Source of the DNA: Amycolatopsis jejuensis
GTDB lineage: Bacteria; Actinomycetota; Actinomycetes; Mycobacteriales; Pseudonocardiaceae
Length of the DNA stretch: 64,000 bases
Assembly (NCBI RefSeq): GCF_000717335.1
Contig: NZ_JNYZ01000050.1
Location: 1-64,000, forward strand
Reading direction: 5' to 3'
Shown: in pieces, positions 1-64,000 of the stretch
Layout of the letters: the number at the start of each line of letters is the position of its first letter
Position numbering within the stretch: the first letter of the stretch is position 1
Notes under the pieces: model-generated
Databases searched by the model: none
What the model was told of the DNA's origin: nothing
The model's input: the letters and a program-made list of their open reading frames with translations, nothing else
Made by a program: the position numbers and the translations under genes

Positions 1-567
1 AACTGGCCCTGGAAAAACACTTGGCACACCCTGTTCACCACCACCCACCACAAAACCTGAACCGCCCCCACCCCCGCCCACCCCGACCGGAGAACCCACA
101 GTGGAACGCACTGGTGCAACGCCAGCCACACCACCACGCCCACCCAACAGAAAACACCCCCACACCCACCACCAAGATCAACAAAACTCAACCCGGTGGA
201 TCCAGGTCAGACTCCCTCAAGATGGCCTTCACGGACCACCCACCCGACCGCACCCAGCCTTCCCGCGCGGCCGGACTCACTCAAGACAGGGACCCAGCCC
301 CCGCCCTGCATCCCCGATCCGAAGCCTCCACACGGTCGGAGGGGGCTGTCAAGGTACTCTTTCCCGCCTTGACAGCCCCCTCCGACCGTCGTGACACTCA
401 AATTTCGGGGTGCCCACCCACGCCCCACGAGAGAACCTTCACGCAACCCCGGCCACCCACCCCGAGCACCGATCTGCCCCCGACTCCCCCATAGATCCCG
501 GCACTCCCACCCCCAGGGCGGTAACCTGGCCATTCGACCAGGATCCCGGGGACAGGTGGAGCAACAC
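1..567. other. Gene-free C/A-rich leader region
   Basis: No open frame here has actinobacterial codon bias or recognisable protein content. The plus strand is strikingly C- and A-rich and G-poor over the first 330 bases, with runs of short CCACC and CACC words. The only structured element is the long perfect inverted repeat at 332-389, listed separately. The 3' end holds the ribosome binding site of the LacI-type gene. The end of an upstream gene cannot be excluded but is not visible. Confidence 0.6.
332..389. terminator. 23-bp perfect inverted repeat, terminator-like
   Basis: The arms 332-354 and 367-389 are perfectly complementary over 23 bp and enclose a 12-nt loop (355-366, TACTCTTTCCCG). 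Each arm carries a GGGGG/CCCCC block. There is no T-tract, as is common for actinobacterial terminators. It lies about 180 bp upstream of the LacI-type gene, so it could terminate transcription from either side or be a dispersed intergenic hairpin element. The pairing is seen directly; the function is inferred. Confidence 0.55.
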
Positions 568-1599
568 GTGCACGATCGCGAACCTCCGGCGCCTCCGCCC
601 GGCCGCGTGACCCTCCGCATGGTCGCCGACCTCGCCGGTGTCCATCCCACCACCGTCTCCCGCGCCCTGCGGGGGGAAGCAAATCCCCGGTCGGAAAACG
701 TCACCCGGATTCGCGACCTGGCGGAGAAACTGGGTTACCGCCCCGATTTCGCGGCCTCCACCCTTCGCACCCGACGGTCCAACGCCATCGGAGTGCTGGT
801 CCCTTACCTCACCGACGTGGCGATGGCCACGATCTACGAGGCGATCGACCAGACCGTCGTCGAGCGGGGGTACCAGGCACTCGTCGCGAGCACCGGCGAC
901 CAGCTCGACGGGCAGAAGAGGCGGGCCGAACTGCTGCTGTCGCGGCGGGTCGACGGCCTGCTCGTCGCCGACGGGCACCTCGACGGCCGCTATGCCTCCT
1001 GGCTCGACCAGCAGGGCGTGCCGTACCTGATGGTGATGCGCAAGGTCGGCGACCGCGCGGCCGTGGTCGCCGACGACCATCTCGGCGGCCGCCTCGCCGG
1101 CGGGCACCTTGCGGACCTCGGTCACGAGCGCATCGCGCTGCTTTCCGGCCGCGCGTGGTCCAGCGCCACCACCCAGCGCACCGCCGGCTGTCTCGCCGTG
1201 CTGGCCGAACGCGGCATTTCCGTGCCGGAAAGCCGGATCGAGCCGTGTTCACTCGATCCGGAGAGCGGCCGCGCGGCCATGGAACGGATTCTGCAGCGGC
1301 ACCCGGACATCACCGCCGTCTTCGCAGTCAACGACTTCACTGCGCTCGGCGCGTCGATCGCGTTGCGGGAACACGGGTTGCGGCCCGGTGACGACGTCGC
1401 GATCGTCGGCTACAACGACGTCCACATCGCGGCCGCCTGCGAGCTGACGACGGTCCGGAACCCGCTGAAGCTGATGGGCTCGATCGCGGCGCGCACCCTG
1501 CTCGACATGGTGGCCGGACGGACTGCCGAAAGCGTCACGCTGACACCCGAGCTGGTGGTACGGGCCTCCAGCTGCCGTCCGCCCGCATTGTCTCATTGA
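568..1599 (+). CDS. LacI-family transcriptional regulator
   Basis: A 343-residue DNA-binding regulator. Residues about 15-35 form the LacI helix-turn-helix (TLRMVADLAGVHPTTVSRAL), followed by the hinge (LGYRPDFAASTLRTRR) and a periplasmic-binding-protein-like effector domain to the C-terminus, including the usual AVFAVNDFTALGA and IVGYNDV segments. The length is normal for the family. The GTG at 568 was chosen because AGGTGGAG sits six bases upstream; GTG at 556 and 607 are alternatives. It is followed by an IclR-type gene whose operator-like palindrome overlaps the stop codon. Ligand and targets are not evident; such proteins usually repress sugar or sugar-acid genes, which suits the neighbouring operon. 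Confidence 0.9.
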   Translation: MHDREPPAPPPGRVTLRMVADLAGVHPTTVSRALRGEANPRSENVTRIRDLAEKLGYRPDFAASTLRTRRSNAIGVLVPYLTDVAMATIYEAIDQTVVERGYQALVASTGDQLDGQKRRAELLLSRRVDGLLVADGHLDGRYASWLDQQGVPYLMVMRKVGDRAAVVADDHLGGRLAGGHLADLGHERIALLSGRAWSSATTQRTAGCLAVLAERGISVPESRIEPCSLDPESGRAAMERILQRHPDITAVFAVNDFTALGASIALREHGLRPGDDVAIVGYNDVHIAAACELTTVRNPLKLMGSIAARTLLDMVAGRTAESVTLTPELVVRASSCRPPALSH

Positions 1600-1607
1600 A
1601 CGAGACA
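1589..1607. promoter_or_regulatory. Palindromic operator, copy 1
   Basis: TGTCTCATTGAACGAGACA has 6-bp perfect arms (TGTCTC/GAGACA) around a 7-bp centre. It overlaps the LacI-gene stop codon and lies just upstream of the IclR gene. An almost identical site (one base different) occurs at 12830-12848, in front of the last gene to be reached from this end of the catabolic operon. The shared sequence points to one regulator, most likely the adjacent IclR protein acting on itself and on the operon. Confidence 0.65.
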
Positions 1608-1648
1608 CCAGGTTGGGGCCGCGGCGTTCGCCGGGGCAAGATGGGTCC

Positions 1649-2437
1649 ATGTGCCCAGCCCATCGGGAGGACGGCGAGGTCACCGCGATCGGGCGGGCCG
1701 CGCTGATTCTGAAGCAGTTTCGCAGCGGGACGCTGCCGGTCAGCGCGGCCACCGTCGCGCGCCGGGCTGGGCTGCCGCGGGCGACGGTGTACCGGATGCT
1801 GCAGGAGCTGGTCCGCAGCGGACTCCTCGAGCGTGACGGGACCGCGTTCCGGCCGGGGTTGCTGCTGTTCGAGCTGGGACAGCTGGTCCCACGCAGCCTT
1901 CAGGAAGCAGCGCGGCGGCACATGGCCGTGCTGCACGAGGCGACGGGGCAGAACGTCGGGCTTGCCGTGGAGCAGGAGGGCGAAGTCGTGCACGTCGACA
2001 TCCTGCGAGCCGAACGCGCCCCGCGGCTGCCGCTGCGCACCGGTGGCCGCTGGCCCGCGCACGCCAGCTGCTCCGGCAAGGTGATGCTGGCGTTCGGGCC
2101 CGCTGACGAGGTCCGCAGCATTCTCGGCAAGCCGCTGAAACGCCTCACCGCACACACGATCACCGACCCCACCGCCCTCGAAGCCGAACTCGAACGCGTG
2201 CGCCGCGCCCGCGTCGCCTTCGACCGGCAGGAGTCCTTCCCGGACGTCACCGGTGTCGCGTCACCGATCTTCGGCCCGGACGGCGCGGTGCTGGCTGCCT
2301 TGTCCATCTCCGGTATGGCCGGCCGGATCAACCTGTCCCGGGTGGACGCCGCCGTGCGGACCAGTGCGCTGGCCATCACTCGCGAACTGGCAATGGCGGA
2401 GTCGGTGGTCCGCCCGGTACTCACGTGGCGGGGATGA
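1649..2437 (+). CDS. IclR-family transcriptional regulator
   Basis: A 262-residue regulator with an N-terminal winged helix (about residues 11-75, including LPVSAATVARRAGLPRATVY) and the IclR effector domain (about 85-255), with the typical ATGQNVGLAVEQEGEVVHVD and ASCSGKVMLAF segments. ATG at 1649 follows GGGGCAAG at suitable spacing; an upstream TTG at 1613 would place the operator inside the gene's untranslated leader anyway. The gene is convergent with the broken metallo-beta-lactamase gene, overlapping it by 17 bp. A 19-bp palindrome precedes it and recurs at 12830-12848, so it is the probable controller of the 3.5-12.7 kb operon. Whether it represses or activates is unknown. Confidence 0.9.
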   Translation: MCPAHREDGEVTAIGRAALILKQFRSGTLPVSAATVARRAGLPRATVYRMLQELVRSGLLERDGTAFRPGLLLFELGQLVPRSLQEAARRHMAVLHEATGQNVGLAVEQEGEVVHVDILRAERAPRLPLRTGGRWPAHASCSGKVMLAFGPADEVRSILGKPLKRLTAHTITDPTALEAELERVRRARVAFDRQESFPDVTGVASPIFGPDGAVLAALSISGMAGRINLSRVDAAVRTSALAITRELAMAESVVRPVLTWRG

Positions 2438-3550
2438 ACCGGAATCCCCTGCCGGCCCGGGAAATCCGGCCCGCGGGGAAATGCGCGGGCAACACCAGTG
2501 CGTCCCGTGCCACCGCCATTTCGCACAGTTTCCGGCGGGATTCGGCTGCCGCCGCGGGGTCTGCGTCACCGGATTGGGCAAGGCTCAGGTCGGCGAACTG
2601 GAGTGGGTGATGGAGGACGTCGCCGCTCACGATCGCGTGCTGACCACCGCTGGTGATCTCCGCGATGAGGTGGCCCACGGTGTGCCCGGGGAAAGCGCGC
2701 AAGGTGATCCCGTGCGCGACGGGGTACGGGAGGTCGATGAACTCCGCCAGCCCCGCTTCGACCACCGAGAGGACACTGTCGGCGAACGTCCTGGCCAAAT
2801 CTGCCGCTATGGTGTCTTGGGGCAAGGATTCGGCCAGGTCATCTGCGTTGCGCGCGGGTGGAGGCAGCCAAGCCGCACCATCCCCCGGCGCAGACTCGGG
2901 CAATTCGCCACTACCCGGGCGCGCGCCCTCAGCCGCGGTTTTCGCGCCGCGCGGGAACATTGCCCGCGACGCGTTCTCAACCGGATCACCCGCACCGTCC
3001 CCCAGGACGGATGCGACTCACCACCCACCCGCGACGCATCCTCAACCAGATCGCCCACACCGACCCCCACGACCGACGCGTCCAACTCACCACCCACCGC
3101 AACGCATCCTCAACCAGATCGCCCACACCGCCCCGCACGACGGATGCGACCAACTCCGCGAGCCACCCATACTCGCCACGGGGAATCAAGTACCGGTCCC
3201 GAGGGAACGTCGGAACCCATCGGCCGTTGCCGAGGCGCGTGAAGCCGCCGCAGTGGTCCGGGTGAAGGTGCGTTGCCACTACGACGTCGACGTCCTCCGG
3301 CTGGACCCCAGCCACGGCCAGGCGCGGCAGGTATGGCGCATCGAACATGTGGTGCCCGCAGCACCGCCCGCTGCTTGGCATTCCCGTTGCCCGCGTCGAT
3401 CAGTACCGTCAGCCCGGGTACTCGCACCAGGTGGGTCGTAATCGACAAGCCCAGCTCACCCCGGCCCGGCACCCCGGGAAACAGCTCCGCCGCCGCAAAG
3501 GGCCAATGTTCCATCTCAGCAACCGGTCGATCCGCACACCTCCCAACCAC
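2421..3550 (-). pseudogene. Broken metallo-beta-lactamase-fold hydrolase
   Basis: Reading the minus strand, three frames together give one MBL-fold protein. The N-terminal part (from GTG 3550) carries GLTVLIDAGNGN; after a frame change near 3365-3385 comes the metal motif THLHPDHCGG; after a second break the C-terminal part (2421 to about 2870) carries GHTVGH, the SGD metal aspartate and a final LPAH. All metal ligands are therefore still present, so inactivation looks recent. Between GEYGWLAEL (about 3160) and the downstream frame lies roughly 280 bp of extra sequence containing three copies of a 65-68 bp repeat. The gene overlaps the IclR gene end by 17 bp. A sequencing error could explain the first frame change but not the repeat insertion. 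Confidence 0.8.
2966..3160. repeat. Three 65-68 bp tandem repeats inside the MBL gene
   Basis: Copies begin near 2966, 3031 and 3099 and share the words GCATCCTCAACCAGATCGCC and CTCACCACCCACC; the first copy is more diverged. The first two are spaced 65 bp and the next 68 bp, so copies fall in different frames. On the minus strand each copy can encode a similar stretch (SVV..GVGDLVEDA), which suggests duplication of a coding piece followed by decay. The array coincides with the disruption of the metallo-beta-lactamase gene. Confidence 0.75.
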
Positions 3551-3560
3551 GACGTCATCC

Positions 3561-4292
3561 CTAACCTCGTCCGATGAAAGGCATGGTAGTAGCGGTCACC
3601 GACAAAAACTGGACGTTGGCCTCCAGCGGCAGCCCGGCCATGTAGCGGACGGCGTCGGCGACATGCGAAGCGTCGAAGGTCGGCTCGGGGCGCACTGAGC
3701 CGTCGGCTTGGCGAGCGCCGGTGGCGATCCCAGCGGTGAGATCCGTGGCGGCGTTGCCGATATCGATCTGCCCGCAGGCAATCCCGAAGGGGCGACCGTC
3801 CAGTGACAACGACTTCGTCAAACCCGTCATCGCATGTTTCGTTGCAGTGTAGGCAATACTACCCGGCCGCGGGCTGTGCGCCGAGATCGAGCCGTTGTTG
3901 ATGATCCGCCCGCCGCGGGGATCCTGCCGTCGCATTACGCCGAAAGCTGCGCGGGCGCAGAGGAACGCGCCCGTCAGGTTGGTGTCCACACAGGACTGCC
4001 AGGCATCCACCGGGATCTCGTCCGGCAAGCCCGCAGGACCGAAGACCCCGGCATTGTTCACCAGCACATCGACCCGTCCCCAGGCAGCTGTCACCTGGTC
4101 GAACAACGCGGTGACCGAATCCGGATCCGCCACATCCGCAGGCACGACCAACGCTCCCGACTCCCCGGCCGTTTCCGCCAAGGCCGACGCGCGGCGACCG
4201 GCGAGCGCGACCTGGTACCCGTCGTCCAGCATGGCCCTGGCAATGACCCGGCCCAGGCCGCTGCCTGCGCCGGTGACCACCGCGACTGTCAT
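3561..4292 (-). CDS. SDR-family NAD(P)-dependent oxidoreductase
   Basis: A 243-residue classical short-chain dehydrogenase. It shows the Rossmann TGAGSGLG motif (residues 7-14), NNAG (79-82) and the catalytic Ser135, Tyr148 and Lys152 (YTATK). The start at 4292 is supported by AGGAGGG five to seven bases upstream; the frame is open further upstream but without a site. It is the last gene of the minus-strand operon, 10 bp after the dehydratase. Role inferred: oxidation or reduction of a hydroxyl or keto group on the acid handled by the operon. Substrate is not recognisable from sequence. Confidence 0.88.
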
Positions 4293-4302
4293 GAAACCCT
4301 CC

Positions 4303-6015
4303 TCAGTGGTTGTCGCCGTGCACGGCAGACCCACGCCGGCCGCGGAGGAAATCGAAGTCCGCGCCCTGGTCCGCCTGGCTCACATGATCCACGTACAGCT
4401 TCTGGTACCCGCTGCCGACCACCGGTTCCGGCGGCTTCCAGTCCGCCCGCCGCCGCGCAAGTTCCACCGCCGGCACGTCCAGATGCAGCCTCCGGGCGGC
4501 CACGTCCAGCTCGATGAAGTCCCCATCGCGGACCAGCGCGAGCGGTCCCCCGGCGGCCGACTCCGGCGCGACGTGCAGTACCACCGTGCCGAAGGCGGTC
4601 CCGCTCATCCGGGCGTCGGAGATCCGCACGAGATCGGTGATTCCCTGCCGCAGCAGAGATTTCGGCAGCGGCAGGTTGCCGACCTCCGGCATGCCCGGGT
4701 ACCCCCGCGGCCCGGCCCCGGTCAGGACCAGCACCGAATCCGCGTCAACCACCAAGTCCGGATCGTCGATGCGCGCGCGGAAATCGTCCATTCCGTGGAA
4801 CACCACCGCGCGACCCCGGTGCGTCATCAACCGGGCACTGGCAGCGGACGGCTTGATCACCGCGCCGTCCGGAGCCAGGTTCCCGCGCAGTACAGCCGTT
4901 CCCGCATCCTGGGCCAGCGGTTCCGCAAGGCTCCGGATCACCGAACCGTCGGGATCGGGTGCATCCGCTACGTTCTCCCCGAGCGACAAGCCCGTCACCG
5001 TCAACGCATCGCGATGCAGAAGGTCCCCGAGTGCCCGCAGTACCACCGGGACTCCGCCCGCGGTGAAGAAGTCCTCCATCAGGAACCGGCCCGACGGCAC
5101 GAGGTCCACCAGCAGCGGCACCGACCGCCCGAGCGCGTCGATGTCGGCCAACGACAACGGGACTTCCGCCCGTCCGGCCAGCGCCAGCAGGTGGATCACC
5201 GCATTCGTCGACCCGCCGATGGCCGCATTCACCTTCACCGCGTTCTCGAACGCCGCGCGAGTGAGCACTGTGGACAGTCGCAGCTCCTCGTGCACCATCT
5301 CCACCGCACGGGCACCGGCGTCCCGCGCCAGCACGCGCCGCCGGGAGTCGACCGCGGGCAACGCGGCATTGCCCGGCAGCGCGACCCCCAGCGCCTCGGT
5401 GATCGCGGCCATCGTGGACGCCGTACCCATCGTGTTGCAGTGCCCGGCCGACCGCGACATACACGATTCCGCCGCCCGGAAGTCCGCCTCGCTCATCCGC
5501 CCGGCGCGGACGTCCTCGGACATCGCGAACATGTCGGTACCGGACCCGAGTGCCCGGCCGCGGAACCGCCCGGTCAGCATCGGCCCGCCGGACACGACGA
5601 TCGACGGCAGGTCCGCGCTCGCCGCACCCATCAGCAACGCGGGCGTGGTCTTGTCGCACCCGCACAGCAGCACGACGCCATCGAGCGGATTGGCCCGGAT
5701 GGACTCTTCGACGTCCATGCTGACCAGGTTCCGGAACAACATCGACGTGGGCCGCAGAATCGTTTCCCCCAGCGACATCACCGGGAATTCCACCGGCAGC
5801 CCGCCCGCCTCGCGCACCCCGCGCTTGACGTGCCCGGCCAGTTCGCGGAAATGCGCATTGCACGGCGTCAGCTCGGAATAGGTATTGCAGATCCCGATCA
5901 CCGGACGGCCGTCGAAATCGCGGTCGGTGAGCCCCTGGTTCTTCATCCACGAACGCGCGATGAACCCGTTGACGCCGGTGCCGCCGAACCAGTCCTGCGA
6001 CCGCCGCGCACTCAT
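4303..6015 (-). CDS. IlvD/Edd-family sugar-acid dehydratase
   Basis: A 570-residue iron-sulfur dehydratase. The three cluster cysteines are visible in ICNTYSEL (Cys43), CGCDKTTPA and [13 protein letters not shown], and the catalytic serine loop [14 protein letters not shown] is near the C-terminus. Length and motif spacing resemble the L-arabinonate/D-xylonate-type branch rather than biosynthetic dihydroxyacid dehydratase; that subfamily call is from memory of the family. The reaction would convert a 2,3-dihydroxy acid to a 2-keto-3-deoxy acid. It overlaps the upstream BKACE gene by 4 bp and precedes the SDR by 10 bp, so the three are almost certainly co-translated. Location is cytoplasmic. 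Confidence 0.88.
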
Positions 6016-6878
6016 GCCAGCCCCAGTATCTCGCGGGCCTGCGCCGGGGTCGCGGGCTCGTCACCTCGGCCGCGGATGAGCGCGACGACCCGTTCCACCT
6101 GCTCCACATTGGACATCGGACGGCCGTCCGCGCCGAACGGGCTGTCCTCGATCCCGACCCGGACGTGGCCGCCCAGATCGAGCGCGTCGGTCAACCCGGG
6201 CAACGGATCCGGGCCGCACACCGTCGCGGAAAACACCGCACCCTCCGGCAGCAGCGAGACGAGACTGCGCAGAATTGACGGGGTGTACGGCAAGGCGTTC
6301 TGAAAAATCCGATGCTGATTCAGGACCAGATTCACAATGTACGGAGCCCGGTCGAATTCGAGCAGCGAAGGGAAATCAGCAATCAGATTTGCGTGATTGA
6401 AGACCTCCCATTCCGGTTTCGCGCCGACCTCACGGAACGTTTCCGCAAGCCGCCGCGCGAACGACCGCGGCGTGCTCATCAAGACCTCGCCGTCCGGGCC
6501 GTCGACATACGCGGTGATCGTGTCCAAGGTGCAGGTGTCGGCGCCGCCGAACGCACCGGCCAGCCGTTCCTCGTGGTCGACGACCTTCCCCCGCCCGGTC
6601 TCGCGGACCAGGTCGCCGTTGATGCCGCCACCGGTGGAGTGGTTGATCACCACGTCACAGCGGTCCAGCACGAGCTTGGTCATCGAGCGGTAGACCTCCG
6701 GGTCGCAGGTCGCCGCCTGGTCCGGCCGACGCGCGTGCAGCGCCGCAACACTCGCCCCCGCCGCAACGCATCGAGCCACGTCGGCAGCAATTTCACCGGG
6801 TTGAGTCGGCACGTACGGGTGCTGCGCGGAGGTCAGCATGCCGCCGGTCGGCGCAACGGTGACGATCACGGGCCTCAT
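6012..6878 (-). CDS. BKACE (DUF849) beta-keto acid cleavage enzyme, paralog 1
   Basis: A 288-residue TIM-barrel protein of the BKACE family, which condenses a beta-keto acid with acetyl-CoA and splits it into acetoacetate and a new acyl-CoA. Family signatures include the N-terminal PVIVTVAPTGG, VINHSTGGG and LGGHVRVGIEDSPFG. The zinc site is altered: the usual HxH (His46/His48 in the characterised enzyme Kce) reads Ala46-Leu-His48, while the glutamate ligand (Glu244, in GIEDS) is kept. The second BKACE of this operon has the opposite pattern. Overlaps of 4 bp on both sides show tight coupling to the dehydratase and DhaL. Activity is uncertain because of the missing histidine. Confidence 0.85.
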   Translation of the reverse strand: MRPVIVTVAPTGGMLTSAQHPYVPTQPGEIAADVARCVAAGASVAALHARRPDQAATCDPEVYRSMTKLVLDRCDVVINHSTGGGINGDLVRETGRGKVVDHEERLAGAFGGADTCTLDTITAYVDGPDGEVLMSTPRSFARRLAETFREVGAKPEWEVFNHANLIADFPSLLEFDRAPYIVNLVLNQHRIFQNALPYTPSILRSLVSLLPEGAVFSATVCGPDPLPGLTDALDLGGHVRVGIEDSPFGADGRPMSNVEQVERVVALIRGRGDEPATPAQAREILGLA

Positions 6879-7471
6879 GCGCTCGTCACCTGCGCACCGG
6901 CCGCGAAGAACAGCGCAACAGTCCGCGCACCCGGATCGACGACCCCGACCGCGTGCTCGCCGACGTAACTGGCCCGGCCCCGCCGCGCGACGAGGTCCTT
7001 TGTGGACTCCGCGCCCTGCAGAGCGGCCGCAGCGGCCCGGTCTAAAGCTTCGTCGAGCGGTCCACCGGCTGCCAACGCCGAAGCAGCCGGGACCATCGCG
7101 TCGACCATCGTCTTGTGCCCGACCTCGGCCTTTCCCAGGCGCTGCACGGTAGCGGCGCCGCGGGCCGCGCCCTCAGCCAAACCGGCGGTCGTCAACTCAG
7201 CCCCGACCGAACGGCCCAGCTCCCGGAACCACATGCCGAACAACGGTCCGCTGGTACCACCGGTAGCCAGGAACCCGTCGGACACCGCGAGCAGGACGCC
7301 ACCCGGAGTGTCCGGCTTGGTCGCCTGCAACGCCTTTTCCGCGCGCTGTACAGCGGAGGTGAGGTTGTCGCCGTAGTCGCCGTCCCCGGCGAGCCGGTCG
7401 GCGTCGGCCAGCCCGGCGGCGTGTTCGCGGACCGACGCGGCAAAGGCCTCGATCCAGTGCTGAGCAGTCAT
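6875..7471 (-). CDS. dhaL: DhaL-type kinase subunit (ADP/ATP-binding)
   Basis: A 198-residue all-helical nucleotide-binding subunit of dihydroxyacetone-type kinases. The Mg-ADP motif LAGDGDYGDNL (about residues 28-38), GGTSGPLFG, GHKTMVDA and the C-terminal GRASYVGEHAVGVVDPGA are all present. ATG at 7471 is used since the family begins close to this point; the frame extends to 7486 without support. It overlaps the BKACE gene by 4 bp and follows dhaK by 11 bp. No DhaM phosphotransferase subunit is seen in the window, so the pair probably uses ATP directly, as tetrulose kinases of this type do. Substrate inferred to be a keto-sugar or keto-acid fragment from the operon's pathway. Confidence 0.9.
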   Translation of the reverse strand: MTAQHWIEAFAASVREHAAGLADADRLAGDGDYGDNLTSAVQRAEKALQATKPDTPGGVLLAVSDGFLATGGTSGPLFGMWFRELGRSVGAELTTAGLAEGAARGAATVQRLGKAEVGHKTMVDAMVPAASALAAGGPLDEALDRAAAAALQGAESTKDLVARRGRASYVGEHAVGVVDPGARTVALFFAAGAQVTSA

Positions 7472-7482
7472 GGAAACTCCGT

Positions 7483-8469
7483 TCACCAGGTCAGGGCCGG
7501 GGTGCGCACCGGCGCGTCCCAGCGGTCGACGAACTCGGCCGGGGCGCGGACGAGGGTGATCGAGCAGCCCTTCATGTCGAGCGCGGTCACGTACGAGCCG
7601 ACCAGCGCCCGCGCAACCACGATGTCCCGCGCAGCCAGGAACGAGACCAGTTCCTCATGCGCGACCGCCAGTTCCAGGCCATGCGTGGCCCCGAGGCCGT
7701 TGACCAGCGCAATCACCTTCTCGCCCGCGGCCAGGCCGAGCGCGTCGACCACCGGTTCGGCAAGCTGCGCGACCAGTTCCGCCGCCGGAGCCGCCTTCCG
7801 TACCTCGATCCCCCGCTCGCCGTGGATGCCGACGCCGAACTCGATCTCGTCCGGCCCGAGCTCGAACGCCGGACGGTCCCGTCCCGGCGCAGTGCAAGCT
7901 GTGAACGCGAGCGCCAACGTACGCGCCGACGCGGCAACCCGGGTTGCGATGTCCGCAACAGCGTCGAGGTCCGCACCCGCTTCCGCCGCGGCACCGGCGA
8001 TCTTCTCCACTGCTACTACAGCTGCCGTGCCGCGGCGACCAGGGCCGTCGGCGCTGTCGGTCGCGAGATCGTCGGCGACCAGGACGGTGCGCACGTCGAT
8101 GCCGTCTTCTGCAGCGAGCTCCGCCGCAATACTGAAATTCAGGACATCGCCCGTGTAGTTCTTGACCACCAGCAGCACGCCTCGCCCCCGGTCAGCAGCG
8201 CGCACCGCGGCCCGGATCTGCGCGGCCGTCGGACTCGCGAAGACCGCGCCGGGCACCGCGGCGTCGAGCATTCCCGCGCCGACGAACCCGGTGTGCAGCG
8301 GCTCGTGCCCCGACCCGCCACCGGACACCAACGCCACCTTCGCCGCCGGGTTCGCCCGCACGACGTAACCCGGATCGGGCTCGTACCGGATCAGCCCGGC
8401 GTGCGCACGGGCGAACCCGGCCAATGCCTCGGCGACGAACCCAGCCGGTTCGTTGAACAACGCCGTCAT
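7483..8469 (-). CDS. dhaK: DhaK-type kinase subunit (substrate-binding)
   Basis: A 328-residue substrate subunit. It contains SGGGSGHEPLHTGFVG (about 49-64), KNYTGDVLNFSIAAE (103-117) and the catalytic histidine His216 in GVGIHGERG, which forms a hemiaminal with the carbonyl of dihydroxyacetone-like substrates. Length is normal. The start at 8469 overlaps the stop of the upstream small gene by 4 bp (ATGA). The neighbours (two BKACEs, a sugar-acid dehydratase) suggest a substrate other than glycerol-derived dihydroxyacetone, for example a tetrulose or a keto acid-derived triose; this is inference. Confidence 0.92.
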   Translation of the reverse strand: MTALFNEPAGFVAEALAGFARAHAGLIRYEPDPGYVVRANPAAKVALVSGGGSGHEPLHTGFVGAGMLDAAVPGAVFASPTAAQIRAAVRAADRGRGVLLVVKNYTGDVLNFSIAAELAAEDGIDVRTVLVADDLATDSADGPGRRGTAAVVAVEKIAGAAAEAGADLDAVADIATRVAASARTLALAFTACTAPGRDRPAFELGPDEIEFGVGIHGERGIEVRKAAPAAELVAQLAEPVVDALGLAAGEKVIALVNGLGATHGLELAVAHEELVSFLAARDIVVARALVGSYVTALDMKGCSITLVRAPAEFVDRWDAPVRTPALTW

Positions 8470-8870
8470 GCCGCCGCCTCCTCGAAGAAACGCGCGATCG
8501 CCGCCTGCACCGGGTCTCCGACCCGCAACCCCGCCGCGCGTCCGGCTTCGTTGACGTGGGTGAGCACGCCGTTCTCCCACATGTCGCGCGCGTCGCTGAT
8601 CCGCGCGGTGAAATGGCCGACCGCCGCGCCCGCGATCCCGGCCTGGTCCATGATCGCCAGCCCGGCGATTCCCGCGCCGTCCTTGCCGCCCCCGGCGTCG
8701 TTGAAGACCGCGCAGGCACAACCGCACCGCACCGCGACCCGCCCGGATTCCGCGCCGCCGTTGGACGCCGCGACCAGGATCTGGTCGTGGTCCTCGTATT
8801 CGGCCTGCGACATGCTGTCCACCAGAATCACCCGGCGGCCCCGCTGTTCGGCCACCACTTCCCTCAACAT
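8466..8870 (-). CDS. Unknown protein, paralog A of a tandem pair
   Basis: A 134-residue cytoplasmic protein I cannot assign to a named family. It is clearly homologous to the next upstream gene: both share a GG dipeptide in ASNGG/GSHGG, then NDAG.GKD.AG..GLA..D, AVGH.TARI.D..D.WE.G and a terminal ..AAGL.VG. This copy has additional cysteines (RCGCACAVF). ATG at 8870 has GGGGG five bases upstream; ATG at 8882 is an alternative with a weaker site. It overlaps dhaK by 4 bp and the paralog by 7 bp, so the two are probably made in equal amounts and may form a heteromer. An enzyme subunit acting on the kinase or BKACE substrate is possible, but nothing shows it directly. Confidence 0.7.
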   Translation of the reverse strand: MLREVVAEQRGRRVILVDSMSQAEYEDHDQILVAASNGGAESGRVAVRCGCACAVFNDAGGGKDGAGIAGLAIMDQAGIAGAAVGHFTARISDARDMWENGVLTHVNEAGRAAGLRVGDPVQAAIARFFEEAAA

Positions 8871-9292
8871 CCGTGCCCCCATTCCGTCGCCAGCCGGGTG
8901 AACGCCTCGGCCAGCGGCTCCCCGACCTGCACGCCCGCGGCCAGCGCCGCCCGGTTGGCGTAGCTGACAATCCCGCTTTCCCAGGTGTCCGGCCCGTCGC
9001 CGATCCGCGCGGTTTCGTGCCCGACGGCCACCCCCACCACGTCGTCGAGCGCCGCCAGCCCGGCCACCCCGGCGTCGTCCTTGCCGATCCCGGCGTCGTT
9101 GCAGGCGACCGCGGCGACCCGGCCGCGGCGGGCGTACTCGCCCGCGCTGGCCCCGCCGTGCGACCCGGTGACGATGAGCTGTCCGGCATGTTCGGCGGAC
9201 GCGAAGGCGACGGAATCCATCACCGCCACAATCAGCTCGCCGCGCCGGACGACCGTGCGCACCGGTCCACCGTGGTCATCGACCACCCGCAT
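8864..9292 (-). CDS. Unknown protein, paralog B of a tandem pair
   Basis: A 142-residue protein, homologous along its length to the downstream neighbour. Visible conserved features are TGSHGGASAGEYARRG, ACNDAGIGKDDAGVAGL, GVAVGHETARIGD and TWESGIVSYAN. The polar, invariant Asn-Asp-Ala-Gly, Lys-Asp and Thr-Ala-Arg-Ile positions shared by both copies look like an active or binding site. ATG at 9292 is preceded by AGAGGAG at good spacing. It overlaps the second BKACE gene by 17 bp and the other paralog by 7 bp. No signal peptide or membrane segment. No function is claimed. Confidence 0.7.
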   Translation of the reverse strand: MRVVDDHGGPVRTVVRRGELIVAVMDSVAFASAEHAGQLIVTGSHGGASAGEYARRGRVAAVACNDAGIGKDDAGVAGLAALDDVVGVAVGHETARIGDGPDTWESGIVSYANRAALAAGVQVGEPLAEAFTRLATEWGHGC

Positions 9293-10157
9293 GAATACTG
9301 CTCCTCTCCAAGAGAATCTGCCGCGCCTGATCCGTGGTCGCGACCTCGCGACCGACCTGCTTCGCCACGGCAACGACGTGCTCGACCAGCTCGGCGTTCG
9401 TCGGGAAACCCCGTGCGGCATGCGCAAAGTCGCCGACCCCGATCGCGATGTGCCCGCCGAGCCGGATCACTTCCTCCGCGGTCTCAAGGACGTCGGCCCG
9501 GTGCGCGGACACGATCCACGCCAGGTTTTCGCGCTCCGGCAGGAATTCCACGTGCGCGCGGAGCCCCGCCGACGTCGCCGGATGGGCCGCGGGGAACTCC
9601 GGACCGCCGAGCACGAACTGCAGAACTGCCGGACCCAGCACCTCCCCGGCGGCGAGATGCGCGGCGATCGTCCGCGTCCAGCTGACGTTGAACGACGCCA
9701 GCCACGGCGTGAAACCTTCGCGCCGCGCACAAGCGAACAATGCGCGGTGCGTCTCAGTACTGTTGACGAAAACCTTGTCCGCACTGGAAAACTGCTGTCG
9801 GTGCGGGTCCCACAGGTCCATGATCGCGCAACCCATGTCCATGGTCAGGAACTCGGGCTTGGCCGCCAGAGCCGGTGCCAGCCGCTGTTCCACGGAAAAT
9901 CCCGGGCCGTTCGCGAGTGACGGGGCGAGCAGGACGTCGCACCGCTCCCGGATCAGCCGGGCGGTCTCGCGGTAGCCTTCCGGACGATGATCCGGCGCGC
10001 CGTCCGGCATCCGGGCGTGGTAGTGCACCACGGACGCACCCGCGGCCGCGCAAGCCGCGACGTCCTCGGCGATTTCCTGCGGTGACCACGGGACGTGCGG
10101 ATTGTCGTCGCGCATCATGTTCTCGTTCGGGTGCACCCCGATCACCAGCGGGGTCAC
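9276..10157 (-). CDS. BKACE (DUF849) beta-keto acid cleavage enzyme, paralog 2
   Basis: A 293-residue BKACE-family protein, distant from paralog 1. The zinc histidines are intact in VVHYHARMPDG (His45, His47), but the segment that normally reads GLED in the family reads GVGD here (Gly242 in place of the glutamate ligand). Other landmarks are IRLGGHIAIG and the TNAELVEHVV helix. The GTG start at 10157 has GGGGGAG six to seven bases upstream and overlaps the SDR stop by 4 bp. The two BKACE copies therefore each lack a different zinc ligand, which suggests divergence in function or hetero-oligomer formation rather than simple redundancy. Confidence 0.82.
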   Translation of the reverse strand: MTPLVIGVHPNENMMRDDNPHVPWSPQEIAEDVAACAAAGASVVHYHARMPDGAPDHRPEGYRETARLIRERCDVLLAPSLANGPGFSVEQRLAPALAAKPEFLTMDMGCAIMDLWDPHRQQFSSADKVFVNSTETHRALFACARREGFTPWLASFNVSWTRTIAAHLAAGEVLGPAVLQFVLGGPEFPAAHPATSAGLRAHVEFLPERENLAWIVSAHRADVLETAEEVIRLGGHIAIGVGDFAHAARGFPTNAELVEHVVAVAKQVGREVATTDQARQILLERSSIHAGGR

Positions 10158-10897
10158 GGTTTCTCCCCCAGCCGCCAGCCGGGTCCGGCGGTCTGACCGC
10201 CGTCGACGCACCAGGTCTGCCCGGTGACGAACGTCGACTCCGAACCGGCCAGAAACGCGATCACCGCAGCGATTTCCTCGGTGTGTGCGTACCGGCCGAG
10301 CGGAATCGAGGCGACCACGGCGTCACGTACCGCCGGAGGTTGGGCGACCCGGACGAGCGGCGTGTCGGTCGCTCCCGGTGCCACGCAGTTCGCCCGGATC
10401 CCGGCCGGACCGAGCTCTCCCGCGAGCACCTGGGTCAGCGCCAGCACCCCGCCTTTCGACGACGCGTACCCCGCCCGCTGCTCACCGCCGCGCAGCCCGG
10501 ACACCGACGAGATCGTGACCAGCGACCCGCCGGCTCCGCGTTGAAGCATCACTCGCGCGGCGGCCCGGCACACCAGGAAAGTGCCGGTCAGGTTGACGTC
10601 CAACGACCGCCGGAAATCCGCCAAGGTCGTTTCCGTCACCGGCGCATTGCGGACGACCCCGGCGCAGGTGACCACCGCACCAAGCCCGTCGCCGAGCCGA
10701 TCCGCCGCCTCGACAGCCGCGTCGACCTGCGTTTCGTCGGTGACGTCAGCCAGCACCGGCGTGATCCGCTCGTCCTCCGGCAGCGCGTCCGTATTCCGAT
10801 CGACGGCCACGACATGCCAGCCTTCGCGATGCAGCCGGTGTACCGTCGCCAGCCCGATCCCCGACGCCCCGCCGGTCACCACCACCGACCGGCTCAT
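10154..10897 (-). CDS. SDR-family oxidoreductase (FabG-like)
   Basis: A 247-residue classical short-chain dehydrogenase/reductase. It has TGGASGIG near the N-terminus (residues 8-15), a CAG in place of NNAG (VVTCAGVV), the catalytic serine in ISSVSG and the Tyr/Lys pair in YASSKGG. The C-terminus ends in the usual TGQTWCVDGG. It lies between the VOC gene and the second BKACE with 4-bp overlaps at both ends. It probably oxidises a hydroxy acid to the beta-keto acid that a BKACE could cleave, or performs the reverse; this is inference from context. Confidence 0.9.
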   Translation of the reverse strand: MSRSVVVTGGASGIGLATVHRLHREGWHVVAVDRNTDALPEDERITPVLADVTDETQVDAAVEAADRLGDGLGAVVTCAGVVRNAPVTETTLADFRRSLDVNLTGTFLVCRAAARVMLQRGAGGSLVTISSVSGLRGGEQRAGYASSKGGVLALTQVLAGELGPAGIRANCVAPGATDTPLVRVAQPPAVRDAVVASIPLGRYAHTEEIAAVIAFLAGSESTFVTGQTWCVDGGQTAGPGWRLGEKP

Positions 10898-11439
10898 GAC
10901 TGTCCGCCCAGGAGACTCCGCATGTCCCGGACCGGATCGGTGCCGTCCCAGCCCTCGGCCGCGGCGGCCACCGCACGGAACAACGCACCCTTCGCACCAC
11001 AGGTCTCGGAAAGTTCGATCATCGTGCCCGGATGCTGTTCGGCGGCGAAGTACACGAACCGTTCGTCCGGCGCGCCGCTGCCGGAGCAGCCTTCCTGCAA
11101 CACGGTGAGGCCGCGGCGTCCGGCCTCTCGCATGGCCGTGTCGAACTCGTCAGTCCAAAACGCAATGTGCTGCAACCCTTCCCGGCCGAATTCGGTGAAC
11201 GCCGACGGCGCGTCGTTCAACGGCTGGATCAGCTCGATCTGGATGCCACCGCTCTGCGCGAGGGCGACGCTGATCCGGGCGTCGCTGGGCTCGCCGCGGA
11301 AGCGGAATCCGTTGAGCGGCTGGTCGTCGACCACGAAAAAGGGACCCACCCCGATCACGTCCGTCCAGTGCCGCACCGCGCGGTGCAGATCCTCGACGAC
11401 GTAACCGTTCTGCCGGATCGGCCCGAACGCGGCGCTCAT
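10894..11439 (-). CDS. VOC-superfamily metalloprotein
   Basis: A 181-residue vicinal-oxygen-chelate protein with an N-terminal GYVVEDLHRAVRHW strand-helix, EGLQHIAFWTDEFD in the middle and a metal-type glutamate in GTMIELSE near the end. VOC members include lyases, isomerases and dioxygenases. The start at 11439 overlaps the transporter stop by 4 bp, and the end overlaps the SDR by 4 bp, so it belongs to the pathway. It may be an isomerase or lactoyl-lyase-like enzyme on a keto-sugar acid; specific reaction not known. Confidence 0.82.
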   Translation of the reverse strand: MSAAFGPIRQNGYVVEDLHRAVRHWTDVIGVGPFFVVDDQPLNGFRFRGEPSDARISVALAQSGGIQIELIQPLNDAPSAFTEFGREGLQHIAFWTDEFDTAMREAGRRGLTVLQEGCSGSGAPDERFVYFAAEQHPGTMIELSETCGAKGALFRAVAAAAEGWDGTDPVRDMRSLLGGQS

Positions 11440-12743
11440 GCCGCCGCCCGCCGGTTCAGCCGCTTGAGGCCGAGGATCACGAGCGAAGCAATGGTCATCG
11501 CGACGGCGAACGAGCCGATCGCGAGGCCGTACCCGCCGGTCGCGTCCTTGAGCAGCCCGGCGACCTGCGGTCCGAAGTAGCCGCCGAGGTTGCCCAGCCC
11601 GTTGATCACGCCGAATCCGGCCGCGAGCGCGGCACCGGTCAGGAAGCTCGCCGGGATCGTGATGAACACGCCCATCGCGGTGTACAGCCCGACCCCGGCG
11701 ATGCAGAACCCGACGATGGCGAGCGCAGGCGTCGACAACGACAGCGCAGCCAGCAGGAACCCGGCGGCAGCCACGAGCGCGGCAATGCAGAAGTGCACAC
11801 CCCGTTCGCGGGTGCGGTCCGAATGCCGCATCCACCAGATCATCGGGCCGATCGCGATCAGCGGCGGCAGCGCAGCCACCCAGCCGACCGACTGCGTGCT
11901 CAGGCCGAAGCTCTTCAGCATCTGCGCAATCCACAGCTGGTACCCGTTGAGGCTGAACGTCACGCAGAGGAACACCACGATCAGCAGCAGCACCCGCGGT
12001 TCGGCCAGGCCACGCCGGAACGCGCCGGGCCCGTGCCCGACGGCGTCCTTCGACTCGTCGGCGAGTACCTTCGTCAGCCAGTTCCGCTCGGGTTCGCTCA
12101 GGAAACCCGCCTCGGCCGGGGTGTCGCGCAGGCGGCGCAGGCACACGAACGCCAGCGCCACGGCCGGAATGCCGGTGATGATGAAGATCCACCGCCAGCC
12201 CGAAAGCCCGAGGAAGCCGTGCATGTCGAGGACGTGCGTCATCAGCGGCGTGCCGAGGCCCGAGATGCAGATGAACGTGACGATCCACGACATCGCCGCG
12301 CCTCGGCGGGCGTTGGGATACCAGCGGGAGACGAAGTACAGCATGCCGGGCGAGAAGCCCGCCTCGGCGACGCCGAGCAGCACGCGCATGATCGTCAGGC
12401 TGGTCTCGCCCTGCACGAACGCCGTGCCGATGGTGACGAGTCCCCAGGTCACCATGATGCGGGAAATCCACTTACGGGCGCCGACCCGGGAAAGCACCCA
12501 GTTGCTGGGCGGTTCCAGGATCGTGTAGCTCCAGAAGTAGATCCCGGCGGCGAACCCGTACGCGGTCGCCGAAATGCCGAGTTCGCTGTTCATCGTGAGC
12601 GCCGCGACGCCGATGTTCAGCCGGTCCAGGTACAGCACGATGTAACACAGGCCGACCAGCGGAAGGAAATGGCGCGTGACCTTCCGCAGCACCTGGTCCC
12701 CGTCGACCGCCGCCGCCGGAGCGGTCCGGTTGTGTCCGAGCAC
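11436..12743 (-). CDS. MFS transporter, anion:cation symporter type
   Basis: A 435-residue twelve-helix major facilitator transporter resembling the ACS family that carries hexuronates, tartrate and other organic acids: YLDRLNIGVAAL in helix 1, GVAEAGFSPGMLYFVSRWYP around helix 4-5, and a long cytoplasmic loop between helices 6 and 7. It is the first gene of the minus-strand operon. GTG at 12743 is used because GAGG lies eight bases upstream; GTG at 12752 in the same frame has no site. The palindromic operator at 12830-12848 lies 87 bp upstream. It most likely imports the acid substrate that the downstream enzymes degrade. Confidence 0.9.
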   Translation of the reverse strand: MLGHNRTAPAAAVDGDQVLRKVTRHFLPLVGLCYIVLYLDRLNIGVAALTMNSELGISATAYGFAAGIYFWSYTILEPPSNWVLSRVGARKWISRIMVTWGLVTIGTAFVQGETSLTIMRVLLGVAEAGFSPGMLYFVSRWYPNARRGAAMSWIVTFICISGLGTPLMTHVLDMHGFLGLSGWRWIFIITGIPAVALAFVCLRRLRDTPAEAGFLSEPERNWLTKVLADESKDAVGHGPGAFRRGLAEPRVLLLIVVFLCVTFSLNGYQLWIAQMLKSFGLSTQSVGWVAALPPLIAIGPMIWWMRHSDRTRERGVHFCIAALVAAAGFLLAALSLSTPALAIVGFCIAGVGLYTAMGVFITIPASFLTGAALAAGFGVINGLGNLGGYFGPQVAGLLKDATGGYGLAIGSFAVAMTIASLVILGLKRLNRRAAA

Positions 12744-12829
12744 GATATCCACCTCGATACATGCCGCAGGAATGAGTGAGCGCGCGCAGCGGTCATCATG
12801 AGCGGCGGCGCGGCGGGGTTCAATGCCGT

Positions 12830-12848
12830 TGTCTCATTGATCGAGACA
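12830..12848. promoter_or_regulatory. Palindromic operator, copy 2
   Basis: TGTCTCATTGATCGAGACA differs by one base from the site at 1589-1607. It lies in the 194-bp divergent gap between the MFS-led operon (minus) and the DUF1330 gene (plus), about equidistant from both starts. It could control both transcripts. The IclR protein encoded at 1649-2437 is the best candidate binder. Confidence 0.68.
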
Positions 12849-12937
12849 TGACTGCCGGTGGGTGTGCGACGGCCACCCCGGGCCGTCCGCACCCGGTTAC
12901 GGTCGGCTGATCCCGCCGAATCCGAAGGAGTACCCCG

Positions 12938-13222
12938 ATGTCCGCCTACCTCATCGGCATCCGTGAACAGGTGCACGACCAGGGTTCGTATGCCAAATAC
13001 CTGGAAACCGCGCCCCCGACGCTGCCGTCGACCGCGAAGTTCCACGCCTCCGACGGCCGGTTCACGGTGCTCGAAGGCGCGGCGGCGGACGGCGTCGTGC
13101 TGGTCGAGTTCGACAGCTACGAGCAGGCCCGGGAATGGTACGAGAGCGCCGAATACCGCGCGGCGAAGAAGTTCCGCGAAGGAGCGGTCGACTACCGGCT
13201 GCTGATCGTGGAGGGGCTCTGA
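12938..13222 (+). CDS. DUF1330 small protein
   Basis: A 94-residue ferredoxin-like alpha/beta protein of the DUF1330 (Dabb-like) family, with SAYLIGIREQVHD at the start and the family's VEFDSYEQAREWYESAEYRAAKKFR motif in the second half. AAGGAG sits nine bases before the ATG. It is divergent from the catabolic operon and shares the promoter region containing the palindrome, so it is probably co-regulated. Biochemical role is unknown; the fold is often used by small dimeric monooxygenases or binding proteins. Confidence 0.85.
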   Translation: MSAYLIGIREQVHDQGSYAKYLETAPPTLPSTAKFHASDGRFTVLEGAAADGVVLVEFDSYEQAREWYESAEYRAAKKFREGAVDYRLLIVEGL

Positions 13223-13650
13223 TGTCCGCTGAAGAGGTCACCGACGTGCTCCTGCGCTGGGCGACCGAGGGATGGCGCCGCCCGCCGGACGGCCCGCCGT
13301 TCGACTTCCGCGCCCAGCTGGAGGAGTTCTACGACTGGACCTCGGCGGACGTCGTCCTGCACGACAACGCCGATCCGCAGCGCCGGATCGCCCGTTCCGC
13401 TGCCGAGTACGCCGCGATCTGGGACACCGAGCTCGCATCGCTGATCAGCCTGTCCAACACCGTCGACGGCCCGCCGTTCGTCAGTGTGACCGGCGATCTC
13501 GCGTACGCCGACGTGTTCTTCACCAGCAGCTTCGAGTTCGAACCCGGCCGCGTGGACAAGGCGGCCACCCGGTCGTCGCTCCTGCTGCGGCGGACCGAGG
13601 GGCGCTGGCGGATCGTCCGCGAACACGGCTCGGCGCTGACCCCCGTGTGA
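13222..13650 (+). CDS. NTF2/SnoaL-like protein
   Basis: A 142-residue protein with the cone-shaped NTF2 fold pattern: an N-terminal helix (VLLRWATEGWRRP), EFYDWTSADVVLHDN, and C-terminal strands ending RRTEGRWRIVREHGSAL. It overlaps the DUF1330 stop by one base (TGATG), so the two are translated together. Members act as isomerases, dehydratases or binding proteins. It is probably an accessory enzyme of the neighbouring catabolic pathway, but this rests only on position. Confidence 0.8.
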   Translation: MSAEEVTDVLLRWATEGWRRPPDGPPFDFRAQLEEFYDWTSADVVLHDNADPQRRIARSAAEYAAIWDTELASLISLSNTVDGPPFVSVTGDLAYADVFFTSSFEFEPGRVDKAATRSSLLLRRTEGRWRIVREHGSALTPV

Positions 13651-13706
13651 CGGGTGGGTGTTGCGCTCATACCCGCGATCCAGGCCCGGCGACTTACTGT
13701 GGTCGC

Positions 13707-14564
13707 ATGGTTGCCACCGAAACGGGTCACGGGCCGCTCGCCGAGTTCCTGCGGGTCCGCCGCCGTCAGGTGCGCCCGGCGGACCACGGGCTCCCGCCGG
13801 GCGGCGAACGGCAGGTGCCGGGCCTGCGCCGGGACGAGGTCGCGATGCTGGCCGGGATCAGCACCGACTACTACATCCGCCTCGAACAGGGCCGGGAACG
13901 GCATCCGTCCCGGGCCGTGCTCGACGGCCTGGCCACCGCACTCCGGCTCGACCCGGCGGCGGCGAACTACCTGCACGAACTCGTGTCCGCGGGCGAAGGC
14001 GCCACGTCCGGCGGGGCACTCAGCAGCGCTCGCTTCGAAGCCCTCCAGCGCCTGCTCGACTCACTGGCCGTACCCGCGATCGTGGTCGACCGGCGGCTCG
14101 ACGTGGTCGCCGACAACGCGCTGGGCGACCTGCTCTACGACGGCATGGAACACCGGGAGAACTACGCCCGGATGGTGTTCCTCGATCCCGGCGCCCGCGA
14201 GTTCTTCGTGGACTGGGCCGCGTTCGCGCAGTGCACGGTGGCGTCGCTGCGGCGGGCCAACGCGGCCGGTGCGGCGGACTCGGCGGAGCTCGCCGGGCTG
14301 GTCGGCGAGCTCGCGGTCCGCAGCACCGAGTTCAGCACCTCGTGGGCGCACCATCAGCTGTACGAGAAGGTCATCGACCGGAAGCTGTTCCGGCACCCGC
14401 TGGTCGGCCCGGTGACCTTCGACGAACACGTCCTGGAACTGCCCGACAGCGGCGGCCACCAGGTCTGGGCCTACCACCCCGCCGACGACGCCTCCGCCGA
14501 AGCGCTGGCGCGTCTCGCCTCGCTGGCGACGCTCTCCGGCCGGGCCCGGAGCCGCCCGCACTGA
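13707..14564 (+). CDS. Xre-family regulator with MmyB-like domain
   Basis: A 285-residue regulator. The N-terminal helix-turn-helix carries the hallmark VPGLRRDEVAMLAGISTDYYIRLEQGRE (about 34-61), followed by an MmyB-like ligand-binding PAS-type domain from about residue 105 (VVDRRLDVVADNAL and the C-terminal LPDSGGHQVWAYHP). In actinomycetes these genes usually sit beside an oxidoreductase they regulate; here an NmrA-like reductase starts 19 bp downstream. That gene is the likely target and operon partner. Ligand is unknown, possibly a fatty acid or quinone. Confidence 0.9.
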   Translation: MVATETGHGPLAEFLRVRRRQVRPADHGLPPGGERQVPGLRRDEVAMLAGISTDYYIRLEQGRERHPSRAVLDGLATALRLDPAAANYLHELVSAGEGATSGGALSSARFEALQRLLDSLAVPAIVVDRRLDVVADNALGDLLYDGMEHRENYARMVFLDPGAREFFVDWAAFAQCTVASLRRANAAGAADSAELAGLVGELAVRSTEFSTSWAHHQLYEKVIDRKLFRHPLVGPVTFDEHVLELPDSGGHQVWAYHPADDASAEALARLASLATLSGRARSRPH

Positions 14565-14583
14565 CCGAAACAGAAAGGTCCCC

Positions 14584-15471
14584 ATGTACGTCATCACCGG
14601 GGCCGGTGGCCGCACCGGCCGCGCGGCTGCGTTGCGCCTGCTCTCCGGCGGGCACCGGGTCCGGGTCGTCGGCCGTAGCGCCACCCGCCTCGCCGACCTG
14701 GCCGAACGCGGCGCCGAGGTCCGGGAGGCCGATCCGGCCGATGCCGCCGCGCTGACCACCGCTTTCGCCGGAGCTGACTCGGTCTACGCCGTCCTCCAGC
14801 CGAACTATCTGCCCGGCCATCCCGCCTTCGCCGCTTTCCAGGACCAGCTGACGGCCGCGCTCGCCGACGCGGTCGCCGCATCCGGCGTGCGGCGGGTCGT
14901 CGGGCTGAGCAGCTGGGGCGCCCAGCACGCGACCGGTACCGGACCGGTGAAAGGCTTGCACCGCTTCGAAAACCGGCTGTCCGCGGTACCCGGGGTCGAG
15001 GCGGTCTGGCTGCGCGCCGGGTACTTCATGGAGAACCTGCTCGGGTACGTCGAGAGCGTCCGCGACCACGGACGCGTCAGCGCGCCATTCCGCCCGGACG
15101 TGCCGATTCCGTTCATCTGCACCGGCGACGTCGGCGCCGCCGTGGCCGATGCGCTCACCGGACCGTGGCAGGGCATCCGGGAACTGCACGGCGAACGGGA
15201 CTTGACGATGGCGGAGGTGATGGACGTGATTGCCGGCGCGGTCGATCAGCCCGGCCTGGAATACGACCAGGTCAGCATTGCCGAATTCCGCGACGGGCTC
15301 CTGCGGGACGGGGTGGCGGAGAACGTCGCCGAGATGATGGCGGAGGTCGGCGAGGCGATGAACACCGGGCATCTGTGCACGATCCAGCCCCGCAGCGCCG
15401 AGACGACCACCCCGACGTCGATCGAAACGTTCATCCGCGACGAGTTCCTGCCGCTCTACCGCACGCCATGA
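14584..15471 (+). CDS. NmrA-like NAD(P)-binding reductase
   Basis: A 295-residue atypical SDR of the NmrA/quinone-reductase type. It shows the N-terminal ITGAGGRTGRAAALRLL nucleotide-binding motif (residues 4-20), VVGLSSWGAQHATG and AVWLRAGYFMEN. The catalytic YxxxK of classical SDRs is absent, as usual in this group. AGAAAGG precedes the ATG. It is sandwiched between the Xre regulator (19 bp upstream) and the GAF/Fis activator (4-bp overlap). It probably reduces a quinone or similar electrophile, or acts as a redox sensor. Confidence 0.87.
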   Translation: MYVITGAGGRTGRAAALRLLSGGHRVRVVGRSATRLADLAERGAEVREADPADAAALTTAFAGADSVYAVLQPNYLPGHPAFAAFQDQLTAALADAVAASGVRRVVGLSSWGAQHATGTGPVKGLHRFENRLSAVPGVEAVWLRAGYFMENLLGYVESVRDHGRVSAPFRPDVPIPFICTGDVGAAVADALTGPWQGIRELHGERDLTMAEVMDVIAGAVDQPGLEYDQVSIAEFRDGLLRDGVAENVAEMMAEVGEAMNTGHLCTIQPRSAETTTPTSIETFIRDEFLPLYRTP

Positions 15472-17081
15472 CGTTCGACCGGGAACTGCCGTCCACCGCG
15501 TCCGCCGCGATCCGGGGTTCGTGGAAGCGGTCGTGGCAGGCCGGGGTCCGGCCGGAGCTTGCGCTGGACCGGCTGGGTGCCGTCGAGGTGGACCCGGACA
15601 GCCGCCTGCTGCGAGCCGCGCGGCCGGTGCTCGACCGGGTCGCCGACGAACTGTCCGGCACGGCGTACTTCACCGTGCTCGCGGACAGCGCCGCCCGGAT
15701 CGTGCACCGCGGCCGGATCAGCCACCGCGCCGAGGCGGTCCTCGACAGCACCGGCGTGGTGCTCGGGCGGCAGTTCAGCGAGGAATCCACCGGTACCAAC
15801 GGCATTGCGACGCCGTTCGAACTCCGGCGCGGCATGTCCGTGCGCGGCGGTGAGCATTTCGCCCACGCGATGCGCCGCTACAGCTGCTACGGGTACCCGA
15901 TCGTGCATCCGGTGACCCGGCGGCTGGAAGGCGTGCTCGACCTGGCCGGGCGCGCCGGGGACGAAAACCCGCTGTTCGGACCGTACCTGCGCCGGGCGGT
16001 CGCCGACGTCGAACGCGCGCTGCTCACTGGTGCCCGCGAGTCCCGGCGCCGGATGTTGCACGCTTTCGAGGAGGCCACCGCCCGGCGGGGTGAACGCGCC
16101 GTGCTCGCGCTGTCCAAAGACGGTGAGGTCTTGCTCGCCAACCGGACCGCCCTCGACCACCTCGACGCTTCCGATCATTCCCGCTTGCGAGACCTCCCCG
16201 CACGGCCGGGTATCCGGTTCGGTACCGCGAACGGCCTCGACCTTTTGCTGCACATCGAACCGATCGACGCGCATGGCAGTGTGCTGATTTCCTTCGTGCC
16301 GGTTTACCGCGCGCGCCACGTGAGCGGTCCTCCCCGCGACGCGGTGGAACGGGAACTGACGCGCTGCCGCGCGGGCCGCTTGTCGACGGTCGTGGTGGGC
16401 GAACCCGGCACCGGCCGCACCACGACCGCAGCGCGGCTCACCGACGGAAGCGAGGTCGTGACGATCGGCTGCGCAGACGGGCCGACGTGGCTCGAGCGGG
16501 TGAGCCGGGCCGCGGAATCGGGGGCGCTGGTCGTGGTGGAGGGCTTTGAACTGCTGGGGGAACGCGAACTCCGGGCAGTGGGTGACCGCATCGCGCGCGG
16601 TGCGTGGATCGCGCTCACCGGGCCGCCGATCAAGCAGCTCGGGCCCGATCACCGGCACCTCGTGCACCGCTGTCTCGGCCGGATCGAACTGGCCCCGCTC
16701 CGCGACCGGCGCGCGGAAATCCCGGCGCTGGCCCGCACCCTGCTGACCGAGGCAACCGGCGGTTCGGCGCGCTTCACCCCGGCCGCACTGGCCCACCTCG
16801 CCGACCTCGACTGGCCGGGTAACCTGCGGGAACTCGCCCATGTGGTGCGCACGGCCGCCACGCACCGCAGCGTCGGGGACATCCTGGTCGCCGACCTCCC
16901 ACCCGAATACCGCACGGCGCCCGCGACCTCCCGGCTGACCCGCTGGGACCGAGCCGACCACGACGCAATCGTCGAGGCGCTGTCCCGGTCCGGCGGTAAC
17001 AAGCTGCAGGCGGCGAAGGATCTGGGCATCAGCAGGGGGACGCTGTACAACCGGATCCGCACGTTGCGGATCAAAGCCTGA
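15468..17081 (+). CDS. GAF/AAA/Fis transcriptional activator lacking the sigma-54 loop
   Basis: A 537-residue regulator built like AcoR-type enhancer-binding proteins: an N-terminal GAF-like sensor (to about 200, with FSEESTGTNGIATPFELRRG), a central AAA+ remnant with Walker A GEPGTGRTT, Walker-B-like ALVVVEGFELL, and LAPLRDRRAEIPALARTLL, and a C-terminal Fis helix-turn-helix (SGGNKLQAAKDLGISRGTLY). The segment between Walker A and B is short and contains no GAFTGA loop, so contact with sigma-54 is not expected; actinomycetes generally lack sigma-54. It overlaps the reductase gene by 4 bp (ATGA). It may control that gene through sigma-70-type RNA polymerase. Confidence 0.88.
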   Translation: MTFDRELPSTASAAIRGSWKRSWQAGVRPELALDRLGAVEVDPDSRLLRAARPVLDRVADELSGTAYFTVLADSAARIVHRGRISHRAEAVLDSTGVVLGRQFSEESTGTNGIATPFELRRGMSVRGGEHFAHAMRRYSCYGYPIVHPVTRRLEGVLDLAGRAGDENPLFGPYLRRAVADVERALLTGARESRRRMLHAFEEATARRGERAVLALSKDGEVLLANRTALDHLDASDHSRLRDLPARPGIRFGTANGLDLLLHIEPIDAHGSVLISFVPVYRARHVSGPPRDAVERELTRCRAGRLSTVVVGEPGTGRTTTAARLTDGSEVVTIGCADGPTWLERVSRAAESGALVVVEGFELLGERELRAVGDRIARGAWIALTGPPIKQLGPDHRHLVHRCLGRIELAPLRDRRAEIPALARTLLTEATGGSARFTPAALAHLADLDWPGNLRELAHVVRTAATHRSVGDILVADLPPEYRTAPATSRLTRWDRADHDAIVEALSRSGGNKLQAAKDLGISRGTLYNRIRTLRIKA

Positions 17082-17286
17082 CCCGGCCCCCGTGTCTGAG
17101 GAGGGGACCTGCTGTCCTTGGGCGCGGATGGCTTGCCTGGCGGTGATCGGCTCGCTTGGCGAGCGGTCTGGATGCGCCTTTTCAGGGGACTGTCGGGCTC
17201 AGCAACCCACGCGTGTCCTGGCGGGACGTCGCATGCGCGACCGTCGGCCCGGCAGCATGCTCTCGCCGGACTCTCCTACGCACGAG

Positions 17287-17482
17287 CGTCACCCCGTCAC
17301 CCCTGCAGCCCGGCAGCCCGGCAGCCCGGCACCCCGGCACCCCCGTCACCCCGGCAGCCCGTCACCCCGGCAGCCCGGCACCCCCGTCACCCCGGCAGCC
17401 CGTCACCCCGGCAGCCCGTCACCCCGGCAGCCCGTCACCCCGGCAGCCCGTCACCCTGGCAGCCCGGCAGCCCGGCAGCCCG
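17287..17482. repeat. 16-bp GC-rich minisatellite
   Basis: The intergenic stretch 17082-17538 holds no gene. Its centre is a tandem array built on GTCACCCCGGCAGCCC (16 bp), with shorter variants such as GGCAGCCC and GGCACCCC interspersed. All three plus frames are open through it, giving artefactual Pro/Gly/Ser-rich reading frames. It separates the Fis-type activator from the convergent VOC gene. Confidence 0.85.
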
Positions 17483-17538
17483 CTCTCGCCCCCGCGCGAC
17501 CGTCACTTCGGCAACCCGCGGCCACCCCCGGTCCGCGG

Positions 17539-17889
17539 CTACTCTCCCCCGGCCGTGCTCTGGTCGAACAAATGCACCGCATTCCCGGACGGATCGAGGA
17601 ACGTCGCTCCCTTCCCGCCGGGCATCTCGATCTCTCCCTGCCAGTCGAGGTCCGGGTGGGCCTCGAGGAAAGCGTCCACGCTCTCGACCGCATAAAACCC
17701 GCCCGCGCCCCATCGGGGGCCTGTGTCCGGTGGGACGTCGAGCATGAGTTCCACCTCCGAGCCCGGGATCGCGAACGCCGCCGTGAGATCGCCCTCCCGC
17801 CACGACTCGTCGAAACCGAGCACGTCGCGGTAGAACGCGACCGACTCCTTGAGATCTTTCACCGGCTGGTACAGGAACGTCAGCTTCAT
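17539..17889 (-). CDS. VOC-family glyoxalase/resistance-like protein
   Basis: A 116-residue single-module VOC protein: FLYQPVKDLKESVAFYRDVLGFDE at the start and KGATFLDPSGNAVHLFD near the end, where the metal or substrate residues usually lie. ATG at 17889. It is divergently transcribed from a TetR gene 54 bp away, with two direct copies of AACCGGTTA between them, so it is the probable target of that repressor. Role may be detoxification of a small electrophile or binding of a toxic compound. Confidence 0.88.
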   Translation of the reverse strand: MKLTFLYQPVKDLKESVAFYRDVLGFDESWREGDLTAAFAIPGSEVELMLDVPPDTGPRWGAGGFYAVESVDAFLEAHPDLDWQGEIEMPGGKGATFLDPSGNAVHLFDQSTAGGE

Positions 17890-17900
17890 ACCGCTCGACC

Positions 17901-17935
17901 GTAAACCGGTTACGGAATCCCGTCAACCGGTTATG
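17901..17935. promoter_or_regulatory. Twin TetR operator half-palindromes
   Basis: The VOC-TetR gap contains GTAAACCGGTTAC (17901-17913) and GTCAACCGGTTATG (17922-17935). Each contains the self-complementary core AACCGGTT, and the cores (17904 and 17925) are 21 bp apart, two helical turns, so two dimers could bind on one face of the DNA. The second site overlaps the TetR gene's leader just upstream of its ATG at 17944. Confidence 0.72.
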
Positions 17936-17943
17936 CTGACGGC

Positions 17944-18450
17944 ATGCGCGAGTGGATCCCGGTCCCCGGGTCGGCCAAGGCCCGGCTCATCGAGGCGGCC
18001 ATGCACCAGTTCGAGGTGGCCGGGTACGAGGCCGTGAACGTCGTCGAGCTGGCGTCGAAGGCGAGCGTCACCACCGGCTCGCTGTACCACCACTTCGGCT
18101 CGAAACTCGGCCTGTACCTCACCGTCCGCGAAGAACTCGAAAAGCGGATCGTCGAGCGGATCGAGGGCGCCGCGGCAGCCGCGGGCGGCGGGCGGCCTGC
18201 GGTGCGCGCCGCGCTGCTCGTGGCCTTCGACGCTGCGGTGAAATTCACCGTGTGCCGCATTCTCGGCGAACAGCCCCCGGTCGAACGCGAGGACCCGGTG
18301 GCCGCCGCGCTGAAACCGTTGCTGACCAAGCACAAAGCCCCCGCCGCCGACATCCTGGCGGCAGCTTGGCGAGCCGCCCTCCTGACGGTCGCCGACGGAA
18401 CCACCGCGGCGGCCGCGCGGGCATCACTGGGGTACGTGCTGGGCAGGTGA
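17944..18450 (+). CDS. TetR-family repressor
   Basis: A 168-residue repressor, slightly short for the family. The helix-turn-helix is at residues about 25-47 (VVELASKASVTTGSLYHHFGSK), followed by a mostly helical ligand domain rich in alanine. The intergenic twin operator and the divergent VOC gene suggest simple autoregulated control of a two-gene detoxification pair. A 6-bp stem hairpin overlaps its stop codon. Confidence 0.92.
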   Translation: MREWIPVPGSAKARLIEAAMHQFEVAGYEAVNVVELASKASVTTGSLYHHFGSKLGLYLTVREELEKRIVERIEGAAAAAGGGRPAVRAALLVAFDAAVKFTVCRILGEQPPVEREDPVAAALKPLLTKHKAPAADILAAAWRAALLTVADGTTAAAARASLGYVLGR

Positions 18451-18464
18451 GGCGTGATCGCCTC
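18449..18464 (+). terminator. Short hairpin at TetR gene end
   Basis: GAGGCG and CGCCTC pair perfectly around a TGAT loop, starting within the TetR stop codon. The stem is only 6 bp and has no T-run, so termination is plausible but weakly supported. Confidence 0.3.
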
Positions 18465-18483
18465 GGGCTGACCCCGTAATCTC

Positions 18484-18640
18484 AGGACAGCCCAGCACGG
18501 TCCAGCACGGCTCGGCACAGCACAGCTCGGCTCGGCTCGGCTCGGCCCGGCACAGCTCGGCACGGCACGTCCCAGCACAGCATGGCCCAGCACAGCTCGG
18601 CACAGCCCCAGCACAGTTCGGCACAGCCCAGCACGGTGAA
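18484..18640. repeat. CAGCACAGCTCGGC-type low-complexity array
   Basis: About 155 bp built from imperfect 5-15 bp words (CAGCACAGCTCGGC, GGCTCGGCTC, CCCAGCACAG). It fills most of the 245-bp gap between the TetR gene and the Xre-cupin gene. No gene or stable palindrome is seen in it. The open frames through it encode only Ala/Arg/Pro-rich noise. Confidence 0.8.
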
Positions 18641-18695
18641 GCAGGATGCGAACGGTTCATGAGCGACGAAGCCCGCCCGCCCCGCGGAGCAGAAC

Positions 18696-19311
18696 ATGCC
18701 CGCCGATCTCGGGGACCGCCTGCGCGCGGGAAGGCTGGCGAAGAAGCTGTCCACCCACGCATTTCGCGCGTGCGCTGGGCGTCTCCCCGGCGCTGGTCGG
18801 CCACATCGAAACCGGGCGCACGCTCCCGAGCATCAACACGCTCTACGCGATGGCGACCGTCCTGGAGCTGTCGCTCGACCAGCTGTTCACCCTGGACCCC
18901 GACCCGGCTCGCCCGAACGGGCAGGAGGGCGGCCACGGGGTGCTGATCGGACGCCACAACTCCCGCCCGCACCGGGTCAGGGCGCTCGGCGTGCGGTGGG
19001 AAAGCCTGGCCAGCCCCGAAGGTCCGCTCCGGTTCGGCCTCGTCACCTACGACGCCGGCGTGTCGACCACGGTGGGCGCGCCACCGCTGGGGCACGACGG
19101 AATCGAACACGCCTACCTGCTGTCCGGCACCCTCGTCCGCACCGTCGGCACCGTCGGCACCGTCGGCACCGACCAGTACCAGCTCGCCACCGGCGATTCC
19201 TTCGAGCTCGACGCCCGGGTGCCGCACGCGTTGTTCAATCCCGGCCCGCACCCCACGAACCTGCTGTGGGTGCTCGATCCGAACACCGACGCGCCACCCC
19301 AAGCGAACTGA
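18696..19311 (+). pseudogene. Frameshifted Xre-cupin regulator
   Basis: The ATG at 18696 (GGAG six bases upstream) begins MPADLGDRLRAGRLAKKLS, the expected N-terminus of an Xre-cupin regulator, but its frame is lost at 18762-18764 where an extra T appears (GCATTTCGCG instead of GCATTCGCG). The remainder continues in the +1 frame as RALGVSPALVGHIETGRTLPS, a helix-turn-helix, and a C-terminal cupin domain (GIEHAYLLSGTL, GDSFELDARVPHALFNPG). A TVG triplet is tandemly repeated in the cupin. Removing one T restores about 205 residues. It may be a true pseudogene or a single sequencing error. Such regulators usually control neighbouring amino-acid or amine metabolism. Confidence 0.82.
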
Positions 19312-19314
19312 GCC

Positions 19315-20385
19315 TCAACCGCGAAGAACCCGTGCCGCGGCCACCACCTCCTCCTCGGTGTTGAAGTAGTGGAACCCGAACCGGACCCGGTCGCCCAAAG
19401 CTGTTGCCCGCACATGGTTTTCGGCCAATGCGGCGGCCAGCTCCGGCGCACAGCCGGTACCCAGCACGACGATCTGCGACAACGGGCCTTCAGTCACCCG
19501 GCGAAGGCCCAGCGCCGAGGCTTCGGCGACCATGGCCGAGGCCAGCCCCAGCACGTGCTGCTCGACCTGCACCGGATCCAACGCCGCATGGACCTGCAAG
19601 GCCGCGCAAGCACCGATCCACGAAAACCACGCCGGGGAAGCATCGCAGCGGGACGCGCCCGTGGCCAGCTCCAGCGGCCCGCCGAAATAACCGTGCGGAG
19701 GTTCCGTCGACTTCCAGCCCGGCGCAAGCGGCACCAGCTCATCGACCCGGTCCGGCCGCGCGACCAGCCACGCCGTGCCGCGCGGGCACAGCAGCCACTT
19801 GTACCCGTGCACCGCAAGGTAATCCGGCCGCACCGCGTCGAGATCGAAGCGCAAGGCACCCAGCGATTGCGTGAGGTTGACGAACAGCCTCGCGCCGACC
19901 TCGTCCGTCGCCGCACGCAGCGCCGCCAGGTCGAACCGCTGCCCCGTCCGGCTGGTCACCTCGCTCACTGCAAGCAGCGCAACATCCTCGTCCAGCGCAG
20001 CGATCAAATCCTCGACTCCCCGCGCCGGGACGCTGACCACGTCATGCCGCGCCAGCCACGGGTACCGATTACTCCGAAATTCCTCCTCCGCAACAACAAT
20101 CCGCCCACGCGGCAGCGAACCGGCTACCGCGGCAGCAGCTTCCGCAAGGGACGACACAGCCGCAACACACGACGCATCCACTCCGACGAACGCAGCGAAC
20201 AGCTCCCGTGCCCGCGCCGAAGCGCCATCCCAGGCCAGCCAGTCGAAACTCCCGGCCGACCATTCGTCCAGCGTCTCCCGAAGCGCGGCAACGACCGGCT
20301 CCGCACCGGGTGGCGCACCAGGCGTATCCAGCCACACTTCCGAGAGCAGCGCCGGAAACAATGCCCGGAACTCCTCTGGGGTCAT
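19315..20385 (-). CDS. Class V PLP aminotransferase / desulfurase-like enzyme
   Basis: A 356-residue PLP enzyme of the class V aminotransferase fold. The PLP lysine lies in VHGYKWLLCPRG, and SEVTSRTGQRFDLAALRAATDE carries the region before the cofactor aspartate or its substitute (FVNLTQS). It starts at ATG 20385, embedded in a tandem repeat, and convergently meets the Xre-cupin gene. The upstream RidA and class III aminotransferase are in the same direction. The exact reaction (transamination, desulfuration or racemisation) cannot be told from sequence; the context suggests amine or amino-acid breakdown. Confidence 0.85.
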   Translation of the reverse strand: MTPEEFRALFPALLSEVWLDTPGAPPGAEPVVAALRETLDEWSAGSFDWLAWDGASARARELFAAFVGVDASCVAAVSSLAEAAAAVAGSLPRGRIVVAEEEFRSNRYPWLARHDVVSVPARGVEDLIAALDEDVALLAVSEVTSRTGQRFDLAALRAATDEVGARLFVNLTQSLGALRFDLDAVRPDYLAVHGYKWLLCPRGTAWLVARPDRVDELVPLAPGWKSTEPPHGYFGGPLELATGASRCDASPAWFSWIGACAALQVHAALDPVQVEQHVLGLASAMVAEASALGLRRVTEGPLSQIVVLGTGCAPELAAALAENHVRATALGDRVRFGFHYFNTEEEVVAAARVLRG

Positions 20386-20519
20386 CGAGGCACCGCAGCC
20401 ATCGCCTCAATCTCCACGACTGGGGTCATCGAGGCACCGCAGCCATCGCCTCAATCTCCACGACTGGGGTCATTCATCGAGGCACCGCAGCCATCGCCTC
20501 GATCTCCACGACGATCTCC
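20383..20519. repeat. 44-bp triplication at the RidA/aminotransferase junction
   Basis: Two perfect 44-bp copies (20383-20426 and 20427-20470) are followed, after a 4-base insert, by the original sequence within the RidA gene end (from 20475, about 41 bp with two differences). Each copy contains the RidA C-terminal codons, the stop and the ATGACCCC start of the aminotransferase. The ancestral arrangement was probably an ATGA overlap of the two genes; duplication has pushed them 88 bp apart and left two decoy starts. Confidence 0.88.
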
Positions 20520-20881
20520 GGCCGCGCGAGCGCCGACACCACGATCATCGACTGCGCCGGCCAGTCCGCATCCGGGAACCACAGCGAGAACACGTCGCCG
20601 AGCGCCGTGCGGAAACCACCCAGATGTTCAGTGCCCGCAACCATGCTGAACACCTTCACCAGATGCTCCGGCCGAGCCCCGGCCGCGGCCAGCAGCCGTT
20701 CGACGTTCGCGAGCACCTCGCGGGTCTGCGTTTCCGCGTCCGGCCCGGCGAGCGTGCCATCCGGATGCGCACCGATCTGCCCGGCCACCACGACGAGCTC
20801 GTACCCGGCAGGCACCTGCGCGAGATGGCTGTACCGGCCGACCGGAGCTCCGACGCTGTCCGGATTCCACCGCTTGATCAT
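20474..20881 (-). CDS. RidA-family enamine/imine deaminase
   Basis: A 135-residue YjgF/RidA-fold protein, with the N-terminal IKRWNPDSVGAPVGRYSH, VVVAGQIG, ANVERLLAAAGARPEHLVKV and a final strand IVVEIEAMAAVPR. These trimeric proteins hydrolyse reactive enamines or imines released by PLP enzymes. The ATG at 20881 overlaps the stop of the class III aminotransferase by one base and has a GGAGGGGGAG site. Flanked by two PLP enzymes, it likely clears their 2-aminoacrylate-like by-products, or performs a pathway deamination. Its 3' end has been duplicated twice (see the repeat). Confidence 0.88.
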   Translation of the reverse strand: MIKRWNPDSVGAPVGRYSHLAQVPAGYELVVVAGQIGAHPDGTLAGPDAETQTREVLANVERLLAAAGARPEHLVKVFSMVAGTEHLGGFRTALGDVFSLWFPDADWPAQSMIVVSALARPEIVVEIEAMAAVPR

Positions 20882-22185
20882 CACTTCTCCCCCTCCGAGA
20901 GATTCACTGCGGACAGTGCATCACGCAGCACCGACAAAAACTCGTCAGCCTCGGCGACGGTGACGGTCATCGGCGGCGTCACGCGCAGCACATTGCCGAG
21001 CAATCCCCCGCGCCCCAACAAAACTCCGCGTTCCCGCGCGGCTTCCAGCACCGCACCGGTCGCGGCGACCGCCGGGGTGCGCGTCCCGGGCCGCACCAGC
21101 TCGACCCCGATCATCAAGCCCATCCCCCGCACCTCGCCGATCAGCGGGCAGTCCTCGGCGATCGCGCGCAGGCCCCGCAACAGATGCTCGCCGACCTTGT
21201 CCGCCTGCGTCGGCAGATCGTGGTCGAGCAGGTAGTCCACCGTGGCCACCCCGGCCGCCATCGCGAGCGGATTTCCCCCGGCAGTGGAGATCGAGTTCGC
21301 GGTCAGGCAGTCCATCAACGATGCACTCGCCACCACCCCGCCGACGGCCACGCCATTGCCGAGCCCCTTGGCGAACGTGATCGCGTCCGGCACCACGCCG
21401 AACCCGTTCATCGCGAAGAACGACCGCCCGGTCCGCCCCCATCCCGACTGGACCTCGTCGGAAACCAGCAGAATCCCGTACTCGTCGAGCACCTCCTTCA
21501 TCGCCGGGAAGAAGCCCTCGGGCGGCGTCGCGAACCCGCCCGCACCCTGGATCGGCTCGGCGAGCAGGCACGCGACGTCCCCGGAGGTCGAGGTCTCCAG
21601 GATCGTCCGCAGTTCCTCGGTGCACGCGGCGATGAACCCGGCGTCGTCGAGGTCGCGGAACGGGCTGCGGTAGCGGTATCCGCTGTGCACATACGTGACC
21701 GCCAACGGGCTCAACGCAGTCGCCGACCAGCCGCGGATGCCGGTCGTGGCCACGGTCCCGAACGAACGGCCGTGGTAACTGCCGCGCAGCGCCAGTACCT
21801 GGTGCGACCGCCGTTGCTGCGTCGCGAGCAGCAGCGCCGCTTCGACTGCCTCGGTACCGGAATTCACGAAAAACACCCGCGCGTCGGGAATCCCGGACAA
21901 CCGCGCGACGCGTTCGGCCAGTTCGATCTGGTTGCGGATCAGGTACAGCGTCGACGAGTGCAGCAGCCGCCCGGCCTGTTCGCGGATGGCCGCGGTGATC
22001 TCGGGAATGTCGTGCCCGACCATCGTGGCCAGCAGGCCGCCGAAGAAATCGAGGTACTCGCGGCCCTCGCCGTCGGTGACGCGGCGGCCGGTCCCGCGGA
22101 CCAGCTCGATCGGCTCGTCGTAGTACAGGTTCAGCCAGCTCGGCATCACCTGGCGGTGCCGCTGCAGCAGCTCGGCGTGGGACAC
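20881..22185 (-). CDS. Class III PLP aminotransferase
   Basis: A 434-residue omega-type transaminase of the ornithine/GABA/AGXT2 group. Motifs are FFVNSGTEAVEAALLLA, LRGSYHGRSFG, the cofactor aspartate in LLVSDEVQSGWGRTG and the PLP lysine in ITFAKGLGNG. The GTG start at 22185 has AAGGAGG eight bases upstream. First gene of a minus-strand trio with RidA and the class V enzyme, divergent from the M20-led operon. It probably moves an amino group from an omega-amino acid or amine onto pyruvate or 2-oxoglutarate. Confidence 0.92.
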   Translation of the reverse strand: MSHAELLQRHRQVMPSWLNLYYDEPIELVRGTGRRVTDGEGREYLDFFGGLLATMVGHDIPEITAAIREQAGRLLHSSTLYLIRNQIELAERVARLSGIPDARVFFVNSGTEAVEAALLLATQQRRSHQVLALRGSYHGRSFGTVATTGIRGWSATALSPLAVTYVHSGYRYRSPFRDLDDAGFIAACTEELRTILETSTSGDVACLLAEPIQGAGGFATPPEGFFPAMKEVLDEYGILLVSDEVQSGWGRTGRSFFAMNGFGVVPDAITFAKGLGNGVAVGGVVASASLMDCLTANSISTAGGNPLAMAAGVATVDYLLDHDLPTQADKVGEHLLRGLRAIAEDCPLIGEVRGMGLMIGVELVRPGTRTPAVAATGAVLEAARERGVLLGRGGLLGNVLRVTPPMTVTVAEADEFLSVLRDALSAVNLSEGEK

Positions 22186-22210
22186 GGGGGCCTCCTTCGG
22201 CGGGGTCGGT

Positions 22211-22248
22211 GAGTGCCGGTGACCGTAGGTCGGCGCGACACGGCACTC
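22211..22248. promoter_or_regulatory. 8-bp inverted repeat in the divergent promoter
   Basis: GAGTGCCG (22211-22218) and CGGCACTC (22241-22248) are perfect inverted repeats spaced by 22 bp. They lie 26 bp upstream of the class III aminotransferase start, in the 176-bp gap before the M20 gene. An operator for the local IclR protein is possible; no second copy was found. Confidence 0.4.
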
Positions 22249-22361
22249 CCCCGCGCGGGGCGCTGAATTTCAGATAGTCGAAAAACGGGTTCAGTCTGAT
22301 GCACTGGACGTGGCCGGCGTCGCACAGTTCCCCGGTCCGACGAAGTGAACGGGAGGTGACG

Positions 22362-23609
22362 ATGCCTCGACCGAGCGACCGCGAGGTGCAGGCACGGGTC
22401 GACGTGATGTCCGGCGACCTGCTCGACCTGCTGGCCGAGACCGTGCGGGAACCCAGCGAAAGCGGCTGGGAGGACCGGGTCAGCGGCAGGTACGCGGACT
22501 GGTTCGCCCGCCGCGGATGGCCGGTCACCCGCCAGCCCGTCGGCCCGACCGGCCTCGCCGCCGCCGAGCCCCGGCCGGACGCCCGCGAGAACCTCATCGC
22601 CTGGTACCCGCGCCGCCGCGGTCTGCCGTGTGTGGTGCTCAACGGCCACCTCGACGTCGTCCCGGCCGGGGACGAGCAGCTGTGGGCTCACCCGCCGTAC
22701 TCCGGTCTCCGCCTCGACGGGCACGTCCACGGTCGCGGCTCGGTGGACATGAAGGGCGGTATCGCAGCCGGGCTGTACGCGCTCGCGGTGCTCGAAGACC
22801 TGGGTGTCGACCTGCCGTTCGATGTGGCCGTGCAGCTGGTCGTCGCGGAGGAAACCACCGGCGTCGGCACCCGCGCCGCGGCGCTCGAAGTACCCGGCCC
22901 GGTCGCCGCGCTCGTCCTGGAACCGACTGACGGCGCCATCGTCCCGATCAGCACCGGTCTGCTGTTCTTCACCGTCGACGTCACGGGCGTCGCCGCGCAC
23001 ACCTCGGCACCGTGGCGTGGGGTCGACGCTTTCGAGCACTTGATCCGCATCCGGGAAGCGTTGGCGGAATTCGCACGCAAGCGGTCGGCTTCGTACCGGC
23101 ATCCGCTGTTCGCCGACGTTCCGACGGCGATTCCGTTCGCGGTCGGCACCGCGCGCGCCGGGAGCTGGCGCGCGGCGGTGCCCGACTTCGCCACGATGTC
23201 CGGCCGGATCGGCCTGAAGCCCGGCGAGGACCTGGCAGCAGTCCGCCGCGAGGTCGAGCAGGTACTCGCCGAGGTCGCGGCCACCGACGGCTGGCTCCGC
23301 GACCATCCGCCGGTCGTCCGCTGGGACCACGAAGGCCTGCCTGGCTGGGAAACTCCGCTGGACAGCCCCCTGATCAAAGCACTGCAGTCCGCGCAAGAAA
23401 CCTGCACTGGCACCGCAACCCGCAAAGGCTTCACCGCGGGTTCCGACGCCGCCTTCTTCGGCTCCCGCGGCATTCCGACCGCGATTTTCGGCCCCGGTGA
23501 GGTGACGAAAGCACACGCGCCGGACGAATGCGTGGCCGAGCGCGACGTCGTCGAAGCCACCAAGGTGCTCGCGCTCGCGTTGACCAGGCTGGAGGTAAGC
23601 GATGGCTGA
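22362..23609 (+). CDS. M20-family amidohydrolase/deacylase
   Basis: A 415-residue zinc-dependent ArgE/DapE-type hydrolase. Metal motifs are seen in NGHLDVVPAGD, GRGSVDMKGG and VAEETTGVGT, with the dimerisation domain from about residue 195 (VTGVAAHTSAPWRGVDAFEH) and the final metal region AHAPDECV. ATG at 22362 follows GGGAGGTGACG. It starts the plus-strand operon and overlaps the IclR gene by 8 bp. It should cleave an N-acyl or N-carbamoyl bond in the compound fed to the aminotransferases. Cytoplasmic. Confidence 0.9.
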   Translation: MPRPSDREVQARVDVMSGDLLDLLAETVREPSESGWEDRVSGRYADWFARRGWPVTRQPVGPTGLAAAEPRPDARENLIAWYPRRRGLPCVVLNGHLDVVPAGDEQLWAHPPYSGLRLDGHVHGRGSVDMKGGIAAGLYALAVLEDLGVDLPFDVAVQLVVAEETTGVGTRAAALEVPGPVAALVLEPTDGAIVPISTGLLFFTVDVTGVAAHTSAPWRGVDAFEHLIRIREALAEFARKRSASYRHPLFADVPTAIPFAVGTARAGSWRAAVPDFATMSGRIGLKPGEDLAAVRREVEQVLAEVAATDGWLRDHPPVVRWDHEGLPGWETPLDSPLIKALQSAQETCTGTATRKGFTAGSDAAFFGSRGIPTAIFGPGEVTKAHAPDECVAERDVVEATKVLALALTRLEVSDG

Positions 23610-24417
23610 CACCACGGTCCTGCACACGCTGGAACGCGGGCTCCAGGTGCTGGAAGCTGTCGCCGCGGCAGACGGCGCGGCAACCGCCAAGGTGCTCAGC
23701 CGCCAGCTCGGCATCAAGATCGGCACCTGCTACCACCTGCTCCGCACGCTCGTCGCGGGTGGTTACCTGATCCGGCTGCCCGGCGGCCGGTACGACGTGG
23801 GCCCGCGAGCGGCGTCGCTGAGCCGCCACCTGCAGCGGCGGTCCGGGCCGTCACCCGAGCTGGCGCTGATCCTCACCCGGCTGCACAACAAGACCCACGA
23901 GACCTCGTACATCGCCGGCTGGCATCACGGAACGCTTACACTGCAACACTTCCTGTCCGGGCTGCACACGCTCAACGTCGGCAACCTCGACGTCGGGTAC
24001 ACCGGCAGCATGCACGCCCGCGCGTCGTGCAAGGCGGTGCTCGCCTTCCTGCCGGAGGAGCAGGTCGCGGCGATGTTCGACGGCGTGCCGATGGAGCCGG
24101 TGACGCCGAACACGATCACCGATTACGAAGCCCTCACCGCCGATCTCTCCGCGATCCGGCGCCGCGGGTACGCCATGGACCTGGAGGAATTCAGCCCCGG
24201 CGTGTGCTGCGTGGCCGCGCCGTTCTTCGGCGAGAGCGGGGTGCCGGCCGGTGCGTTCACCGTTTCCGTGCCGCAGCCGCGGTTCGTCGAACGGCAAGCG
24301 TGGCTGATCAAGGAGGTCCGCGAGGCCGCCGTGATGGCGAGCGGCCTGCTCCGCACCGGACGGCTGGTCGTGCCGACGCCCGAACCGTCCGGCTGTGCCA
24401 CCCGAGACGTTTCCTGA
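23602..24417 (+). CDS. IclR-family transcriptional regulator
   Basis: A 271-residue regulator. The winged helix (about 5-65) includes AAATAKVLSRQLGIKIGTCYHLLRTL-like sequence and the effector domain runs from about 85, with TYIAGWHHG-type and SCKAVLAFL segments. It differs from most IclR proteins in a HNKTHETSYIAGW stretch that may shape the ligand pocket. Located between the M20 gene (8-bp overlap) and the E1 genes (39-bp gap), it is the likely controller of this cluster. No clear repeat of an operator was found. Confidence 0.92.
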   Translation: MADTTVLHTLERGLQVLEAVAAADGAATAKVLSRQLGIKIGTCYHLLRTLVAGGYLIRLPGGRYDVGPRAASLSRHLQRRSGPSPELALILTRLHNKTHETSYIAGWHHGTLTLQHFLSGLHTLNVGNLDVGYTGSMHARASCKAVLAFLPEEQVAAMFDGVPMEPVTPNTITDYEALTADLSAIRRRGYAMDLEEFSPGVCCVAAPFFGESGVPAGAFTVSVPQPRFVERQAWLIKEVREAAVMASGLLRTGRLVVPTPEPSGCATRDVS

Positions 24418-24456
24418 CCCTGTTTCCCTTACCCGAGCACGAAAGTGGGTACCCCC

Positions 24457-25413
24457 ATGCCCGAACCCGCCGCGCTGCTGCGTCATCTGGAGGCGATGCA
24501 GCGCATCCGTTTCTTCGAGGAAGAGGTCACCCGCCTGCGCGGGACCGGCGACGTCGTCGGCTCGGTCCACCTGTGCAACGGCCAGGAAGCCGTTTACGTC
24601 GGCGCCTGCGCAGCCCTGGACCTCAGCCGCGACGCCGTTTTCCCCACCTATCGCGGACACGGCTGGACCTTGGCCTGCGGCGCTCCGCCGCACGCGCTGT
24701 TCGCCGAACTCCTCGGCCGCCGGACCGGAATCAACGGCGGCCGCGGCGGTTCCGCCTACCTCACGGCACCGGAACACGGCATGTACGGCGAGAATTCGAT
24801 CGTCGGCGCCGGAGCCCCGATTGCCGCCGGAGCCGCGCTCGCCGCCACCTTCGACGGGTCCGGCCGCGTCGCACTCGCCGCGTTCGGCGACGGCGCGCTC
24901 AACCAGGGCGCAGTACACGAAGCGATGAATTTCGCCGCGGTACGGCGACTCCCGGTGATCTTCCTCGTCGAGAACAACCTGTACTCCGAGCTCACCCCGA
25001 TCGCCGACATGGTGCGCATCGACAAGCTCTTCCGCCGCGCGTCCGCCTACGGCATGCCCGGTGCGCGGATCGACGGCAACGACCCCGAAGCCGTCCGGAC
25101 CGCCGTTGCCGAAGCCGTCCGCCGGGCGCGCGAGGGCGAGGGTCCGGTGCTGCTGGAAGCCATGACCCAGCGCATCGTCGGCCACTACATCGGGGACGCC
25201 CAGCACTATCGGCCCGCCGGTGAGCTGGACGAAGCCGCGTCCGCCGAACCGATCGGCCGCATCATCCGCGAACTCCTCGCCGCCGGCGTCGATCAGTCCG
25301 AAGTGGACCCCGTCGTCGCGCGTGTGGCCCGCGAGATCGCCGACGCGTCCGCACAGGCCCTCGCCGACCCGATCGCCGATCCCTCGACCGTCCTGGAGCA
25401 CCTGTATGCCTGA
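24457..25413 (+). CDS. 2-oxoacid dehydrogenase E1 component, alpha subunit
   Basis: A 318-residue ThDP-binding alpha subunit of the acetoin/pyruvate dehydrogenase type. The diphosphate motif GDGALNQGAVHEAMNFAAV...VENN is clear, as is VFPTYRGHG in the substrate channel. ATG at 24457 was taken; GTG at 24445 in frame is possible. It overlaps the beta subunit gene by 8 bp. In the full complex it decarboxylates a 2-oxo acid and passes the acyl unit to lipoyl-E2. No E2 or E3 gene is in the window, so it either borrows a distant partner or works in a non-acylating way. Confidence 0.9.
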   Translation: MPEPAALLRHLEAMQRIRFFEEEVTRLRGTGDVVGSVHLCNGQEAVYVGACAALDLSRDAVFPTYRGHGWTLACGAPPHALFAELLGRRTGINGGRGGSAYLTAPEHGMYGENSIVGAGAPIAAGAALAATFDGSGRVALAAFGDGALNQGAVHEAMNFAAVRRLPVIFLVENNLYSELTPIADMVRIDKLFRRASAYGMPGARIDGNDPEAVRTAVAEAVRRAREGEGPVLLEAMTQRIVGHYIGDAQHYRPAGELDEAASAEPIGRIIRELLAAGVDQSEVDPVVARVAREIADASAQALADPIADPSTVLEHLYA

Positions 25414-26389
25414 GATCAAGAAACTCTCGTACGCCGAGGCCGTGAACGCGGCGTTGCGCCGTGCGCTCGAGGAACGCCCCGAGGCTCTGCTGTTCGGCGA
25501 GGACGTCGGCAAGCCCGGCGGCGTGTTCGGCGTGACGAAGGGGCTGCACAAGCTGTTCGGCGACCGCGTTTTCGACACCCCGATCTCGGAGTCGGCGATC
25601 CTCGGCGGCGCGGTCGGGTCCGCGATGTTCGGACGGCGGCCGATCGTCGAGATCATGTGGGCCGACTTCTTCCTCGTGGCCCTTGACCAGCTGGTGAACC
25701 AGGCGGCGAACGTCCGTTACGTGTCGCGTGGGGCATTGTCCGCGCCGATCACCGTCCGGACGCAGCAGGGCAGCGCGCCGGGCGCGTGCGCGCAGCATTC
25801 GCAGAGCCTGGAGGCGTTCTTCGCGCACATCCCCGGCCTGCGCGTTTGCCTGCCCGCCACCCACCAGGACGCCTACGACCTGCTGCTCTCCGCGATCTGG
25901 TGCGACGACCCGGTGGTCGTCATCGAAAACCGCACGCTCTACCACGCGGGTAAGCAGGAAGTGCAGCTCGGCGGCGAAATCCGGCCGTTCGGCGGCGCCG
26001 CGGTACGCCGTCCTGGCACCGACGTCACCGTCCTGACCTGGGGCGCAATGCAACACCGCGTCCTCGACGCGGCCGAGCGGCTCGCCGGAGACGGCATCGA
26101 CGCCGAGGTCCTCGACGCGCGCTGGGTCCGGCCGTTCGACCTCGACACCCTCCTGGGCAGCGTCCGCCGCACCGGTCGGCTGGTCGTCGCCCACGAGGCG
26201 CACACGGTCGGCGGATTCGGCGGCGAGGTCGTGGCCGCGGTCGCCGAAGCCGGGGTGCCACTGCATTGCCCGCCCGTCCGGATCGGCGCGCCCGACGCGC
26301 GGATTCCCGCCGCGCCGGCCCTCGCCGGTGCCGTGATCCCGACCGCCGACGTGATCGCCGAGGCCGTCACCAAAGCCGTCCACGCCTGA
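25406..26389 (+). CDS. 2-oxoacid dehydrogenase E1 component, beta subunit
   Basis: A 327-residue beta subunit. It contains LLFGEDVGKPGGVFGVTKGL, FDTPISESAILGGAVGSAMFG, the QGSAPGACAQHSQSLEAFFAHIPG segment and the C-terminal transketolase domain (VTVLTWGAMQH). It forms the alpha2beta2 E1 with the upstream gene, from which it overlaps 8 bp. The GE(D)VG and SES motifs for ThDP contact are intact. The next gene, 16 bp on, is an acetoacetate-decarboxylase-like protein rather than E2, which is unusual. Confidence 0.9.
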   Translation: MPEIKKLSYAEAVNAALRRALEERPEALLFGEDVGKPGGVFGVTKGLHKLFGDRVFDTPISESAILGGAVGSAMFGRRPIVEIMWADFFLVALDQLVNQAANVRYVSRGALSAPITVRTQQGSAPGACAQHSQSLEAFFAHIPGLRVCLPATHQDAYDLLLSAIWCDDPVVVIENRTLYHAGKQEVQLGGEIRPFGGAAVRRPGTDVTVLTWGAMQHRVLDAAERLAGDGIDAEVLDARWVRPFDLDTLLGSVRRTGRLVVAHEAHTVGGFGGEVVAAVAEAGVPLHCPPVRIGAPDARIPAAPALAGAVIPTADVIAEAVTKAVHA

Positions 26390-26405
26390 CCCCCCGGAGA
26401 CTCCC

Positions 26406-27203
26406 ATGTCCCTGTCCATGCCCGCATTTGCGCCGCTGTACGGAGTCGGCGCGGAATCCGTGGACCTGCGCTGGCTCACCGTCGAATACCGCACCGACCC
26501 GTCGGTGCTCGCCAGCATTCTTCCCGCCCCGCTGACCCCGACCGGCGATCCGCGCGTCGCCATCTGGGTCGCGGAGTTCCTCGGCGCGGAGTTCCACCTG
26601 CCCGACGGCGCCGTCGAACGACGCCCGCCGTACCTGCAGGGTGGCGTTTGCGTGCAGTGCCGCCGGGAGGACGAGGTGGGCGCGTACCCGCTCACGTTCT
26701 TCATCGAGGGCCTCAACCACGGCACGCTCGGTCGGGAAATCTTCGGCCTGCCCAAGAAACAGGCCCGCGCGGTGCGCCTCGCCGACGACGGCACCAGCGC
26801 CCGGATCGTCACGGCGAACGACATCGAGGTCGTGTCCGTCGCGGCGCAGCCCACCGAACAGCACGCCGAGATCGACCCCATCCCGGACTGGTTCGCGCGG
26901 CATTTCACGCTCAAACTCATCCCCAGCGCGGAAGGCACCGGCTACGACATCAGCCGTCTCGTCCGCGTTCCGTTCCGGAGTTCGCAGCCCGGCGAAGGCT
27001 GGGAAGGCACCGCGGACGTCGTGCTGCGGGAATCCGCCGCGGACCCGCTGAGCACGCTCGGCTGCCGGGAGGTGGTGCACGCCCGCTACGGCCGGGTCCG
27101 CCTGGAGGTCGGCTTCGGCAAGTACCTCGACCACGTCGACGAGATCCCCGTTGCCGGGACCCCGGATTGGGGCACCGCGGCAGAGAAAGCAGGTGCCCGA
27201 TGA
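26406..27203 (+). CDS. Acetoacetate decarboxylase-family protein
   Basis: A 265-residue protein of the ADC-like superfamily. FGLPKKQARAV holds the tandem lysines, of which one would form the Schiff base, and the surrounding PYLQGGVCVQCRRED, PLTFFIEG and AAWEFLGAEFHLP-like segments match the barrel. Members include true acetoacetate decarboxylases and aldolase-dehydratases that act on keto acids. It follows E1 beta by 16 bp and overlaps the transporter by 4 bp. A role in processing the keto acid produced by transamination is inferred. Confidence 0.85.
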   Translation: MSLSMPAFAPLYGVGAESVDLRWLTVEYRTDPSVLASILPAPLTPTGDPRVAIWVAEFLGAEFHLPDGAVERRPPYLQGGVCVQCRREDEVGAYPLTFFIEGLNHGTLGREIFGLPKKQARAVRLADDGTSARIVTANDIEVVSVAAQPTEQHAEIDPIPDWFARHFTLKLIPSAEGTGYDISRLVRVPFRSSQPGEGWEGTADVVLRESAADPLSTLGCREVVHARYGRVRLEVGFGKYLDHVDEIPVAGTPDWGTAAEKAGAR

Positions 27204-28507
27204 CTGCCACCGCAACCATCCGCACCACGCTCACTCGCACGCAGCGTACGTCGATCATCGCGGCCTGTATCGGGAACTTCATCGAGTGGTACGAGTTCGT
27301 CCTGTACGGCTACCTCGCGTCCACGATCGCAGTGCTCTACTTCCCCGTCGCCGACCCGGCCGCCGGGCTGCTGCTGACGTTCGCGGTGTTCGGTGTCAGC
27401 TTCATCGTGCGACCGCTCGGCGGCGTGGTGTTCGGCTACATCGGCGACCGCTACGGCCGTCGCAGCGCGCTGTCGGCGATCATCCTGCTGATCTCACTGG
27501 GCACGGCGTTGATGGCGGCAGTGCCGACGTACGCGTCGATCGGCGTCGCGGCGCCGATCCTGATCCTCGTGCTGCGGCTGGCCCAAGGCCTGTCCGCGGG
27601 TGGTGAATGGACCGGCGCGGTGTCGTACATCATCGAAAGCGCGCCACCCGGGAAACGCGCGTACTACGGCAGCTGGCAGACGATCACGATCGTGCTCGGC
27701 ATGATGGTCGCCGGGTTGTCCAGCCTGGCGTGCACCGAACTGCTGACCCCGACGGCACTGCAGTCGTGGGGCTGGCGGATCCCGTTCCTGCTCGCGCTGC
27801 CGCTCGGCCTGGTCGGGCTGTACCTGCGGCTGCGGCTCGACGAAACCCCGGAGTACACCGAGCTCGTCGCCGAAGGCGGGCACGAACGCGCGCCGCTGCG
27901 GGCCACCCTGAAACACGACTGGCGTTCGATGCTCCGGATCGCCGCGCTCGTGTGCTCGCCGACCATGTGCACGTACGTCCTGCTCGTGTACGGGCCGACG
28001 TATCTGACCACTGAGCTGCACGTACCGTCCGGATCGGCGAAGGTCGCCGGGTTCGCCGCGATGGCGGTCCTGATCGTGCTCACCGTGATCTTCGCGCGGA
28101 TGTGCGACCGGATCGGCCGCAAGCCGTTCCTGCTCGCGGGCGCGGCCTGGGTGCTGGTGACCGCGCCGCTCGGATTCTTCTTGCTGCACCAGGGTTCTCT
28201 CGGTTTCCTGATCGCCGGTCTCGGCGTGATGGTGGTCGGCGAAGCCCTCATGCTCGGACCGCAGCCGGCGCTGTTCGCCGAGCTGTTCCCCACCGCCCGC
28301 CGCTACAGCGGGGTCGGCATCGGCTACAACCTGGGTGTCGTCCTCTTCGGCGGCGCCGGGCCCTTGGTCGCCACAGCAATCCTCGAAGCGACCGGAAACA
28401 CGTACGCGCCCGCCTGGTATCTGGCCGCGGGCGCACTGATCAGCCTGGTCGCGGCGTTCTGCACGCCCGAGACCCGGCACAGCTCCCTCCAGGGAGGAAC
28501 CCCATGA
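27200..28507 (+). CDS. MFS transporter, metabolite:H+ symporter type
   Basis: A 435-residue twelve-helix transporter of the MHS family. The signature ACIGNFIEWYEFVLYGYLAS in helix 1, GDRYGRR in the first cytoplasmic loop and RLAQGLSAGGEWTGAVSYI in helix 4 are textbook. MHS carriers take up organic acids such as citrate, 2-oxoglutarate, proline/betaine and shikimate. ATG 27200 overlaps the ADC stop by 4 bp, and its own stop overlaps the NCS1 gene by 4 bp. It likely imports a carboxylated substrate or intermediate. Confidence 0.92.
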   Translation: MTATATIRTTLTRTQRTSIIAACIGNFIEWYEFVLYGYLASTIAVLYFPVADPAAGLLLTFAVFGVSFIVRPLGGVVFGYIGDRYGRRSALSAIILLISLGTALMAAVPTYASIGVAAPILILVLRLAQGLSAGGEWTGAVSYIIESAPPGKRAYYGSWQTITIVLGMMVAGLSSLACTELLTPTALQSWGWRIPFLLALPLGLVGLYLRLRLDETPEYTELVAEGGHERAPLRATLKHDWRSMLRIAALVCSPTMCTYVLLVYGPTYLTTELHVPSGSAKVAGFAAMAVLIVLTVIFARMCDRIGRKPFLLAGAAWVLVTAPLGFFLLHQGSLGFLIAGLGVMVVGEALMLGPQPALFAELFPTARRYSGVGIGYNLGVVLFGGAGPLVATAILEATGNTYAPAWYLAAGALISLVAAFCTPETRHSSLQGGTP

Positions 28508-30027
28508 CCGAAGCCTGGGCCGAAAACCGCGAGGACTACGCACTGCGCCCGGTGCCGTCGAGTTACCAGAAGTGGAGTGTGTCGTCGCTCTTCGGCGTGA
28601 TGTTCGGGATCACGACCGCGATGTTCTTCTTCTCGTGGGGCGGCACGCTCGTGCATGCCTACGGGACCGTGAACCTGGTCATCGGGCTGGTGATCGCGAC
28701 CGTGATCGTCGGTGCGCTGGCCTACCTCTGGACCAGTGCCGCGTCCCGCAGCGGCCTCGGCTCCGACCTGCTGACCCGCGGTGCCGGGTTCGGGTTCCTC
28801 GGCTCCACCGTGACGTCCCTGATCTTCGCCGTGAACTCGTTGCTGTTCTTCGCGTTCGAGGGCTCGATCATGGCGAACGCGGTGATGGCGGAGTGGCCGT
28901 CGGTGCCGCCCTGGGTCGTGTACACCGTTGCCGGGGCGATTTTCATCCCGCTGACCTGGTACGGGCTGCGGTTGGTGAACATCCTGATGTGGGTGACGCT
29001 GCCGGTGTTCGCGGTGTTCATGGTACTCACGATCTGGCACGCCGCCCGTACGCCGGTCGATGTCGGTTTCTGGTCCTACCGGCCTGCCGCCGGGGCGGAT
29101 CCGGCCGCCGGACCGCCGGTACTGCAGCTGCTCGCCGCCGCTTTCGGGGTGGCCGGCACGATTCCCGTCGCCGCGGACTTCGGCCGGTTCATCCCGGCCC
29201 GGCGCAGGCGGCTCGGGTCCTTCGTGGTCGGTCCGGTGTTCGCCGCGGTGACGTTCCTCGGCCCGACGCTGCTCGGCGCGTGGCTGTCGCTGCGCTTCGG
29301 CGAGACCGACCCGGGCAAGTACCTGCCAGGCGTGTTCGGGGTGTGGGGCGTGCTGTTCGTCGTCACCACCCAGCTGCGGATCAACCTGAGCAACGCCTAC
29401 TCCGGGTCGCTGCAGTTCGCCGGGTTCTTCTGCCGCATCTTCGGCGTGACGCCGGGGCGGCACTGGTTCGTGGTGCTCACCGTCGTGCTCGGCACCGCGC
29501 TGATGTTCGGCGACCTCTACAGCAGGCTCAACGCGGTCCTCACCTTCGGCGGCGTGTTCATGCTCGCGTGGATCGCCTGTGTGGTCTCGGACATGACGAT
29601 CAACAAGCGGCTCCTCAAGTTGTCCCCACCTGAGTTCGAATACCGCCGGTCGCGGCTGCCCGCGTTCAACCCGGTCGGGCTCGGCGCGATCGCGGGCGCG
29701 CTGGTCGTGTCGGCTCCCCCGGCGTTCGGGTTGTTCGGGCCGCTGGGCATGACGCTGGCGCCGTTCATCGCCGCCGCGGTGGGATTCGTGCTCGTGCCGG
29801 TGATCGCGCTGGCGACCCGGGGCCGGACGTACACCGTTCCGTCCACGGCCGAGGAGGTCACCGATCTCGTGACGTGTGTCGTGTGTTCCGAGCAGCACGC
29901 AAGCGAGGATTTCGTCTCCTGCCCGTTCCATCGCGGCTCTGTCTGTTCGGTGTGCTGTGCTGCCGAACGCTCGTGCCGCTCGCTGTGCAAGAAATCGCCG
30001 GTAGCATTGGAAAGGACCCCCGCATGA
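28504..30027 (+). CDS. NCS1-family permease with cysteine-rich C-terminal tail
   Basis: A 507-residue permease of the purine-cytosine/hydantoin (NCS1) family, with about twelve transmembrane segments between residues 30 and 440, starting YQKWSVSSLFGVMFGITTA. NCS1 carriers move nucleobases, hydantoins, allantoin or related ring compounds. The odd feature is the last 65 residues: after the last helix comes a hydrophilic segment with nine cysteines and a histidine, in CVVC, SCPFH, VCSVCC, SCRS and LCKK groups, resembling a zinc-binding domain. Overlaps of 4 bp on both sides place it within the operon. The tail could be a regulatory metal or redox sensor. Confidence 0.88.
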   Translation: MTEAWAENREDYALRPVPSSYQKWSVSSLFGVMFGITTAMFFFSWGGTLVHAYGTVNLVIGLVIATVIVGALAYLWTSAASRSGLGSDLLTRGAGFGFLGSTVTSLIFAVNSLLFFAFEGSIMANAVMAEWPSVPPWVVYTVAGAIFIPLTWYGLRLVNILMWVTLPVFAVFMVLTIWHAARTPVDVGFWSYRPAAGADPAAGPPVLQLLAAAFGVAGTIPVAADFGRFIPARRRRLGSFVVGPVFAAVTFLGPTLLGAWLSLRFGETDPGKYLPGVFGVWGVLFVVTTQLRINLSNAYSGSLQFAGFFCRIFGVTPGRHWFVVLTVVLGTALMFGDLYSRLNAVLTFGGVFMLAWIACVVSDMTINKRLLKLSPPEFEYRRSRLPAFNPVGLGAIAGALVVSAPPAFGLFGPLGMTLAPFIAAAVGFVLVPVIALATRGRTYTVPSTAEEVTDLVTCVVCSEQHASEDFVSCPFHRGSVCSVCCAAERSCRSLCKKSPVALERTPA

Positions 30028-30536
30028 ACGACCTCCTCGCCCGCATCGAGCGGCTCGAAGACCTCGAAGCCATCCGGCAGCTGAAGAGCGAGTACGCCCG
30101 CACCTGCGACCTCGGCGCCGACCCGGACGCGCTGATGGCGCTCTTCGCGCCGGAAGGTGACGTGGTGTGGCGCAGCAATGTCTTCGGTGAGCACCACGGG
30201 CACGACGCCATCCACAAGTGGTTCTCCGGGGTGGCCGGGATGATGCCGTGGGCCGCGCATTTCATGGTGAACCCGGTGATCGAGGTCAGCGGGGACACCG
30301 CCAGGGGACGGTGGGACCTGCTCGAATTCGCCACCATGACCGGGGATTCCGGGTTCGAACCGGTCCTGATGACCGGGTGGTACACCGACGAGTTCCGCAA
30401 GGTCGGCGGGCGCTGGTACTTCAGCGTCATCGACATCGCGATGCAGCAGATGTCCGGCTGGCTCGAGGGCTGGGTGCGCGAGCCCAACCGGGGCGGGGAC
30501 CCGCTGGTGGTCGCCGCCGGGCGGGCCCTGCAGTGA
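30024..30536 (+). CDS. SnoaL/NTF2-like protein
   Basis: A 170-residue SnoaL_4-type protein. It starts with the typical helix RIERLEDLEAIRQLKSEYARTCD and has GHDAIHKWFSGV and GRWYFSVIDIAMQ. Members include small dehydratases, isomerases and subunits of ring hydroxylases. It overlaps the permease and amidase genes by 4 bp each, so it is part of the same translational unit. Probable accessory enzyme of the pathway. Confidence 0.8.
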   Translation: MNDLLARIERLEDLEAIRQLKSEYARTCDLGADPDALMALFAPEGDVVWRSNVFGEHHGHDAIHKWFSGVAGMMPWAAHFMVNPVIEVSGDTARGRWDLLEFATMTGDSGFEPVLMTGWYTDEFRKVGGRWYFSVIDIAMQQMSGWLEGWVREPNRGGDPLVVAAGRALQ

Positions 30537-31999
30537 ACGACGTCCTCCGGCAGGCCGAGCGGCTCGGCCTGCCGGTCGGCGCCGCGGAGCTCCCGGCAGT
30601 CCAGGAACTGGTCACGGAAATCCTCGGCACCGTGCGGTCGTTGCCGGTACCAGCGCGTCCTGCGGTTTCTCGTGCCGTGCGGGCACCGTCCACAGAGGAC
30701 GATCCGCTCAACGCCGTGACCTGGTGGACGGACGCCGAACCGACCTCGTCCGGCCCGCTGGACGGGGTCCGGGTCGCGGTGAAGGACTGCATTGCGGTGT
30801 CGGGCGTGCCGATGAGCGCGGGTTCGGCGCTGCTGGCGGGGTTCCGGCCGGACGTCGACAGCACCGTCGTCGCGCGGTTGCGGGCTGCGGGCGCGCGCAT
30901 CGTGGCGACCACGCGAATGGACGAGTTCGGACTGGCCGCGGGCGGTGACACCGGTGTCGGCGGGGCAGTACGCAATCCGTTCGACCCGGACCGGACCGCC
31001 GGTGGGTCGTCGTCGGGTTGTGCGGCTGCCTTGCATTACTCCACTGTGGACGTTGCCGTTGGCGCCGACCAGGGCGGTTCCGTGCGGGTACCAGCGGCGT
31101 GGTGCGGGGTATTCGGGCTGAAGCCGACCAGCGGGCTCGTCCCCGCGACGGGTTCGGTGGGCATCGACCACACCGTCGACCACCTGGGCCCGATCGCCCG
31201 CACCACCGCCGACCTCGCGCGGGTCCTGAACGTCCTCGCCGGACCCGACGGCGCGGACCCCCGGCAGTCCGGCCTGCCACCACCGGTCGACTACTCAGCC
31301 GCCGAGCCTCGCGACCTCTCCGGAGTACGCCTGGGTCTGCTCCGCACGCCCGGTGAACCCGCAGTACAGGCCGCCTTCGACGATGTGGTGGCTTCGCTGA
31401 CGAAGCTGGGCGCGACGATCATTCCCGTCGACCTGCCCGAACTCGCCGACGCAGGCGCGCTGTGCTTCGGCACGACCGTCGAGGGAACCACCGCTCTACT
31501 GGCCGCAGGCGGCAACGGTTACCAGTGGCGCGGACACTATTGGCCGGAACTGGCGCGCGCCGTCGCCGACGGCTGGCGTTCGAATGCCGGTGACCTCGGC
31601 CTCGCCGCGAAGGCCGTGCTGCTCGCCGGGTCCTACCTGCAGGAAACGTACCGCGGCGAGTGGTACGCGATCGCCCAGAACGCCCGGTCCCGGCTGGTGT
31701 CCGGCTACGCCCGCGCCCTCGACGGCGTCGACGCGCTCCTTTCGCCCACCACACCGGGTCTGCCGCATCCAGTTCATGCGGATTCCGACCTGGCCCGCGT
31801 GCGCCGAGGCTGGGCGGTACTGGCGAACACGGTACCGGCCAACCTCACCGGGCACCCGGCGCTGTCCATGCCGCTGGCAGAGGCGGAGGGCTTGCCGGTC
31901 GGCGCAATGCTGACCGGCCACCACTTCGACGAAGCTCGTTTGCTGCAGATTTCCGCGGTATGTGAACGAGAACTGGGTACACGGCCTACTCGATCGTGA
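30533..31999 (+). CDS. Amidase signature-family hydrolase
   Basis: A 488-residue amidase. The Ser-cisSer-Lys triad is visible: lysine in VRVAVKDCIAVSG, the serine pair in AGGSSSGCAAAL, and the nucleophile in GADQGGSVRVPAAWCG. A roughly 70-residue N-terminal extension precedes the core, as is common in indoleacetamide- or mandelamide-type amidases. The GTG start overlaps the upstream stop by 4 bp. It is the last gene of the plus operon and overlaps the convergent dehydrogenase remnant by 14 bp. It hydrolyses an amide to acid and ammonia, probably from the substrate imported by the NCS1 or MHS carrier. Confidence 0.9.
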   Translation: MNDVLRQAERLGLPVGAAELPAVQELVTEILGTVRSLPVPARPAVSRAVRAPSTEDDPLNAVTWWTDAEPTSSGPLDGVRVAVKDCIAVSGVPMSAGSALLAGFRPDVDSTVVARLRAAGARIVATTRMDEFGLAAGGDTGVGGAVRNPFDPDRTAGGSSSGCAAALHYSTVDVAVGADQGGSVRVPAAWCGVFGLKPTSGLVPATGSVGIDHTVDHLGPIARTTADLARVLNVLAGPDGADPRQSGLPPPVDYSAAEPRDLSGVRLGLLRTPGEPAVQAAFDDVVASLTKLGATIIPVDLPELADAGALCFGTTVEGTTALLAAGGNGYQWRGHYWPELARAVADGWRSNAGDLGLAAKAVLLAGSYLQETYRGEWYAIAQNARSRLVSGYARALDGVDALLSPTTPGLPHPVHADSDLARVRRGWAVLANTVPANLTGHPALSMPLAEAEGLPVGAMLTGHHFDEARLLQISAVCERELGTRPTRS

Positions 32000-33499
32000 T
32001 CACCAGCTTGCCGAACTGGTCACCCTCGGCCAGTTCGGCAAGCGCCCGCGGACCTTGTTCGAGCGGAAACGTCCGGTGCACGACCGGCCGGATCCGATGC
32101 TCCGTCACGAGCGTGACCATCTGGTGGAACTCGCGGGCGCTGCCCATCGACGTGCCGAGCACACTGATCTGCCGGAAGAACAACTCCCGCAGCGACATGG
32201 CGACGTCCGGCCCGGTCGTGGCCCCGAGGGTCACCATCCGTCCGCCGGAACGAAGGACGGACAGCCCGGCACCGAACGTCGCCCGCCCGATACTGTCGAC
32301 GACGAGGTCCACCGGGTCGAGCTTCCATTCTGTCGTGCTGTCGATCGCCCGGTCGGCGCCGAGTTCCCTGGCGCGGTCCAGCTTTTCGGGGCTCCGGGAC
32401 GTGACGCTGACCGTGGCGTTCGTGGCTTTCGCCATCGCGAGCGCGACCGTGGCGACCCCACTGCCGATCCCGGGAAGGAGCAGGTGCTCCCCCGGTGGAG
32501 CCCGCCGCGGGTGAACAGCGCGCGGTACGCGGTGAGCCCTGCCAGGGGCAAGGCGGCGGCCTCGGCCCAGCTGAGATGCGCGGGTTTGGGGACGACGTTT
32601 CCTATCGGGACGACTACGTACTGCGCAAGCGTGCCGTCGGTGGGGACGCCGAGGATGGCGGGAGTGTCGGGAATTGGGGTGGGTTCGGGCCATCCCAGGG
32701 AGGGGTTGATGATGACCTCGTCCCCGATGGCGGGTTCTGCCACTGGTACCGGGAATGCAGGCGGTTCGGCGGCTGTCGCTGGTGCAGCTGGTTCGGCGGC
32801 TGTCGCTCGCGCAGCCGGTTCGGTTGCTGCCGCTCGCGCAGCCGGTTCGGCGGCTGTCGCCGGTACAGCCGGTTCGGTTGCCGCCGCTCGCGCAGCCGCT
32901 TCGGTTGCTGCCGCGGCCGGTTCGGTTACACCAGCGACCGCCGCGCCTGCCGCCGCTGAACCGGCAGCCACCCCGCCTGCAACCTCCGGCCGCTCTGCCG
33001 CGTCCGAACCGGACGCGGCCGCTCTGGCCCCCGCCTCATCTGCGACCTCCGGGCCTGCTGCTACCCCACCAGCCGCAGCCCCACCAGCCCCACCGACCGC
33101 CGTCCCAGCCTGCCCGGCACCGGCCCCACCGGGCATTGCCCGCTCGGCCGCCGCCGCACCAGATGGAGCCTGCTCGGCAGCCAATCCTGCCACCTCCGCC
33201 CCTTCAGCCTCCTCCCCGCCAGCCCCTCCGAAGACTGCCCCGCCGACCTCCGCGAAACCCGCCCCCGCGTCACCAGCCAGATCCGGCCCCACCGCGACCA
33301 CCACCCCCGCCCCGTCGGAGCCCAGCACCACCGGCGCCTCCCCCGGCCCGCGGCCGCGCACCACGAACAGATCCCGATGGTTGAGCCCCGCCGCCTTCAG
33401 CGCGACCACCACCTCACCCGGCCCGGGCTCGGGCACCGCCACCTCGGCCACCCGTACCCCAGCCAGCCCCGGCTCTCCCCCATGCACCACGGCACGCAT
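31986..33499 (-). pseudogene. Zinc-type alcohol dehydrogenase/quinone reductase, expanded and frameshifted
   Basis: The N-terminal GroES-like domain (MRAVVHGGEPGLAG, AGLNHRDLFVVRGRG, LGSDGAGVVVAVG) and the C-terminal Rossmann domain (GIGSGVATVALAMAKA, DSIGRATFGAGLSVL) of an MDR protein are both recognisable. Two faults separate them. About 530 bp (32741-33270) of Ala/Gly/Pro-rich sequence, partly seven 27-bp repeats, is inserted where orthologs would read VGPD then EPAIGDEVIINP. A one-base loss near 32488-32500 then shifts the frame (GGLHRG then LLLPGIG). ATG 33499 has AAGGAAAAC upstream. Intact enzymes reduce enals or quinones with NADPH. A sequencing error could cause the shift but not the insert. 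Confidence 0.82.
32763..32925. repeat. 27-bp tandem repeats within the dehydrogenase gene
   Basis: The word GGTTCGG recurs at 32763, 32790, 32817, 32844, 32871 and, as GCTTCGG, at 32898, exactly every 27 bp, with a final shorter unit at 32919. On the coding (minus) strand each unit encodes a nonapeptide such as EPAARAAAT. It is flanked on the 5' coding side by a further 340 bp of non-repetitive Ala/Gly-rich code. Confidence 0.88.
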
Positions 33500-33637
33500 A
33501 GTTTTCCTTGTCACACCGCGAAGTTAACAGCCTCCTCCGCCCCCCACGCCCCGACGCGAACCCGGTCACACCACGGAATTTTCAGATCCTGAACCAGCCA
33601 CCACCGCACCTCTTTTTCACTAAGTTAGTTTGAATCT

Positions 33638-34099
33638 ATGAACAAACCGCTCACCCCCGCGGCACCGTTCGCCATCCTGGGCGCCGGATGCGTCATCGCG
33701 GGCGGTCTGGCCTCCGCCGCCATCGCCCCCGCGCCGACCCCGCACGGAGCGTGGGCGGTCGCGTACCTCGTCCTCGTCGCCGGGGTCGCCCAGGTCGGGC
33801 TGGGTATCGGGCAGGCGCTTCTCGCGCCGGGCCCACCGTCCACTCGCCTGATCGTCGCCCAGGTCGCCGCCTGGAACGCCGGGAACGCCGCGGTGCTCAC
33901 CGGAACACTGACTGGAACCACCCCTGCCGTCGACATCGGCGGCGCGATCCTGGCCGGCGGCTTGACCCTCCTGATCCTCGGTACGAAAGGCACCGCCCGA
34001 TCCCATCACTGGGTCCGCCACGGATTCCGGGCCCTGATCGTCGTACTCCTGGTCAGCATCCCGATCGGGCTCGTCCTCGCGCGGATCGGACCATCCTGA
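33638..34099 (+). CDS. Small integral membrane protein, unknown
   Basis: A 153-residue hydrophobic protein with about five predicted membrane helices (around 10-30, 39-62, 72-92, 98-115 and 130-148). No family is recognised. The start has no clear Shine-Dalgarno sequence; CTAAGTTAGTTTGAATCT just upstream is unusually AT-rich and could contain a -10 box, so a leaderless or nearly leaderless message is possible. It precedes the hemerythrin gene by 62 bp in the same direction and may belong to that stress module. Confidence 0.7.
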   Translation: MNKPLTPAAPFAILGAGCVIAGGLASAAIAPAPTPHGAWAVAYLVLVAGVAQVGLGIGQALLAPGPPSTRLIVAQVAAWNAGNAAVLTGTLTGTTPAVDIGGAILAGGLTLLILGTKGTARSHHWVRHGFRALIVVLLVSIPIGLVLARIGPS

Positions 34100-34122
34100 A
34101 CCTCGCCCGCCGGCCTGATTTA

Positions 34123-34138
34123 TACTAGTCTTCTAGTA
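34123..34138. promoter_or_regulatory. AT-rich palindrome upstream of the hemerythrin gene
   Basis: TACTAG and CTAGTA pair perfectly around TCTT, within the AT-rich stretch ATTTATACTAGTCTTCTAG and following bases. It lies 24 bp before the GTG start at 34162, a position suited to a repressor site overlapping the promoter. In this GC-rich background it stands out. The binder may be a redox or iron-sulfur regulator; the local candidate's own palindrome (37370-37397) is different in sequence. Confidence 0.55.
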
Positions 34139-34161
34139 AATACTCATCCCGGGAGGTTTCC

Positions 34162-34905
34162 GTGGACGGCTCATCCGACGTCTTCATCAGCGGTACCAGC
34201 ACGGACCCGGCGATCCGGGCCGGTGCCGCCCTGCGCGCCGAGGCTGTCCGGATCCTCGCCGAGTACCGGCACAAGGCCGCCGTGGTCACCGAACTGGAGC
34301 TCGACGGAGCCGCCCGCGACGAGGCGTGCACCCGGCTGACCGATTTCGTGTCCGGCCACCTGCGCAGCTACCTCGCCGCCACCGACCGCGTCCTGCACAC
34401 GACCGCGGCCGGTGCTCCCACGACCCGGCTGCTGGTCCGAGCGTTGCGCCAGCTGCAGAAAGCCGTCGAGCGGACCGTCGACGAACTGCTGCAGGCGGAC
34501 ACGTCCGGCCAGGTCAGCCATGCCGCGCAGGCGCTCGCTGCCGTGCTCGCCGCGTATCTGGACCTTGAGGCCACCGTGCTCCTGCCCGCGCTGGCCGAGC
34601 TTCCCGGCGCCGACGTCCCGGTCCTCGTCGACGACCTCCGCACCCTCCTCGGCGGCGGCGAACTGGACGCCCCTGATGTACTGGACGTCCGCGAAATCCC
34701 GCCCGGAACCCGGCATCCGCGCATTTTCGGCCGGTACGCGCGGCTCGCGCCCGGCGAATCGTTCACGCTGGTGAACAACCACGATCCCCAGCCGCTGCGG
34801 CGCGAATTCACCGCCACCCACGGGAGCGATTTCACCTGGGAGTACGTGGAATCCGGGCCGGAACGGTGGCAGGTCCGGATCGGCCGAGCGCGGATGTCGG
34901 CCTGA
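34162..34905 (+). CDS. Hemerythrin-like protein with C-terminal DUF2249
   Basis: A 247-residue two-domain protein. Residues about 20-150 form a four-helix HHE-like bundle (DFVSGHLRSYLAATDRVLH; AYLDLEATVLLPAL) in which at least one iron-ligand position that is usually His reads Tyr, so the di-iron site looks degenerate. Residues about 175-245 are a DUF2249 domain (HPRIFGRYARLAPGESFTLVNNHDPQPLR and WEYVESGPERWQVRIGR). Such fusions are linked to nitric oxide and iron-sulfur stress. GTG 34162 has GGGAGG six bases upstream. The oxidase subunit gene begins 6 bp after its stop. Confidence 0.82.
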   Translation: MDGSSDVFISGTSTDPAIRAGAALRAEAVRILAEYRHKAAVVTELELDGAARDEACTRLTDFVSGHLRSYLAATDRVLHTTAAGAPTTRLLVRALRQLQKAVERTVDELLQADTSGQVSHAAQALAAVLAAYLDLEATVLLPALAELPGADVPVLVDDLRTLLGGGELDAPDVLDVREIPPGTRHPRIFGRYARLAPGESFTLVNNHDPQPLRREFTATHGSDFTWEYVESGPERWQVRIGRARMSA

Positions 34906-34911
34906 CCTCCC

Positions 34912-36627
34912 ATGACCACCACTCAGAGACCGGTGCCAGTCCGTGCGCATCCCGTGCGGGTGACCCCGAAAGGCGCGCAATTCCTGTCCCTGCTGCGCAC
35001 GACCGACCCGAAAACGCTCGGCATCATGTACCTCGCCACGGCATTCGGTTTCTTCATCGCCGGTGGCGCAATGGCGCTGCTGCTGAGAACCGAACTCGCC
35101 CGGCCCGGCCTGCAATTCCTGTCGGCAGAACAATACAATCAGCTGTTCACCATGCACGGCACGGTGATGCTTCTCTTGTACGCTACCCCCAGTGTATTCG
35201 GCTTCGCCAATTTCGTGCTGCCGTTGCAAATCGGCGCACCGGACGTCGCATTTCCACGGCTCAACGCCTTGTCGTACTGGCTTTTCCTGTTCGGTGGCCT
35301 GATCGTCCTTTCCGGATTCCTCACCCCGGGCGGCGCCGCCGACTTCGGCTGGTTTGCCTACACTCCGCTGTCCGACGCCGTCCATTCCCCCGGCGTCGGC
35401 GCGGATTTGTGGATCACCGGGCTCCTCGTCGGCGGACTGGGCACCATTCTGGGCGCGGTGAACATGGTCACGACGGTGGCCTGTCTCCGCGCCCCCGGCA
35501 TGACGATGTTCCGGATGCCGATCTTCACCTGGAACATCTTTGTCACGAGCGTTCTCGTGCTGGCCGTGTTCCCGCTGCTCACCGCCGCATTGTTCGGCCT
35601 GCTGGCCGACCGGCACCTCGGCGCGCACGTCTTCGACCCGGCCACCGGCGGCGCCATTCTGTGGCAGCATCTGTTCTGGTTCTTCGGTCATCCCGAGGTG
35701 TACATCGTCGCGCTGCCGTTTTTCGGGATCGTCACCGAAATCGTGCCGGTGTTCTCCCGGAAGCCACTTTTCGGGTACCAGGGAATGGTCTTCGCAACGG
35801 TCGCGATCTCCGGTCTTTCGATGGCAGTCTGGGCTCATCACATGTTCGCGACCGGCGCTGTGCTGCTGCCGTTCTTCTCTCTGCTGAGCTTCCTGATCGC
35901 CGTGCCGACCGGAATCAAGTTCTTCAACTGGATCGGTACCATGTGGAAGGGCCGGGTCTCATTCGAAACCCCCATGCTCTTCTCCCTCGACTTCATGGTC
36001 ACCTTCCTTTTCGGCGGCCTGACCGGGGTATTGCTGGCCTCGCCCGCCATCGATTTCCACGTCACCGACACGTATTTCGTGGTCGCCCATTTCCATTACG
36101 TCCTGTTCGGCACCATCGTGTTCGCCACCTTCGCCGGAATCTACTTCTGGTTCCCCAAGATGACCGGCCGGATGCTCGACGAACGGCTCGGAAAACTGCA
36201 CTTCTGGCTGACGTTCCTGGGTTTCCACACGACTTTCCTGGTCCAGCACTGGCTGGGCGCCGAAGGGATGCCCCGCCGCTATGCCGACTATCTGTCCTCC
36301 GACGGATTCACCGTCCTCAACACGATTTCGACCATCGGGTCCTACGTTCTCGGATTGTCGATGCTGCCATTCTTGTACAATGTGCTGAAGTCCTACCGCT
36401 ACGGCGCCGTCGCCACCGTCGACGACCCGTGGGGTTTCGGCAACTCCCTCGAATGGGCCACCTCCTGCCCACCGCCACGGCACAATTTCCTGGAACTCCC
36501 CCGCATCCGCTCCGAACGACCGGCCTTCGAACTCCATTACCCGCACATGATCGACCGGATGCGCACGGAGAGCCACCACCGATTCCGCCGCCGACCCCGA
36601 CAGATCGACCAGCACCCGCGCCCGTGA
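34912..36627 (+). CDS. ctaD: Cytochrome c oxidase subunit I (stand-alone paralog)
   Basis: A 571-residue heme-copper oxidase subunit I with twelve membrane helices. Ligand motifs are complete: MHGTVM for low-spin heme, WFFGHPEVY with the His-Tyr crosslink, WAHHMF for CuB and [11 protein letters not shown] for the two hemes. No subunit II, III or assembly gene is adjacent, so this is an extra ctaD rather than the housekeeping operon. It begins 6 bp after the hemerythrin-DUF2249 gene with a poor ribosome binding site, suggesting translational coupling. Codons use more A/T at third positions than neighbours, which may reflect a different history. It probably serves as an alternative catalytic subunit under oxidative, NO or iron stress. 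Confidence 0.93.
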
Positions 36628-36657
36628 ACACAGCGACAACCAACACTGTCGATCCCG

Positions 36658-37362
36658 TCAGCGACGGCTCCGGCGTTTCCCCGCGGCGGTCGGGGTCAAA
36701 TGCGCCAAACACAATGACGGCTCGACGAACGGTTCCAGCCGCTCAGCCACCAGCGGTGCGCGTACCTCGGACAGCACACCGCGCATCAGCCCGAGGTGCA
36801 GCCCGCACACGACGTCCCGATTGTCCTCGGCCACCTCCCGGAACGGGCAATGCCGCAGCGGAATGACGGGCCGCGCCGGATCGGCGACCGCGTCCGGGGC
36901 AAAACCGGCGTCCGCGAGCACAGCGGACAGTCGCCGGATCCCCTCGGCAGCGTCGACGCGATGCGTCGGGGCCGGACGGTCCGCGAGATAGCGACCCCAC
37001 GCCTCCCCCGCGGTTTCGGCCGCTTTCCCCGGCTCGGGCACGGAATCGGCAATCAACCCGGTGAGCATCTCGGCGAGCAGCCGGTAACTGCGCCGCCCGG
37101 CCGCCGGTTCCTCGGCACGGGCCGCATAAACCGTACGCGGACGCCCCGGCTGAGTCCGATCCTCGGCACGCCGCTCGGCGAGCCCGGACTCCACCAGGCC
37201 GTCCAGGTGGAACCGCGCAGTATTGGGATGCAACCCGACCCGCCCGGCGACGTCCTGCACCCCCACCGGCACGCCCGCGGCACGCAGCACTTCCAGCACC
37301 CGCTCGCGGCTCTCGCCAAGCACCCGGGGACCGGCCGGATCGGTCAGCGTCTGGTCGCTCAT
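36658..37362 (-). CDS. Winged-helix regulator with cysteine cluster (SufR-like)
   Basis: A 234-residue DNA-binding protein. The N-terminal winged helix (about 20-70) reads VQDVAGRVGLHPNTARFHLDGLVESGL. The C-terminal half has cysteines in LRHCPFREVAEDNRDVVCGLHLG and PSLCLAHL, spaced like the iron-sulfur ligands of SufR-type regulators. ATG 37362 is used; a GTG at 37386 would lie inside the palindrome. A palindrome (37370-37397) sits immediately upstream, consistent with autoregulation. It is convergent with ctaD and is the natural candidate to sense redox or NO for the hemerythrin-oxidase pair. Confidence 0.85.
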   Translation of the reverse strand: MSDQTLTDPAGPRVLGESRERVLEVLRAAGVPVGVQDVAGRVGLHPNTARFHLDGLVESGLAERRAEDRTQPGRPRTVYAARAEEPAAGRRSYRLLAEMLTGLIADSVPEPGKAAETAGEAWGRYLADRPAPTHRVDAAEGIRRLSAVLADAGFAPDAVADPARPVIPLRHCPFREVAEDNRDVVCGLHLGLMRGVLSEVRAPLVAERLEPFVEPSLCLAHLTPTAAGKRRSRR

Positions 37363-37369
37363 GACGGCC

Positions 37370-37397
37370 AGTTTAGCCGAGCCCACTAGGCTAAACT
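37370..37397. promoter_or_regulatory. Palindrome at the SufR-like gene promoter
   Basis: AGTTTAGCC (37370-37378) and GGCTAAACT (37389-37397) are perfect 9-bp inverted repeats with a 10-bp spacer. The site ends 7 bp upstream of the regulator's ATG at 37362, where bound protein would block transcription or initiation. Most simply it is the regulator's own operator. Confidence 0.68.
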
Positions 37398-38042
37398 ACC
37401 GCAACCGCCGGTTCGCCTCTCCCCGGCCACCGAGCCCTCCCGGCGCACGGGACGGAGCAGTCAAGCTGTCAATGAACCCCCGACCACCTTCTGATCACGC
37501 ACCGCCTCCTGGCCCGGGACCTTCGAACACGACCGCCTGCCGACGACGAGGCGCGCTTGTCGAGCCGGAATCCCGGCAGTCGGCGCCCTGAGTGGGCCAC
37601 GGTCTCAAGGCAATGCAGCGCGGGCCCACGATCGGAACCGCGCGCCGCCTTCGAACTCCAGATGATCGCTTCAACCATCCACACCCGCGCCCAACAGCAC
37701 GGCAGCCCTGGCCGACCACCACGATCTCGCATCCAAGCGGAACCTTCGCTACCGCACCTCAACTCCGGTGAATGCGACGCAACCGCCCGGCCCCAACCTC
37801 AGCCACCCGGCCAGCCGCGCCACCCTCCAGGCGACGGCATCAAGTCACCCGCCCATGCCCAAAAACCTCACTCCCGCCGCACCGACCTCGGGGCACCGCA
37901 CCGCAACCGCCCGCCCGAACCCGCGACCCACCACCGCGCCACAACCCCCCGACCAAACCCGCGACCCACCACCGCGCCGCAACCGCCTACCCAAACCCGC
38001 AGCCCCTACCGTGCCCGAATCTCCCACCCAAACTCGCGACCC
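37398..38042. other. Gene-free C-rich region with imperfect repeats
   Basis: No convincing gene. The plus strand is C/A-rich and G-poor, like 1-330. From about 37900 to 38040 imperfect repeats built on CCCGCGACCCACCACCGCGC and CCCCTACCGTGCC occur. The open frames on both strands are Pro/Arg/Thr-rich and lack codon bias. It separates the SufR-like gene (transcribed away, minus) and the ferredoxin gene end. Confidence 0.6.
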
Positions 38043-38396
38043 CTACCGTGCCGGAATCTCCGGATGCGGCAACCCCGCCACCAGCGCCGTATCCACTCCC
38101 ACCTCACCCAGCTTCGCCGCACCACCGGGACTGTCCAGCGGCGCATCCCGGCCCGGCAGTGTCTCGCTGAAGAAGCGGGCGTTGTCCTCCGCATAGATGC
38201 GCCACCGATCCGGCAGGTCGTCCTCGTAATAGATCGCCTCCACCGGGCACACCGGTTCGCATGCGCCGCAGTCCACGCATTCGTCCGGGTGGATGTACAG
38301 CGTGCGTTCGCCGACGTAGATGCAGTCCACCGGGCATTCGTCCACGCACGCCCGGTCCATCACGTCCACGCACGGCTCGGCGATCACATACGCCAT
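38043..38396 (-). CDS. fdxA: 7Fe ferredoxin
   Basis: A 117-residue bacterial ferredoxin with one [3Fe-4S] and one [4Fe-4S] cluster: CVDVMDRACVDECPVDCIYVG (first cluster, and last Cys of the second) and CVDCGACEPVCPVEAIYYEDD. The C-terminal extension matches the FdxA length of about 110 residues. ATG 38396 follows AAGGGAGCGGG. It is last in the minus-strand aromatic block, 51 bp behind an MFS gene. It could donate electrons to a P450 or oxygenase elsewhere; no partner is adjacent. Confidence 0.93.
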   Translation of the reverse strand: MAYVIAEPCVDVMDRACVDECPVDCIYVGERTLYIHPDECVDCGACEPVCPVEAIYYEDDLPDRWRIYAEDNARFFSETLPGRDAPLDSPGGAAKLGEVGVDTALVAGLPHPEIPAR

Positions 38397-38447
38397 GACC
38401 CGCTCCCTTCGGCTGGTTATTACCAATGTACTCGGTAAAACCCGGCT

Positions 38448-39677
38448 TCAGGAAGCTTTCCGGCCCGGGGCGGTCTCGCGCAGCAGCAGCGAGACCACGA
38501 CCAGCAGGATGGGTGCCGCCGCGTACAGGAGGAGGGCCGTGGACAGGCTGTGCGTCGCGTCGGCAAGGGCGCCGCCTACCTGCGGGCCCAGCGCGCCGCC
38601 GAGAGTTTCGCCGACGGCGATCTGCAGGGCGAACGCCGTGGTCATCAAGGCGGGCGGGACGGATTCGCCGGGGACGACGTAGGTGATCAGCGTCAGCGAA
38701 CCCCCGGCCATCAGACCCACGACCAGCGACACCATCAGCCAACCTGGCGTATGAGCGAAGAGGACGAAGAACAACGGCACCAAACCACTGCACACCGCAG
38801 CGATGAACAGCGCCGGGCGGCGGCCGAAGCGGTCCGAGACCGCCGGGGCCACCACGTTTCCCAGCGCGATGATGCCGCCGTACACGGTCAGCACCACCGT
38901 CGAGGTCGCGGGTGACAGGCCATTCGACGCGAGGAACACCGGCGCGAACGTGCCGAAGCCGATGTTCGCGCCGATGCAGACCACCGTGCCCACGAGCGCC
39001 AGCAGGACGTTCCGGTTCGCGACCACCACCCGGAAATCCCGGAGCCGGACCGGAGTCCGTTCCGCCGTGGTGTCCTCGCGCAGGAAGATGGCCACCAGCA
39101 GCGCTACCACCAGCCCCGGGACTGCGACCAGCGGAAACGCCTGCCGCCACCCCAGCACGGACGCCAGCCCGATCATGATGCTCGGCGCCAGCGCGCTCCC
39201 GATCACCAACGTACCGGCGATCACGATGCCGAGGTTCCGCCCCCGCCGCTCCGGCGACGACGCGCGTGCCACCACGCCCTGGATCAGCGGCAGCGCGGGT
39301 CCCTCCGCCAGGCCGATGAACGCACGGAGCAGCAGCATCTCCGGGTAGTCCCGCGCGAGCCCGACCAGGCCGACGGCGCACGAGAACAGCACGAGACTCG
39401 CGACGATCATCCACTTCGCCCGTCCGCCGAACCGGTCGGAGAGCACCGAAAACACGAGACTCGACACCGCCCAGGCGACCGCCGTGACCGAGACGAGCGA
39501 CCCGAGCTGCTGGTTGTCGAGCGCCAGCTCGCGCCCGATGTCGGGGAACAGATACGTGATGCCGAACCGGTCGAGGAACACGATCCCGGCGCCGAAGAAC
39601 ATGATCGCGACGAGCGTGTTCTGCCGGGTGGCCCGGGCGACCGCCGGGTCTCGGCGGAAAATCCTGGTGACGGACAA
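38448..39677 (-). CDS. MFS transporter
   Basis: A 409-residue twelve-helix major facilitator protein: AIMFFGAGIVFLDRFGITYLFPDIG in helix 1, SDRFGGRAKWMI in the first cytoplasmic loop, and RAFIGLAEGPALPLIQGVVA in helix 4. A TTG start at 39677 is proposed because GAGGAG lies six bases upstream; ATG/GTG codons further up have no site. It is 88 bp downstream of the amidohydrolase gene in the same direction. It resembles carriers of aromatic or other organic acids and may export or import a pathway compound. Confidence 0.85.
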   Translation of the reverse strand: MSVTRIFRRDPAVARATRQNTLVAIMFFGAGIVFLDRFGITYLFPDIGRELALDNQQLGSLVSVTAVAWAVSSLVFSVLSDRFGGRAKWMIVASLVLFSCAVGLVGLARDYPEMLLLRAFIGLAEGPALPLIQGVVARASSPERRGRNLGIVIAGTLVIGSALAPSIMIGLASVLGWRQAFPLVAVPGLVVALLVAIFLREDTTAERTPVRLRDFRVVVANRNVLLALVGTVVCIGANIGFGTFAPVFLASNGLSPATSTVVLTVYGGIIALGNVVAPAVSDRFGRRPALFIAAVCSGLVPLFFVLFAHTPGWLMVSLVVGLMAGGSLTLITYVVPGESVPPALMTTAFALQIAVGETLGGALGPQVGGALADATHSLSTALLLYAAAPILLVVVSLLLRETAPGRKAS

Positions 39678-39765
39678 AGGAAACTCCTCAGGACGATAGT
39701 GGACCAGTGACCCCCCGGTACCAGGTGCGTTACGCCCCACCGCAACCGCGCGGCGAAGCGGCGTA

Positions 39766-40698
39766 CTACCAGCCCGCGCGCTTCACGGCCGCAGGGAACA
39801 GCTCCCACGCCCGCCGGCCCACGTCAGCCGCCTGCGCCGAGGACAACACGCCGCAAGTCTCGAGGCTTTTCCGGTTCTCCTCGGCAGTTTCCTCTGTCGT
39901 GCAAGGAGCTCCCCAGTCACTGCCGTAGACCAAGCGGTCTGCACCTACCGTTTCCAGTGCCGGTGCCAGCGCATGCACCGTCGCCGTCGCAGCCGTGTCC
40001 AGGTAGAGCCCCGAGACCTGCTCATCCACCTCCTTGGCGGTAATTCCCTGCGGTACCCACGACTCATCACCCAGCATCCGAAGCCGACCGGTCAACGCGG
40101 GGAAAGCGCCGCCGCAATGAGCAATCACGAAAGTGATATCCGGATAGCGCGTGAACAGTTTCCGGAAGATCATGTCGAATACCGTCCGCGCAGTATCGAA
40201 CGCCACCTCATACAGCGGCACCGGATGATCGAGGACCGCCGGACGCCGGGGGTCGGGATGGACGAAAACGACAGCACCTTCCCGGTCCAAATGTGCCCAC
40301 AACGGCGCCAGCGCCTCATGTCCCAAGTGGACCCCGCGATAGTTCGTGACAACAGCAAACCCATCCGCATGCAATTCCTTCCGGGCGCGGATGGCCTCGG
40401 CGATGGCGGCGGACGCGTCATCCGTGGGCAATGCGGCCAGCAGGCCGAACCGGGACGGATGGTCGGACACCAGCGTTGCGCCGTAATCGTTCGAGACACG
40501 GATGTCGTCGGCGCCGCCTGGGATGTTGCTCAGCATTTGCATTGCCGTACCCGACTGGTCCAGATAGGCCAGCGTCCGGTCGAGCGACCATTCGAAAGGT
40601 TCCCGGAAATAGATTCCTTTACCCAGGGCAGCCTGCCAGTCCCGGGCTCGCCGTTCCTCGCTGACCGGTAGTGTGAAATGCGCATGGATGTCGAGCAC
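39766..40698 (-). CDS. ACMSD-type amidohydrolase/decarboxylase
   Basis: A 310-residue metal-dependent TIM-barrel enzyme of the amidohydrolase-2 family, which includes aminocarboxymuconate semialdehyde, 5-carboxyvanillate and gamma-resorcylate decarboxylases. Metal ligands are seen in LDIHAHF, VFVHPD, VIAHCGGAFP and YGSDWG. GTG 40698 is preferred since GGGAGG lies six to seven bases upstream; the TTG at 40704 is directly next to that site. In a cluster that ends in hydroxyquinol cleavage, a decarboxylase for a dihydroxybenzoate is an attractive role, but hydrolysis of a ring-fission product is also possible. Confidence 0.83.
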   Translation of the reverse strand: MLDIHAHFTLPVSEERRARDWQAALGKGIYFREPFEWSLDRTLAYLDQSGTAMQMLSNIPGGADDIRVSNDYGATLVSDHPSRFGLLAALPTDDASAAIAEAIRARKELHADGFAVVTNYRGVHLGHEALAPLWAHLDREGAVVFVHPDPRRPAVLDHPVPLYEVAFDTARTVFDMIFRKLFTRYPDITFVIAHCGGAFPALTGRLRMLGDESWVPQGITAKEVDEQVSGLYLDTAATATVHALAPALETVGADRLVYGSDWGAPCTTEETAEENRKSLETCGVLSSAQAADVGRRAWELFPAAVKRAGW

Positions 40699-40711
40699 CG
40701 TCAACCCTCCC

Positions 40712-41317
40712 TCAGAACAGCCGCAAGCCTTCTTCGATTTCCGAAAGCGGGCTCTGCGCCAGGAACGGAGCCAGGGCGTCCCGAGCCTGCGCCGGCGTCA
40801 GCAGAGCCGACGCGTCCACCTCGTCCACCTGCCAGCTTCCCGTGTCGTCGTAGACGAACTCCCCCACCAGCCGTCCGTCGCGGTACGGCCATGCGGCCGC
40901 GAAACGGTGCGAGACCTGGTAAATACCTTCGGGGTCGACGCCCTCGTCCGCGAGCATCGGATCAGCTCCCCGGACGACCTGGGCAAAAACGGACTCGATG
41001 AAAATGCCGTAGTCCGAAACGGCGACTTCCTCCTCCAGCGCACCGAATACGTTCGCCCCGCGCGACGTCAGGTCGTCGTACAGCGCCCGCACCTCGGCCA
41101 TTCCGTCGCACACCTGGGTCCGGCCGCGTTCAGTGAGCCGGTACAGCGGGTTTTCGACCGTCATCGAAGGAACGAGAATATCCTCCCACAAACCGGAAAC
41201 CTCGAGCAATGCATGCCGCCGGTAGTTCTTCAGCACGTGCCGGTGTTTCGGATTCTCCACCACCGCCAGTGCCGCATCGACCCCGGCCGGGACATCCCGC
41301 ACCTCGAAAACCTTCAC
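40712..41317 (-). CDS. SnoaL-like protein of unknown function
   Basis: A 201-residue cytoplasmic protein. The helix-strand pattern (NPLYRLTERGRTQVCDGMAEVRALYDDL, then IYQVSHRFAAAWPYRDGRLVGEFVYDD) suggests an NTF2/SnoaL fold; I cannot place it in a named family. The GTG at 41317 overlaps the decarboxylase stop by 4 bp and has AGGAG seven bases upstream. It ends 13 bp before the amidohydrolase start. It may be an isomerase or an accessory protein of the aryl pathway. Confidence 0.72.
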   Translation of the reverse strand: MKVFEVRDVPAGVDAALAVVENPKHRHVLKNYRRHALLEVSGLWEDILVPSMTVENPLYRLTERGRTQVCDGMAEVRALYDDLTSRGANVFGALEEEVAVSDYGIFIESVFAQVVRGADPMLADEGVDPEGIYQVSHRFAAAWPYRDGRLVGEFVYDDTGSWQVDEVDASALLTPAQARDALAPFLAQSPLSEIEEGLRLF

Positions 41318-42927
41318 CTTGTCTCTCCTTCCGAAAAACCGTAATGCGGATCAGCCGCAACATCGATGTCCAGCAGCAGCGGGCTTTCCCGCGCAGCCAG
41401 CTCCGGGAGAACCTCTTCACACACCCGCACCAATTCGCCGTACGAGGTGATCCGCCGGGAAGGGCAACCGAATCCGGCGGCAATGGTGGACAGCCGCAGC
41501 TCACCGAATCCCGGCCACGGCGCCTTCCCTCGGCCCGAGCTTTCCACCAGACGGTCCATGATTGCGTACCCGCCATTGGAAAGCACCACGAACAACACGC
41601 CTGCCTGATAATGTGCCGCGCTCCACAATCCCTGAATGCCATACACCGACGAACCGTCGCCGAGGACCGCAATCACCGGCCGCTGCGGAGCGCCCAGCTT
41701 CACCCCGACCGCGGCGGGGAGCCCGAAGCCCAACCCACCCGCGGCCGCACTCAAGAACCCCAGCGGCGCTTTCGCCGGTATCCGGCAATGCAGCTCCGGA
41801 CGGCTCGACGGCGTCTCTTCCACCAGCACCGCGTCGGACGGCAGCAGCCGGGCCAGCAGGTCGAAGACGTGCGCAGGCCGCATCGGCTCGTCAGCACTCG
41901 GCAACTCCGCCGGGGCAACCCTGGCCGGAGCCGCCCACTGAGCCGAGGGCGAGGGCAGCCGCGCAGCTACCCCCGAGCACACCGCCCCGGGGTCGGCAAT
42001 CACCGACAGGTCCGCCACACTCCGGTGCGCCTCGTCCGGATACTGCGTCACCTGCACCACGAACGCGCCGTCCGGCACCAGATCCCCGGCCTCCCGCGGG
42101 TACTGGCGAAACACCGGGGCGCCGACGGCCAGCACCAAATCGTGCCCAGCCAGCACGGCCCGCAACGCCACCCGCCCGGGTGGCAGATGCCCGGCGAACG
42201 CCGGATGGTCCTGCGGGAACCCGGCCCGCGCGCCGAACGGCTCCTGCCACACCGGCCCGCCCAGCTTCTCGGCGAGTTCGGTCACCGCTTCCCAGGCATC
42301 GTCCGCACCGGCGCCCGTGACGAGCACCGGATGCTGCGCCGACCCGGCCAGCGACGCCAGCCGGTCGAGCACGGCCGGGTCGACCGCCGCCGGGCGCACG
42401 ACGGAAAGGGGCGCAGCATGACGCGTCACCTCGGCCGGGGCATCCCAGTCGTCCATCGGTACGACCACCAGTGCCGGGCCGCCCGCCGTCACCGCCTCGT
42501 GGTGTGCCCGGGCCACCGCGCCGGGGACCTCCTGCGGTCGCGCGGGCTGGTGCGTCCACACGGGATAGTCGCCGGCCAGACCTTCCAGCGACCCCGCGAG
42601 AAACGGGTCGTGCGCCAAGTGCCGCCGATCCTGCTGCCCGACGACAACCACGAGCGGCACCCGGTTCGCCCGCGCGGTCGCCAGCGCGCCGACGGCATTG
42701 CCGAGCCCGGCGGTCGTGTGCAGGCTCACCAATGCGGGCCGCCGCTGCGCAATCGCCCAGCCCGTGGCCATGCCGACCACCGCGCCCTCGTGCAAAGCCA
42801 GCCGGAAGGTGAGATCGTCGGGCAGCCCGGCCAGGAAAGAAATCTCCGTCGACCCGGGATTGCCGAAGAAATGAGTCATCCCTAGGCGGCGCACCACGTC
42901 GAAAACAGCGTCGCGAACAGTGGCCAC
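41314..42927 (-). CDS. Benzoylformate decarboxylase-like ThDP enzyme
   Basis: A 537-residue ThDP-dependent 2-oxoacid decarboxylase. Active-site residues align by number with Pseudomonas benzoylformate decarboxylase: Ser26 in GNPGSTE, Glu47 in LHEGAVVGMA and His70 in SLHTTAGLGNAVG. The cofactor motif GDGSSVYGIQGLWSAAHY is complete. The loop that carries His281 in that enzyme (FRYHQY) reads FRQYPR, so that second histidine is absent, hinting at a different substrate. GTG 42927 has AAAGGA upstream, 2 bp after the transporter stop. It would convert an arylglyoxylate to an aryl aldehyde for the dehydrogenase two genes upstream. Confidence 0.87.
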   Translation of the reverse strand: MATVRDAVFDVVRRLGMTHFFGNPGSTEISFLAGLPDDLTFRLALHEGAVVGMATGWAIAQRRPALVSLHTTAGLGNAVGALATARANRVPLVVVVGQQDRRHLAHDPFLAGSLEGLAGDYPVWTHQPARPQEVPGAVARAHHEAVTAGGPALVVVPMDDWDAPAEVTRHAAPLSVVRPAAVDPAVLDRLASLAGSAQHPVLVTGAGADDAWEAVTELAEKLGGPVWQEPFGARAGFPQDHPAFAGHLPPGRVALRAVLAGHDLVLAVGAPVFRQYPREAGDLVPDGAFVVQVTQYPDEAHRSVADLSVIADPGAVCSGVAARLPSPSAQWAAPARVAPAELPSADEPMRPAHVFDLLARLLPSDAVLVEETPSSRPELHCRIPAKAPLGFLSAAAGGLGFGLPAAVGVKLGAPQRPVIAVLGDGSSVYGIQGLWSAAHYQAGVLFVVLSNGGYAIMDRLVESSGRGKAPWPGFGELRLSTIAAGFGCPSRRITSYGELVRVCEEVLPELAARESPLLLDIDVAADPHYGFSEGETR

Positions 42928-42929
42928 GG

Positions 42930-44147
42930 TCAGTCCTTTACGGTCGCAGAAACGGAAGGCACGGCAATCACCAAAGCCGCGGCGAGAATTGCCGGGAAGG
43001 CGAAGGCGTAGAAGTTCCACTGTGGACTCAGCAATCCGGTCTGCACCGCGGTCACGATCAAGCCGCCCAGTGCCGGGCCGAGGATCGCGCCCACCCGCCC
43101 GACCGCCAGCGCCCAGCCGAGCGCCGTCGCCCGCGCCGCCGGTGGGTAGTACCCGCCGACGAACGCGTTGACCAGGGTTTGACTGTTCGCCCCGAACCCC
43201 GCCACCGCGGCCAGGATCAGCAACAACACCGGCGACGGATGCGCGGCGAAAAGCACCACCGAACCTGCCGCGACCACGAACGCGCCGACCAGCACGGTAC
43301 GCTCGCCGACCCGGTCGGCCAGCGCGGCCGCACCGATCACACCGATTACCGCGCCGACGTTGAAGACGAGCAGGAAGGTCAGCGACGAAGCCATCGAATA
43401 GCCCGAACGCCGCATCAGTTCGGGCAGCCAGGTATTGAGGCCGTATACGAGCAGCAATCCGAGCAAGGACATGAGCCAGAACAACAGCGTCGCGACCAGA
43501 TACCGGCGGGTGAACAACAGCCGGATCGACTCGAACCGCTTGGTTCGGACCTCTCGGGCGGACAGGAATGCTTTCGATTCCGGCAACAGCCAATAAGCCA
43601 GCGGCAGAATCAGCACGAGCGGTGCGGCACCGAAGAAGAACATGATCCGGAATCCGCCCACCGGCAATGCGACGAGCGCGAGCAACGCCGCCAGCACACC
43701 CCCGGCGGAATAGCCGGAAAACATGATCGCGTTGTACAGCTGACGCCGTCCGGGCGGCGCGTGCTCGATCGTCAGCGCAATGGCCGTCGGCACCACCCCG
43801 CCGAGCCCGAGACCGGTGACGAAGCGCAGGATGCCGAAGGTCAGCGGGTCCGGCGCGAGCCCGGTGAGCGGCATCGCCACGGAGAACCAGACGAGGCACA
43901 GCAGCATGATCCGGCGGCGGCCGGCGAGGTCGGTGAGCGTGCCCACGACGAGTGCGCCGATCAGCATGCCGACCAGCGCGAGGCTGCCGATCCGGCCGAT
44001 TTCCGCGGCATTCAGGTGCCACGGTTCGTAATGCAGCAGACTCGGCACGACGGCGCCGAAGGTGATCAGATCATAGCCGTCGAAAATCACGGTCGCGCAG
44101 CAGATCGCAAGGACCCATCGCGCGGATCGGGCTTCCGGGAACGCCAT
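42930..44147 (-). CDS. Aromatic acid:H+ symporter (AAHS-type MFS)
   Basis: A 405-residue transporter of the AAHS family (PcaK, BenK, VanK): FDGYDLITFGAVVPSLL in helix 1 with the essential Asp, GTLTDLAGRRRIM in the first cytoplasmic loop, and RFVTGLGLGGVVPTAIAL in helix 4. It lies between the aldehyde dehydrogenase (22 bp upstream) and the ThDP enzyme (2 bp downstream). It most likely imports the aromatic acid that starts the pathway. Confidence 0.92.
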   Translation of the reverse strand: MAFPEARSARWVLAICCATVIFDGYDLITFGAVVPSLLHYEPWHLNAAEIGRIGSLALVGMLIGALVVGTLTDLAGRRRIMLLCLVWFSVAMPLTGLAPDPLTFGILRFVTGLGLGGVVPTAIALTIEHAPPGRRQLYNAIMFSGYSAGGVLAALLALVALPVGGFRIMFFFGAAPLVLILPLAYWLLPESKAFLSAREVRTKRFESIRLLFTRRYLVATLLFWLMSLLGLLLVYGLNTWLPELMRRSGYSMASSLTFLLVFNVGAVIGVIGAAALADRVGERTVLVGAFVVAAGSVVLFAAHPSPVLLLILAAVAGFGANSQTLVNAFVGGYYPPAARATALGWALAVGRVGAILGPALGGLIVTAVQTGLLSPQWNFYAFAFPAILAAALVIAVPSVSATVKD

Positions 44148-44169
44148 TGTTCACTCCTGGGACGAAAGG

Positions 44170-45645
44170 TCAGAACGGATAGGCACGCGGCCCGGTCTGC
44201 ACGGTGATCCACCGCAGTTCGGTGAATTCCTCCAGTGCCGCCCGGGATCCGAACCGGCCCCAGCCGCTCGCGCCGACACCGCCGAAGGGCATCTGCGGTT
44301 CATCGTGGACAGTCGCGCCGTTCAGATGGCAGATCCCCGACCGGATCCGCCGGGCGAGCGCCAGCGCCGCCGCGGTGTCCCGGCTGAAAATCGCCGCCGA
44401 CAACCCGTATTCGGTGTCATTGGCAATTTCCACCGCGTCGTCGGCACCGTCCGCGGAAATGATCGACACCACCGGACCGAACGATTCCTCGCGATAGATC
44501 CGCATGTCCGGCGTCACTCCCTTGAGGACGGTCGGCCGGACGTAAAGCCCTTCTGCAGTACCGCCCGTGAGGACCTCCGCACCACGCGCCCGGGCGTCGT
44601 CGATCAACGCGAGCACGGTGTCGCGCGCGGCAGCGTGCACCATTGGCCCGATCTGCGTGGCCGGATCGTCCGGCGAACCCACGACCAGCGCCGCGACCCG
44701 GGAACTCACCCGCGCCGCCAGGTCGTCCACAATGGAGCGATCGGCGACGATTCGTTCCGTGGACATGCAGACCTGGCCCTGGTTGAGGAACCCGCCGAAC
44801 ACCGCCGCCTCCGCAGCCGCATCCAGGTCCGCGTCGGCAAGGACCAGCAACGGTGCCTTCCCGCCCAGTTCGAGCACTGGCCGCGTGAGATGCCGCCCGG
44901 CCAGCTCGGCGATGACGCGCCCGACCCGGGTCGACCCGGTGAAGTTCACCCGGGTCACCGCCGGATGCGCGATCAGCGCCTCGACCACCGCGGGCGCGTC
45001 TTCCGGAGCGTTGCTGATCAGGTTCACCGCGCCGTCCGGAGCACCGGCGAGATGCAGGATCTCGATGATCGCGGCCTGAGTGCACGGCACCTGTTCGGAC
45101 GCCTTCAGCACCACGGTGTTCCCGTACGCCAGCGGCATCGCGATGGCCCGCACGCCGAGGATCAGCGGCGCATTCCACGGCGCGATCCCGGCGACCACCC
45201 CGGCCGGTTCACGCACAGCCAGCGCGGTGAGCCCGGGCACGTCCGACGGGATCACCTCACCCACCGCGGAGTACGCCTGCGCGGCCGCCTCCGCCAGCAT
45301 GCCCTGCGCCACGGACACGTTGAACTCGCACCACGGCCGCGCCGCGCCCATTTCCAGCCGCATCAAAGCCGCGAGTTCCCCGGCCCGTTCGGCGAAAAGC
45401 GACGAAGCCCGCTGCAGCACTCCCCGCCGCCGCGCCGGTGGCCACCCGGCCCACGTCTCCAGCGCGCGTCCGGCCGCTTCGGCCGCCAGCCGCACGTCAC
45501 CGGGCGACGCTGCCGCGACCTCGGCGATCGGCTCGCCGGTCAGGGCGGACCTGGTGACGATCGTGCGACCGGGCGAGGCCGCGGTCCACCGGCCGCCGAT
45601 GAACAGCTCGCTCCGGCGAGCGGGCTTCTCGTCGAGGTTGGTCAC
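44170..45645 (-). CDS. Aromatic aldehyde dehydrogenase
   Basis: A 491-residue NAD(P)-dependent aldehyde dehydrogenase. Catalytic glutamate and cysteine are in LELGGKAPLLV and NQGQVCMSTERIV; the latter is typical of vanillin, salicylaldehyde and benzaldehyde dehydrogenases. GTG 45645 has AGAAGGAG at ideal spacing. A 15-bp operator copy lies 63 bp upstream, so this is the first gene of a separate regulated unit (aldehyde dehydrogenase, transporter, ThDP enzyme, SnoaL-like, amidohydrolase). It oxidises the aryl aldehyde from the ThDP enzyme to the aryl acid. Confidence 0.92.
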   Translation of the reverse strand: MTNLDEKPARRSELFIGGRWTAASPGRTIVTRSALTGEPIAEVAAASPGDVRLAAEAAGRALETWAGWPPARRRGVLQRASSLFAERAGELAALMRLEMGAARPWCEFNVSVAQGMLAEAAAQAYSAVGEVIPSDVPGLTALAVREPAGVVAGIAPWNAPLILGVRAIAMPLAYGNTVVLKASEQVPCTQAAIIEILHLAGAPDGAVNLISNAPEDAPAVVEALIAHPAVTRVNFTGSTRVGRVIAELAGRHLTRPVLELGGKAPLLVLADADLDAAAEAAVFGGFLNQGQVCMSTERIVADRSIVDDLAARVSSRVAALVVGSPDDPATQIGPMVHAAARDTVLALIDDARARGAEVLTGGTAEGLYVRPTVLKGVTPDMRIYREESFGPVVSIISADGADDAVEIANDTEYGLSAAIFSRDTAAALALARRIRSGICHLNGATVHDEPQMPFGGVGASGWGRFGSRAALEEFTELRWITVQTGPRAYPF

Positions 45646-45708
45646 CGATTCTCCTTCTGGGACAGGACTTCGAGTCTGTGCCGCGACGCGGGTGCCCACA
45701 ACGGCATC

Positions 45709-45723
45709 GTTCATTGAGCGGAC
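45709..45723 (+). promoter_or_regulatory. IclR-type operator A
   Basis: GTTCATTGAGCGGAC, matching the consensus GTYCATTGARCGRAC at all 15 positions. It overlaps the stop codon of the flavin monooxygenase gene and lies 64 bp upstream of the aldehyde dehydrogenase start. The GTYC/GRAC ends form an inverted repeat. Probably bound by the IclR protein at 47044. Confidence 0.7.
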
Positions 45724-46910
45724 AGAAACCGGCTCTCGTCCGGGTCGTAGTCGTAGATCCAGCCGTTCGCGACCAGCGGGTCGTGCTCGGCGAACTCCCG
45801 GTCGCGCGCCTGCTGGCCGGGACCGTCGGGCAGGTGGTTCAGGTGCGCCCGCCCGTGGCTCACCTCCTGCAGCCGCGTTGTCCGCGGTACCCGCAGTTCC
45901 TCGTACCTCCGCAGCGCCCGCACCGGATCGCCGGGATCGTCTGCCAGGCACCGGGCGACCACGGCCGCGTCCTCGATCGCCTGCGCGGCGCCTTGCGCGA
46001 AGAACGGGAACATCGGATGGGCAGCGTCGCCCAGCAACGTCACCGGCCCGCGCGACCAGTTCGGAAGGGGGGCCCGGTCGAGAAGCGCCCACCGGCCGGG
46101 CGTTTCCGCTGCCCGGATCAGGTCGACCAGCCGGGGGTCCCAGCCGTCGAACTCCCGCAGGAATTCCTCGACACTCGCCCGCGCCGTCCACGACTCCACC
46201 GATTCGTCCCCCGCGGGTGCGAAGGCGACCAGATTCACGTACCGACCGGCGGAAATGGGATAGTGCACGAGGTGATGCCCGGGGCCGAGCCACAGCGTCT
46301 GCGCCCGGCGCCGCGCGAACGCGGGCGCGTCCCCGGCCGGTACCAATGCCCGGAACGCGCACAGTCCAGAGTAGACAGCCGCCTGTGGTTCGGTGATCGT
46401 CCCGCGGACCACCGAATGGACGCCGTCCGCGCCGATGACGACGTCCGCCTCCACCACGTCGCCGTCCGCGAATCGCAGCAACGGCCGTCCTTTTCGTTCC
46501 TCGAGGGCGATACACCGCTTGCCCAGCCGGATCGTCGGGACCGCATTTTCCAGCGCAGCAAGGAGATCAGCGCGATGGACGGTGTACGTGTGCTCGCCGT
46601 AGAGCCGCTCGCACGACGATTCCAGGTCCTCCGCCGACAGGATCGAGCCGTCCCGCCAGCGGCGGAACTCCCACCCGACCTCCAGCCGGACTGCCTGGCG
46701 CAGCAAGGGTTCCAGCACTCCGAGACGGCGGAGGAGACGCGCGGCGTTGGGGGCCACCACCAGTCCAGCGCCGACCTCGGTCAGCTGCCCGGCCTGCTCG
46801 TAGACGGTGGCCGCCAGCCCCGCGCGGTGCAGCGCGGCCGCGGTGGCGAGGCCGCCGATCCCGGCGCCGAGGATCGCGATCTCCGGGGTACTGCGCTTCG
46901 GTGCCAGCAT
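45711..46910 (-). CDS. Salicylate-hydroxylase-like flavin monooxygenase
   Basis: A 399-residue class A flavoprotein monooxygenase. Motifs: ILGAGIGGLATAAAL (FAD, residues 13-27), VVIGADGVHSVVRG (NADPH/FAD) and TLLGDAAHPMFPFFAQG (FAD). It resembles salicylate 1-hydroxylase and 6-hydroxynicotinate 3-monooxygenase, which decarboxylate while hydroxylating. With hydroxyquinol dioxygenase next door, it probably converts a hydroxybenzoate to a polyhydroxybenzene. ATG 46910 has GAGAGGAC upstream. It is divergent from the IclR gene; operator B lies in the gap. Confidence 0.9.
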   Translation of the reverse strand: MLAPKRSTPEIAILGAGIGGLATAAALHRAGLAATVYEQAGQLTEVGAGLVVAPNAARLLRRLGVLEPLLRQAVRLEVGWEFRRWRDGSILSAEDLESSCERLYGEHTYTVHRADLLAALENAVPTIRLGKRCIALEERKGRPLLRFADGDVVEADVVIGADGVHSVVRGTITEPQAAVYSGLCAFRALVPAGDAPAFARRRAQTLWLGPGHHLVHYPISAGRYVNLVAFAPAGDESVESWTARASVEEFLREFDGWDPRLVDLIRAAETPGRWALLDRAPLPNWSRGPVTLLGDAAHPMFPFFAQGAAQAIEDAAVVARCLADDPGDPVRALRRYEELRVPRTTRLQEVSHGRAHLNHLPDGPGQQARDREFAEHDPLVANGWIYDYDPDESRFLSAQ

Positions 46911-46988
46911 GTCCTCTCGACTCCCGCCGTCGTTCGTTCCGTGTGCTGCGTCATGCTGCCCCGGCGCGACCCGCGGAAGGTCCGCACT

Positions 46989-47003
46989 GGCCGTCCAATG
47001 AAC
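46989..47003 (-). promoter_or_regulatory. IclR-type operator B
   Basis: On the minus strand GTTCATTGGACGGCC, matching the consensus GTYCATTGARCGRAC at 13 of 15 positions. It lies in the 133-bp gap between the divergent flavin monooxygenase and IclR genes, where it could control both. Confidence 0.6.
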
Positions 47004-47043
47004 ATCGGAGCTACCCTCGGCAGCGACGAAAAGGGAGTCGACG

Positions 47044-47820
47044 ATGCCCCGCACGAGCGAACCCGGCCGGAGCGTGAGCTCCCGGCTGCTGGAAGTCCTG
47101 TTCGCCTTCCAGCCCGAGCAGAACGCGTTGAGCCTGGCCGATCTGGTACGCCGCACCGGGCTTCCGCACGCGACGGTGCGCCGGCTGGCCATCGAGCTCA
47201 CCGAGGCGGGTGCGCTGGCCCGGCAGCACGACGGCCGGTTCACCATCGGGCTGCGGCTGTGGCAGCTCGGCACCCTCGCGCCGCTCACCGAGGAGCTGCG
47301 GAGCAAGGCGCAGCCGTTCATGGAGGACCTCTACACCGCACTGCGCCAGCACGTTCAGCTCGCCGTTCTCGAAGGCACCGACGCCGTGGTCATCGAGCGG
47401 CTTTCCGGCCCCACCGCGCCGGAACTCGTCTCCCAGGTCGGCGGACGCCTGCCCCTGCACTGCTCCGGTGTCGGCAAGGTACTGCTCGCGCACGGCGGCA
47501 GCGAGCTGATCGACCAGGTGCTGTCCGGACGCCTGGTCCGGCACACCGCGCGCACCGTCGTCGACCCGAAAACCCTGCGCGATCAGCTCGCCGAATGCCG
47601 CCGCACCGGCACCGCGGACGTCCGGGGCGAGCTCACCGAGACCGCCGACTCGATCGCGACCCGGATCGTCGACGGTTCCGGCACCGTGGTGGCCGCGCTG
47701 TCGGTCGTCGTGCGCACCGGTTCGGTGAAACGCCAGGCCGCGCTGCCGTCGCTCATCGCGAGCGGTCTCGGCATTTCCCGGCTGCTCGGCTGGCGGCCGG
47801 GGACCAAGGTGGTCCATTGA
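47044..47820 (+). CDS. IclR-family regulator of the aromatic cluster
   Basis: A 258-residue regulator: winged helix at about 12-70 (LSLADLVRRTGLPHATVRRLAIELTEAG) and effector domain from about 85 (HVQLAVLEGTDAVVIERLSG; LPLHCSGVGKVLLAHGG). AAAGGGAG precedes the ATG. The gene is flanked by operator B upstream and operator C overlapping its stop codon, with operator A in the next transcription unit. It is therefore the probable controller of the whole 39.7-53.7 kb aromatic regulon, likely with an aromatic acid or ring-fission product as ligand. Confidence 0.93.
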   Translation: MPRTSEPGRSVSSRLLEVLFAFQPEQNALSLADLVRRTGLPHATVRRLAIELTEAGALARQHDGRFTIGLRLWQLGTLAPLTEELRSKAQPFMEDLYTALRQHVQLAVLEGTDAVVIERLSGPTAPELVSQVGGRLPLHCSGVGKVLLAHGGSELIDQVLSGRLVRHTARTVVDPKTLRDQLAECRRTGTADVRGELTETADSIATRIVDGSGTVVAALSVVVRTGSVKRQAALPSLIASGLGISRLLGWRPGTKVVH

Positions 47821-47826
47821 ACGAAC
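47812..47826 (+). promoter_or_regulatory. IclR-type operator C
   Basis: GTCCATTGAACGAAC, matching the consensus GTYCATTGARCGRAC exactly. It overlaps the IclR stop codon and lies 44 bp upstream of the dioxygenase start, a suitable place to control the dioxygenase-reductase pair. Confidence 0.7.
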
Positions 47827-47869
47827 ATCCGGCGCATCACTTTACCGGGAACGCCGACAATCGGCGACC

Positions 47870-48739
47870 ATGGCCGATCACGAACTGTTCACCGAGAACC
47901 GCTCCGCCGAGGTGGTCGCGGCAAGCTTCGCCGACACCCCGGACACCCGGCTCCGCGGGATCCTGACGTCACTGGTGCGGCACCTGCACGATTTCGTCAA
48001 GGACGTCGAGCTGACCACGGACGAATGGGCGGCAGCGATCGGCTTCCTCACCGAAACCGGTCAGACCTGCACCGACACCCGCCAGGAGTTCATCCTGCTC
48101 TCCGATGTGCTCGGGGTGTCGATGCTTGTCGAAACGATCAACAACCGGGCGGGCGGCCAGTTCACCGAATCCACTGTCGAAGGCCCGTTCCACGTCGTCG
48201 ACTCACCGCCGCGGGAGCTCGGCGCCGACATCGCCGAGGACGGCAAAGGCACCCCGTGCCTCGTCACCGGCAGCGTGACCGGCCCGGACGGACAGCCGAT
48301 CCCCGGCGCGTCGGTCGACGTGTGGCAGGCCAACGACGAGGGCTTCTACGACGTCCAGCAGCCCGACGTGCAGCCGCTGCGGAACCTGCGCGGCCTCTTC
48401 ACCACCGACGACACCGGACAGTTCCGGTTCCGCTCGATCATCCCCCGCTACTACCCGATCCCGGCCGACGGCCCGGTCGGCCGCCTGCTCAAGGCGACCT
48501 CCCGGCACCCCAACCGGCCCGCGCACATCCACTTCGAGGTCTCCGCACCCGGGTATCGCACGGTGACCACGCACCTGTTCGTCGCGGACACTCCGTACCT
48601 CGATTCCGACGCGGTGTTCGGCGTGAAGTCCAGCCTGGTCCGCGAATTCCCGAGGGTGGACGACCCGGCGCGCGCCGCCGAGGCCGGGCTTCCCAATCCA
48701 TTTCGGACTGTCCACTTCGACGTCGTCCTCGGCAAATGA
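47870..48739 (+). CDS. Hydroxyquinol 1,2-dioxygenase
   Basis: A 289-residue intradiol dioxygenase. The non-heme Fe(III) ligands are visible as Tyr160 (DEGFYDVQ), Tyr195 (RYYPIPADG), His219 and His221 (RPAHIHFEV). An N-terminal helical dimerisation domain (about 1-100, with SVLETINNR-type sequence) precedes the catalytic barrel. Preference for hydroxyquinol over catechol is inferred from the overlapping maleylacetate reductase gene and family resemblance. The reaction opens hydroxyquinol to maleylacetate. Operator C is directly upstream. Confidence 0.92.
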   Translation: MADHELFTENRSAEVVAASFADTPDTRLRGILTSLVRHLHDFVKDVELTTDEWAAAIGFLTETGQTCTDTRQEFILLSDVLGVSMLVETINNRAGGQFTESTVEGPFHVVDSPPRELGADIAEDGKGTPCLVTGSVTGPDGQPIPGASVDVWQANDEGFYDVQQPDVQPLRNLRGLFTTDDTGQFRFRSIIPRYYPIPADGPVGRLLKATSRHPNRPAHIHFEVSAPGYRTVTTHLFVADTPYLDSDAVFGVKSSLVREFPRVDDPARAAEAGLPNPFRTVHFDVVLGK

Positions 48740-49800
48740 TCGCCCCCTTCACCTACCATGCCCCGCCGATGCGAGTCCACTTCGGACCCGGTGTCGTCGC
48801 AAGGCTGTCCGACGAGCTCACCGACCTCGGCCTCCGTCGTGCCCTGGTGCTCTGCTCCCTCGAACAAGTCCACACTGGACAGACGATTGCCCAGGCGCTG
48901 GGCGAACGTTCGGCCGGAGTACTGGCCGAGGCCCGCATGCACGTCCCGGTCGAAATCGCGCAGCTGGCCCGCGACCGCGCTGCCGAGCTCGGGGCCGACA
49001 GCTGCGTCGCGGTCGGCGGTGGGTCCGCCATCGGGCTGGGCAAAGCCATTGCGCTCAAGCACGATCTCCCGATACTTGCGGTCCCCACCACCTATGCCGG
49101 TTCCGAGATGACGCCGGTGTGGGGCCTCACCGAGGACGGCCGGAAGCGCACCGGCCGCGATCCACGGGTACGCCCGGTCAGCGTGCTCTACGACCCGGAA
49201 CTCACCCTCTCCCTCCCGATTCCGCTCTCCCTCACCAGCGGGTTCAACGCCGTCGCGCACGCCGTCGAAGCCCTCTACGCACCCGACCGGTCACCGATTG
49301 TCTCGCTGATGGCCGAAGAAGCCGCGCGCGCGATGATCGAAGCGCTACCCGAAGTGGCCGCAGACGGGTCCAATGTGGATGCTCGAAGCAAAGCCCTCTA
49401 CGCATCCTGGCTCTGCGGCGCCTGCCTCGGCGCGACCACGATGTCATTGCACCACAAGCTATGTCACGTCCTAGGCGGCACGCTGGGCCTTCCGCACGCG
49501 CCCACTCACGCGGTGGTGCTCCCGCATGTCCTTGCCTACAACCAGAAATCCGCGCCGGAGGCGATCCGAGCCCTGTCCCGGGCGTGGGAATGCAGCGATC
49601 CGGCCGGACGGCTCTGGGAAACCGCGGGCCTGCTCGGCCTGCCCCGTTCGCTCGGTGAACTCGGCATGGCGGAGTCCGATGTGGACCGCGTGACGGCGGA
49701 AGTGATTGCCGACCCGTACGCCAATCCGGCCCCGGTCACCCGAGATGGAGTGGAAGCACTGCTGCACGAAGCCTGGGCTGGACGTCCGCCGATCACCTGA
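48736..49800 (+). CDS. Maleylacetate reductase
   Basis: A 354-residue iron-alcohol-dehydrogenase-fold enzyme. It has the nucleotide motif VGGGSAIGLGKAIAL, TTYAGSEMTPVWGLTEDGRK, SGFNAVAHAVEALY and LHHKLCHVLGG/LPHAPTHAVVLPH metal-region histidines. It reduces maleylacetate to 3-oxoadipate with NADH or NADPH, joining the pathway to the beta-ketoadipate route. ATG overlaps the dioxygenase stop by 4 bp. The downstream thiolase and CoA-transferase steps are not in the window. Confidence 0.93.
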   Translation: MIAPFTYHAPPMRVHFGPGVVARLSDELTDLGLRRALVLCSLEQVHTGQTIAQALGERSAGVLAEARMHVPVEIAQLARDRAAELGADSCVAVGGGSAIGLGKAIALKHDLPILAVPTTYAGSEMTPVWGLTEDGRKRTGRDPRVRPVSVLYDPELTLSLPIPLSLTSGFNAVAHAVEALYAPDRSPIVSLMAEEAARAMIEALPEVAADGSNVDARSKALYASWLCGACLGATTMSLHHKLCHVLGGTLGLPHAPTHAVVLPHVLAYNQKSAPEAIRALSRAWECSDPAGRLWETAGLLGLPRSLGELGMAESDVDRVTAEVIADPYANPAPVTRDGVEALLHEAWAGRPPIT

Positions 49801-49865
49801 TCGCGCGCTGCGGGTTCCCGGCCGTTCCGCAATGGACACGGCCCCGAATCGAAAACGCACGGTCC

Positions 49866-49880
49866 ATCCATTGAACACCT
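49866..49880 (+). promoter_or_regulatory. Partial IclR-type operator D
   Basis: ATCCATTGAACACCT shares the 10-bp core TCCATTGAAC with operator C but not the 3' half (10 of 15 consensus positions). It lies 105 bp upstream of the second flavin monooxygenase gene, in the 184-bp gap after the reductase gene. A weak site for the same IclR protein is plausible. Confidence 0.4.
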
Positions 49881-49984
49881 CGGTTGAGGGCCCCACCGGC
49901 AACCAGCATTCTTCTCCGCGACGGTCAGGTGACCGTCGCGGACACCTGACCGCTCTCCGGCATCTTCACCGTGGAGGACAGCCC

Positions 49985-51501
<1,517 letters not shown>

Positions 51502-51502
<1 letters not shown>

Positions 51503-52809
51503 TGCTCATCACCAACGGGCACGTCGTCACCGGCGACCCGGCACTCGGTACCCAGGAAGCCTGCGATGTGCTGATCGAGGACGGCCGGATCACCGCGGTC
51601 GGGCCGCAGCTGGATCGGGAAGGCGCGGAAATCCTCGACGCGACCGGCATGCTCGTGCTCCCCGGTTTCGTCGACACGCACAAGCACACCTGGCAGTCCG
51701 CGGTCCGGCACCGCTGCACCGAGCTCGACCTGCGGACCTACTTCGGCGAAATGTTCGGCCGCCTCGGCGCGCAATACCGGCCCGAGGACGTGTACGCGGG
51801 CAACCTGCTCGGCGCGCTGTCCGCGCTCGACGCCGGGACGACCACGCTGATGGACTGGTCGCACGTGCAGAACTCCCCCGCGCACAGCGACCAGGCCATT
51901 GCCGCCCTGCAGGACTCCGGTATCCGCGCAGTTTTCGGCCACGGCTGGCCGCTCACCGACCTGCCGGAGTGGATCGGCGGCAGCTCCCGGCCGCACACCT
52001 CCGACGTCCGGCGCATCCGGCACGACCTGCTCTCCGACGACCATGCCCTGGTCACGCTCCAGCTCGCCGCCCGCGGCCCCGAACTGTCCACGCTGGACGC
52101 GACCAGCGCCGACCTCGCCATGGCGCGCGAACTCGGCATCCGCACGTCCATCCACATGGGCTGCGGACCGGACTTCGGCGCGATGGCGGCGATCGCACAG
52201 CTGGAGAAGGCCGGGCTGCTCGGGCCGGACCTGACCTTCGTGCACTGCAGTGAATCGAGCAACGTCGAGTTCGAGCTGATCGCCGCCCATGGCGCGTCGA
52301 TTGCCCTTGCGCCGCAACACGAACAGGGCATGCCGGGCATCGGGCACACGCCGATCGACCGCGTGCGCGCGTTCGGCATCACCGCCGGGCTCAGCAGCGA
52401 CACCGAAACCTTCGGCGCGGCTGACCTGTTCACGCAAATGCGCGTCGGCCTCGTCGCCCATCGCAGCCAGCTCGCCGAACGGCGTACGCAGCACGACCTG
52501 CCTGCGTTTGGGGTCGCGGACGTGTTCCGCCTGGCCACGCAGGGCGGTGCGGACACGCTCGGTCTCGGTGACCGGGTCGGCAGCCTGAGCCCCGGCAAGC
52601 GCGCGGACGTCGTGCTGCTCAGGGCCACCGACTCGAACCTCTTCCCGGTGACCGATCCCGTGGCCGCGGTGGTCAGTTCGGCGCACCCCGGGAACGTCGA
52701 CACGGTTCTCGTCGACGGCGTCGTCCGCAAACGCGGCGGCGTCCTCACCGGCGACCTGGCCAGGGCGCGCACCCTCGCGTCCGCCTCCCACCGCCGTCTC
52801 CTCGGCTGA
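51502..52809 (+). CDS. Amidohydrolase of the TrzN/AtzA/guanine deaminase type
   Basis: A 435-residue metal-dependent deaminase or chlorohydrolase: metal HxH in LPGFVDTHKHTWQ, SIHMGCG, FVHCSESSN and the active-site aspartate region GLSSDTETFGAADLF, ending with the usual VASLSPGKRADVVLL-like strand pair. It overlaps the monooxygenase stop by one base and precedes the esterase by 12 bp. Substrates of this group are aminated or halogenated heterocycles. A role in removing an amino or chloro group from a ring before hydroxylation is possible, not shown. Confidence 0.87.
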
Positions 52810-52821
52810 CGAAAGGATCCC

Positions 52822-53736
52822 ATGCAGCTCGACCCGTCCATTGCCGGTTTCCTGTCCATGCTCCGGTCCGCCGGTGCCCCGCCCGGGTTCGCCGGTACGC
52901 CGGAGGAAATGCGGTCGCGAATGCGCGACGCGATCGAGAGCGGCTGGGACCCGGCCGCGTTTGCCCCGGTCAAGAGCGTCGAAGACATCGCGGCCGGTTC
53001 GGTGCCGGTGAAGGTCGTCCACCCGCTCGCCGACGGCCCGGTGCCCACCGTGCTGTACTTCCACCCCGGCGGCTTCACGATGGGCAGCGCGCACCTGATG
53101 CAGGACGTCGCGCGGCGGCTCGCGCACGACCTCGGCGCGTGCGTGGTGTCCGTCGACTACCGGCTGGCCCCGGAAAACCCGTTCCCCGCCGCGGTCGACG
53201 ATGCCCTCGCTGCCCTGCGCTGGACCGTCGAGTTCATCGACGACCTCGGCGGCGCCCCGTCCCGGATCGGTCTCGCGGGCGAAAGCTCCGGCGCCAACCT
53301 CGCTGCGGTGACGGCAATCGCCGCCCGCGACGCCGGAATCCCGGTGGCGGCCCAGCTGCTGGCGTCGCCGGTGACGAACTTCGCCGCAAGTTTCCCGTCC
53401 CTCGCCCAGAACTCCGACGGCTACTTCCTCACCCGCGAAGACCTGGCAGTGATCCAGAAGTTCTATTTGCCCGCCAACGAAGTCGACGACCCCCGCGTGT
53501 CCCCGGCCCTCGCCGACCTGTCCGGCGTGGCCCCGGCCGTCATCGGCGTGTCCGGGTTCGACCCGCTCCGGGATGACGGAATCGCTTACGCGGCAGCGCT
53601 TCTCCACGCTGGCGTTCCGGCCGCGTTGCGGGTCTACCCCGGGCTGATCCACCCGTTCTTCGGCATGCCCGGCCTGTCCCCGGCCGCCGAAGCCGCGGTC
53701 ACCGAACTGACCGAGGAGTTCCAGGCCCTCCTATGA
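52822..53736 (+). CDS. HSL-type alpha/beta hydrolase (esterase)
   Basis: A 304-residue hormone-sensitive-lipase-group esterase. The oxyanion motif HPGGF (HGGF variant), nucleophile elbow GESSGAN, acid residue in GFDPLRDDG and histidine in GLIHPFFG are all present. GAAAGGA precedes the ATG. Last gene of the plus-strand part of the aromatic regulon; its stop lies 3 bp from the convergent oxidase stop. It may release an aryl acid from an ester, or a lactone. Confidence 0.9.
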   Translation: MQLDPSIAGFLSMLRSAGAPPGFAGTPEEMRSRMRDAIESGWDPAAFAPVKSVEDIAAGSVPVKVVHPLADGPVPTVLYFHPGGFTMGSAHLMQDVARRLAHDLGACVVSVDYRLAPENPFPAAVDDALAALRWTVEFIDDLGGAPSRIGLAGESSGANLAAVTAIAARDAGIPVAAQLLASPVTNFAASFPSLAQNSDGYFLTREDLAVIQKFYLPANEVDDPRVSPALADLSGVAPAVIGVSGFDPLRDDGIAYAAALLHAGVPAALRVYPGLIHPFFGMPGLSPAAEAAVTELTEEFQALL

Positions 53737-53739
53737 CCC

Positions 53740-55077
53740 TCAGGGCAGCGGAATCGCGGAGAACACGCCATCCGGGTCGAACCGCTGCTTGATCTCCCGC
53801 AACCGCGCCGCGTTCGGCCCGTACGCGTCCGCCACCTGGTCCGGGACGTCCGGGCCGAGCAGGTTCGCGTACCCGCCGGGCAGGGCGTGCGGGGCCAGCG
53901 CCGCCGAGGTCGCGTCGGCCCACGGGCGGTCGTCGGTGTCCGGGCCCATCCCGATCACCTCGACCATCAGGTGGTTCTCCCGCAGCCCGAACGGCGTGTC
54001 CGCCACCGGGACGCGGGCAGCCGCGCCGTGGAAGTGGTGCACCGACAGCGACGACTGCGGCGACGTGCGCTTTTCCGTTTGCGCCACCAGGACTTCGGCG
54101 ATGTCCGGCGTGTACTTCGCGAGCGAGCGGGTGCGGATGACGATCGACAGGCCGTTCGGGAACATCGGATCGCGGCCGGCGATTTCGGCGGCGTACGATT
54201 CGACCGGCGCCACCGTCGAGAGCAGCGGCGTGCCGAGCCGGGCGGCCAGGCCGTCCGGGTCGGCGGGGCCGCACCACGTCGGCCAGACGAGCACGGACGG
54301 CGAACCGTCGGGCGCACTCACGACGCCGCTCTGCACGGTGAGCTCGTCCGGTCCGGTTGCCTGTACCTCGGCCAGCCGCGCGAAAACCCCGGCTGCGTCG
54401 GCGATCGGGTACAGGATCATGCCGGTGGTGATCTGCGGTACCGCATGCAGCCGCAGCTCCAGCGACGTGACCACGCCGAAGTTCCCGCCGCCGCCGCGCA
54501 GCGCCCACCACAGGTCCGGTTCGTTCCCGGCGTCGGCCCGTACCACCGTCCCGTCGGCGAGGACGACCTCGGCGCCGAGCAGATTGTCCGCGGCCAGCCC
54601 GTATTTCCCGCTGAGCGGGCCGTATCCGCCGCCGAGCACGAGCCCGGTGACGCCGACCGCGCCGATGGCCCCGGTGATCGGCGTCAGCCCGTGTTTCCCG
54701 GCCGCGCCGAGCAGGTCGTTGGCCCGCGCACCGCCGCCGACGACCGCGGTCAGCCGCTCGGCATCGATCACGACGCTGTCCAACGGCCGGAGGTCGAGCG
54801 TGATGCCGCCGTCGGCGAGCGCGCGTCCGGCCCAGTCGTGGCCGCCGCCCCGGACGGACAGCGGCAGCCCGGCTTCCCGGGCACCCCGGACGGCAGCTTG
54901 CACGTCCGCGGTGCTCCGGCATTCCACCACCACGGCCGGTTTCTGCACAGCGGCGCCGTTCCACAGCGCCACGGCGGTGTCGTACCCGGGACCAGTGGTG
55001 TGGACCTGGTCCGCAGCCAGGCCCGCGCGCAGCAGTTCCGCAACAGCATTTTCGGCGGTCAAGTTTCGGCTCCCCAT
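53740..55077 (-). CDS. BBE-family FAD-linked oxidoreductase
   Basis: A 445-residue berberine-bridge-enzyme-like oxidase. The histidine in VRGGGHDWAGRAL is the site of covalent FAD attachment; the cysteine used for a second bond in some members is not at LVLGGGYGPLSGKYGL, so attachment is probably single. The C-terminal BBE region ends VADAYGPNAARLREIKQRFDPDGVF. ATG 55077 was chosen; ATG 55095 in frame lacks a site. It is divergent from no gene and convergent with the esterase; the LysR gene is upstream in the same direction. It oxidises an alcohol, amine or sugar. Substrate unknown. Confidence 0.88.
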   Translation of the reverse strand: MGSRNLTAENAVAELLRAGLAADQVHTTGPGYDTAVALWNGAAVQKPAVVVECRSTADVQAAVRGAREAGLPLSVRGGGHDWAGRALADGGITLDLRPLDSVVIDAERLTAVVGGGARANDLLGAAGKHGLTPITGAIGAVGVTGLVLGGGYGPLSGKYGLAADNLLGAEVVLADGTVVRADAGNEPDLWWALRGGGGNFGVVTSLELRLHAVPQITTGMILYPIADAAGVFARLAEVQATGPDELTVQSGVVSAPDGSPSVLVWPTWCGPADPDGLAARLGTPLLSTVAPVESYAAEIAGRDPMFPNGLSIVIRTRSLAKYTPDIAEVLVAQTEKRTSPQSSLSVHHFHGAAARVPVADTPFGLRENHLMVEVIGMGPDTDDRPWADATSAALAPHALPGGYANLLGPDVPDQVADAYGPNAARLREIKQRFDPDGVFSAIPLP

Positions 55078-55169
55078 TTCCGGTGATCTCGCCATTCCGA
55101 CTGTAGGTACGCCCGAATTGCACGGCTTGCGTGCGTGGCCGCACGGGCAAGGATCGTGCCCGGGAAAGC

Positions 55170-56078
55170 TCAGCGCGCCACGTACCCGGCCGACGCATCC
55201 CGCAACGCGTCCAACGCCGCCCGAACTCCACCATGCGGTTCCTCCCCGGCCCGGCAGACCGCGAGAATCGTGCGGTCCAGCACCGGCCGGGTGGCCAGGA
55301 CGCGGACGCCGTCCGGCAACGGCCCGCGAGCCAGCCGGGGAATGAGCGCGGCGCCGACGTTGCCCGCAACGAGCGCCATCTGCGTTGCGTAACTCCCGAC
55401 GGTGCACCGGATCCGGGGCTCCAGCTCCTGCGTGCGAAGCACCTGCACCATCCACTCGTAACAGCCGGGACCGGGGGTCCAGCTGATCCACGACACGTCG
55501 TCGACCTCCGCGAGATCGACGCTGCGGCGGTGCGCGAGCCGGTGCCCGGCGGGCAGGACGAGGTCGGCGACGTCGGAGAACAGCGTGACCTGCGTGGTCC
55601 CCGGCGGCACGACGGTGGGCCGGTCGGCCCAGCTCTCGACGACGGCCAGGTCCAGATCACCCGCGACCACCTGCGGGAGCGTGGTTTCGGCCTCGCCCTC
55701 GCCGAGGTGCACCTCCAGGCGCGGATGCTGTTCGGTGAGCGTTGCGAGCGCGGGCGGGATCAGCGCGTGCACACACGTGGAGATCGCGCCCATCCGCAAC
55801 GGCCCGAACACGTCCTCGCGCATCCGTTCTAGATCCGTGCGTGCTTCGGCCAGCTGCGCCAGCACCCGCTCGGCGTGCGCGACGAGCACCTGCCCGGCGC
55901 GCGTGAGCCGCACGCTGCGGCCACGCGGTTCGAGCAGCTCCAGCCCCGCTTCCCGCTCCAGCTTCGCCAGCTGCTGCGACACGCCCGACGGCGTGACGTG
56001 CAGCGCCGCCGCCGCTCCGGCGACCGACCCGTGGTGCGCCACCGCGTGCAGGGCACGCATCCGATCCACACTGAACAC
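55170..56078 (-). CDS. LysR-family transcriptional regulator
   Basis: A 302-residue LTTR: winged helix at 1-60 (GSVAGAAAALHVTPSGVSQQLAKLERE) and a type 2 periplasmic-binding effector domain. The GTG start at 56078 overlaps the palindrome CGGTAG...CTACCG, a typical T-N11-A-like LysR box, in the 74-bp divergent gap to an EamA exporter. It probably activates or represses that exporter and itself. No Shine-Dalgarno sequence is seen, as in many autoregulated LysR genes. Confidence 0.92.
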   Translation of the reverse strand: MFSVDRMRALHAVAHHGSVAGAAAALHVTPSGVSQQLAKLEREAGLELLEPRGRSVRLTRAGQVLVAHAERVLAQLAEARTDLERMREDVFGPLRMGAISTCVHALIPPALATLTEQHPRLEVHLGEGEAETTLPQVVAGDLDLAVVESWADRPTVVPPGTTQVTLFSDVADLVLPAGHRLAHRRSVDLAEVDDVSWISWTPGPGCYEWMVQVLRTQELEPRIRCTVGSYATQMALVAGNVGAALIPRLARGPLPDGVRVLATRPVLDRTILAVCRAGEEPHGGVRAALDALRDASAGYVAR

Positions 56079-56094
56079 GGTAGTGATGCTACCG
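56078..56094. promoter_or_regulatory. LysR box at the LysR-EamA promoter
   Basis: CGGTAG (56078-56083) and CTACCG (56089-56094) form a perfect 6-bp inverted repeat with a 5-bp spacer, overlapping the LysR gene start. This is the usual position of an LTTR binding site in a divergent pair. Confidence 0.6.
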
Positions 56095-56152
56095 CATTTC
56101 CCGCAGGAACATTCACTTGTCCTTGGCAGTCAGCGCCCCGACGATAGAAGCC

Positions 56153-57145
56153 ATGACCACCCTCGAGCTTCCCTCCCGCCCGGCTGCACCGGGCCCGGTC
56201 GCGACCCTCACCGCCCGGGCCGACGCCCGCCTGCTCGCCGGCGCGGGCAGCCTGTGCATCGCCCTGTCGTCGATCTTCATCAAAGTGTCCGGGGAAAGCG
56301 GTGCCACGAGCGCGTTCTGGCGCTGTCTCTTCGCCCTGCCGCTGCTCGCCGTGCTGGCCCGCGGCGAGGCCAAGCGCACCGGCGTCCGGGTGAAAATCCT
56401 GCTGCCGCTGCTGGCCGGGCTCGGCCTCGGGCTCGACTTCGTGCTGTGGGGCGAGGCGATCCCGCTCGTCGGCGCCGGGGTCGCGACGATGCTGCTGTCG
56501 GTGCAGGTCGTGATCGTCCCGCTGCTGGCGCTGGTCTTCCTCAAGGAACGGCCCGAACGCCGGTTCAAGTTCATCGCGCCGGCGCTGATCGGCGGGATCG
56601 TGCTGGCCGGTGGGCTCGTCGGCGGGTCGGTCACCGGGTCGAACCCGTTGCTCGGCACGCTTTTCGCGCTCGCCGCCGGTGGTGGCTACTCGACCTACCT
56701 GCTCCTGCTGCGGATCAGCAGCAGCCCCTCGACCCAGGCCCGCTCCCTGACGCTCGCCACGGTGTCCGCGGGCGGTGTCGCGGTGGCGCTCGGCCTGCCG
56801 TTCCACCGGCTCAACCTGACGCCCAGTCTCCCGTCGTTCGGCTGGTTCCTCGCCCTCGCCCTCGTCGGGCAGGTCGTCGGCTGGCTGCTGATCGCCGGTG
56901 CGCTGCCGCGGCTGGCCGCCTCCACCGGTGCGACACTGATGCTGCTCCAGCCGGTCGGCGCGGTCGCCTTCGGGTTCCTCCTGCTCGGCGAGCAGCCGAG
57001 CATGCTGCAGCTGACCGGATGTGTCGTCGTGCTCGCCGCGGTGTGTTTCGCCGGACGGGGCGCACCGGATCAGCCGTCGGCCAGCGTCAGCCCCACCGAA
57101 TCGAGCAGCCCGCGGGCCAGGTCCCGGAACTCGTCCCGGCGATGA
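56153..57145 (+). CDS. EamA/DMT-family exporter
   Basis: A 330-residue ten-helix drug/metabolite transporter with two EamA halves (about 28-160 and 175-305); the second half shows GATLMLLQPVGAVAFGFLLLGEQ. ATG 56153 follows GATAGAAG. Export of an amino acid, purine or toxic metabolite is typical. The last about 25 residues (Ser/Arg-rich) are encoded over the 3' end of the convergent gene by 76 bp, an unusually long overlap. Confidence 0.9.
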   Translation: MTTLELPSRPAAPGPVATLTARADARLLAGAGSLCIALSSIFIKVSGESGATSAFWRCLFALPLLAVLARGEAKRTGVRVKILLPLLAGLGLGLDFVLWGEAIPLVGAGVATMLLSVQVVIVPLLALVFLKERPERRFKFIAPALIGGIVLAGGLVGGSVTGSNPLLGTLFALAAGGGYSTYLLLLRISSSPSTQARSLTLATVSAGGVAVALGLPFHRLNLTPSLPSFGWFLALALVGQVVGWLLIAGALPRLAASTGATLMLLQPVGAVAFGFLLLGEQPSMLQLTGCVVVLAAVCFAGRGAPDQPSASVSPTESSSPRARSRNSSRR

Positions 57146-58182
57146 TCCACCAGGTCGACGCCGCCGAGCAGCTCCGCGGCGAGCTCCTCCACCGGCCAGC
57201 ACACCAGCTTCCCGTGCCGGGCGAGCAGCAGCCCGACGGCGCGGATGCGGTACAGGTCGGCGACGTCGAGCCACGCGTACAGCAGGATCTGCCACAGCCA
57301 GCGTCCGGCCCGCGCCGGATCGCCGACGGTGAGCACGGTCTTCACGTCCACGAGGGTCGCGGTGGCGAGGCCGGGCGGGCCCAGCAGCACGTCGCCGTCC
57401 GCCCAGCCGGGGACGATGCTCGGCCCGGCGATCCCGAGCGGGCCGCCTTCCGGCGGTGCACCGGCGAGCCGGCGCAGTTCCCAGAGCGCACCGCGCTCGT
57501 GCAAGCATTTCGCGAGTTCGACGAGTTCGGCGACCTGGTCGTCGCCGGGCAGGGCGCGCAGGTCCGGCACCGTCCCGCCACCGTCGACCACCCGCGCCAG
57601 CCGCGGGTCGATGCGGCCGGAACGGTAGATGTCCTCGCAGGCGGACAGCACCCAGCCGGTACGCGCGAGCCCGGCCTCCGCGCCCGGTTCCCCGAGCACG
57701 CCGGGTGGGGCGTAGCGCTCCTGGTAGCGGCGGGCGCGCTCCAGCAGGTCACCCCACAGCTCCGGCGCGCCCGGGACCGGTTCGAGGTCGGGCAGGCCGT
57801 CGCCGAGGTCGAGCCAGGTCGTCGCGGCGGGGCGGATGCCGAGCGCGCGAGCCTGGTACTCCTTCGGCAGGTCGGCGTGTGTCGGGTACCTCGCCGCCTG
57901 CGCGTGCGCCCACCCGCCGCTGACCCACTGCGCGCGGACCATGCCGAGCAGGGCGTAGTACGGCGGCGCGGCCTGTACGAGGTCGGCGATCCGCTGTCCG
58001 AACGCGCCGCCGATCTCGGCCCAGTGCTGACGCGGCGGGCGGGCGAGCGCCGGCCGGACCGGCCGTACCCCGCTTGCCGCGTCCTCCACCCGGCGCGCGG
58101 CCGCGGCGGTACCGGTGAAGACCCGCGCACACCAGCGCGCGAGTTTCCCGGCCGGGTCGGCGAGCTCCGAGGTCAGCGACAC
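57070..58182 (-). CDS. PD-(D/E)XK nuclease-like protein, orphan
   Basis: A 370-residue protein with no assigned family. The middle to C-terminal region carries GDVLLGPPGLATATLVDVKTV, a D...DxK pattern as in RecB-like nucleases, followed by a helix RWLWQILLYAWLDVADLYRI containing a Q-x3-Y like that of Cas4/RecB-type cores. The N-terminal 200 residues are helical and unfamiliar. GTG 58182 overlaps the upstream hydrolase gene by 10 bp. It may act in DNA repair or defence; no helicase or partner is adjacent. The nuclease call is by motif only. Confidence 0.65.
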   Translation of the reverse strand: MSLTSELADPAGKLARWCARVFTGTAAAARRVEDAASGVRPVRPALARPPRQHWAEIGGAFGQRIADLVQAAPPYYALLGMVRAQWVSGGWAHAQAARYPTHADLPKEYQARALGIRPAATTWLDLGDGLPDLEPVPGAPELWGDLLERARRYQERYAPPGVLGEPGAEAGLARTGWVLSACEDIYRSGRIDPRLARVVDGGGTVPDLRALPGDDQVAELVELAKCLHERGALWELRRLAGAPPEGGPLGIAGPSIVPGWADGDVLLGPPGLATATLVDVKTVLTVGDPARAGRWLWQILLYAWLDVADLYRIRAVGLLLARHGKLVCWPVEELAAELLGGVDLVDHRRDEFRDLARGLLDSVGLTLADG

Positions 58183-59000
58183 CCTGCCAGTATGTCCCGG
58201 GACAGGAACGGCAGCAGCAGATCCAGCAGTTCCTCCGGCCGGTCGAGCGGGATCAGGTGGCCGCAGTCCGGGATGACGTGCCCGGTGAGGTCGTCGGCGA
58301 TCGGGCGCAGCTGCCGCTCCAGCGCATCGCCGACCGGGTGCGCGCCGATCGCCATCGCCGGGACACTCAGCCGCTTCTGCGCGGCTTCGGCGATCTGCCG
58401 GGCGCTTTCCGGCAGTGCGCGGTAGTAGGCGAAAGCGCGGCGGAGCGCGTCCGGGCCGGTGTATGCGTCGGCGAAAGCCCTTTGTACCGCAGGCGAAATG
58501 CCGCGGCCGTGCGTGCCTTGGTCGATGAACCAGCCGACGTACTCCGCCTCGTGTCCACTGAGGACAGTCTCGGCCAGCCCGGGTTGCGCATGGAACCCGA
58601 ACCACCACGGCGGGCCACCGGCGAGGAACTCCTCCGCGCCGGGCAGCCGTCCGGCCAGCGATTCCATCAGGACGATGCGGCGTACCCGCTCCGGCTTCGT
58701 CAAGGCGAACAGCAACGCCCCCGGCACGGCGAGATCGATCGCGGCCACCGCGGCGGTGGGTTCGCCGAGCGCGTCGAGCAGCGTGTCGATGTCGTCGGCG
58801 ACTGCCTGTGCGTGTGATGCGCCTTCCGGACGGCTGCTCGCGCCCAGCCCGCGCAGGTCCGGCGCGATCACCCGGTAATGCTCGGCGAGCGGTGGGACGA
58901 CCTCGCTCCAGAGCTGCCAGGTATGCGGGAACCCGTGCAGCAGTACCAGCGCCGGTCCGGTTCCTGCGACGGTCGCGTTGAGCCCGTTGACCTCGACCAT
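58173..59000 (-). CDS. Alpha/beta hydrolase (epoxide hydrolase-like)
   Basis: A 275-residue hydrolase with LLHGFPHTWQLWSEV, DLRGLGASSRP and a C-terminal catalytic histidine in PDCGHLIPLDRPEEL. The nucleophile region reads AAIDLAVPGA, with aspartate as in epoxide hydrolases but without the glycine that normally precedes the elbow. GGGAGGGG precedes ATG 59000. The divergent HxlR gene is 97 bp away with a GGTTACC repeat between. Probably an inducible hydrolase of an epoxide or ester. Confidence 0.87.
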   Translation of the reverse strand: MVEVNGLNATVAGTGPALVLLHGFPHTWQLWSEVVPPLAEHYRVIAPDLRGLGASSRPEGASHAQAVADDIDTLLDALGEPTAAVAAIDLAVPGALLFALTKPERVRRIVLMESLAGRLPGAEEFLAGGPPWWFGFHAQPGLAETVLSGHEAEYVGWFIDQGTHGRGISPAVQRAFADAYTGPDALRRAFAYYRALPESARQIAEAAQKRLSVPAMAIGAHPVGDALERQLRPIADDLTGHVIPDCGHLIPLDRPEELLDLLLPFLSRDILAGCR

Positions 59001-59013
59001 TCGCCCCTCCCGT

Positions 59014-59047
59014 GGTTACCATTGGTTACCAGGACACGGTAGGTAAC
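59014..59047. promoter_or_regulatory. HxlR operator-like repeats
   Basis: GGTTACC occurs at 59014-59020 and 59024-59030, followed by the inverted GGTAAC at 59042-59047. The set lies 14-47 bp upstream of the hydrolase start and 51 bp before the HxlR gene, and could serve both. Confidence 0.6.
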
Positions 59048-59097
59048 TCTCATCGTGCCGCCAAGAAGGCACTTTCCCGACAGGTGGTGAGCCCGAG

Positions 59098-59478
59098 GTG
59101 ACCCCCTCCGCCCGCGGCGATCTCTTCGACCCGGCCTGCCCCACGCGGCGGCTGCTCGACCGGATCGGCACGAAATGGACGTCGATGACGGTGAAGGTCC
59201 TCGCCGAGGCCACCCCGGGGGAAGTCCGGTTCGCCGACCTCCGGCGGCGCGTGCCGGGCGTGTCGCAGAAGATGCTGTCGGTGACGCTGCACAGCCTGGT
59301 CCGCGACGGGCTGGTCGCGCGGCGGGTCGAGGCGTCGGTGCCGCCGCGGGTGCACTACCGGCTGACTCCGCTGGGCGCGTCGCTCGAAGGCGCGCTGGCC
59401 GCGCTGCGGAGGTGGGCCGAAGAGCACATGGCCGAGGTGGACCACGCGAACCAGATCGCGGACAGCGCTGCCCCCTGA
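59098..59478 (+). CDS. HxlR-family transcriptional regulator
   Basis: A 126-residue winged-helix protein: CPTRRLLDRIGTKWTSMTVKVLAE at the N-terminus with the single cysteine often used for redox or electrophile sensing (Cys14), then FADLRRRVPGVSQKMLSVTLHSLVRDGLV and the wing YRLTPLGASLEG. GTG start with GCCCGAG upstream, a weak site. Probably regulates the divergent hydrolase. Cytoplasmic dimer. Confidence 0.9.
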   Translation: MTPSARGDLFDPACPTRRLLDRIGTKWTSMTVKVLAEATPGEVRFADLRRRVPGVSQKMLSVTLHSLVRDGLVARRVEASVPPRVHYRLTPLGASLEGALAALRRWAEEHMAEVDHANQIADSAAP

Positions 59479-59582
59479 CCCCGCCCTCCGGCCGGATGCC
59501 GTCCCTTCTCGGTACCCTCGTTGTCTCAGGGGTGAACACGAGATGGCCACCAGGCGAACTGGACCGGCCGGGGAGGGGCGGC

Positions 59583-60542
59583 ATGCCGAGTACGGCCGGC
59601 GGTTCGGGCAGCGGAACGTACGACGCGATCACGGCCTTCGGCGTGGCGATGCCCGGCTGGGTGCAGGCGCTGATGCTGGCATACACGTCGTACGGGCTGG
59701 TTCTCGTGGTCCCGCTGTTCGCGTGGCTGTGGTGGCGCGCGCGTCCGGGCGGCCCGGAACGGATGGCCGCCGCCTTGCTGGTCCCGATCGGCACGGTGCT
59801 GGCGTACGGGCTGAGCGAGCTGGTGAAGGCCTTCGTGCACGAACAACGCCCGTGCCGCGGCCTGCCCGTCACGGCCATCGTGGGCAAATGCCCGCCCCCG
59901 GGTGACTGGTCCTTCCCGAGCAATCACTCGACGATCGCCGCCGCAGCCGCACTGGGCGCCGCGTTCGCCTGGCGCCGGGGCGCGCCGTGGCTGGCAGTTT
60001 TCGCCGCGCTGATGGGCTTTTCGCGAGTTTTCGTCGGCGCACACTACCCGCACGACGTCCTCATCGGCCTCGCCCTCGGCGCCGGAATCGCCTGCCTGCT
60101 ACAGCTTTACGCCCTCTCCCCCGCGACGACCATCGTGCGCTCCCTCGCCGGACGGGTCCCGTTCGGCCTGCTGGGCGCCCCCGCCCCGCGCGGCGAGCAG
60201 CCGACCGTCCTGCTGGCCCAGCGCCGCCCCGGAGAACCCCACCCGCGCCGGATTGCCGCCACGTCCACCGCCCGGCCATCTCCCGCCCCACACAGCCGCT
60301 CGACGCCTGCCGCTCGCATCTCTGGCACTGGAACGTCTTCCCCACCACCGTCTTCCCCACCGCTGCCAGGCCCGCCCGGCCCAGCACCGGCCCGCCCTTC
60401 CGGAACGCCCGCCACCCGCCCGGCGAACTCGGCGTCGACGCGTCCGGCTGCGGTACGCCGCGCCGCACCGCAGCCAGCCCGGTCGGCTCCACGCCCGCCC
60501 ACCAGGCAAGCCCTGCCTCGGCAAGCACCGCCGAGCCACTGA
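59583..60542 (+). CDS. PAP2-family phosphatase with Pro-rich tail
   Basis: A 319-residue membrane phosphatase. The three PAP2 motifs are seen: KAFVHEQRPCRG (K-x6-RP), FPSNHST (variant of PSGH) and SRVFVGAHYPHDV (SR-x5-H-x3-D). Five or six membrane helices lie between residues 20 and 180. Family members remove phosphate from undecaprenyl-PP or phosphatidate outside the membrane. From about residue 195 the protein continues in Pro/Ala/Ser/Arg-rich sequence that runs into a repeat region, so the true C-terminus may be shorter or the tail recently extended. GGGGAGGGG precedes ATG 59583. Confidence 0.88.
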   Translation: MPSTAGGSGSGTYDAITAFGVAMPGWVQALMLAYTSYGLVLVVPLFAWLWWRARPGGPERMAAALLVPIGTVLAYGLSELVKAFVHEQRPCRGLPVTAIVGKCPPPGDWSFPSNHSTIAAAAALGAAFAWRRGAPWLAVFAALMGFSRVFVGAHYPHDVLIGLALGAGIACLLQLYALSPATTIVRSLAGRVPFGLLGAPAPRGEQPTVLLAQRRPGEPHPRRIAATSTARPSPAPHSRSTPAARISGTGTSSPPPSSPPLPGPPGPAPARPSGTPATRPANSASTRPAAVRRAAPQPARSAPRPPTRQALPRQAPPSH

Positions 60543-60660
60543 CCGGCGGGTTCCGATCCGGCCGGACGCACCGAATCCACAGCCGACGCCGGGCAGGGCT
60601 CGCATCAGCCGCCCCGCCCGGCAGCGCCGCCGATCTGCCCAGCCCACCAACCCACGCCGG

Positions 60661-60850
60661 GCAGAACCCGCATCAACCACTCACACCCGCGCGCCCCGCC
60701 GATCCGCCCCACCAAGCGACAACCGGCCCGGGCAGAACCTGCATCAACCATTCATACCCGCGCGCCCCGCCGATCCGCCCCACCAAGCGACAACCGGCCC
60801 CGGGCAGAACCCGCATCAACCACTCACACCCGCTGCCCCACCCGGACCCG
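60661..60850. repeat. 71-bp tandem repeats
   Basis: The word GCAGAACC starts units at 60661, 60732 and 60804, each about 71-72 bp, nearly identical and ending in CACCAAGCGACAACCGGCCC; degenerate relatives occur at about 60600 and 60870. The 452-bp gap 60543-60994 between the PAP2 gene and the TPR-like gene contains no other recognisable element; the convergent genes may terminate here. Confidence 0.85.
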
Positions 60851-60994
60851 AAACGACGAGCGGTCCCTGGCCAGACTTGGATCAGCCCCGCGCCGGTGCG
60901 CCCCGCCGATCTGCCCGGCACCGGCCCGTACCCCGGTTGTGCCTGGCTGCTCACCGGGCGATACCACCAGGTCCGTGATCGGGTCACCCGCCCG

Positions 60995-61978
60995 TCAACG
61001 GCGGCGGCTCAGGATCACGCGCGCGTTCTGGGCGGCCTGGGCAAAGCCACGCTCCTCCGCCCGGCGCAACGCCGCCAGCGCGCCGTCGACGTCACCTTGC
61101 AGGTACAGGTACAGGCCCACGTTGTTGGCGCCTTGCGCGTCACCGCGGTCGTCGGCCCGCCGGTACGCGGCCAGGGCGCCCTCGTCGTCCCCTTGCTGCT
61201 GGAGCAGGATGCCGAGCAGGGCGGAACCGTGGCCGTCGCCGCGCTCGTCCGCCCGGCGCAGCGCCGCCAGCGCGCCCTCGTCGTCTCCCTGCTGCGACAG
61301 CGTCGCACCCAGGTTGGCGGCACCCAGGCCGTCTCCGCGGGCATCGGCCCGGACGTTCGCCGCCAGCGCACCAGCCTCGTCGCCGCTCAACGCCAGCAAT
61401 CGACCCCGGTCGGCGGCTCCGCGAGCGTGACCCCGATCGTCGGCCCGCCCGTACGCAGCCATGGCGCCGTCGCGGTCGCCGACCGCTTCCAGCAGCATTC
61501 CCAGAGTGCGCGCGGCATCTCCGTCGCCCGCCTCGTCGGCCCGCCGAAACGCAGCGAGTACGCCTTCCTTGTCCTTCGATTTCTTCACCAACGCGCGCAC
61601 GGCACCATAGGCCGAGTCCACACCGCGCTCGTCCGCTCGCAGGAAGGCAGCCAGTGCGCCGGCTTCGTCGCCGCGCTGCCAGAGCGCATTGCCCAGATTT
61701 TTGGCCCCCATGCCATCGCCACGCTCGTCGGCCCGCCGGTAGGCAGCCAGCTCGCCCTCCCGGTCGCCGCGCCGCCCGAGCAGCACGCCCAGATCGTTGG
61801 CGGCGCCTGCGTCGCCCCGCTCGTCGGCCTCCCGGAACCCGGCGAGCGCCGCTTCCTCGACGCCCGGGCGCTGGAGCATCTCCTCGACGTCCTGCTGACG
61901 CGGGTGAAGACGGCTCGGCACCCCCCGCCGCGTCCCGAACAACCGCCGCCACCAGCCGCCGAACCCTCCTGCGCTCAT
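60995..61978 (-). CDS. TPR/Sel1-like tandem-repeat protein
   Basis: A 327-residue helical-repeat protein. From about residue 50 there are eight or nine 32-residue units of pattern GD..GA..LG.LL...GD.EGALAAYRRADERG, antiparallel helix pairs as in TPR/SEL1 scaffolds. The units are close in sequence (for example GDDEGALAALRRADERG and GDDEGALAAYRRADDRG), so they probably arose by recent duplication. ATG 61978 was chosen at the WWRRLFG-type N-terminus; upstream codons give no family-like sequence. A protein-protein interaction role is inferred; partner unknown. An N-terminal basic/aromatic segment could bind membrane. Confidence 0.8.
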   Translation of the reverse strand: MSAGGFGGWWRRLFGTRRGVPSRLHPRQQDVEEMLQRPGVEEAALAGFREADERGDAGAANDLGVLLGRRGDREGELAAYRRADERGDGMGAKNLGNALWQRGDEAGALAAFLRADERGVDSAYGAVRALVKKSKDKEGVLAAFRRADEAGDGDAARTLGMLLEAVGDRDGAMAAYGRADDRGHARGAADRGRLLALSGDEAGALAANVRADARGDGLGAANLGATLSQQGDDEGALAALRRADERGDGHGSALLGILLQQQGDDEGALAAYRRADDRGDAQGANNVGLYLYLQGDVDGALAALRRAEERGFAQAAQNARVILSRRR

Positions 61979-62234
61979 CTGGCCAGCACACCACATCCGT
62001 GCCGGGACCAGTCCCACCGCCGCCAGCAGGTCGACGAACCCGCACTCGCCCGGGCAAATACCGCAAGCGGCGACACATCCCACCCCGGCTCCGCTTCGCC
62101 CGCTCAGCGTCACGGTCCCTTTCAGGACGGAAACCACCGAACGGCGCGGAACCCCCAGCGGCTCGTGAATCCGAGCATCGACCGGCTGGCCGACTTCTCC
62201 CGGCGACGCCACTACCAGCGGGAACACCCGAAGG

Positions 62235-62879
62235 TCAGCCGGGCAGGTCGCCCGTCGCGGCGAATTCCAGGCGTTTCGCGACCGAGACCGCCTGGTCGGC
62301 GAAGCGTTCGTAAAACCGGGTAAGCAGCGTCAACGCCACCGCGGTCTGCTGGCCGCGGTCCCATTCGGGAGCGGTGATCGTGGCCATGACTCGGGCATGC
62401 AGGGCGTCGACGGTCTCGTCGGCACGGCTCAGTTCTGCGTAACCGCCGCGGGCTTCGCCGTGGACGAGATCGGCCAGGCGGTCCGCCATCCGCGACGTGA
62501 CTTCACCCAATTCCGTGAACAGCGGCTCCAGATCGGCGGGCACCGTCGGCTCGGGGTGCCCGCGCCGGGCCGCACCCGCGACGTGCGCGGCGAGGTCGCC
62601 CATCCGCTCGAGTTTCTCCGCGCAGTAGACCGCGGCGAGCACCCCGCGCAGGTCCCCCGCGACCGGTGCCTGCAGGGCGAGCAGCGAATATGCCTCGTCC
62701 TCGCAGGCGGAGCGCTGGGCGTCGAGGTCGGCGTCGCCGCTGATGACCTGCTCGGCGAGGGGAAGGTCGACCGTCAGCAGGGCCTGGGTGGCCCGCCGCA
62801 TCGCCTCGGCAGCTGTCTCGGCCATAGCCGCCAGACGCCCGTCGAGACGTTTCAGGTCGTCCTGGAAGCCTTCGCGCAT
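62235..62879 (-). CDS. phoU: PhoU-family phosphate regulator
   Basis: A 214-residue two-domain PhoU protein: each half has a three-helix bundle with the metal-binding E/DxxxD pattern (DEAYSLLALQAPVAGDLRGVLAAVYCAEKLERMGD, and ERFADQAVSVAKRLEF). It links the PstSCAB transporter and PhoR to limit phosphate uptake. No pst or pho genes are adjacent. ATG 62879 was chosen because MREGFQDDLKRL is the family N-terminus. The small Cys/His gene lies 11 bp upstream in the same direction. Confidence 0.9.
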   Translation of the reverse strand: MREGFQDDLKRLDGRLAAMAETAAEAMRRATQALLTVDLPLAEQVISGDADLDAQRSACEDEAYSLLALQAPVAGDLRGVLAAVYCAEKLERMGDLAAHVAGAARRGHPEPTVPADLEPLFTELGEVTSRMADRLADLVHGEARGGYAELSRADETVDALHARVMATITAPEWDRGQQTAVALTLLTRFYERFADQAVSVAKRLEFAATGDLPG

Positions 62880-62890
62880 GTCGGCCGACT

Positions 62891-63223
62891 CTACCTGCGG
62901 GCGCCGGACCATCCGGCGTCGGCCGGGAAGAGCGGCTCGGCGAGGTCGAAGCTGTGGCTGCCCTCGTGCCCGCCGAGGACCCGGCAGGCAGCGCCTTCGT
63001 CGGACTGCGCCCCGCAGGCGGCCCGCGCCTCCAGCACCCGGCGGCCGGGCCACCACCGCAACCACATCCCCCCGGCGACGGGGGCCGCATGCTCATGGCC
63101 GTGTCCGGCCTCGAGCTCGCAGAACAGCTCGGACTCCATCCCGCGAACCGCCACGGTCCGCAGGACCGACCGCTCCCGCCCGGACAGCTCCACCGGCTCG
63201 CGACACAGCGCACCATCGGCCAT
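62891..63223 (-). CDS. Small conserved-type Cys/His protein, unknown
   Basis: A 110-residue protein not assigned to a family. It carries two similar motifs, FCELEAGHGHEHAAPV and CRVLGGHEGSHSFDL (C-x-L-x2-GH-x2-x-H), plus other cysteines (ALCREPVEL; ARAACGAQSDE) and WLRWWPGRR between them. The repeated Cys/His pattern suggests metal binding, probably zinc. ATG 63223 was chosen because sequence upstream loses codon bias. It precedes phoU by 11 bp and probably shares its transcript. Confidence 0.65.
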   Translation of the reverse strand: MADGALCREPVELSGRERSVLRTVAVRGMESELFCELEAGHGHEHAAPVAGGMWLRWWPGRRVLEARAACGAQSDEGAACRVLGGHEGSHSFDLAEPLFPADAGWSGARR

Positions 63224-63740
63224 GCGACCAGCGTAAACGTCCACCCCGAATCCCGCGCGCAGGCCCCGGCGCACGGGCGCGTCCCGTGGCGTATCCGTGA
63301 TGAGCCCGTGCTCGCGGGTCACCACCGCATGCCGATCGGCCCTTCGGACCGGCACCGTCGCCCGCACCCGGACGGGTCACCGTCCCGGCCCCTCCATACG
63401 GCAGTTCACTGCGTCCCGCGGTGGCCGGACGCTCGTCCTGGTGCGGCTCCCGTGCCCGCTGGCGGATACGGCGGCCCGACTGCCCGCGGCCGGGCTCGTT
63501 GGCGCCTGGCTGCTGTGGCGAGACCCAGTCCCGGAGTGAGGTCTGGCTGGAGTTTGCCAGGCAACCGGACTGCTGAGGACGCGCAGGCGATGGGGCCCTT
63601 TCGTGCCGTGTGGACCTGGTGCGCGGGCTGATCGGTGCACCTGCCGTTGCGGTCGCGCAGCGGAGGGGACCTGCGCTGAAGCCGCGGCCTCCGGCTGAGC
63701 CGCGGCATCCGGCTCAGGCTGGGCCGCTGCTAATGGCGGC

Positions 63741-63790
63741 TGACGACTGCTGACGACTGCTGACGACTGCTGACGACTGCTGACGACTGA
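63741..63790. repeat. Five 10-bp tandem repeats
   Basis: TGACGACTGC occurs four times in exact tandem (63741-63780), followed by a fifth unit TGACGACTGA. No gene is associated. Confidence 0.9.
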
Positions 63791-63791
63791 C

Positions 63792-64000
63792 GGCTGCGGC
63801 TCGCCCGGCCTGCGACTGCGGCGCGGCCCGCGACGGGGGCGCGCCCGGCGCGTCGTCGGCACACCAGGCCACCAGGGAGGTGCGTGGCGAGCATTCCCCT
63901 GCCCGACAATGCCGCCCGCTCCGCCCGCGGGGCTGCGGCTCGCGCGGCCCGCGACTGCGGCGCGGCCCGCGACGGGGCCGCGCCCGGCGCGTCGTCGGCA
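63792..64000. repeat. Pair of 70-bp direct repeats at the window end
   Basis: 63792-63861 and 63931-64000 are near-identical 70-bp copies, both starting GGCTGCGGCTCG and ending GCGTCGTCGGCA, with only a few differences, and start 139 bp apart. The second copy reaches the window edge, so the array may continue beyond it. Confidence 0.85.

Follow-up and report, generated by a model that had tools for sequence, protein, structure and literature searches.

A conserved DUF1805-like gene pair of Amycolatopsis jejuensis probably encodes a heteromeric protein tied to two altered BKACE-family enzymes

What do two small adjacent genes of Amycolatopsis jejuensis encode, and which step might their products carry out among the kinase and BKACE genes around them? 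An earlier note, drawn from the letters of a 64,000-nucleotide stretch (contig NZ_JNYZ01000050.1, positions 1 to 64,000; here, the window), had described adjacent, overlapping genes of 134 and 142 codons with mutually homologous products. This observation is real: both frames are open at that place on the minus strand, and the two proteins, here A and B, are paralogues with 45% identity over A residues 13 to 133 (E = 4e-25). When the organism's own 10.1-Mb assembly was searched with A, matches fell at the places of A and B only. The pair lies within a single overlapping chain of ten genes, listed here in the order of the chain.

11436..12752, minus strand: MFS transporter (by the match of its homologue at locus L008 to TIGR00893, 306 bits)
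10894..11439, minus strand: VOC (glyoxalase-like) protein, a conserved neighbour, named by reading the sequence
10154..10897, minus strand: SDR dehydrogenase, candidate maker of a 3-oxo acid (adh_short_C2, 201.5 bits)
9276..10157, minus strand: BKACE1, TIM-barrel family PF05853 by Pfam (HxH intact; Gly in place of Glu in the ED pair)
8864..9292, minus strand: B, 142 aa, DUF1805-like (open frame, family membership, model pLDDT 94.8)
8466..8870, minus strand: A, 134 aa, paralogue of B (open frame; clade signature ASNGG, His to Asn, and ISDA, Gly to Ser)
7483..8469, minus strand: DhaK-like kinase subunit (Dak1, 390 bits; GIHGE stretch of solved DhaK kept)
6875..7486, minus strand: DhaL-like kinase subunit (TIGR02365, 147 bits, passing the cut-off of 138.3; Dak2, 145 bits)
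6012..6878, minus strand: BKACE2, PF05853 by Pfam (first His of HxH replaced, AALHARR; ED kept)
4303..6015, minus strand: IlvD/EDD-type dehydratase (PRK06131, 897.5 bits, cut-off 539; ILVD_EDD_N, 369 bits)

The overlaps are 4 nt each for MFS-VOC, VOC-SDR, and SDR-BKACE1 (taking the BKACE1 start as the GTG at 10157, a chosen start; the longest frame begins at 10211), 17 nt for BKACE1-B, 7 nt for B-A, and 4 nt each for A-DhaK, DhaK-DhaL, DhaL-BKACE2, and BKACE2-IlvD. An SD-like GGAGAGGAG lies 5' of the B start, and an in-frame ATG at 8882 offers an alternative start for A (138 aa). The earlier note had claimed that translation of the pair is coupled to dhaK and to a BKACE gene; the stop/start overlaps with dhaK and BKACE1 are there, and coupling, along the whole chain, is what they suggest. 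The names it had given to the neighbours agreed with Pfam scores (Dak1, 390 bits; Dak2, 145; BKACE, 201 and 203; ILVD_EDD_N, 369). Since DhaK keeps the GIHGE stretch, which we take to be substrate-binding, the kinase, where present, probably acts on a hydroxyketone. TIGR00893, which describes the D-galactonate transporter subfamily, has a cut-off of 395, above the score of the L008 MFS homologue. A second SDR-like frame (3561-4334, minus strand), seen on reading the sequence, lies directly downstream of the IlvD gene.

The pair had been said to belong to no recognised family. This held when Pfam, NCBIfam, and PDB sequences were searched directly, with no convincing match to either protein (A was used without its first Met in the Pfam, NCBIfam, and A-homologue searches). 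It did not hold in the sense of a pair without relatives: 299 homologues were found at E <= 1e-3 with B as the query and 244 with A, and 4,305 matches at E <= 1e-3 were obtained among the 7,999 candidates scored for the wider family. The source's own name was "YunC (DUF1805 family)" for 4 of 120 among the matches listed. Neither A nor B was matched by DUF1805 (PF08827) itself at E values up to 1, nor did either reach its Pfam gathering score of 29.5 bits; a DUF1805 search of the window's own genome returned none at E <= 0.001, and in 15 genomes of the loci no match passed the cut-off. Six relatives pre-marked with PF08827 were also scored against this domain, and four exceeded the gathering score (P0019, 40.9 bits; P0301, 35.8; P0339, 33.6; P0268, 30.2), while two fell under it (P0255, 24.4; P0117, 26.8). 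At E <= 0.1, DUF1805 matched 48 of 138 family members.

The modelled folds aligned with TA1206 (PDB 1qw2), taken here as the reference structure for DUF1805: 93 of 102 residues matched, with a moderate Z and an identity of 13 to 15%. A and B are thus members of a large, uncharacterised family that shades into DUF1805 (B. subtilis YunC; Thermoplasma TA1206). They share with it the TA1206 fold and a continuous family; they differ in being unmatched by the domain themselves, which covers 64 positions compared to the 142 aa of B. DUF1805 proteins reportedly tetramerise through an N-terminal beta-sheet. Proteins of the DUF1805/YunC type were present in both bacteria and archaea among the control genomes, and no published function for classical DUF1805 was found in the literature.

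Motif blocks shared by A and B had been read earlier as a likely binding or catalytic site. They proved to be family signatures, conserved across a 138-member alignment: G47, G68, G70, A74, G75, G107, and N113 are invariant, and S44, H45, N65, D66, A67, H92, A95, R96, I97, and G98 are among the positions conserved at 90% or more, with W104 less so (72%). The full set (DS, GSHGG, NDAGIGK, ARIGDG, and N113) is present in B. One other family label was tried and rejected, that of the IMS/Y-family polymerases (PF00817), for which B scored 12.9 bits on 44 residues versus a cut-off of 23.2 and A gave none. The same cut-off was crossed by the relatives P0019 (36.6 bits, 69 residues) and P0301 (24.5 bits, 46 residues). 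Y-family polymerases are far longer than proteins of 142 or about 270 aa, and the label on these two is probably a misleading annotation.

To what extent A and B are halves of one protein can be judged from their history. We assembled 81 loci (the best 80 of 375 confirmed, plus the window), from which 109 domains were cut and 107 entered the tree; a short fragment (L068) and an X-bearing half (L074) stayed outside. A and B formed separate clades of 11 rows each (support 100/94 and 100/95, respectively). Each clade holds the matching half of fused genes from Inquilinus (L009) and Chelatococcus (L011), in which one ORF encodes a B domain and then an A domain, the same order as in the separate genes. 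The other fusions gave clades of their own (ten N-halves, 98/91; ten C-halves, 96/96). Stella and Microvirga have tandem pairs (L017, L048) that group elsewhere in the tree. Pairs therefore appear to have evolved at least twice, although the deepest splits of the tree are poorly supported (29/57 at the root) and its columns are few. One further locus (L103; G430:C1:1679859-1683245) has a back-to-back arrangement of two fused two-domain genes, which places four family domains in a row; several of the usual motif residues are missing from them. A similar four-domain cluster occurs in G538 (L098).

The suggestion of a two-subunit protein, also made in the earlier note, gained support from these natural B-A fusions and from the predicted model of the Chelatococcus fusion (281 residues; pLDDT 92.9; pTM 0.89), a pTM clearly higher than expected for two domains of free orientation. 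We consider it likely that B and A form a physical complex in the window's organism. Alternatively, A and B might be separate homomeric enzymes, serving two similar steps or stereoisomers and adjacent through tandem duplication only. Single-domain relatives at 54 of the 70 non-A/B loci make homomers possible, and A retains Lys71 and Asp66 in 25/25 rows and His92 in 24/25. However, the order of the halves and their A and B signatures are alike in the two fusions, the confident model of the Chelatococcus fusion points the same way, both halves are present at 12/12 A/B loci, and whole-genome searches of 8 A/B genomes gave exactly two family matches in each, one pair. Separate homomers are therefore an unlikely account.

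The division of conserved residues between halves fits the complex of B and A as well. For the counts, each distinct sequence was used once, and group membership was decided in part by closest identity (25 A, 73 B, 165 N-halves, 164 C-halves, and 164 singles). Position 45 was Asn in 25/25 A and His in 73/73 B; position 52 was Arg in 23/25 A and Glu in 71/73 B; position 98 was Ser in 25/25 A; and Arg96 was kept in 9/25 A versus 72/73 B. Among the other fusions, most C-halves had His45 (163 of 164) and Arg96 (152), with far fewer retaining Lys71 (67) and His92 (35), and N-halves had Lys or Arg at position 71 in 153 of 165 and His92 in 142. Which part of the set is missing from one half thus varies by lineage. 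His45, and often Arg96, is gone from A-type halves, and Lys71 and His92 are often absent from the C-halves of other fusions; the partner half retains the set. To judge from these counts, such one-half loss would fit a composite or one-sided active site.

We then asked which neighbours accompany the pair. Counts within 10 kb were made on the first 81 loci, several of the 70 other loci being short and relatives repeating among them. On this basis, BKACE genes were found at 10/11 A/B loci versus 2/70 other family loci, DhaK and DhaL at 9/11 versus 0/70, IlvD at 10/11 versus 6/70, VOC at 10/11 versus 0/70, and SDR at 11/11 versus 13/70. The BKACE exception within 10 kb was Dactylosporangium (L007), where BKACE1-DhaK-DhaL-BKACE2 lies about 14 kb from the pair on the same contig; in Inquilinus, the cluster of the pair also includes DhaK/DhaL, at a distance of about 11 kb. 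A twelfth genome, G138, carries the compact operon MFS-VOC-SDR-BKACE1-B-A-BKACE2 (L113; G138:C1:3042500-3061500); DhaK/DhaL and IlvD were absent from the 19 kb read there, and the nearest DhaK is about 218 kb away. Two BKACE-family genes were thus nearby in 12/12 A/B genomes with surroundings seen and DhaK/DhaL in 11/12, so the co-occurrence that the earlier note had looked to as support for a joint role recurs in other bacteria. Rhodococcus erythropolis (locus L004) is a tractable carrier of the pair.

Given the BKACE pair at every such locus, and one operon without the kinase, the firm partners of B/A are the BKACEs. The pair could instead work with the kinase, acting on a keto substrate or product of DhaK/DhaL; the 4-nt overlap of A with dhaK and the presence of DhaK/DhaL in nearly all A/B neighbourhoods are consistent with this. 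The operon of G138, a family-mate of the window's genome, with no DhaK/DhaL in the 19 kb read, shows that the kinase is not obligatory, and we regard this role as very improbable. Carriers of the family are few among relatives (2/200 genomes of the order, namely, the window's own and G138; 0/7 congeners drawn; 10/396 in the phylum, counting the window's own), which is what one would expect for an accessory catabolic island.

Both BKACE neighbours passed the PF05853 cut-off of 24.8 bits, and in this they resemble BKACE/Kce enzymes. They differ from them at the motif: BKACE1 keeps HxH but has GD in place of ED (10/10 orthologues, likewise G138), and BKACE2 keeps ED but has ALH in place of HxH, without the first His (10/10 orthologues, likewise G138). 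The HxH and ED pair of Kce-type enzymes has metal and catalytic roles, and this canonical motif is incomplete in both neighbours. The best PDB sequence match of BKACE1 was the cis-epoxysuccinate hydrolase 5zmu (200 bits). According to PMC6429283, Kce has three metal-coordinating residues, of which only two are conserved in the cis-epoxysuccinate hydrolase CESH[D]; there, Glu14 is the third metal ligand and D115, E190, and R11 are catalytic. In the alignment with 5zmu, read by eye, the residues taken as Glu14 and D115 were conserved in BKACE1 and those taken as R11 and E190 were not; because the latter appear to be missing, we do not call BKACE1 a cis-epoxysuccinate hydrolase.

These alterations bear on a non-enzymatic account, in which B/A would be an accessory or assembly partner of the unusual BKACEs, or a sensor of a pathway ligand, that stabilises these enzymes or hands over the intermediate. 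Each BKACE is without one family-conserved residue, as might be if a partner were needed, and both stand near B/A in every A/B genome seen. The wider family, on the other hand, mostly occurs without a BKACE nearby, and the conserved His/Lys/Asp/Arg set resembles an active site more than a docking surface. We hold this account to be possible, if doubtful.

Since the pair stands beside two BKACEs in quite different bacteria, it probably represents a missing step in sugar acid breakdown. The homology, the fold relation, the two clades with their fusion, and the linkage to the BKACE pair are observations. On that footing, it is somewhat more probable than otherwise that B/A has a role on the operon's keto acid, and the chances are about even for the fuller reading, that B and A are two halves of one hetero-oligomeric protein acting on a 3-oxo acid between the SDR and the BKACEs, perhaps as an isomerase. 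An enzyme on a 3-oxo acid is preferred because the neighbours of A/B and of their relatives share a keto-acid theme. An ancestral homo-oligomer would have been duplicated; A would then have diverged into a partner half while B retained the conserved polar residues in full, and the two would have become fused in some proteobacteria. The accessory operon would serve a hydroxylated acid, imported by MFS or TRAP, dehydrated by IlvD where present, and oxidised by the SDR to a 3-oxo (beta-keto) acid. On this acid, B/A, as a small cofactor-free enzyme, might act by proton transfer (keto-enol isomerase or epimerase) through the conserved Ser-His (44-45), Asp66, Lys71, His92, and Arg96. C-C cleavage would then fall to the two atypical BKACE-family enzymes, and DhaK/DhaL, where present, may phosphorylate the hydroxyketone product or a side branch. 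We put forward isomerase/epimerase chemistry, the single most likely reaction, only tentatively.

Hydrolysis or decarboxylation of the intermediate with no isomerisation (by a lactonase, CoA-ester hydrolase, or 3-oxo acid decarboxylase) would be compatible with the conserved Ser-His and Lys and with the OiaX-like decarboxylases and MBL-fold hydrolases near relatives. In several of the same clusters, however, these activities already have candidate enzymes (OiaX-like at 11/70 other loci; MBL-fold hydrolases near some A/B loci), and such a reaction seems unlikely for the pair.

The proposed action on a 3-oxo acid was also compared to known sugar-acid routes. For 2-deoxyribonate catabolism, the available part of PMC6365646 proposes that an SDR yields a 3-keto sugar acid and that a BKACE cleaves it. 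The oxidative pathway given there (SDR, BKACE, lactonase, and glycerate kinase) resembles the window in SDR and BKACE; unlike the window, that part of the source mentions no DUF1805-like protein, DhaK/DhaL, or second BKACE. The apionate pathway (OiaK, OiaX, and ApnO) offers a different likeness: OiaK-, OiaX-, or ApnO-like genes occur near 15/70 non-A/B loci, but in none of the 11 A/B loci. Single-domain or fused relatives were seen near OiaK-like, OiaX-like (RuBisCO-like), and PGDH_C-matching genes, the last presumably ApnO-like, at L015, L027, L028, L042, L047, L052, L055, L059, and L074. One representative each of OiaK-like (505.5 bits) and OiaX-like (445.4 bits) stayed under the NCBIfam equivalog cut-off of 700, so these are not proven apionate clusters and possibly serve a related but different acid-sugar route.

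The operon thus offers a narrow, testable setting for one DUF1805/YunC branch, with a fixed pair, natural fusions, and recurring partners (SDR, two BKACE-type enzymes, and usually the DhaK/DhaL kinase). It makes the pair a good target for functional discovery, with its reaction a guess. Identifying the substrate would bring to light a new sugar-acid route, and the functional lead could be extended to thousands of relatives, some of them beside keto-acid enzymes. Conceivably, though we would not lean on it, there is a hitherto uncharacterised group of small keto-acid enzymes, cofactor-free and widespread, that share the DUF1805 fold and in which an ancestral homo-oligomer has repeatedly become a heteromer with one composite active site, here supplying the missing step between the SDR and a complementary, metal-site-altered BKACE pair in such a route.

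It speaks against an enzyme on a 3-oxo acid that many relatives have no keto-acid neighbour and that some lie in housekeeping-like surroundings. As part of the keto-acid theme, ThDP-type enzymes, recognised by clustering with one checked by Pfam, stand within 5 kb at 8/70 non-A/B loci (L037, L044, L046, L053, L056, L064, L065, and L066), where several of the relatives are two-domain proteins. At L065, the relative also adjoins a transketolase/E1-beta-like gene.
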